Shown here one piece after another: positions 1 through 20,277 of a stretch of DNA of 20,277 nucleotides (position 1 is its first letter; the number at the start of each line of letters is the position of its first letter). Source of the stretch: a virus; IMG/VR virus record IMGVR_UViG_3300032242_000155, positions 1 through 20,277 of that record, one strand, 5' to 3'. Position numbers and translations under genes: made by a program. Below the pieces are notes generated by a model. That model had not been told where the DNA came from and searched no databases. It saw only the letters and a program-made list of their open reading frames with translations.

Positions 1-788
1 AATGGTCAGACTACAGCGGCTCGTTCGCTCAACCGTCTGTCCAACAAGGTGCTTACAACGCTGAATTCGACCTGAAACTGATGATTTCTCCCGTGCCGTT
101 CCTTGGTATGGAAGGTGCAGTTCAGCAAGATGCCGCAATTATCCCGTTGATTGAAGCTCGTATGAACGATGCAACCAACGTGATGATGGATGCAATGGCT
201 ACCGCCCTGTACAACAACACCACCAACACACAACAGTTCATCGGATTGCCCGCTGCTGTTGCCAACTCTGGTACATACGGCAACATTGACCGTAATACCT
301 ACACTTGGTGGAAATCCTCACAGTATGCCGCTGGCTCTGTGAACCCAACTCGTCAAAACATCCTGCAATACATTTCTGGTACTGTGAAAAACGGTGCTGA
401 GATGCCTTCATTCGGTGTTTGCGGCTTTGGTACTTGGACATTGTTGGCTCAAGACTTTGTTGGTCAAGAACAATATGTCATCACCCCAGGCGCAGGTTTT
501 GACGGCGACACAAACGGCCCTCAAGCAGCTTTCCGTGCTTTGATGGTTGCTGGTGTGCCTATCTATCCAGACCCTTACTGTCCTGAAGGTACTGTGTACT
601 TCCTGAACACCAACTACTTGTCTCTGTACATCCATGAGCAAGGTTCGTTTGTGTTTACAGGCTTTGAGTCCACACTTCCTAACTGGCAAATTGGTTATGT
701 TGGTGCGGTTTTGATGATTGCCGAATTGGTGAACGTCAAGCCCAAGTCAATGACCAAGGTGACGGGTTACAACTACCTCTCACTGTAA
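1..788 (+). CDS. Major capsid protein, 3' part (5' end outside window)
   Basis: The reading frame is open from the left edge (first full codon at base 3, reading WSDYSGSFAQPSVQQGAYNA) to the TAA at 786-788, so about 261 residues of a longer protein are visible. The ATG at 81 lies inside the frame and is not the real start. The protein resembles the C-terminal part of phage major capsid proteins, probably HK97-fold. It has a mixed alpha/beta composition, a segment rich in Asn, Ala and Met around MNDATNVMMDAMATALYN, and a Gly/Pro-rich beta section ending in NVKPKSMTKVTGYNYLSL. The place in the operon, upstream of small virion-like proteins, the adaptor and the nozzle, fits a shell subunit. The family call rests on recall of similar phage proteins and gene order, not on a catalytic motif. 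Confidence 0.75.
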   Translation, partial: WSDYSGSFAQPSVQQGAYNAEFDLKLMISPVPFLGMEGAVQQDAAIIPLIEARMNDATNVMMDAMATALYNNTTNTQQFIGLPAAVANSGTYGNIDRNTYTWWKSSQYAAGSVNPTRQNILQYISGTVKNGAEMPSFGVCGFGTWTLLAQDFVGQEQYVITPGAGFDGDTNGPQAAFRALMVAGVPIYPDPYCPEGTVYFLNTNYLSLYIHEQGSFVFTGFESTLPNWQIGYVGAVLMIAELVNVKPKSMTKVTGYNYLSL

Positions 789-800
789 GGAGAAAAAGAC

Positions 801-1124
801 ATGGCTTTAGCAATGAACAAAATCATTCTGGCGAATGCAACCACCAACACTGCTGGTGCTTACTTCTCCAACGTGTCTCTGACTGCTGCAAACGCAGGTA
901 CAGTGATTCCCGCAGGTACATACCTGTTGTTTCCCGCTGCTAACGTGGTGATTACTGCCAACAACGGTTCTGCTATTACAACTCTGCTTGCCAATAACAC
1001 TGGTGGCATGATTTTGTCTGATGGCGTGAACGTGTTTGCACAATCCACTATTGCTGGCGCTGGTGCTGTGACCGCTCTCACCATAAACGGTGGTGTGAAC
1101 GTGTCTGGTACTTACAACAGCTAA
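801..1124 (+). CDS. Small virion-like protein, decoration protein candidate
   Basis: This 107-residue protein begins 12 bases after the capsid stop, with an AAGGAG ribosome site at 787-792 spaced 8 bases from the ATG. It is almost free of charged residues and rich in Ala, Thr, Asn, Gly and Val, with alternating beta-like stretches such as LTAANAGTVIPAGTYLLFPA and a Gly/Asn-rich end. No signal peptide or membrane segment is visible. The composition and the position directly after the capsid gene suggest a capsid decoration or head-completion protein, but no domain is recognised. It resembles the next gene in style (short, beta-rich, Asn/Ala/Thr-rich) without obvious direct homology. Confidence 0.7.
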   Translation: MALAMNKIILANATTNTAGAYFSNVSLTAANAGTVIPAGTYLLFPAANVVITANNGSAITTLLANNTGGMILSDGVNVFAQSTIAGAGAVTALTINGGVNVSGTYNS

Positions 1125-1135
1125 TAGGAGACGGT

Positions 1136-1546
1136 ATGAACGCAAACCATGTAGGCGCACTGTACCCAGACAGCTTTGGCAACTTTGCTGTTGGCTCTAC
1201 CAATCCTCCCGTTGCGGTGGGAAACACTGGTAACGCCATCGCAGTTATCAATACTGTCAGTACTGGCTACATCGTTCGCCGTATTACCGCTGCTAATGCC
1301 AACGGAAGTGTTGCTGCTGCCAACGTCACCATCTTTACAAGTAATGATGGTAACTTGGCAAACGCAGTTTCTAACGCAACTGTGCTCTCTAACATCACAG
1401 GCACTGGCTTGTATCAAGACTTTGGTTTGACAGCAAATACGTCAACCAAGGTTTATACAACTCCTTTGTTTGTGTGTGTGAACACAGGTGCTGCGGCAAA
1501 CAACACTGTTGATATTACAGTTTACGGTGACGTTGTATCACTATGA
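1136..1546 (+). CDS. Small virion-like protein of unknown function
   Basis: This 136-residue protein starts behind the strong ribosome site AGGAG at 1127-1131. The sequence is Ala/Asn/Thr/Val-rich and looks all-beta, for example ANVTIFTSNDGNLANAVSN and ANNTVDITVYGDVVSL at the C-terminus. It has few charged residues and no transmembrane segment. The stop codon overlaps the next start in an ATGA junction at 1543-1546, implying coupled translation. Its place between the capsid and the connector adaptor suggests a structural protein, perhaps a head decoration or fibre-like protein. No family is recognised. Confidence 0.7.
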   Translation: MNANHVGALYPDSFGNFAVGSTNPPVAVGNTGNAIAVINTVSTGYIVRRITAANANGSVAAANVTIFTSNDGNLANAVSNATVLSNITGTGLYQDFGLTANTSTKVYTTPLFVCVNTGAAANNTVDITVYGDVVSL

Positions 1547-1884
1547 CAGAAGTTGTCTACGTAACCAACAACTCCAACAAAGACTTGAACTTTGAGTACA
1601 ACTTTGTTGCGATTGAATTTCCTGTTGGCAAGACGGTAGAGATACCGCTGCAAACAGCCAAGCATGTTCTTGGTTACGGAGATGACGACAAAGAGAAGTA
1701 TCTTGTCCAGTTGGGCTTGATACGTCTTCACAGCGAACTTGAAGAAGCAACGGAGAAGTTCAGAAAGGTTGAATTTTCTGACACGCCTCCAACAAAGAAC
1801 CGCTCGTTACCCTCGGCGGTTGGCGTAGTACCTCTCCACGTTGAAAAGCGTGGTGAGGGAAAGGTCAATCAGAGGGTTGCTTAA
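1543..1884 (+). CDS. Hypothetical protein in the head-connector block
   Basis: This 113-residue protein is coupled to the previous gene through the ATGA overlap. Unlike its two upstream neighbours it is charged and looks soluble. Residues 1-60 read as a small beta domain (VTNNSNKDLNFEYNFVAIEF, then VGKTVEIPLQTAKHVLGYG), followed by a helical charged part and a basic Pro/Lys/Arg tail. The order capsid, small proteins, this gene, adaptor suggests a role in head completion or connector assembly. No family or motif is recognised, so the role is inferred from position only. Confidence 0.7.
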   Translation: MTEVVYVTNNSNKDLNFEYNFVAIEFPVGKTVEIPLQTAKHVLGYGDDDKEKYLVQLGLIRLHSELEEATEKFRKVEFSDTPPTKNRSLPSAVGVVPLHVEKRGEGKVNQRVA

Positions 1885-1896
1885 CATGAAGGTAAC

Positions 1897-2736
1897 ATGG
1901 CAACTCTCTCTTCCTACATTACGGAAGTACAGCGACTCTTGCATGATGCAAACGCTGTATTCTGGTCTACTTCGGAGCTGACGGACTACATCAACGATGC
2001 CCGTGAGCGAGTAGCGAGAGACACGGGGTGCTTGCGTACCCTGCAAATTACCTCCACCCCAATTTCCAATACTGGCGTACCTGCAAGTATTTGGACTGCT
2101 GGACAAGCCGTAACTGCTGGTCAGTTTGTCTTTTCCAACATCTTCATTTACCAAGTCACGCAATCTGGAACGCTTGGCACAACACCACCTCCCTACCCTG
2201 CTGCCAACTACACGTTCCCACCGTCCACCCCGTTCACAGACGGTACGGCACAACTGACATACTCTGGCCCTGCTGAGATTATTCCTTTTGCTACGCTGTC
2301 TAACGGTACAACGCTGGACATCCTGAACGTCAATATTTATTGGGGTAACAGTCGCATTCCTCTGCGCTACCTGCCCTGGTCAAACTTCAACGCACAACTG
2401 CGCTACTGGCAAAACTATGTCGGCAGACCCGTGTGCTTCTCTGTCTACGGACAACAGCAGATTTACATTGGCCCTGTGCCTGACCAGTCTTATGCTGTTG
2501 AGATTGACAGCACAATCCTGCCAACACCTTTGACGCAATCTGCGCCTACGGCTGTTGACCCTATTCAAGACCCCTACACCACACCTGTGGCTTTCTATGC
2601 GGCTTATAAAGCCAAGTACAAGGAACAGAGTTATGGTGAGGCTGAAATCTACAAACAAGAATATCTCAAGCATGTACAGGCAGTGTTGAACTCTGTCTAT
2701 ACAAGGCGCATCCCTGACCCCTACACCACGTTCTAA
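1897..2736 (+). CDS. Head-tail connector adaptor protein
   Basis: This 279-residue protein should sit below the portal ring and join it to the tail nozzle. The N-terminus ([20 protein letters not shown], then [20 protein letters not shown]) is the helical start typical of podovirus and SU10-like adaptor proteins, in which two helices pack against the portal. A beta-rich middle follows (about residues 60-210). The C-terminal part is helical again ([20 protein letters not shown]), as in this family. The start at 1897 is supported by AAGGT at 1888-1892. An ATG at 1886 is in another frame. The gene is followed directly by a nozzle-like protein, the expected partner. Confidence 0.75.
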
Positions 2737-2738
2737 TC

Positions 2739-4733
2739 ATGGCAGCAGCAGAGCAAAAAAAATCTTATGCTGTCTATAAGAACTTCAAAGGCCTAAACAC
2801 CAAGGCCAATAGAACAGCTATTGACGAGGAAGAGTTCTCCTGGATTGAGAACGCCATGCCTATTGGCTTTGGCAACATCAAGATTGTTCCTGCTCAAACC
2901 ACTGTCAAAGATTCTGGTAATGCCGCTGTGTCATTTGGCAATGTAGTCACCAGTCTGACCAGCTGCAATCTGGGCTTGTCTGACTACATTCTGGCTTTTG
3001 AAGCCAACGGACGGGGTGAATACTTCAAAGTAGATACGGCTACAAAAGGAAATGTGGCTGTTACTGGCACATTCTCATCCTCAAACGTCTCTGTTGCACA
3101 GTGGAAAAACGAAGAAATCTTCATAGGCGACCCTGACAAGGGTTTGTTCACCTGGAATGGCACAGATTTACTGGCTGTAGGTGGTGTAGGGCAGATTGGC
3201 CTCACAAACAGGGGTACAGGCTATGTCACTGCGCCAGCAGTCACTATTTCAGCTCCCAATCAATCAAATGGTGTTCAGGCTACAGCCACAGCCACCATCA
3301 CAGCCAATACCGTGTCCTCTATTGCCATCACCAACGGTGGTAGCGGGTACACAGCAGCACCTACAGTGACTCTTACAGGTGGTGGTGGTAGCGGTGCAAA
3401 TGCTATTGCCCAGGTTTTGACCTTCACCAAGGGTGCGCTTGCTATTCAGGTGACAAACAGCGGGTCTGGCTACAACCCTGCTTCACCTCCAAGCGTCACT
3501 ATCACCAGTGGTGGCGGTGCAAATGCAGCAGCTACAGCCATTGTGTACGGTAATGCGGTCACACAGGTCATCATGACCAACGTGGGTGACCACTACACCA
3601 GTGTTCCTACCATTGCCATTGCCGCACCTCCCACACCCACAGGAAACACCACTGCTACAGCTATAGGTGTGCCCAATCTAGACTCTATTTCCAGCGTGGC
3701 TACCTTTTCAGGCCGTGTCTGGGTGTCTACAGGACGAACGGTGACGTATTCGTCCAGCGTCACCCCTACTGATTTCACTTCTGTGTCTGCTGGCTCTCTG
3801 ACGCTTTCAGATTCCACCTTGCACGGCAACATTCAGTACATGATGTCTGCCAACAACTTTCTGTACATCTACGGGGATGACAGCATCAACGTGTTCTCAG
3901 ACGTTAGGGTAACTACTACAGGCTCTACGCTGTTCACCAACACCAACGTGTCTGCTTCTGTCGGTAGCAAGTTGAAATACGCTGTGTTCCCTTACTTCCG
4001 TTCAGTGTTGTTCATGAACAACTACGGTGTGTATGCCCTTGTTGGCTCTACCACCAGCAAGATTTCTGACCAGCTTGACGGTATCTTTCCCTATATCGAC
4101 TTCACCAAGCCCATTACAGGCGGTCAAGTCCTGCTCAACAACATCCTGTGTGCGGCATTCAACTTCTATTTGTCTTCAACCTACCCCTACGCTACAGGTG
4201 GCAGGTATGTACAGGCGGTGTTTTTTGAAAAGAAGTGGTTTATCACCAGCCAGGGTGCGCTGACATACACAACATCTGCTCCTGTAGGCGGGTTGATTAG
4301 CTTGTATGGGGTGACAGACACGGCTTTATATAAGCTGTACGGGGATGCAACTGCAAATGTCTCTAGCCAGATACAGACATCCCTGTCTCCCATGAAAGAC
4401 CCTATCCGTACCAAGCAAGCATTAAAGTTTGGTATTGAGGCTACTCTCACTACAGGAGGCACGTTAAATGTAACCGTGGATAGTGAGAGCGGTTCTAGTC
4501 CTGTTTACACGTTGAACAACAGTGTGACTTGGTACAACAATTCAGGGACAACAATCCCTTGGCAGAACAACAGTTTGGCGACAATAGGGTGGTTGACAAG
4601 TGCGGGGTATGCCCTGTACAAGTCAGATGCACAACAGTATGGTAAGTATTTGGGTTTGACGATGACTTCTTCTGACCCTGCATTTACCATTAACACAATC
4701 GAGTTTGAACACGAATTGAGAGTGAGGTTCTAA
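2739..4733 (+). CDS. Tail nozzle / DNA-stabilisation-like protein with a repeat insert
   Basis: This 664-residue protein begins 2 bases after the adaptor stop. The N-terminus ([20 protein letters not shown]) matches the opening of beta-propeller nozzle proteins of the P22 gp10 type, which start with a short 'few or no gaps from the contig' strand pairing region. The later stretch [20 protein letters not shown] followed by TPTDF is the usual 'F.GRv.v..g..v..S....ptdF' blade signature. Between them, residues about 152-312 hold four imperfect repeats built on G-x-G-Y ([53 protein letters not shown]). No enzymatic motif is seen. The position between adaptor and fibres fits a nozzle. A distinct tail-hub role cannot be excluded. 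Confidence 0.7.
3192..3674 (+). repeat. Four G-x-G-Y repeats inside the nozzle-like gene
   Basis: Residues about 152-312 of the nozzle-like protein contain four degenerate units of 38-42 residues, each starting TN-x-G-(T/S/D)-G/H-Y and continuing to a P-x-V/I-x-I strand. They are separated by Ala/Thr/Gly-rich linkers. The sequence before and after reads as continuous propeller-like protein, so the repeats look like an insertion. Confidence 0.7.
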
Positions 4734-4734
4734 A

Positions 4735-6012
4735 ATGGCTGTCCCGTATACATTTGGCACTGCAACCGCTGCCATTCCCCTGTCTCAACTAGACAGTAAC
4801 TTTGCTACCCCTGTTACTATCGGTAATACCGCTGTACAGCTAGGTAACACAGTAACTTCTTTTGGTAATGTGACGCTCACTAACGTCACTATCAGCAGTG
4901 GTAATGTGACTATTACTGGTGCTAACGTAAGTGGCACTGCAAACGTATCTACGCTTGTGGTTACAAGTAATGAAACAGTGTTGGGTAATACTGCTGTAAC
5001 TGGAAATATCACAGCAAGTTTATTTACTTCTTTGAGCACATTTGGCTTCAAGAACCGCATCATCAATGGTGCAATGGTAATTTCGCAACGCAACGGAACT
5101 TCAAGCGTAAATGTGCCAGGAACTTCTTATCCCTACCAAATGGACAGATTTTATTGTGGTGGTTTAAATGGTGTTGCAACGCCATTTACATTACAACAAG
5201 TTAGTGATGCCCCAACTAATTTTGTAAATTCTGTAAAAATTACTGTCGCTAATACTGATTCGCTTTCAAACGCTGCTACAGAATACGGTATTCAACAAAC
5301 TATTGAAGCCAATAACGTAAATGATTTTAATTTAGGCTCTGCCAATGCGGTTTCTGTAACTTTGTCATTTTGGGTTAAATCTAGTTTAACTGGTACATTT
5401 GGTTTGGGTGTTCGTAATTCACCAACTTTTAATAGGTCATATGTAGCAACTTATACAATTAATTCTGCAAATACTTGGGAACAAAAAACTGTATCGTTCA
5501 CAATGGATACAACAGGCACTTGGAGCACCTCTGGCACTGGAGCGGCTATAAACATTTCATGGTCACTTGGTTGTGGAACAAATTTCAATGGCACAGCTAA
5601 CACATGGAATGCTAGTGGTGCGAACCAAACAAGTGGTTCTGTAAAATTGGTTTCTAATTCTGCAGCAACGTGGCAAATTACAGGTGTCCAGTTTGAGAAA
5701 GGCTCAACAGCAACGAGCTTTGACTACAGGCCGTATGGCACTGAGTTGATGTTGTGTCAACGGTATTATGAAACCTCAAATGGTGCTGGAGGTAAAGAAA
5801 CAAATACAGATGCGTTTGTTGTGACAACTACTTCATTAACAAACTTTCCAGCATTTACATATAAAGTTGGAAAAAGAAGCACAACAAGTCTTGTGGCTAC
5901 TATTGCTGGTGGAACGGGTGCAACATTTGTTGTGGGGCAAAGTTCTTTTTATCAAAATGCGGCTAATTCTGCGGCCTCAACCTTTGGCTGGAATGCTTCA
6001 TCGGAGTTGTAA
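4735..6012 (+). CDS. Tail fibre / receptor-binding protein
   Basis: This 425-residue protein starts 1 base after the nozzle stop. Residues 1-30 (YTFGTATAAIPLSQLDSNFA) form a typical fibre attachment end. Residues about 25-100 are a GNT/GNV-type beta repeat. Residues 105-121 (FKNRIINGAMVISQRNG) followed by YQMDRFY open a jelly-roll, carbohydrate-binding-like domain that ends near residues 318-346 with VQFEKGSTATSFDYRPYG and LCQRYYE. Both landmarks are common in phage fibre tips. A further C-terminal domain (about 347-425) follows. It is likely the host-recognition fibre. The half encoding the tip is clearly AT-richer than the base: sampled 60-base blocks give 33-35% GC against 52% at the 5' end. 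Confidence 0.8.
   Translation: MAVPYTFGTATAAIPLSQLDSNFATPVTIGNTAVQLGNTVTSFGNVTLTNVTISSGNVTITGANVSGTANVSTLVVTSNETVLGNTAVTGNITASLFTSLSTFGFKNRIINGAMVISQRNGTSSVNVPGTSYPYQMDRFYCGGLNGVATPFTLQQVSDAPTNFVNSVKITVANTDSLSNAATEYGIQQTIEANNVNDFNLGSANAVSVTLSFWVKSSLTGTFGLGVRNSPTFNRSYVATYTINSANTWEQKTVSFTMDTTGTWSTSGTGAAINISWSLGCGTNFNGTANTWNASGANQTSGSVKLVSNSAATWQITGVQFEKGSTATSFDYRPYGTELMLCQRYYETSNGAGGKETNTDAFVVTTTSLTNFPAFTYKVGKRSTTSLVATIAGGTGATFVVGQSSFYQNAANSAASTFGWNASSEL
4807..4902 (+). repeat. GNT/GNV fibre repeat, copy in first fibre gene
   Basis: Residues 25-56 of the first fibre protein carry a unit with the pattern I-G-N-T-x4-L-G-x-T-V-x3-G-N-x2-L-x-N-V-T-I. The same pattern occurs twice in the second fibre gene at 7063-7164 and 7192-7293. 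Confidence 0.65.
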
Positions 6013-6014
6013 TC

Positions 6015-6182
6015 ATGTATAAACTTTTAAAAAATCCATTTACAGGTCAAGTTGACACCATTCATCGTTTGGAAGATAACGCTTTCATTCAAGTTGGCGA
6101 AGACAATACCGACTACCAAGCCTATTTGAAATGGCTTGCAGAGGGCAACACACCAGAGCCTGCAGATGAGGGTAGCCAATAA
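6015..6182 (+). CDS. Small fibre-associated protein (55 aa)
   Basis: This short gene starts 2 bases after the fibre stop and ends in TAATG, sharing 1 base with the next start. The product begins MYKLLKNPFTGQVDTIHRLE and ends in a polar tail near AYLKWLAEGNTPEPADEGSQ. Small proteins of this form, with a pattern N-T-D-Y-Q-A-(Y/F)-L-x-W-x-A-E-G-N, are found beside tail-fibre genes in many phages. Their function is unproven, and a fibre assembly or tip accessory role is only an inference from the neighbourhood. The 5' end is AT-rich like the fibre tip before it, which suggests that the two may travel together. Confidence 0.7.
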   Translation: MYKLLKNPFTGQVDTIHRLEDNAFIQVGEDNTDYQAYLKWLAEGNTPEPADEGSQ

Positions 6183-6511
6183 TGGGAACACAAGCATTTA
6201 CAAAGACGGGTAACACGGTAGTATTTACTGCTTCTACATCTGCTCCTACGCCTATACAGGCAGTCTCTACCACGCTTGGTGGTAACCAGTACCGCATCAT
6301 CAACAGCGGTTCTGTGACTGTGTTTCTAGGCTACGGAGATACTGCTGCTGGTGCTACTGCCAACACTGCGGTTATTACCACTACAGGTACGTCTATACCT
6401 TTATTGCCAGGCACAGATGAGGTTCTCTCGTTTGTCCCTAACGCTTATTTCACTGGTATCACAAGCAGTAGCACTGCGGCTGTGTATATCGTGCCAGGTG
6501 ACGGGATGTAA
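6182..6511 (+). CDS. Small beta-rich virion-like protein
   Basis: This 109-residue protein is coupled to the previous gene by TAATG. It is Thr/Ala/Ser/Val-rich with few charges. A middle segment GGNQYRIINSGSVTVFLGYG and a C-terminal AVYIVPGDGM suggest a compact beta-sandwich. The run is similar to small phage structural proteins encoded between fibre genes. No catalytic, signal or membrane features are visible. A tail or fibre accessory is likely from position, but the family is not recognised. Confidence 0.65.
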   Translation: MGTQAFTKTGNTVVFTASTSAPTPIQAVSTTLGGNQYRIINSGSVTVFLGYGDTAAGATANTAVITTTGTSIPLLPGTDEVLSFVPNAYFTGITSSSTAAVYIVPGDGM

Positions 6512-6513
6512 TC

Positions 6514-7443
6514 ATGTTAAAGACAGTCAGCAGCATAATCAACGCTATAGGCGCTCTTAATTACAAGGGGACTTGGAACGCATCCACAAACAATCCTACG
6601 CTTACATCTGGCGTTGGGACTAAGGGTGACTATTACGTTGTGTCTGTTGCTGGCTCGACAAACCTTGATGGCGAAACATTGTGGGGTGTCGGAGATTGGG
6701 CTGCATTTAACGGCTCTACTTGGCAAAAAGTAGATGGTGGCGACTCAGGTAACTTTGTCAATATCTCTGTATCTTCTCTTACAGGGTACATGTACGGCAA
6801 CGGTACAGCAAATGTCTCTGCCTCTTCAACTATTCCTGTAGCCAACATTACAGGCGCAGTGCCCAACACGGTCAACGTGCTTGCTGGTCCAGGCCTGTCT
6901 GGTGGTGGAGCACTTACTGGCAATGTCACGCTTAATCTTGCCAATACTGCTGTTGCTCCCGCCACTTACGGTAACGCTACTGCTGTTTCTAGTTTTACTG
7001 TAGACCAGCAAGGTCGTATTACCAACGCAGGTAATGTCATCATTGCTATAGGTAACAGCAACCTTCAGAACTCTAACGTGGTGTTAGGGAACACTACCCT
7101 GACATTAGGTAGCACTGTCTCTGCTGTAGGTAACTTGTCTTTGAACAATGTCACTATCAACAGTGTTGCAGCTACCTTTCCCAACAATTACCTGACAAAC
7201 AGCACTGTCATTATTGGCAACACAACGATTGCGCTAGGTGGAAGCACTGCCAACCTGGGCAACGTAACTCTTTCCAATGTCACCATCATTGGTGGCACAA
7301 CAAACGCAAGCGTGTTCAATTTCACAGGAAACACGACCACAACCGCAACGTATGGCATAGCAAGTCTGCCTCTGCAACCTGCTGGATTCATGCAAGTCAA
7401 CCTCAACGGGACAGTAGTAAAAGTCCCTTACTACGCTGTCTGA
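6514..7443 (+). CDS. Second tail fibre protein with beta repeats
   Basis: This 309-residue protein has the layout of a fibre. Residues about 16-76 (NYKGTWNASTNNPTL, GDYYVVSVAGSTNLDG, WGVGDWAAFNGSTWQKVDGG) form a small domain often found near the start of phage fibres. Residues 125-175 carry the common fibre segment GLSGGGALTGNVTLNLANT and VDQQGRITNAGNV. Residues 184-217 and 227-260 are two copies of a 43-residue-spaced GNT repeat shared with the first fibre. The end, LPLQPAGFMQVNLNGTVVKV then PYYAV, is a common fibre C-terminus. It is probably a second fibre or a branch carried on the same tail. Confidence 0.75.
   Translation: MLKTVSSIINAIGALNYKGTWNASTNNPTLTSGVGTKGDYYVVSVAGSTNLDGETLWGVGDWAAFNGSTWQKVDGGDSGNFVNISVSSLTGYMYGNGTANVSASSTIPVANITGAVPNTVNVLAGPGLSGGGALTGNVTLNLANTAVAPATYGNATAVSSFTVDQQGRITNAGNVIIAIGNSNLQNSNVVLGNTTLTLGSTVSAVGNLSLNNVTINSVAATFPNNYLTNSTVIIGNTTIALGGSTANLGNVTLSNVTIIGGTTNASVFNFTGNTTTTATYGIASLPLQPAGFMQVNLNGTVVKVPYYAV
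7063..7164 (+). repeat. GNT/GNV fibre repeat, second fibre gene copy 1
   Basis: Residues 184-217 of the second fibre protein read LQNSNVVLGNTTLTLGSTVS and end in GNLSLNNVTINS. The unit repeats 43 residues later. Confidence 0.7.
7192..7293 (+). repeat. GNT/GNV fibre repeat, second fibre gene copy 2
   Basis: Residues 227-260 of the second fibre protein read LTNSTVIIGNTTIALGGSTA and end in GNVTLSNVTIIG. The identical spacing of the GNT, LG and NVTI elements matches copy 1. Confidence 0.7.
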
Positions 7444-7444
7444 C

Positions 7445-7669
7445 ATGGATAACCAACAAATCTTCAACGGCATAGTCAGCATTGCTGGCTTTCTTGCCGT
7501 GTACGTCATCAATACAACGACCAGACAGATTCAAAAACTGGAGGACAAAATAAATGAATTACCTAAAGAATATGTGGCAAAAGATGATTACCGCAATGAC
7601 ATTGCTGAAGTCAAAGATATTCTCAAACAAATCTTCAACAAGCTAGACAACAAGGCAGACAAAAATTGA
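7445..7669 (+). CDS. Small membrane protein with coiled-coil tail
   Basis: This 74-residue protein begins 1 base after the second fibre stop, without a clear ribosome site, so translation probably depends on coupling. Residues about 7-24 (FNGIVSIAGFLAVYVINT) form one hydrophobic segment, followed by a long charged helix (RQIQKLEDKINELPKEYVAK, then DIAEVKDILKQIFNKLDNK) with heptad spacing. That architecture recalls small phage lysis or membrane-anchoring proteins such as spanin-like or antiholin-like factors. It lies far from the lysis cassette, and no family is recognised, so the function is unknown. Confidence 0.7.
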   Translation: MDNQQIFNGIVSIAGFLAVYVINTTTRQIQKLEDKINELPKEYVAKDDYRNDIAEVKDILKQIFNKLDNKADKN

Positions 7670-7694
7670 ACATTGCATTACACTCTCATATGTT
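7666..7694 (+). promoter_or_regulatory. Candidate sigma70-type promoter for the endonuclease gene
   Basis: TTGAAC at 7666-7671 and TATGTT at 7689-7694 are separated by exactly 17 bases. Each matches 4 of 6 consensus positions. They lie just before the endonuclease ribosome site at 7703-7709. The match is modest and could arise by chance. Confidence 0.35.
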
Positions 7695-7702
7695 AAATAC
7701 AC

Positions 7703-7709
7703 AGGAGAG
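7703..7709 (+). promoter_or_regulatory. Ribosome site that fixes the endonuclease start
   Basis: AGGAGAG lies 4 bases before the ATG at 7714. An in-frame TTG at 7666 has no comparable site and would add 16 residues unlike the family start. Confidence 0.65.
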
Positions 7710-7713
7710 TGTT

Positions 7714-8202
7714 ATGGGTAGACTTTTCAAGGATAAAACTGGTCAGCGTTTTGGTCGATTGGTGGTCAAAGAACTGATTTCTAAAAAACCTGTTGCAAAG
7801 TGGGTTTGTGTTTGTGATTGTGGAAATGAGACCCAAGTTTGGGGCGGTCATTTGAAGAGTGGTGTCACTCGTTCTTGTGGTTGTTTATTGACTGATTTCA
7901 ATAAGTCAAGTCATAAAACGCATGGAATGACCAAAACAAGAACGTACAAATCATGGCGTTCAATGAAGATGCGGTGCACGTTGCCATCAATGGCTAATTA
8001 CAAGAATTATGGTGGCAAAGGTATTGGGTTTGATGAATCATGGAATGACTTCAATAAATTCTATGAAGACATGGGTGAGCGTCCAGAAGGCATGAGCTTG
8101 GACAGGATTGACAACAACAAGGGCTACAGCAAAGAAAATTGCCGATGGTCAAATGCAAAAACTCAAGCAAATAATCGTACTCAAAGGAAACCAAAAGTAT
8201 GA
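7714..8202 (+). CDS. HNH/AP2-type homing endonuclease-like protein
   Basis: This 162-residue protein is of the free-standing nuclease type common in phages. Residues 9-20 (TGQRFGRLVVKE) lead into a Cys cluster, WVCVCDCGN (C32, C34, C36) and SCGC (C55, C57), that looks like a small zinc knuckle. The second half has YKSWRSMKMRC, NYGGKGI, W110 and FNKFYEDMGERPEGMSLDRI, then DNNKGYSKENCRWSNAKTQA and NNR. The D-R-x-D-N-N...E-N-C-R-W pattern is the usual nuclease core. It would nick or cut DNA and promote its own spread. It interrupts the virion operon between unrelated small genes, has its own ribosome site and possible promoter, and overlaps the next gene by an ATGA. Activity is not shown. Confidence 0.75.
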   Translation: MGRLFKDKTGQRFGRLVVKELISKKPVAKWVCVCDCGNETQVWGGHLKSGVTRSCGCLLTDFNKSSHKTHGMTKTRTYKSWRSMKMRCTLPSMANYKNYGGKGIGFDESWNDFNKFYEDMGERPEGMSLDRIDNNKGYSKENCRWSNAKTQANNRTQRKPKV

Positions 8203-8537
8203 ATATGGAAAGTTTGAGTTACGTGAAGTTTGGGGACAAGGATGGCCTCGGTGAGTTCCTGTTTGAAAACGGTGTGCAGCACCAGTTGTTCTACGAAATC
8301 TTGGGTGACAACGGTATTGCCGTGCAGAAGTACCCGTTGACAGATGCGGATGTGGCTAACCTGGATGACTGGTTATTTGTGCATAACCAGGAGCATCAAA
8401 GGCTGGCAAGCATCTTAGGGTTGGATAATCCGTTCCAGTTGCTTGACAGTGACTGGAATGTGGAAGAGGACTTTTATGACTGGATTGGTGTTCACCAGAC
8501 CATTCATCAACAAATAGCAGCGTCTTTAGGAGTGTGA
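8199..8537 (+). CDS. Conserved-looking acidic phage protein, function unknown
   Basis: This 112-residue acidic protein starts at the ATGA shared with the endonuclease stop. AAAGGA at 8184-8189 serves as ribosome site. A second ATG at 8205 is possible. The middle reads YEILGDNGIAVQKYPLTDAD and LDDWLFVHNQEHQRLASILG, and the end DWNVEEDFYDWIGVHQTIHQ, with repeated W-x5-H-x2-(E/I)-H pieces (WLFVHNQEH and WIGVHQTIH) that look like a duplicated helical motif. The pairs of His and acidic residues could bind metal, but this is speculation. No family name is known to me. It lies between the nuclease and the ejection-protein block, so a virion or assembly role is plausible. Confidence 0.7.
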   Translation: MNMESLSYVKFGDKDGLGEFLFENGVQHQLFYEILGDNGIAVQKYPLTDADVANLDDWLFVHNQEHQRLASILGLDNPFQLLDSDWNVEEDFYDWIGVHQTIHQQIAASLGV

Positions 8538-8538
8538 C

Positions 8539-8829
8539 ATGGCAAAGAATCCGTCAAACAAGCAGATGTTTGAAGCAAAGCAAGGTATCAAACAATACCT
8601 GGCTACTGTCAAAGTGCCTCCTGAAACATTGGTAAAAGCTGGTCAGATGGCTGAAGCTGTTATCAAAGACAAGGCTTTGTACCCCATGTTCAGAGAGCAA
8701 GCTATTGCAAGCAAGTTGGTTGAACCTACTGATTTGGATATGAAAATTGATTATCCATCTCTGGCTGTGTTTTCAACTATGGGCAAAATAACAAGTCAGA
8801 TGCTTTCATCTGGCGAAATGGGAGCGTGA
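8539..8829 (+). CDS. Hypothetical small helical protein
   Basis: This 96-residue protein has a clear AGGAG ribosome site at 8526-8530 and starts 1 base after the previous stop. It looks fully helical and soluble, for example NKQMFEAKQGIKQYLATVKV and VKAGQMAEAVIKDKALYPMF, with a mid section DLDMKIDYPSLAVFSTMGKI. No membrane segment or motif is visible. It is followed at 1-base spacing by the first ejection-like protein. It may be an assembly or scaffold factor for the internal proteins, but this is inferred only from position. Confidence 0.65.
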   Translation: MAKNPSNKQMFEAKQGIKQYLATVKVPPETLVKAGQMAEAVIKDKALYPMFREQAIASKLVEPTDLDMKIDYPSLAVFSTMGKITSQMLSSGEMGA

Positions 8830-8830
8830 C

Positions 8831-10009
8831 ATGGGATGGTGGTCAAAAGTTAAAAGCGCATTCAAGACAGTGGCAAAAGTAGCACTCGTTGTTGTAGCTA
8901 TTGTTGCTCCTGAAATCATTCCTGCTATTGGTGCATCCATTCTTCCTGCGGGAGCAAGCGTAGCGGCTACCACTGCCGCTGGTGCTGCAACCATCACCAC
9001 AGCAAGCTCATTGGCACAAGGTAACTCTATTGACGTTGCTTTGAAACAAGGTGCTGTTGCTGGTGTCACTTCTTTTGTTGGTATTTCTACTGCTACTAAC
9101 TTGCAATCTGCCTCTGCTGGTGCAGCAGCAGGTTCAGCAGCAGGTACTGTTGTCGCTAAAGGTAGCATACAAGACATTATTAGAAACGCTGTTGCTGGTG
9201 GTGTAGGTGCAGGTGTGGGCGACACTACTGGTTCAACTGCTCTTGGTAAAGGTGCTGGTACTCTTGTTGCAAGTGGCGGCAATATCAATGCTGCTATCAA
9301 TTCTGCTGTAAGCACAGAGTTGACATCACTGGCTTCACAGGGTGTTGCTCCTTATGTTGCTTCTGCCAAGGAAACATTAAGCAATATCGTTTCCCCTCCA
9401 TCAACAACACCTGAACAACAGGCTGCTGCTGATGCACAGAAGTTGGTGGACACAAGCAAAGCGCAGCCAGGTACACAACTGGCACAGGCAGATACAGGGA
9501 CAGCCACAGATGCAGGTGGAGCATTGTCAACTGTGAATGTCACTGCGCCTAAATACCAAGCTGGTTCGCCTGAAAATGTTCTTCCCTACACGACTACAGA
9601 TGTGACTAAACCAAGCGGAGGTGCTGCTGGCTCGTTGTCCACTGTGACAGTTACTGCTCCCAAGTATCAAGCAGGAGCACCTGAAAATGTGTTGCCATAC
9701 ACATCTACGGATGTGACTGGTACGACAACTCCAACATCTGACAAACAGCCACTTGCTCAAAAACCAGCAGATGCTACTTCTGAAAAGGTTATCAAGCCAA
9801 GCCTGTACTTTACGGGCGTAGCACCTACAGGTGGTGCGCTGGCTCAAGGTTTGGGTACATCATTCTCTGGTGTACCAACAACAGGCACTTCTGTCGGCTT
9901 GACAGGAGAGCGTGGAGCGGGTGAAATTGAGAGTAAAGAAACTGGTAAGGCCCGTCAAAACGTGTGGAACGAGGCCTCCTTGCGCCTCAAAGATGCTCTG
10001 GGAGTCTAA
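8831..10009 (+). CDS. Ejection / internal-virion-like protein 1, Gly/Ala-rich
   Basis: This 392-residue protein starts with a Trp/Lys amphipathic helix (MGWWSKVKSAFKTVAKVA), then a hydrophobic Ala/Val/Ile segment (about residues 18-40). A long Gly/Ala/Ser-rich region follows (about 40-180), with glycine-zipper-like stretches such as AVAGGVGAGVGDTTGSTALG. Such hydrophobic flexible proteins in podoviruses sit inside the head and insert into the host envelope during DNA ejection (T7 gp14-like or P22 gp7-like). Residues 231-259 and 268-296 are a near-identical duplication. The C-terminus is charged (GKARQNVWNEASLRLKDALG). The family is inferred from composition and gene order; membrane insertion is not shown. 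Confidence 0.65.
   Translation: MGWWSKVKSAFKTVAKVALVVVAIVAPEIIPAIGASILPAGASVAATTAAGAATITTASSLAQGNSIDVALKQGAVAGVTSFVGISTATNLQSASAGAAAGSAAGTVVAKGSIQDIIRNAVAGGVGAGVGDTTGSTALGKGAGTLVASGGNINAAINSAVSTELTSLASQGVAPYVASAKETLSNIVSPPSTTPEQQAAADAQKLVDTSKAQPGTQLAQADTGTATDAGGALSTVNVTAPKYQAGSPENVLPYTTTDVTKPSGGAAGSLSTVTVTAPKYQAGAPENVLPYTSTDVTGTTTPTSDKQPLAQKPADATSEKVIKPSLYFTGVAPTGGALAQGLGTSFSGVPTTGTSVGLTGERGAGEIESKETGKARQNVWNEASLRLKDALGV
9521..9607 (+). repeat. Duplicated 29-residue unit, copy 1
   Basis: It encodes residues 231-259, ALSTVNVTAPKYQAGSPENV then LPYTTTDVT. The matching copy lies 111 bases downstream. Confidence 0.8.
9632..9718 (+). repeat. Duplicated 29-residue unit, copy 2
   Basis: It encodes residues 268-296, SLSTVTVTAPKYQAGAPENV then LPYTSTDVT. 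The protein differs from copy 1 at only four positions, while the bases differ at many third codon positions. Confidence 0.8.
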
Positions 10010-11026
10010 ATGGCAACGCTAAAGAAAATGACCCGCATGGGCGCAGATGTGCGTCAGATTGCTAAATTGCTTCAAGCAAAAGCTCCTGAAGGGCACATGC
10101 TTGCCTACATCACCCCAGAAGAAGCTGCCCTGCTAAAAGCCCAAGGTGGTAGTGGTAAGCCCCATGCTGACACTGGCATTCCATCTTTTGAAGATGAGAG
10201 CATGTCTTTTGAGTCTAACTATCCTACTGGTGACGTAACTACTCAGCCTGTTGAGACACCTACCACTCCTGTAAGCACAGCTATGCCACCTGCGCCAGCC
10301 GCTGCTCCAGCACCATATCAGGCCGAAAGACCTATGGCTGCACCTGACTACACCTCTTTTGTCCCGCAGTTTGCACCTACGGCTGCACCCACAATTTCAA
10401 CCACAACCACTGCACCAACAGGCGTGACAACACCTGGCCCTGCTTTTGGTGAAACTCCAACACTTGAAAAACCTGCTCCAACAGTCACTGAGCCTAGCTT
10501 CTTGGATAAGCTCAAGACTGGTTTGTCAAAGGAAGAGACTCTTGCCAAGCTCGGTATTGGTGGTGTCCAGGCTTTGTTGGGTGGTTTGTCAGCCCGTAAA
10601 GCCGCTGAACAAGGCCAAGCTGGTAAGCAAGAGATGCAAGCCCTTGCCGCACCTTACCAGCAACAAGGTCAACAACTGGCTACCGCTGCCCAACGTGGTG
10701 AACTTACACCTGCCAGTCAACAGCAGTTACAGGCTGCTCAAGCTCAACTTGCCCAACAAGCCACTGCCCGTGGCGGTGTAGGCGCACAGCAAGCAGCCAC
10801 CCAGATTGAGGCTTTCCGCAACCAGCTTCTCCAGCAACAGTATGACTACGGTTTGAAACTGTCTGGTATTGGTGACCAGATTGCTCTGGGTGCTATCAAG
10901 ACAGGTATGCAAGCTGACCAGTACGTCAACAACTTGACCAGCAGTTACTACAATAACATTGCCCGTACCCTGTATGGCGCACCTGCACAAACTCAGCAAC
11001 AGCAAACTGTTACAGGAGCAGCGTAA
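10010..11026 (+). CDS. Ejection / internal-virion-like protein 2, Pro- and Gln-rich
   Basis: This 338-residue protein starts directly after the previous stop, with GGGAG as ribosome site. The N-terminus (ATLKKMTRMGADVRQIAKLL, then QAKAPEGHMLAYITPEEAAL) is a small helical domain. Residues about 70-160 are Pro/Ala/Thr-rich and probably unfolded. Residues about 165-290 are helical and Gln/Ala-rich (QQLATAAQRGELTPASQQQL, QAAQAQLAQQATARGGVGAQ), typical of internal virion proteins that thread through the tail. The end is Gln/Thr-rich. The gene stop overlaps the next ATG in TAATG at 11024-11028. It fits a podovirus ejection protein, with the family unnamed. Confidence 0.65.
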   Translation: MATLKKMTRMGADVRQIAKLLQAKAPEGHMLAYITPEEAALLKAQGGSGKPHADTGIPSFEDESMSFESNYPTGDVTTQPVETPTTPVSTAMPPAPAAAPAPYQAERPMAAPDYTSFVPQFAPTAAPTISTTTTAPTGVTTPGPAFGETPTLEKPAPTVTEPSFLDKLKTGLSKEETLAKLGIGGVQALLGGLSARKAAEQGQAGKQEMQALAAPYQQQGQQLATAAQRGELTPASQQQLQAAQAQLAQQATARGGVGAQQAATQIEAFRNQLLQQQYDYGLKLSGIGDQIALGAIKTGMQADQYVNNLTSSYYNNIARTLYGAPAQTQQQQTVTGAA

Positions 11027-12402
11027 TGGCTACGCAAGCACTTGGTGATGCCTTAAAAACAAATATGTCTAAGCAGCCGAGGCTGACTGCGGGTGAAACA
11101 TATATGCAATCTGTTGACCCCACCTTGACTGAACTCAAAGGTGCGGAAGAGCAGAAGATGAAAGCCGAGAAAGAGAAGGCTATTTTTGCTGGTGAGAGCG
11201 AATCCAGACGGCAACAGGCATTGGCAAAAGCAACAGAAGCAGAAGCTACTGCCATGCGGGAAGACCCTGCCCGTGCCCAATATGAAGAAAAGATTCAAGA
11301 AAAATCCAGAGCCGAATTCATTCCTTCCCAAGAGAATGCACAGGATATGGCTGCACTGTTCAGCCTGATGAACGTCATTGGCTTTGCTGTTGGTTCTGGT
11401 GGAAAAGCACATGCACAACAAGCTATGTCAGCCATGAACGGGATGCTGGAAGGCCATCAAAAAGGCCGTGATGACCTGTACAAACAACAGAAAAACATCT
11501 TTGAAACCAACCAGAAGCAGTTGGACAAGAAGATTGATGACCTGTACAAGTTCATGCAAGAAAACACCAAGCTGTACGCCAGAGACAAAGTGGCTGCTGA
11601 ACAGAATGCAAATGCCAAGTTTGCAGAAGAAGGTGCTGGTTTTCTGAAGTCGTATTACGAGAAGTATGGCCCTGGCCCTGCACTTGAATACATGAAGCAG
11701 GTTGTCAAGGCAAAAGAACATGCCGCTGACCTGACTGACAAAGAAAGAACACGTGCTGAACAGCAAGCCTTCCGATTGCAACAAGCATCTATTGCTGCTC
11801 AAGCCAAGAAAGATGCTGCGGCTGGACGGACAACCGCTAGTGAAATGCGGCGTGAAGACAAAATAAGAGAGATGACGCAAGGTGTTCGCAGTATTGAAAA
11901 CTTGCAAAACCAGTTGCGTGACCCAGATGTCCGTGCTGGTTTGCAAGCAAAAGCAGCTCCCTTGCTGGAAAAGATTGGTTCTCTAGGCGGTGCAGAATTT
12001 GAAACGGCAGTCAACAACGCTTTGACAGGAACAGACAAAACAACTTTGTTCTTGAAAGACGCATTGCTGGAAACATACGCTATCGAACGTGCTGCCAAAG
12101 GTGGTCAGCGTTTGACTGTGCAAGACATGAAGATGGTCGGCCCTGTGCTTGACCCGACAAATTACTCTGCCGATACATACAACGCATTGTTGGATTCAAG
12201 ACGCAAAGTCCTGTACAACAACTTGCAAGATATGAATATGACACCTGCACAGATTAAGGAAAAGTCTGCTCAGAAGCCTTACGAGCCTTATGCTGGCGAA
12301 CAAGTTCCTACCGTTACAACTCAAGAGCAGTACAACGCTTTGTCTCCAGGTGCTTACTATCTTGAAGACGGTGTTCGGTATCAAAAGCCAGGGAGAAAAT
12401 AA
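11026..12402 (+). CDS. Ejection / internal-virion-like protein 3, coiled coil
   Basis: This 458-residue protein is dominated by charged helix. Residues about 35-110 (ELKGAEEQKMKAEKEKAIFA, EKIQEKSRAEFIPSQENAQD) and about 150-300 (KKIDDLYKFMQENTKLYARD, RAEQQAFRLQQASIAAQAKK) look like coiled coil. A central MAALFSLMNVIGFAVGSGG piece is more hydrophobic. The C-terminal part ends in a basic, Tyr-rich tail (LSPGAYYLEDGVRYQKPGRK), a form often seen at the end of internal virion proteins. It sits between proteins 2 and 4 of the series, coupled to both by TAATG overlaps. It is likely part of the same ejection machine. No enzymatic motif is visible. Confidence 0.65.
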   Translation: MATQALGDALKTNMSKQPRLTAGETYMQSVDPTLTELKGAEEQKMKAEKEKAIFAGESESRRQQALAKATEAEATAMREDPARAQYEEKIQEKSRAEFIPSQENAQDMAALFSLMNVIGFAVGSGGKAHAQQAMSAMNGMLEGHQKGRDDLYKQQKNIFETNQKQLDKKIDDLYKFMQENTKLYARDKVAAEQNANAKFAEEGAGFLKSYYEKYGPGPALEYMKQVVKAKEHAADLTDKERTRAEQQAFRLQQASIAAQAKKDAAAGRTTASEMRREDKIREMTQGVRSIENLQNQLRDPDVRAGLQAKAAPLLEKIGSLGGAEFETAVNNALTGTDKTTLFLKDALLETYAIERAAKGGQRLTVQDMKMVGPVLDPTNYSADTYNALLDSRRKVLYNNLQDMNMTPAQIKEKSAQKPYEPYAGEQVPTVTTQEQYNALSPGAYYLEDGVRYQKPGRK

Positions 12403-14729
12403 TGCCTAGCAAGTTTGGCGGTATTCCTGTTGATGAAAAACCAACCACAGGTTCTAAATTTGGTGGTGTTGCTGTAGAAGAGCCAGTGGAAACTCCTGCC
12501 GCTCCATCTGCCGCTTTGCCCAAAAAAGTTCCTGACTTGTTGCCGCCAGGATATTTTGATGAGACAAAATTAAAAGCAAGTCCTGTTGGCGCAATGCAAA
12601 AAGGTTTGGCTTTGGGTGGAGAAGAAATTGGCATTGCTGGCAAGCAGTTAATGTCAGGGTTCAAATCTACTCCTGAACAAGAAAAACGATTAAAAGAGAT
12701 TGAGCAAGAGGCTTCCAAGCTACCTTTTTATGGAAGGGCAATGCGATATGCACCAGAAGTCGCTGCGGCTGTTCCTGCTGCTTTTGCTGTTCCTGAGATT
12801 GCTACCGCTGGTGGTCTTGCCACTGCTTTGGGTTTGGGTGGTTTGAGTTCCACTATTACACAACCAGTCAGAAAAGCCTCTGAAGGTGGCAAATTCTTAA
12901 AAGAAAAAGGCAAACAGTTTGTTACTGGTGCTGAAGAATCTGGCCTTGGTCTTGGTTTGGGTACTGCTGTACAAGCTGTTCCTGGATTGCTGAAAACTGT
13001 TGGAAAATACACTATTGGTACATCTCAGCCTGAAATTGATGCTTTGGCACGTGCGGCTGAAAAAGAAGGGTTTGTGCTTGAGCCTGGTCAGTTGCGTAAA
13101 GACAAGCCTGTTGGTACTCCTGGATTCATGGAAGCAGCCAAAGCAAAGAACGAAAAGATTGCTACCAAGCTGTCATCAAAAACTACTGGCAAAGAAACAG
13201 AAAACATTACGCCTGAGTTTTTGAGTGGTCGTAAGAAAGAGTTGAGTAAAGAGTACGACACCATATTTGGACGCAATCTGACTATTGACTCCAAGCTGGT
13301 AGGCGAGTTGCAGAAGATGAAAGAGTTTGAAATGGCTGTTTCTCCTGCTGGAGTTACACCTGTTCGCTCAACTGCCAACAACATCATTGACCGCTGGAAT
13401 ACAGAATTAGCCAACGCTCAACAAAAGACTATTGACAATAATCTCAAACGAATCTTGCAACAACAAGGTCGTGGAGGTGTTCAGCCAATAGTTCGGCTGC
13501 GTAAAGACTGGCCTACTATTCGGGATTCATCTTCTCCCAACGTGCCTGAGTGGGCATCATCTGTTGAGAAAACAATTACTGAGTTGTCTGACAGCTTGGG
13601 ATTGAAAACAACACCAAAGATGTGGGTCAGTTCACCACGCCGTGAGGGTTTGTACGGCATGGCTACGGGTGACGGTCACATTGTCATCAATGACAAGCTG
13701 GATGCCAAAGGTGCGCTTGCCACTGCTTTGCATGAGTTTGGTCACCAAGCTGAATTCCAGCTTTTTGCTTATGCTCCAAAAGAAACACGTACAGAAGTCA
13801 TCAAAGCCTTTAACCAGCAGATGCAGTCCATCCCTGTTGGTGTCAAAACTATTGAGCAGCACAGACCAATTACTTCCGAGAAATATGGTGAGTCTCGCAA
13901 ACAAATTCCAGACAGAAAGTTTGAAACTGGTTATTTGCGTGACTTTTCAGAATGGTTTGCAGAGCAGACTTCTCGCTGGATAACTACGTCCAAGACTCCT
14001 ACAACTGTTGTTGAGAAGTTTTTCAAAGACGTTGCAGACAGTTGGAAGAAGATTTACCAAAAAGTCAGTGGCTATGTGCCTATGGTTGATGAAGTTGATA
14101 AATTCTTCAGGTCAAATTGGAAGGGTGACTTGATGCAATCTGTCAGTCAAGAAGCCTCTGCTATGGCGAAGTCAACTGAACCAGTTGCAGTTTTGGGCAA
14201 AGACTTGACTGCCGCTATTGATGGCAGAGAGTTGCAACGCTTGCGGGAAAACATGACTCGTATTGCTCGCACCGCCACAGACGGTAGAGACAGAGAGGTT
14301 GCTGGAAATTTTGTCACTGCCATTGATGATGCTATTGGTCGGCAAGACAGAGCATTGCTGGATAGGTTGCGTCAAACAAACAGGCAATATGCTGCCACAG
14401 CTACTTTGGCTGACGGTATTGAAAAAGGGTTTGTGTCTGGCGGTAAGGTCAGCCTGGAAGGACTTGGCAAGTATTTGGCAAACAGAGTCTATGGGTATGG
14501 CAGCGGTACATCTCAGCATCCGCTGTATGAGCTTGGCTACATGGGTAAGGCTTTGGGTCTGCGCTCACGTGCCGAGGGTATCAACATCCCTGAAGACAAA
14601 TTGATTTCAGCCCTGGCTGGTAGGTCAAAACAGTTGTTGGGTGGTATTGCTGGCGCAAGGTCACAGACTGCCAGAGACATTCAAAGAAAATTGACAGAAG
14701 AAGAGATACGTACAGCAGGAAAACCATAA
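12402..14729 (+). CDS. Large ejection-like protein with zincin metallopeptidase motif
   Basis: This 775-residue protein is the last and largest of the internal-virion series. The start MPSKFGGIPVDEK is echoed by GSKFGGVAVEEP. Residues about 105-135 are Ala/Val/Gly-rich and hydrophobic. Residues 444-448 are HEFGH, a zincin HEXXH signature, preceded by ATGDGHIVINDKLDAKGALA. A likely third metal ligand lies in FSEWFAEQTSRW (E517 or E521). The C-terminal third is helical (LQRLRENMTRIARTATDGRD, LLDRLRQTNRQYAATATLAD), similar to phage DNA-transfer proteins. It may cut a peptide or cell-wall bond, or process a virion protein. The zinc site is seen, but the substrate is unknown. Its start is coupled to the previous gene by TAATG. 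Confidence 0.65.
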   Translation: MPSKFGGIPVDEKPTTGSKFGGVAVEEPVETPAAPSAALPKKVPDLLPPGYFDETKLKASPVGAMQKGLALGGEEIGIAGKQLMSGFKSTPEQEKRLKEIEQEASKLPFYGRAMRYAPEVAAAVPAAFAVPEIATAGGLATALGLGGLSSTITQPVRKASEGGKFLKEKGKQFVTGAEESGLGLGLGTAVQAVPGLLKTVGKYTIGTSQPEIDALARAAEKEGFVLEPGQLRKDKPVGTPGFMEAAKAKNEKIATKLSSKTTGKETENITPEFLSGRKKELSKEYDTIFGRNLTIDSKLVGELQKMKEFEMAVSPAGVTPVRSTANNIIDRWNTELANAQQKTIDNNLKRILQQQGRGGVQPIVRLRKDWPTIRDSSSPNVPEWASSVEKTITELSDSLGLKTTPKMWVSSPRREGLYGMATGDGHIVINDKLDAKGALATALHEFGHQAEFQLFAYAPKETRTEVIKAFNQQMQSIPVGVKTIEQHRPITSEKYGESRKQIPDRKFETGYLRDFSEWFAEQTSRWITTSKTPTTVVEKFFKDVADSWKKIYQKVSGYVPMVDEVDKFFRSNWKGDLMQSVSQEASAMAKSTEPVAVLGKDLTAAIDGRELQRLRENMTRIARTATDGRDREVAGNFVTAIDDAIGRQDRALLDRLRQTNRQYAATATLADGIEKGFVSGGKVSLEGLGKYLANRVYGYGSGTSQHPLYELGYMGKALGLRSRAEGINIPEDKLISALAGRSKQLLGGIAGARSQTARDIQRKLTEEEIRTAGKP

Positions 14730-14738
14730 GGAGTAATC

Positions 14739-14900
14739 ATGGCAAAGAAAGAATCAGCAACACAACGTATGGCCCGTGAGGGTGGTGAGAACGAGGCAAG
14801 AGCTTCTGAGGACTACAACCGCCAGATGGCACAGCGCAAGCAGACCAAAGGCGATGTCAAACCTGCTAAACGTGCTGTTGGACGCAAGCTGTCTAAATGA
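14739..14900 (+). CDS. Small basic hypothetical protein (53 aa)
   Basis: This short gene follows the large ejection-like gene by 9 bases, with the strong ribosome site AAGGAG at 14728-14733. The product, starting MAKKESATQRMAREGGENEA and ending KPAKRAVGRKLSK, is very basic and helical without hydrophobic segments, so it may bind DNA or another acidic partner. It ends in an ATGA overlap with the next gene. No family is recognised. The good ribosome site and coupling make it likely to be real. Confidence 0.65.
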   Translation: MAKKESATQRMAREGGENEARASEDYNRQMAQRKQTKGDVKPAKRAVGRKLSK

Positions 14901-15106
14901 GCAAGAAGAAAGAAAAGGGCATAAATCCAGCCCTGGAGAAAGCAATCAACGAGTTGATGGCGGTGGTCATGGTTGACCCTACTGCCACCATCACCGACAA
15001 GATGAAGGTCATAGACCGAGCTTTGAAGCTGGAAGCCCTGAAGATGAAGGACGCTGACGAAGGTTACGGTGCAGGATTGTTTGGAGACGATGACGAGGAT
15101 ACATGA
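14897..15106 (+). CDS. Small helical hypothetical protein (69 aa)
   Basis: This 69-residue protein starts at the ATGA junction with the previous gene. It is helical: KGINPALEKAINELMAVVMV, then TDKMKVIDRALKLEALKMKD, and it finishes with an acidic tail GDDDEDT. The DRALKLEALKMK segment recalls small phage proteins of unknown role found in this part of late operons. No catalytic motif, signal peptide or membrane segment is seen. A small regulatory or packaging accessory is possible, but nothing in the sequence proves it. Confidence 0.65.
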   Translation: MSKKKEKGINPALEKAINELMAVVMVDPTATITDKMKVIDRALKLEALKMKDADEGYGAGLFGDDDEDT

Positions 15107-15141
15107 TAATATGGTTATCCCGACATTAAACAGGAATTCTC

Positions 15142-15363
15142 ATGGACGCAACCGCAATCATCCGTCTAGCGTTGGTGGTCATCTCAGACCGCTTAATTAC
15201 CATTCTTGCTCTGCTCACCTCCTTTGGTCTGGGTTGCTGGACAATGTGGGGGATGGGGTGGGAGAGGGTGACAACTCTTGCAATTTATGTCATATTCAGT
15301 TATCTAACAGTGAGAACCAAGGAGAAAAGTAATGTTAAATCACAACCCCAAGATTCCGAGTAA
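15142..15363 (+). CDS. Small two-TM membrane protein
   Basis: This 73-residue protein starts after AGGAA around 15132. It has two hydrophobic segments, about residues 18-38 (LITILALLTSFGLGCWTMWG) and 43-58 (VTTLAIYVIFSYLTV), and a charged hydrophilic C-terminus (RTKEKSNVKSQPQDSE). The size and layout suit a holin-type or antiholin-type membrane protein, and it lies just upstream of the lysis region. A better holin candidate sits at 17384, so this is marked unknown membrane protein. Its end overlaps the next gene by 32 bases in another frame. Confidence 0.65.
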   Translation: MDATAIIRLALVVISDRLITILALLTSFGLGCWTMWGMGWERVTTLAIYVIFSYLTVRTKEKSNVKSQPQDSE

Positions 15364-15574
15364 TCGTCCACACCAGCGTGACCACGACTTGAACCAGCAG
15401 ACTTCCACTGCTGTTCGCCCTCCTATTCCACGGGATGCCACTTCTCACATGACTCGCTGGCAACCAGGCGAACTGCCCAAGGGTGGCTATCGCTCTGTGT
15501 TTGACTTCTCCAGCACTGGCCCACTTGACACCAAGCATTCGCCTACCGAGGGTGGCGGTAAGAAGGTGTACTGA
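15332..15574 (+). CDS. Hypothetical small protein, Pro/His/Thr-rich
   Basis: This 80-residue protein has a strong AAGGAGA ribosome site about 6 bases before its ATG, inside the end of the membrane protein gene, which argues that the overlap is real. The product is Pro-, His- and Gln-rich at the start (NPKIPSNRPHQRDHDLNQQT) and contains WQPGELPKGGYRSVFDFSST, with a Gly/Lys-rich end. It has no hydrophobic segment and looks partly unfolded. The stop shares 1 base with the next start (TGATG). Function unknown. Confidence 0.6.
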   Translation: MLNHNPKIPSNRPHQRDHDLNQQTSTAVRPPIPRDATSHMTRWQPGELPKGGYRSVFDFSSTGPLDTKHSPTEGGGKKVY

Positions 15575-16365
15575 TGGCTCAATCTTCTTTTTCAATGACC
15601 CAACATGGTAGGTCAGAGCCTTTTGAGTTACAAGTCTCAAGAGGTCAGATTCCCTATCACAGCCCTGCCAACATCTTTGCTTATGGCACTACGCCAGCTA
15701 CAGCAGGTTTGTTCAGAACCGTGTGGGAAAAAATGGACACGACCGACTATGTGTTCCCCAGTTCTGCGTCCACAATGACTTTGGTCAGTACTGTCAATAC
15801 TGATACTGCCACAATTACCATTACAGGCTTGGACGCAAGTTACAACCTCTTGACTGAAAACTTGGTTTTGAATGGAACAACAGGTGTCACAACCGTTAAT
15901 TCTTACTTCAGAATCAACAACATATCGGTATCTGTTGGTTCTGCCACAAATCCATCAGGCGTAATCACTTTGGCAACTGGCGGTGTCACTTACGCACAAA
16001 TCAACACAGCCACGGTAGGTGGCGTGACCACAAGCATTGGTACATCTCAAATGGGTGTGTACACCGTACCCAATGGATACACCCTCTATGGTTGGAGATA
16101 TGGTGCTTACTCTTCTTTTAATGGAAATAGTGCCAACTACACTACTTACAGGGCGTTGACCAACGCATCTTCTGGTGCTCAAAGAGTGATTGTTCAGACA
16201 CCTTTTAATACCACTTATGAAGTTCACAGACATCATCCTTTCCCTTATTCTGCTGGTACAGATTTAAGATTCCAGGTTGCCAGTAGTGCTGCCACGGCTG
16301 CGGTTGTCAGCATAAACATCGGTGGTGTTTTGATTCTGAATGACGCTAACTCCAGCGGCTATTGA
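15574..16365 (+). CDS. Virion-like structural protein (263 aa)
   Basis: This 263-residue protein is almost all beta in character. The N-terminus (HGRSEPFELQVSRGQIPYHS) is followed by Thr/Ser/Val/Asn-rich stretches such as STMTLVSTVNTDTATITITG and LNGTTGVTTVNSYFRINNIS, and it ends in SAATAAVVSINIGGVLILND. These features resemble phage tail or virion proteins and I recall similar openings in phage structural proteins, but no named family is certain. It lies among lysis-side genes rather than beside the fibres, which is unusual. Tail or fibre accessory is the most plausible role. It is coupled to the previous gene by TGATG. Confidence 0.65.
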   Translation: MAQSSFSMTQHGRSEPFELQVSRGQIPYHSPANIFAYGTTPATAGLFRTVWEKMDTTDYVFPSSASTMTLVSTVNTDTATITITGLDASYNLLTENLVLNGTTGVTTVNSYFRINNISVSVGSATNPSGVITLATGGVTYAQINTATVGGVTTSIGTSQMGVYTVPNGYTLYGWRYGAYSSFNGNSANYTTYRALTNASSGAQRVIVQTPFNTTYEVHRHHPFPYSAGTDLRFQVASSAATAAVVSINIGGVLILNDANSSGY

Positions 16366-16369
16366 GGTG
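16364..16369 (+). promoter_or_regulatory. Possible ribosome site before a non-ATG start
   Basis: GAGGTG overlaps the previous stop and lies 5 bases before ATT at 16375, which opens the frame that runs without stop to 17067. No ribosome site precedes the first ATG at 16468. Confidence 0.4.
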
Positions 16370-16467
16370 TTTGAATTGACCCCATAAGCATCCTCTTTGC
16401 TGCCAACGCCTGTGTTGCTGCAATCAAGGAAGGGTGCGAACTCTACAAGCAAGCCAAGACTTCCTTC

Positions 16468-17067
16468 ATGGAGGTCAAGGCTACTGTAGATGAGGCGGTA
16501 GGTGTAGCCAAAGAAGTACAAGGGTTTTGGTCAAAGTTGTTTGGTGCAAAGCCAGAAGCTCCCAAGCCTGTTGCCAAGAAGAAAGAGAAGTTTGTTGCCG
16601 TTGACGAAACCAAGGTCATGGCAGATGTGGTCAAGCAACTGACCGAGTTCTTCCGCTTACAAGAGCAACTTGCCGCTCACATCCGAGCAGAAGAAGAAAA
16701 ATCCCGCAACGTCTACGACCCTGAACAGAACCACATGGAAGCGGCTCTGAACAGGGTGATGGCGCTTGACCAAATGGCTGCACTGGAAGTGACAATCAGG
16801 GAAACAATGGTTTACCAGTCCCCGCCCGAAATGGGTGCACTGTACTCAAAAGTGTTTGAAATGAGAGACACTATCAAGGAGGAGCAGGAGCAAGCACGAT
16901 TGGCCCAGGAAGCCAAGGAAAGGTACAGGAAATGGCAACTACGCCAACGAGCAGAAAGGTTAAAGGCTCAAGCAGCATGGCTGGTGGGAACAGTAATTCT
17001 TCTTGGATACCTCCACCTTTGGTTTCTCCTCCTCAACCGAATGAAGGAAATGAATCAGCCCTTTTGA
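16468..17067 (+). CDS. Coiled-coil protein with C-terminal membrane segment
   Basis: This 199-residue protein from the first ATG has a long charged helix (residues about 50-165; QEQARLAQEAKERYRKWQLR) and a single hydrophobic segment at about 168-190 (AAWLVGTVILLGYLHLWFLL), so it would be a tail-anchored coiled coil. The frame is open upstream to 16375 and encodes sensible protein there (IDPISILFAANACVAAIKEG), with GAGGTG placed correctly for ATT at 16375 but no site before 16468. The true start is probably upstream, through ATT or through a frameshift in CCCC at 16380-16383. Its 3' end overlaps the next gene by 136 bases. Role unknown. It may belong to the lysis module. Confidence 0.65.
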   Translation: MEVKATVDEAVGVAKEVQGFWSKLFGAKPEAPKPVAKKKEKFVAVDETKVMADVVKQLTEFFRLQEQLAAHIRAEEEKSRNVYDPEQNHMEAALNRVMALDQMAALEVTIRETMVYQSPPEMGALYSKVFEMRDTIKEEQEQARLAQEAKERYRKWQLRQRAERLKAQAAWLVGTVILLGYLHLWFLLLNRMKEMNQPF

Positions 17068-17318
17068 TGGCGGTCATATTCCTGGTTGTTTTGTTAGGTT
17101 TGATATTGCCTGTCATGGCTTTCCTGTATCTTGACATTCTGGCTGTCAAACATGAAACTAAAGCTCAAATTGAGAAAGTAGAAAGATTGCGCCGTGACTT
17201 GGAAAGGGATAAGCGTGACAAAAAGCCTGATTCTTTTAACGACAATCCTGTTTTTGACAGGGTGCGAAGACCGCTATCGCTATCCATGCCAAGACCCCCA
17301 GAATTGGGGAAAGCCTGA
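16932..17318 (+). CDS. Single-TM protein with coiled-coil tail, spanin-like layout
   Basis: This 128-residue protein has a polar, Pro/Ser/Asn-rich start, one membrane segment (about residues 43-67; LLMAVIFLVVLLGLILPVMA), then a charged helix (VKHETKAQIEKVERLRRDLE, then RDKRDKK) with heptad spacing. The ATG at 16977 (MAGGNSNSSW) is a fair alternative start. The gene overlaps the upstream coiled-coil gene by 136 bases and the lipoprotein gene downstream by 104 bases, each in another frame. The layout (N-terminal TM, coiled coil, overlapping lipoprotein) imitates an Rz/Rz1 pair, but the clear Rz/Rz1 pair is further downstream. It may be a second envelope-spanning partner or an unrelated membrane protein. 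Confidence 0.6.
   Translation: MATTPTSRKVKGSSSMAGGNSNSSWIPPPLVSPPQPNEGNESALLMAVIFLVVLLGLILPVMAFLYLDILAVKHETKAQIEKVERLRRDLERDKRDKKPDSFNDNPVFDRVRRPLSLSMPRPPELGKA
17203..17209 (+). promoter_or_regulatory. Ribosome site that fixes the lipoprotein start
   Basis: AAAGGGA lies 5 bases before the GTG at 17215. The earlier in-frame GTG at 17194 would add 7 residues and spoil a compact signal peptide. Confidence 0.55.
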
Positions 17319-17409
17319 ATGTGAACCGCCTGCATGTGAAGCCTCTGGTACATGCACTAAAGACTTGATTCCAAAGGATATTTATGACAAGTTCAAGAAG
17401 AACTCCTGA
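17215..17409 (+). CDS. Small phage lipoprotein, Cys-rich, embedded in overlapping genes
   Basis: From GTG 17215 the product is 64 residues. Residues 1-17 (MTKSLILLTTILFLTGC when GTG is read as Met) are a textbook lipoprotein signal peptide with LTGC lipobox, so C17 would be lipidated and the protein anchored to a membrane facing the periplasm. E at +2 favours the outer membrane. The mature part EDRYRYPCQDPQNWGKPECE continues with four further cysteines (C25, C36, C41, C47), able to form two disulfides. It overlaps the TM protein by 104 bases and the holin candidate by 26. I recall similar small Cys-rich lipoproteins in aquatic phage genomes, of unknown function. It is not the Pro-rich Rz1 type. 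Confidence 0.7.
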   Translation: MTKSLILLTTILFLTGCEDRYRYPCQDPQNWGKPECEPPACEASGTCTKDLIPKDIYDKFKKNS

Positions 17410-17722
17410 AGAGTGGCACGCTCTTGGTCAATTTGTCACCCAAGTGGGCTTTGTTGCCTGTCTGGTTGGTGGAGTGTTTGGTGTGCTGTACTGCTTCATC
17501 TTTGTCACTCAGCCTATGGTGGGTCAGGCCAAGAACGATGCAGTCTTGTTTGAAATCTTGAAGACTGTGCTGACCAGCATGATTTCCATTATTGGTACGT
17601 TGATGGCGGTAGGCCACGGTAGCAATGCCACAGCCCTTCCTGCCAAGCCTCCAGCACCACCCGTGCCGCAAGTGCCTGTCAAGCCCTTGTCTGCCAACCT
17701 GCCACCTACGGAAGTGCCATGA
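17384..17722 (+). CDS. Holin candidate, two TM segments
   Basis: This 112-residue protein starts 26 bases inside the end of the lipoprotein gene, with AAAGGA at 17373-17378. It has two membrane segments, about residues 19-41 (VGFVACLVGGVFGVLYCFIF) and 58-76 (LKTVLTSMISIIGTLMAVG). A charged N-terminus and a Pro-rich C-tail (PAKPPAPPVPQVPVKPLSA) flank them. Two-TM topology, size and its place between lipoprotein, Rz/Rz1 and endolysin fit a class II-like holin that makes the membrane lesion through which endolysin reaches the wall. Its stop is coupled to the Rz start by ATGA. The holin call is by layout and context only. Confidence 0.6.
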   Translation: MTSSRRTPEEWHALGQFVTQVGFVACLVGGVFGVLYCFIFVTQPMVGQAKNDAVLFEILKTVLTSMISIIGTLMAVGHGSNATALPAKPPAPPVPQVPVKPLSANLPPTEVP

Positions 17723-18198
17723 GCTTATTCAATCCTTATGTTTTGCTTGGTATTGTTTTGGCTGTTGTGTCTGCCTTTGGTGGAGGGTATTACAAAGGCG
17801 GTCATGATGAAACAGTGCGTCAAGAGATAGAGATTGCCAAGCTCAACGCTGAAGCTAGACAAAAAGAACAGGCACTGACTGCCGCTGTTAATGCACAAGC
17901 CACTCAACTTGCAAAGGCGAATCAAAATGCAAAACTCATTCAACAAAAGCGCAATACTGATATTGACTCTGGTGCTCTCCAGTTGCGGATTCCTGTCAAA
18001 ACCATCTGCCCCGTATCAACCCCCGACAATCCCGCCCCTGCCAGCGGAAATAGCGTTCAAGCAACAGCCGAACTTGACAGAGAGGTTGCTAAATCTCTTG
18101 TCGCCATCACAGACCAAGGAGATGCCAACACCAGGCAACTCAACGCCTGTATCGACGCCTACAACTCAGCCTACCAAACCTTGAAAGGAAAACCATGA
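17719..18198 (+). CDS. Rz: Inner-membrane spanin (Rz-like)
   Basis: This 159-residue protein has an N-terminal membrane segment (residues about 7-26; YVLLGIVLAVVSAFGGGYYK) followed by a periplasmic coiled coil (HDETVRQEIEIAKLNAEARQ, then KEQALTAAVNAQATQLAKAN). The C-terminal part ends in LVAITDQGDANTRQLNACID then AYNSAYQTL, the usual Rz ending. Spanins link inner and outer membrane and fuse them at the end of lysis, with an outer-membrane lipoprotein partner. That partner is encoded fully inside this gene in another frame. It is followed by the endolysin through an ATGA overlap. High confidence in the assignment. Confidence 0.85.
   Translation: MSLFNPYVLLGIVLAVVSAFGGGYYKGGHDETVRQEIEIAKLNAEARQKEQALTAAVNAQATQLAKANQNAKLIQQKRNTDIDSGALQLRIPVKTICPVSTPDNPAPASGNSVQATAELDREVAKSLVAITDQGDANTRQLNACIDAYNSAYQTLKGKP
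17913..17917 (+). promoter_or_regulatory. Ribosome site for nested Rz1
   Basis: AAAGG lies 9 bases before the ATG at 17927. It supports a start there rather than at the earlier in-frame ATG at 17891. Confidence 0.45.
17927..18184 (+). CDS. Rz1: Outer-membrane spanin lipoprotein (Rz1-like), nested in Rz
   Basis: This 85-residue protein lies wholly inside Rz in another frame. Residues 1-20 (MQNSFNKSAILILTLVLSSC) are a lipoprotein signal peptide with LSSC lipobox, so the mature protein starts at C20. A Pro-rich stretch follows (PSAPYQPPTIPPLPAEIAF), a hallmark of Rz1, then NLTERLLNLLSPSQTKEM and a Pro/Thr-rich end. It would pair with Rz across the periplasm. The ATG at 17891 adds 12 charged residues before the signal and is less likely. 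The nested arrangement is the classical one. Confidence 0.8.
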   Translation: MQNSFNKSAILILTLVLSSCGFLSKPSAPYQPPTIPPLPAEIAFKQQPNLTERLLNLLSPSQTKEMPTPGNSTPVSTPTTQPTKP

Positions 18199-18623
18199 AC
18201 TTGTCAGAAAACTTTACCTACGAAGAACTCACCCACACTGACCACCGTGAGTTTGACAACACACCCAACGAAGACGAGATGGCGAACCTGGTTCGTCTGG
18301 CAAACTTTCTTGAGCAGGTGAAAGAAGTCTTGGGTGGCAAGCCCATCATGATTAACTCAGCTTTCCGTTCTGCCGAGGTCAACAAGGCTGTGGGTTCTAC
18401 CGACAAGTCTCAGCACCGTCATGGCTGTGCTGCCGACATCCGTGTTCCTGGCATGACCCCAGATGAAGTGGTGACTGCCATCATCAATTCTGGTCTGCCT
18501 TACGACCAATGTATCCGTGAGTTTGACCGCTGGACACATGTCTCCATCCCCAACCATGAAGACATCCAGCCTAGAGCTATGGCTCTCATCATTGATAAGT
18601 CAGGAACTAGAGAATATGCCTAA
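18195..18623 (+). CDS. Endolysin, peptidase M15-type
   Basis: This 142-residue protein is a zinc peptidase of the M15 (D-Ala-D-Ala carboxypeptidase / L-Ala-D-Glu endopeptidase-like) family. The core motif S-x-H-x2-G-x-A-x-D is visible as SQHRHGCAAD (H74, D81), preceded by INSAFRSAEVNKAVGSTDKS, and the third metal ligand is H115 in DRWTHVSI. The N-terminus (MNLSENFTYEELTHTDHREF) also matches the family. No signal peptide is seen, so it should need the holin to reach the wall and cleave peptide bonds in peptidoglycan. It is coupled to Rz by ATGA at 18195-18198. Its 3' end overlaps the next gene by 8 bases. Confidence 0.85.
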   Translation: MNLSENFTYEELTHTDHREFDNTPNEDEMANLVRLANFLEQVKEVLGGKPIMINSAFRSAEVNKAVGSTDKSQHRHGCAADIRVPGMTPDEVVTAIINSGLPYDQCIREFDRWTHVSIPNHEDIQPRAMALIIDKSGTREYA

Positions 18624-18846
18624 ACGCAAGTCACCCAACCTGTCTGTTGGCAGAGGCGAGAAGCTGTCCGTCAAAGCGGGTGGTGGCTTGACTGCCAAAG
18701 GCAGAGCAAAGACAAACAGGGCTACAGGTAGTAACTTGAAAGCCCCAACAAAATCAGGCCCACGCCACAAGTCATTCTGTAGTAGGTCAAAAAGCTGGAC
18801 TGGAGAGCGTGGAAAAGCAGCAAGAAAAAGATGGGGGTGCAGATAA
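18616..18846 (+). CDS. Small basic protein, DUF6321-like
   Basis: From ATG 18616 the product is 76 residues, strongly basic. It contains GGGLTAKGRAKTNRATGSNL then KAPTKSGPRHKSFCSRSKSW and ends AARKRWGCR (C55, C75). The pattern GGGLTAKGR...NRATGSNLKAP...SFC-x-R...RW-x-C matches what I recall of the DUF6321 family in phages, whose role is unknown. The upstream in-frame ATG at 18517 lies within the endolysin gene and is less likely. Basic character suggests DNA or RNA contact. Its stop is coupled to the next gene by TAATG. Confidence 0.7.
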   Translation: MPKRKSPNLSVGRGEKLSVKAGGGLTAKGRAKTNRATGSNLKAPTKSGPRHKSFCSRSKSWTGERGKAARKRWGCR

Positions 18847-18992
18847 TGGCATACACACCTAAAGCCAAGCGAGGCTTGTACTACAACATCAATAAACGTA
18901 GGGCAGCAGGTCTACCAGCCAAGAAGCGTGGTCAGAAAGGCTACCCTACCAAGGCGGCATTTAAGCGTTCAGCAAAGACTGCTAAACGTTGA
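18846..18992 (+). CDS. Small basic protein (48 aa) at the end of the late operon
   Basis: This 48-residue gene starts at the TAATG of the previous gene. The product MAYTPKAKRGLYYNINKRRA continues with GLPAKKRGQKGYPTKAAFKR then SAKTAKR. About a third of residues are Lys or Arg. The pattern K-R-G-L-Y-x-N-I and P-T-K-x-A-F-x-x-S-A-K-T-A-K resembles small phage proteins that accompany DUF6321-like genes. It may bind nucleic acid, but this is inferred from charge. Its last 11 bases overlap the convergent methyltransferase gene. Confidence 0.65.
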   Translation: MAYTPKAKRGLYYNINKRRAAGLPAKKRGQKGYPTKAAFKRSAKTAKR

Positions 18993-19452
18993 CATGAACC
19001 TTCTGTAGCTCACACAGCAGGTGTGGGCCGTGATAACGCATTTCATTTATGTGAAATGCACCCTTGAACCCGTACTGCTTTGCCCAGGTCTTCTGGTCAT
19101 CAAAGTATTCATAAAACGTATCTGGCGTGATGATGTTCACATGTGTCGGGTCTTGGAAAGCCGCACTGTGTGGGAAAGCAGGAGTAGATGACAAGAACTT
19201 TCCTCCCACCTTCATCACCCTGAATATCTCTGACATCAGTTCGACAAACGGGTATCTGCGTTGTGGGACATACAACAGTCTGGGAATGTGTTCCAGAAAG
19301 TCGTAGGCGGTCACGTAGTCAAAATACTCGTTAGCGTAGGGGATAGGCTCAATAGCAAGGTCAGCGTCCTCAATATCAAGCCCTATCACCTGGTTTGCTT
19401 GGTAAGGGTTGCGGATGGTTTCTCCGCACCCAAGGTCAAGAGAGATGGTCAT
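18982..19452 (-). CDS. SAM-dependent methyltransferase, class I
   Basis: This 156-residue protein on the minus strand begins with the SAM-binding motif SLDLGCGETIRNPY, followed by VIGLDIEDADLAIE (acidic end of strand 2). It then has YANEYFDYVTAYDFLEHIPR and the MSEIFRVMKVGGKFLSSTPA segment typical of small class I methyltransferases. It is short compared with full-length members and has no target-recognition domain. Coupled by ATGA at 19449-19452 to the glycosyltransferase upstream, it probably works on a sugar or other small substrate in the same pathway, rather than on DNA, but the substrate cannot be read from sequence. Confidence 0.75.
   Translation of the reverse strand: MTISLDLGCGETIRNPYQANQVIGLDIEDADLAIEPIPYANEYFDYVTAYDFLEHIPRLLYVPQRRYPFVELMSEIFRVMKVGGKFLSSTPAFPHSAAFQDPTHVNIITPDTFYEYFDDQKTWAKQYGFKGAFHINEMRYHGPHLLCELQKVHVNV
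19038..19059. other. Perfect 8-base inverted repeat inside the methyltransferase gene
   Basis: GCATTTCA and TGAAATGC flank a 6-base loop. It lies near the convergent operon ends but has no T-run on either side, so it is a weak hairpin and not a clear terminator. Confidence 0.4.
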
Positions 19453-20195
19453 GGTGCAGGGACTAAGCCACCTTCAAAAAGGTAGCTACCAAAGTGACCC
19501 AGAACCACCCAGGGAGCAGCATGAATCTTGTACCCATGTCTACGGGCTTCCTGACAGAAATAGTAGTCTTCTGACAACAAGCGTCCTACGCCCTCTTCAA
19601 TCGCACAGGCAAAGAATTCAACAATCCTGTCATTCTTGATTTCGCCAGAGAGGAAGGTTACGTCATTGACATAGCTGTTCATCTTTGTTGCCAGGTCTTC
19701 CAGTACCTCACGCTTGATAAGCATGAACCCTGTACCACCGTTCCAGATTTCCACAGGCTCATGTGCTGGTACTGTGACTGTTCCTTGGTAGTCAACCAGG
19801 TTAACCACCAGGCTACCTGTACGGGTCTTCAGTTGGTCAACAGCTACGCCATCTTTGACAGCTTGCTCAACACCATGCCAGTTAATTTCTTTCTTAGGAT
19901 AGATGCCGCAGAGGATGTCCTTGTCTGCCTCAATCATCTTCACGATGTCAGCAGGATTCCAGCGAATATCTGCGTCAATAAACATCAGATGGGTGGCTTC
20001 TTTCTTCTGGAGGAAACCGTGTGCCAGAGCGTTCCTGCCACGCTGGATAAGGCTTTCGTTAAACATGCAAGAAAAGGACATGTCAATGTCGTTAGCTCGC
20101 ATGACAGCGGTTGTGTTGACCAGTGACTGACAGTAGTAGCCAGTGGTCATGCCACCATACATAGGTGTTGCGATGAAGATGTGTGCTTTGCTCAT
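19449..20195 (-). CDS. GT-A type glycosyltransferase
   Basis: This 248-residue minus-strand protein starts HIFIATPMYGGMTTGYYCQS, the usual opening of a nucleotide-sugar-binding fold. ATHLMFIDADIRWNPADIVK carries the DxD motif (D74-x-D76) that binds metal and the sugar nucleotide. GGTGFMLIKREVLEDL, SEDYYFCQEARRHGYKIHAA (residues 208-227) and the H234 of LGHFGSYLFEG complete the GT-A pattern. It probably glycosylates a phage or host surface component. It forms a coupled pair with the methyltransferase downstream. No membrane segment or signal peptide is visible. Confidence 0.8.
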   Translation of the reverse strand: MSKAHIFIATPMYGGMTTGYYCQSLVNTTAVMRANDIDMSFSCMFNESLIQRGRNALAHGFLQKKEATHLMFIDADIRWNPADIVKMIEADKDILCGIYPKKEINWHGVEQAVKDGVAVDQLKTRTGSLVVNLVDYQGTVTVPAHEPVEIWNGGTGFMLIKREVLEDLATKMNSYVNDVTFLSGEIKNDRIVEFFACAIEEGVGRLLSEDYYFCQEARRHGYKIHAAPWVVLGHFGSYLFEGGLVPAP

Positions 20196-20277
20196 TGCTG
20201 GATACCTTGGTCAGTCTTCATGATTTCTTGTGCGTCTTCAAAGCCAGCTTGGTAGGCAATGTTCCACAGTTGTTGCA
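20192..20277 (-). CDS. End of another minus-strand gene (partial)
   Basis: A frame open at the right edge encodes QQLWNIAYQAGFEDAQEIMK then TDQGIQQ and stops in the ATGA shared with the glycosyltransferase start. Only 27 residues are visible, so no function can be given. The coupling shows it belongs to the same minus-strand cassette. Confidence 0.6.
   Translation of the reverse strand, partial: QQLWNIAYQAGFEDAQEIMKTDQGIQQ

Follow-up and report, generated by a model that had tools for sequence, protein, structure and literature searches.

Gene neighbourhood of the ejection-type protein

The window, by which we mean the whole stretch of 20,277 bases that was analysed, is a virus record with podovirus-type genes, including a major capsid protein that matches NCBIfam capsid_maj_Podo (E=3e-35) and an SU10-type adaptor. 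Three ejection-type genes lie adjacent to each other, and a peptidase gene is found apart from them:

10010-11026, + strand: partner gene 1 (338 aa), order conserved in zincin-bearing and zincin-less relatives
11026-12402, + strand: partner gene 2 (458 aa), directly upstream in zincin-bearing and zincin-less relatives
12402-14729, + strand: ejection-type protein (775 aa) with the zincin cassette and a phrog_26400 match
18195-18623: separate M15 peptidase gene

The third gene, whose start sits in the stop of the 458-aa partner gene (TAATG), is the subject of this work. At 775 aa its product hardly deserves the name of giant protein used in a preliminary description of this DNA; the label ejection-like found there is supported by phrog_26400, 'DNA ejection protein', which covers residues 110-332 (E=3e-9). 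The same PHROG is matched by 10 of 25 family members, and phrog_4529, 'minor head protein and DNA pilot', by four. On the basis of PHROG annotation and gene position, the product is probably encoded by the last gene of a short-tailed phage's ejection cassette, which comprises three genes. Examination for membrane spans revealed no strongly hydrophobic segment in it (maximum 19-residue hydropathy 1.37).

The functional models for the ejection proteins of short-tailed phages are gp7, gp20 and gp16 of P22 and gp14-16 of T7. As in those three-protein ejectosomes, three proteins are encoded in the window, the 775-aa gene being the last of three adjacent ones, but the window protein has its zincin in the middle, whereas the transglycosylase of T7 gp16 is N-terminal. 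No P22 or T7 protein was seen to match the window protein in sequence. Among named phages, MW202753.1 has the nearest capsid gene (82% nucleotide identity). In the place of the third ejection gene (20348-22249) it has one for a protein of 633 aa, in which little similarity to the 775-aa product is detectable; it seems that the ejection gene has been exchanged. That phage also has an MPTase-PolyVal domain (E=4e-52), found in an antirestriction protein of ArdC type encoded at 33681-34589 (-).

The HExxH motif and the predicted fold

The preliminary description had pointed to HEFGH at residues 444-448 and to a downstream candidate for the third metal ligand. Both are indeed present within 13560-13990, the second as E517, invariant in 26 sequences, in FSEWFAEQ (residues 515-522). 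The protein is laid out as follows, the coordinates of FSEWFAEQTSRW having been derived by arithmetic:

13029-13406, + strand: backbone core 1, residues 210-335, also in zincin-less relatives
13407-13529, + strand: variable linker before the zincin, residues 336-376, a long helix with a low-confidence break at 355-360
13530-14126, + strand: zincin domain, residues 377-575, from model, VIA-align, alignment and dN/dS
13731-13745, + strand: HEFGH, residues 444-448, with H444 and H448 as predicted metal ligands and E445 as predicted general base
13932-13934, + strand: Y511, invariant, possibly a transition-state residue
13944-13979, + strand: FSEWFAEQTSRW from residue 515, with E517 as predicted third metal ligand and E521 as predicted second-shell residue
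14127-14207, + strand: variable low-confidence linker after the zincin, residues 576-602
14208-14591, + strand: backbone core 2, residues 603-730, also in zincin-less relatives

An HExxH motif arises in 37 of 20,000 shuffles of the 775-aa protein (composition expects 0.0026), so that its chance occurrence amounts to about 0.2% before homologs are counted; a chance origin is excluded by the invariance of the active-site residues in 26 sequences, the most distant of which are about 20% identical. Gluzincins have an ExxxD/E spacing on the helix of the third ligand, the first Glu being the ligand. The ExxxE spacing of E517 and E521 presumably corresponds to this arrangement, with E517 as the predicted ligand.

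A domain model was built by AlphaFold2 with 24 sequences (mean pLDDT 80, core about 82-95). Its secondary structure elements follow in DSSP the order H20-34, E41-45, E54-57, E61-65, H70-91 and H150-163, which is the topology of a zincin: a helix, three strands, the HExxH helix, an insert and then the Glu helix with EWFAE. E517 and E521 are found on one helix (domain-model residues 150-163), and HExxH and ExxxE are on adjacent helices of the predicted fold. The top structural matches in VIA-align were mostly HExxH metallopeptidases, led by HtpX (Z 7.0), the Thermus hypothetical protein TTHA0227 (6.6) and SPRTN/Wss1 (5.7), followed by selecase (5.6), ArdC (5.1) and IrrE (4.8), and a Foldseek search of the domain model against the PDB gave no match with E < 0.001. 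A Z below 8 is by itself weak, and it is the combination of the structural Z values with the invariant site that makes the zincin fold convincing. In the structural comparison proposed in the preliminary description, the zincin-type metal-site domain suggested there is in this way supported by the model: the domain convincingly has a predicted fold of gluzincin type with a conserved predicted metal site.

At the sequence level, searches of Pfam, NCBIfam and PDB sequences assigned the window zincin to no family with significance, and single members of the zincin family reached E values of only 0.0005 (to M78) to 0.015 (to SprT). M48 HtpX/BepA, SprT/SPRTN/Wss1 and M78 IrrE share the predicted fold and the HExxH helix with the window zincin but no significant sequence similarity with the window protein. 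Weak matches of the latter to CTD7 and ATP-grasp were taken as chance.

An HExxH site might also belong to a different metal enzyme, such as the HExxH alpha-ketoglutarate oxygenases, or hold a structural metal, in which case the domain would not be a protease. One HExxH oxygenase, 8s5f, is found among the structural matches (Z 5.1), although it aligns at 7.1 Å rmsd, worse than the peptidases that make up most of the matches, and work on N4 mentions HExxH in radical-SAM-associated enzymes (PMC12633501). Given the gluzincin-like invariance of ExxxE and of the catalytic Glu, we see little chance for a non-proteolytic site.

Conservation and selection

A domain-profile scan of IMG/VR, which relied partly on motif patterns, yielded 30 loci, and tblastn added one named phage, Microcystis phage Mae-Yong1326-1, with the domain inside a 2441-aa protein. 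H444, E445, H448, Y511, F515, E517, W518, A520, E521 and P533 are invariant in the 26 aligned sequences. Control scans by backbone patterns, independent of the zincin motifs, gave proteins that either have an intact zincin or cleanly lack it, and no others; they include an intact zincin whose own motifs lie outside the patterns of the first scan (L122) and a further zincin-less backbone (L127). Homologs keeping the domain but losing a His or the Glu, named in the preliminary description as a reason to abandon the idea, were looked for and none was found, the backbone-only scans giving intact copies as well. Neither degenerate copies nor other domains occupy the slot in 75 backbone homologs or in L122.

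The zincin (residues 377-575) was the best-conserved segment in 17/17 comparisons of the window with zincin-bearing homologs, leaving aside L008, a near-identical sister in which both backbone cores equal it in conservation. Moreover, in each of the five pairs that allowed the calculation, dN/dS was lower for the zincin than for the rest of the protein: 0.026 vs 0.067 for the closest pair, the window and L002, and 0.077/0.165, 0.020/0.087, 0.111/0.158 and 0.126/0.194 for the other four. As judged from these ratios, the domain is under strong purifying selection, which together with its top conservation argues against an insert that has decayed or has only a structural function. Since independent contigs show the same architecture, an assembly artefact can be excluded.

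A plus/minus cassette in the ejection backbone

The cassette comprises about 265 aa, with the zincin peptidase within about 200 aa, and is held on variable linkers between two helical parts of the backbone. Two zincin-less phages align with the window protein before residue 335 and after residue 603, the zincin being simply missing. Among the 75 backbone homologs, defined as those with both core parts and including some near-copies, slot lengths are bimodal without any intermediate: 7-27 aa in 52, with HExxH in none, and 264-322 aa in the remaining 23, all with an intact zincin. No zincin was detected elsewhere in the records of 10 zincin-less relatives, two of them complete, and its relocation is ruled out for these ten records. 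The 338-aa and 458-aa genes are located upstream in the same order in phages of both kinds. Altogether, the bimodal slot, the zincin-less records and the synteny of the partners indicate that the zincin is optional and lies outside the basic ejection machine. The backbone tree needs three changes (gain or loss of the zincin), and a topology with all zincins in one clade is not rejected (p-AU 0.475). Closely related phages with and without the cassette constitute natural plus/minus pairs.

Such a distribution also bears on the roles that had originally been offered. One of them, the processing of other ejection proteins, is disfavoured in its essential form because zincin-less relatives use homologous partner proteins. 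Another was the opening of the wall, where the domain would cut the cross-link peptides of peptidoglycan in place of the transglycosylase of T7 gp16, in line with the fact that ejection proteins swap enzymatic domains, peptidoglycan hydrolases included (PMC8954989). However, nothing else is found in the slot of the zincin-less relatives, the separate M15 peptidase gene fits the wall-opening job, and the fold neighbours are protein peptidases, so that this role, the least likely of the three, seems to us very improbable. To our knowledge, HExxH gluzincins are not typical murein hydrolases.

Zincins in other injected proteins

The preliminary description had considered a zincin less familiar inside a virion. 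In fact, zincin-like MPTases are the commonest domain of the injected 'polyvalent' proteins of phages and plasmids, including the N4 virion RNA polymerase and P1 DdrB (Iyer et al. 2017, PMC5512222), and the existence of zincins in injected phage proteins is therefore already established. In the N4 enzyme, a zincin-type HExxH domain is located in the C-terminal part (PMC12633501). The polyvalent MPTases (PMC5512222) resemble the window zincin in having HExxH and a Glu on the next helix, in their core of a helix, three strands and two helices, and in being carried by phage proteins thought to be injected, and homologs of the window zincin co-occur with LPD1, LPD22 and LPD38. Unlike the polyvalent multi-enzyme giants, the carrier of the window type is an ejection protein of 700-830 aa. 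The window protein itself combines one enzymatic domain with the ejection backbone and has no LPD match, whereas LPD domains do occur in distant proteins that carry the same zincin.

Homologous zincins were also found in virion-type proteins of 1300-2500 aa. Three of these giant carriers have LPD1, LPD22 or LPD38, and two match virion structural PHROGs. In Methylobacterium sp. WL119 the zincin is found in a prophage-like locus downstream of a transglycosylase-bearing protein, and a scan of Methylobacterium relatives revealed one clear copy in 199 genomes. The giant protein of Microcystis phage Mae-Yong1326-1 (5157-12482), which also has LPD1, contains a second HExxH, HEWAH, at residue 1329, and that of another locus (L051, 6891-13142) a second one as well, HEIGH, which suggests from the motifs two zincins per polypeptide in both.

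Membership in MPTase-PolyVal (PF18818) was considered and rejected. No family member was matched by it in the Pfam scan, the zincins of the giant-protein records gave no match even at E up to 10, and a profile comparison of the zincin family with an ArdC-like MPTase-PolyVal member aligned only 18 columns. No description of a zincin in a small ejection protein was found among the open-access papers searched. New, as far as sequence comparison goes, are a domain family missed by Pfam and the fact that it is cleanly present or absent as an insertion in an ejection protein of small size.

Proposed role at entry

We propose, with a probability of roughly 0.7, that the domain is an active gluzincin-type peptidase that is packaged and ejected, and that acts at or just after entry, the target being either a host protein or the ejection protein that carries it. 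Zinc would be held by H444, H448 and E517, and E445 would activate the water. The 775-aa protein would be packaged and then ejected with its two partner proteins, and during or just after entry the peptidase would cut either a host protein or the ejection protein to which it belongs, in the latter case setting a piece of it free. Since relatives make do with homologous ejection proteins that lack the zincin, we favour an accessory role at this stage; for the same reason, essential processing of the common partner proteins is disfavoured.

For the target, an attack on the host, the remaining role of the preliminary description, is given somewhat less than even odds. The injected zincin would cleave a periplasmic or cytoplasmic protein, for instance one of defence or of the envelope, a role consistent with its accessory distribution over an otherwise common ejection cassette, with a domain more conserved than its scaffold and with the presence of the same domain in giant polyvalent-type proteins. 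Self-processing is the less probable option. Here the zincin would cut its own protein, for example at the flanking linkers, before packaging or after ejection, and so free parts of it. Both flanks are variable, and the linker at 576-602 is of low confidence; in addition, P1 DdrB, with a C-terminal zincin, is processed before packaging, autoprocessing being favoured by Iyer et al. (PMC5512222). The N4 virion RNA polymerase, however, has a zincin-like domain and yet is packaged unprocessed (PMC5512222), the linkers of the window family lack a conserved recognition sequence (identity of the second is 4-32% beyond the closest relative), and a connection of 7-27 aa between the backbone halves is enough for zincin-less relatives to function.

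The most specific version of the host-directed reading, in which a separate zincin family forms an all-or-nothing cassette in the ejection protein of small podophages and serves as an injected effector whose protease activity is directed at a host protein upon entry, is put forward only tentatively. If true, related phages would provide natural plus/minus pairs for finding the target of such an effector. Finding the substrates of injected polyvalent zincins is hampered by their usual place in huge multi-domain proteins; a small ejection protein with a zincin as its sole such domain, and numerous relatives from which just the cassette is missing, make the choice between self-processing and host attack testable by a single active-site change.

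Other genes of the window

Next to the M15 peptidase gene, two nested reading frames with lipoprotein-like signals (17719-18198 and, in another frame, 17891-18184) look like overlapping spanin genes, and a second lipoprotein-like frame (17194-17409) overlaps 16932-17318. In the late-gene region, the reading frame at 7666-8202 (+) resembles, as judged by eye, a homing endonuclease of HNH/AP2 type. A head-closure (Hc2)-like protein is encoded at 2739-4733 (+), with glycine-rich repeats common to tail-fibre and baseplate PHROGs. Finally, a glycosyltransferase-like gene at 19449-20195 (-) has a relative near the same end of another record (L004, 3833-4630, -).

Follow-up and report, generated by a model that had tools for sequence, protein, structure and literature searches.

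A compact lysis cassette of an uncultivated freshwater phage with a constant gene pair for a cysteine-rich lipoprotein and a holin-like protein

The window analyzed here is a stretch of 20,277 nucleotides, positions 1 to 20,277 of the IMG/VR virus record IMGVR_UViG_3300032242_000155. Its source is an uncultivated freshwater phage. A preliminary description made from the letters alone placed a lysis region with seven overlapping reading frames at positions 16375 to 18623. Our reading of the open reading frames agrees with this; seven frames on the + strand form an overlapping chain, and the overlap lengths are as claimed.

16375 to 17067, + strand: gene A, 230 aa, first codon ATT
16932 to 17067, + strand: A/B overlap, 136 b; position conserved, both frames open
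16932 to 17318, + strand: gene B, 128 aa
17215 to 17318, + strand: B/L overlap, 104 b counted from the GTG at 17215; both frames constrained
17215 to 17409, + strand: gene L, GTG start; alternative in-frame GTG at 17194
17384 to 17409, + strand: L/H overlap, 26 b
17384 to 17722, + strand: gene H, 112 aa, holin-like
17719 to 18198, + strand: Rz-like i-spanin, 159 aa; ATGA overlap with H
17891 to 18184, + strand: Rz1-like o-spanin, +1 frame, lying entirely within Rz; it might instead begin at a later in-frame ATG
18195 to 18623, + strand: endolysin, peptidase M15_3; ATGA overlap with Rz

The designation as a lysis region stands, with an embedded Rz/Rz1 spanin, an M15 endolysin and a two-TM holin candidate. 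Rz and Rz1 match phrog_1327 (E 1e-16) and phrog_3198 (E 1e-5). Rz1 is a Pro-rich lipoprotein with an LSSC lipobox, and the pair is made up of an Rz-like TM protein and a lipoprotein embedded in the +1 frame; this embedding and the PHROGs matches uphold the earlier recognition of a classical spanin. Rz/Rz1 of the window share with lambda Rz/Rz1 and other two-component spanins (Kongari et al. 2018, PMC6139136) a protein with an N-terminal TM in whose gene a Pro-rich lipoprotein is embedded in the +1 frame. The last gene was correctly called an endolysin; its peptidase M15_3 domain (PF08291) scores 70.1 bits against a curated cut-off of 23.2 (Pfam E 2e-19), and the protein also matches phrog_894 (E 9e-37). 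The region is better read as a compact lysis cassette of three separable membrane modules (A-B, L-H and Rz-Rz1) plus the M15 endolysin. The main benefit of the overlaps would be that the genes are packed tightly and that the translation of partners is coupled.

Related loci were sorted into 163 non-redundant groups. The first set of groups was drawn with the window's own proteins, and a second sample of L was drawn with a query from outside the clade. The start codon of B lies exactly at the aligned position in 119/123 groups (116 ATG, 3 GTG), and the A/B overlap measures 124 b in 96/121 groups and 136 b in 11/121. Throughout this overlap the B frame is open in 113/113 groups, free of the stops that would speak against overprinting; random synonymous recoding of A would leave it open in 34%, a comparison in which the groups are related and were partly found through their B frame, and from which 10/123 B entries were dropped (A start outside the contig, or an outlier overlap). 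Fourfold-degenerate third positions of A changed in 175/738 cases inside the overlap vs 1049/3340 outside. The corresponding values for B are 31/837 under A and 12/261 under L vs 268/715 outside, and those for L are 70/328 vs 259/636. Rz, which served as a control, gave 156/1786 under Rz1 vs 421/1334 outside. The conserved position of the B start, the open B frame and the lowered fourfold-site change indicate that the A/B overlap is maintained beyond chance. That both frames code in the large overlaps, for which the preliminary description had proposed a check, is supported by the reduced change seen there among relatives. The B/L overlap varies in length; it measures 4 b in 31/114 groups, and many others have roughly 100 b or more. 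These lengths depend on L starts, which are less certain. The end of L runs into the start of H by at least 1 base in 114/114 groups.

L and H are constant partners in different lysis cassettes; their genes lie side by side almost without exception and in most cases overlap. L occurs in 153/163 groups, with H adjacent in 146 and further downstream in 5; in 2 groups H is undecidable because the contig ends 22-35 b after L. Among the groups with sequence beyond L, none has L without H. In seven A-B-Rz cassettes that were read and lack L-H, the slot is filled by other small TM proteins. L153 and L159 are loci without L in which one protein of the slot looks like H on inspection; the H profile does not pick it up convincingly (8 bits at best in L153, none in L159), so an H-like protein without L may exist.

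H has two hydrophobic segments (25-41 and 54-70) joined by a nearly invariant loop. The loop residues Q43, P44 and D52 (48, 49 and 57 in the numbering of that comparison) are kept in 167/168 representatives, and the 168th has a gap. With these two segments and its cassette position, H is like a holin in being a small protein with one to three TMs near the endolysin. Searches of Pfam and PHROGs matched H to no named holin family; the only matches are the unnamed phrog_25359 (E 6e-4, and E 3e-18 for the homologue from locus L121) and phrog_6780, with none in Pfam. A two-TM ORF at 15142-15363 was considered as an alternative holin and rejected, because it recurs in only 2/97 groups.

L has an LTGC lipobox and four further invariant cysteines. 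The lipobox Cys and the four cysteines are kept in 136/136 first-set groups, and the cysteines together with a RYxCQxP core persist in very divergent loci; L itself is therefore under strong selection. Homologues without a lipobox are those of MW202675 and L357. Most L proteins have Glu after the lipobox Cys, with D/E at +2 in 118/136 and at +3 in 132/136, while acidic +2/+3 residues occur in 0/83 of the Rz1 that were parsed, a subset of all Rz1. Retention by Asp at +2 is an E. coli rule and may not apply to the window's host; one scan of bacterial genomes for the host matched two MAG contigs and was uninformative. L-H occurs in DSL-LC01, for which Actinomycetia are the computationally predicted host, a prediction that concerns L and not B. 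No family in Pfam or PHROGs matched L. Predicted alone, L gave a poor fold (pLDDT 72, pTM 0.35), and this model had no match in the PDB.

The neighbours of L-H in other cassettes were analyzed downstream in 48 groups without B, where 88/116 neighbouring proteins were scanned. Among the matches listed are several unrelated peptidoglycan-hydrolase families, with GH108 (11), CHAP (5), N-acetylmuramidase (3), VanY (2), GH25 (1), M15_3 (1) and GH19 (1), as well as 19 phrog_1544 proteins. A Pfam peptidoglycan-hydrolase match was found in at most 24/48 of these groups among the genes scanned, and some of the others end at a contig edge. Six more groups have a phrog_181 endolysin immediately before L-H. 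In the three actinophage-type loci tested, the gene next to L on its upstream side matches phrog_443 'holin' (E 4e-8 to 1.5e-5); the best match of this gene is phrog_26427, labelled 'nuclease'.

The constant pairing, the invariant cysteines of L, the near-invariant loop of H and the endolysin and holin-candidate neighbours support a role in lysis. We tentatively favor, as close to an even call, the reading that L-H controls or assists holin-dependent lysis. L is predicted to be exported and held by a lipid anchor at the outer side of the cytoplasmic membrane, and disulfides joining its four invariant cysteines would stabilise its fold. According to the predicted topology it may sit over the near-invariant extracytoplasmic loop of H, and both together would set or trigger holin-dependent lysis, after which Rz/Rz1 would remove the outer membrane. 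In the window's phage H would be the holin or a holin subunit and L its lipid-tethered regulator. Where another holin candidate exists H need not be the holin, and L-H would then be an accessory regulator. Counting against lysis control are the lack of a match to any named holin or antiholin family, the hydrolase neighbours in no more than half of the scanned groups and the possible H-like slot protein without L.

RI of phage T4 is not known to be a lipoprotein. By anatomy, the T4 holin T with its periplasmic antiholin RI (PMC11413866) is the closest working model for a possible action of L on H; there, a membrane-tethered extracytoplasmic small protein acts on the holin. T is a one-TM protein with a periplasmic domain, whereas H has a short loop between its two TMs; the gene for L stands immediately before that for H, and the likeness is one of anatomy, with no sequence relation found. 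LysF1a/LysF1b from F1-cluster mycobacteriophages resemble L-H by description. PMC13056207 presents an 88-aa two-TM N-in/C-in protein with a second single-anchor membrane protein in Gram-positive lysis; LysF1b is a single-TM N-out/C-in protein there and, unlike L, not a lipoprotein. Among the titles and abstract openings listed in a literature search, none describes the L-H pair, which is weak evidence of absence since most subscription journals are outside its coverage.

The main rival to lysis control is that L-H is a superinfection-exclusion, or envelope-sealing, module that blocks DNA entry of a second phage and owes its place beside the lysis genes to the modular organisation of late regions. 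Small phage lipoproteins such as T5 Llp have this role, L-H can coexist with another holin candidate, and in at least 24/48 groups without B the scan of downstream genes gave no Pfam match to a peptidoglycan hydrolase. We nevertheless consider exclusion unlikely. L-H is closely linked to spanins and to endolysins of several unrelated families, other small TM genes replace it in the same A-B-Rz slot, and it lies in the late region, whereas exclusion genes are often early. Still less likely is another late function, e.g. a surface or metabolic one; no functional annotation was found for L-H, and the neighbours in large-genome loci include several genes of ferredoxin-like, nuclease and methyltransferase type, but endolysin, spanin and holin-candidate neighbours recur in different layouts. 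It is also improbable that H alone is the holin and L a passenger kept through translational coupling. Besides H, the cassette has no conserved two-TM protein, and the invariable overlap of L with the H start would fit such coupling, but the selection on L argues against a mere passenger.

The preliminary description had suggested that B and L may be a second envelope-disrupting or envelope-sealing module; in the disrupting reading, B would be a second i-spanin and L a second o-spanin. B has a basic, Pro-rich N-terminus, one TM (43-59) and a coiled-coil-like charged C-terminus ending DNPVFDR...; L has the lipobox of an o-spanin, and the two genes overlap in many loci. This is superficially like the two-component spanins of PMC6139136, from which B/L differ in that they are no constant pair and that L is Cys-rich, mostly acidic at +2/+3 and partnered by H. 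B adjoins L in only 97/153 L groups, lies elsewhere in 9 and is absent from 47, 2 of which have short upstream sequence; it also occurs without L or H in 8 groups. Six groups carry an endolysin gene between B and L, with a phrog_181 match of E 7e-66 or better in every case. Furthermore, 122 of the 124 first-set groups with B already have Rz, and 120 have an Rz1 match. This co-occurrence pattern of B, L and H leads us to reject a second spanin as highly improbable, the constant partner of L being H. The occurrence of L-H in a phage whose predicted hosts are Actinomycetia and the acidic +2 residue that sets L apart from the parsed Rz1 may also speak against it. Finding the lipoprotein without the TM protein in most genomes had been named as evidence against the pair; this is the case in the outside-clade sample (28/34 groups without B), but the sample obtained with the window's proteins has B next to L in most groups. 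B/L is an example of a spanin-like layout that is probably no spanin.

B goes with A. The assignment of A to B and of L to H is testable and also offers a marker motif for locating lysis regions; many lysis-region genes of uncultivated freshwater phages are without a named family. The product of gene A is mostly helical, with a C-terminal hydrophobic segment at 204-220 and a weaker one at 1-17. Its predicted structure is all-helical (pLDDT 83) and had no match in the PDB at E <= 0.001; the matches that reached this level were seven unnamed models from uncultured phages. Weak resemblances to syntaxin and ferritin were judged to be generic helical bundles and set aside. The A-like gene of locus L121 matches phrog_32327 (E 6e-5), the function of which is not named; this and the phrog_25359 match of H are sequence matches, but both families are unnamed. 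A', a 156-aa gene upstream of L-H in another cluster, begins with DPxx and ends in a TM, as does A; a profile comparison of the two aligned only 18 columns (probability 9%).

An unexpected extra finding is the apparent AUU start of A. In the window an in-frame TGA directly precedes the ATT, and GAGGTG lies 5 nt upstream of it (16364-16369). None of the titles and abstract openings listed in the literature search describes an AUU-started phage gene of this kind, again weak evidence of absence. It is possible, if doubtful, that all of the following hold: L-H is a widespread, undescribed lysis-control pair that is common to phages of diderm and monoderm hosts and moves between cassettes as one unit, with L as a lipid-anchored protein stabilised by disulfides that regulates a two-TM holin-like H, and A is AUU-initiated family-wide, giving IF3-sensitive, low-level A coupled to B. 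If real, the AUU start prompts one to ask whether initiation factors control phage late genes. Across the relatives, A starts with AUU in 96/114 groups and with GTG in 18/114. With an AUU start, A would be truncated by gene callers, which illustrates how annotation can cut such genes short.

The window, 20,277 bases long, is a virus record from IMG/VR. Seven + strand frames overlap at 16375-18623, just as the preliminary description had read them from the sequence.

Genes of the cassette
16375-17067, +, gene A, helical protein with a C-terminal TM
16932-17318, +, gene B, one-TM protein
17215-17409, +, gene L, Cys-rich lipoprotein
17384-17722, +, gene H, two-TM holin candidate
17719-18198, +, Rz, matches an Rz-like spanin family
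17891-18184, +, Rz1, nested in Rz, matches an Rz-like spanin family
18195-18623, +, endolysin, M15 peptidase

The spanin-family matches and the M15 peptidase bear out the assignment as a lysis region with an Rz/Rz1 spanin. Pfam and PHROG searches gave no informative family for A, B or L, and only unnamed PHROGs for H.

Five queries (A, B, L, H, Rz) were run against viral contigs. The resulting 285 loci are biased toward close relatives, since at most the best 80 per query were taken. With the window they formed 149 groups sharing no exact 200-mer; gene order was read in one representative per group, some of them cut by contig ends.

Gene orders among the 149 groups
A-B-L-H-Rz1-Rz-M15: 87
A-B-L-H-Rz1-Rz without M15 match: 22
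L-H alone: 20
A-B-Rz1-Rz-M15: 9
Rz1-Rz-M15: 3
B-L-H-Rz1-Rz-M15: 2
A-B-L-H-Rz: 2
L only: 2
A-B-L-H: 1
A-B: 1

When the L protein of phage DSL-LC01 served as the query of a wider scan, 80 loci forming 34 groups were recovered, all 34 with H and six with A and B. Merging both sets left 163 groups, 153 of which contain L. H adjoins L in 146 of these and lies further downstream in five; in two the contig stops 22 or 35 bases past L. B adjoins L in 97, is elsewhere in the locus in nine and is absent from 47 (two with short upstream sequence), and in eight merged groups B occurs but neither L nor H does. An endolysin gene sits between B and L in all six wide-set A-B groups (phrog_181, E 7e-66 or better in 6/6; Pfam GH19 below cut-off in three). 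Judged by co-occurrence and adjacency, the partner of L is H and that of B is A. The proposal that B and L form a second spanin is thus not upheld, because L goes with H and adjoins B in only 97/153 groups. Three features keep their interest: L-H as a widespread pair that has no name, the A/B overprint as a fixed trait, and the apparent AUU start of A.

Of the 20 groups with L-H alone, 15 have a different coiled-coil/TM gene ahead of L, and 19 have a phrog_1544 protein after H, the contig ending first in the other; in the loci read, an endolysin comes next. A caveat to the pairing of L with H is that two loci without L (L153, L159) have in the L-H slot a protein that is H-like by eye, although the H profile scores it at no more than 8 bits in L153 and not at all in L159. 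In L146 (4320-4673) the slot is occupied by a TM protein whose N-terminal stretch resembles an EF-hand, below the Pfam EF-hand cut-off in L146, the one locus scanned; similar ORFs occur in L153, L159, L137 and L277. A calcium link to lysis, if this protein had one, would be unusual. In MW202462 (L288, 4100-5080) the public record annotates H from an internal ATG and leaves the downstream Rz/Rz1-like frames unannotated.

L has the lipobox Cys and four further Cys in 136/136 first-set groups (majority CEDRYRYPCQDPxNWxxxECxPPxCxxxGTC), and the core YRYxCQxP...C..P.C...C is also kept in the wide set; two homologues (L287, L357) lack the lipobox Cys and retain the hydrophobic N-terminus. Positions +2/+3 after the predicted lipidated Cys are mostly acidic, which is never so in the 83 Rz1 proteins parsed. 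Asp at +2 favours inner-membrane retention in E. coli; the +2 residue of L is mostly Glu, and this rule may not be that of the present host. H has two hydrophobic segments and a loop almost invariant around FVTQPxxxxAxxD (Q43, P44 and D52 in 167/168 representatives, counted before the sets were merged). For a pair as constant as L-H, an exported Cys-rich domain together with a conserved loop that is predicted to lie on the outside suggests that L and H may be in contact.

Our best, still tentative, reading of L-H is a lysis-control pair, in which L would sit at the outer surface of the cytoplasmic membrane and regulate, or complete, the two-TM H. The closest working analogues are RI of T4, which acts on the holin T (PMC11413866), and the cooperating membrane proteins LysF1a/LysF1b (PMC13056207). 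Downstream of L-H in the 48 groups without B we found GH108 (11), CHAP (5), N-acetylmuramidase (3), VanY (2), GH25 (1), M15_3 (1) and GH19 (1) hydrolases, 19 phrog_1544 proteins and, as one neighbour, a WhiB protein. A Pfam peptidoglycan hydrolase thus follows in at most 24/48 groups (88/116 proteins scanned), a point against a role strictly in lysis. Superinfection exclusion is a rather improbable alternative to lysis control. In the three actinophage-type loci tested (L286, L292, L300), L is directly preceded by a gene that matches phrog_443 'holin' (E 1.5e-5 to 4e-8), though the best match of this gene is a family labelled nuclease. The predicted host of DSL-LC01, Actinomycetia, makes a spanin role for L unlikely, if not conclusively so by itself, since most Actinomycetia lack an outer membrane (some have a mycomembrane). 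That prediction was made by iPHoP and hostG, and the authors' discussion treats the phage as a likely actinobacteriophage (PMC10611076).

The large overlaps themselves appear to be under constraint in both frames. The start codon of B is kept inside A (116 ATG and 3 GTG among 123 groups), and the B frame is open across the overlap in 113/113 groups vs 34% expected when A is recoded synonymously. Fourfold third-position change was compared inside and outside overlaps in 44-55 disjoint sequence pairs. For A under B it was 175/738 vs 1049/3340 outside (P 3e-5; such P values are indicative, as the groups are related although the pairs are disjoint). For B it was 31/837 under A and 12/261 under L vs 268/715, for L under B 70/328 vs 259/636, for H under L 3/49 vs 1215/2681, and for Rz under Rz1, which served as positive control, 156/1786 vs 421/1334. 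Change is lower inside every one of these overlaps. In the window's clade the overlap of A with B is fixed. Outside this clade, in MW202462 and MW202484, a 45-46 residue TM ORF, taken by eye to be B, follows A with no overlap; the N-terminal part of B that overlaps A thus seems to be an addition made by overprinting. Between B and L the overlap measures 4 bases in 31/114 groups and around 100 in many others. The C-terminal motif FxDNPxFDR of B is retained in L153 and L277, both without L, and so is not merely a by-product of the L frame.

The start codon of gene A appears to be ATT. The first codon (16375-16377) is ATT in 96/114 groups, GTG in 18 and never ATC or ATA; seven groups, cut before this codon or unaligned there, are left out. 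At other conserved Ile positions ATC prevails (codon 4: 90 ATC, 15 ATA, 8 ATT, 1 CTC; codon 17: 94 ATC, 19 ATT, 1 ATA). There is no in-frame ATG, GTG or TTG upstream in 111/114 groups, a Shine-Dalgarno-like word precedes A in 86/113 vs 16% of random positions, and the protein is conserved immediately past the first codon. Wide-set A genes have ATT in 5/6, the sixth having GTG one codon upstream; MW202484 has GTG at this position, and its public annotation begins seven codons later. The next in-frame start is ATG at codon 32 in 64/96 ATT groups, and gene calling that does not allow for ATT would therefore drop 31 residues; annotation programs would truncate A. An AUU start is known from infC. 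Judging by titles and abstract openings, we found no comparable phage AUU start among the papers listed.

Elsewhere on the + strand, the endolysin is followed by two small basic proteins (18616-18846, 18846-18992) that match toward the C-terminal ends of the longer unnamed phrog_10346 and phrog_22379. A 73-aa ORF at 15142-15363, upstream of the gene at 15574, has two hydrophobic stretches by eye and a holin-like build; it had no PHROG match and recurs in only 2/97 related groups. The 775-aa protein at 12402-14729 matches phrog_26400 (E 3e-9), a family of DNA ejection proteins, and has, by eye, a metalloprotease-like HEFGH motif. The HNH endonuclease at 7666-8202 (phrog_374, E 2e-60; ORF listed as TTG-started) is possibly a homing-type insertion. 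The small protein at 7445-7669 is similar to the immediate upstream neighbour of L in L124; phrog_462 is matched by both.
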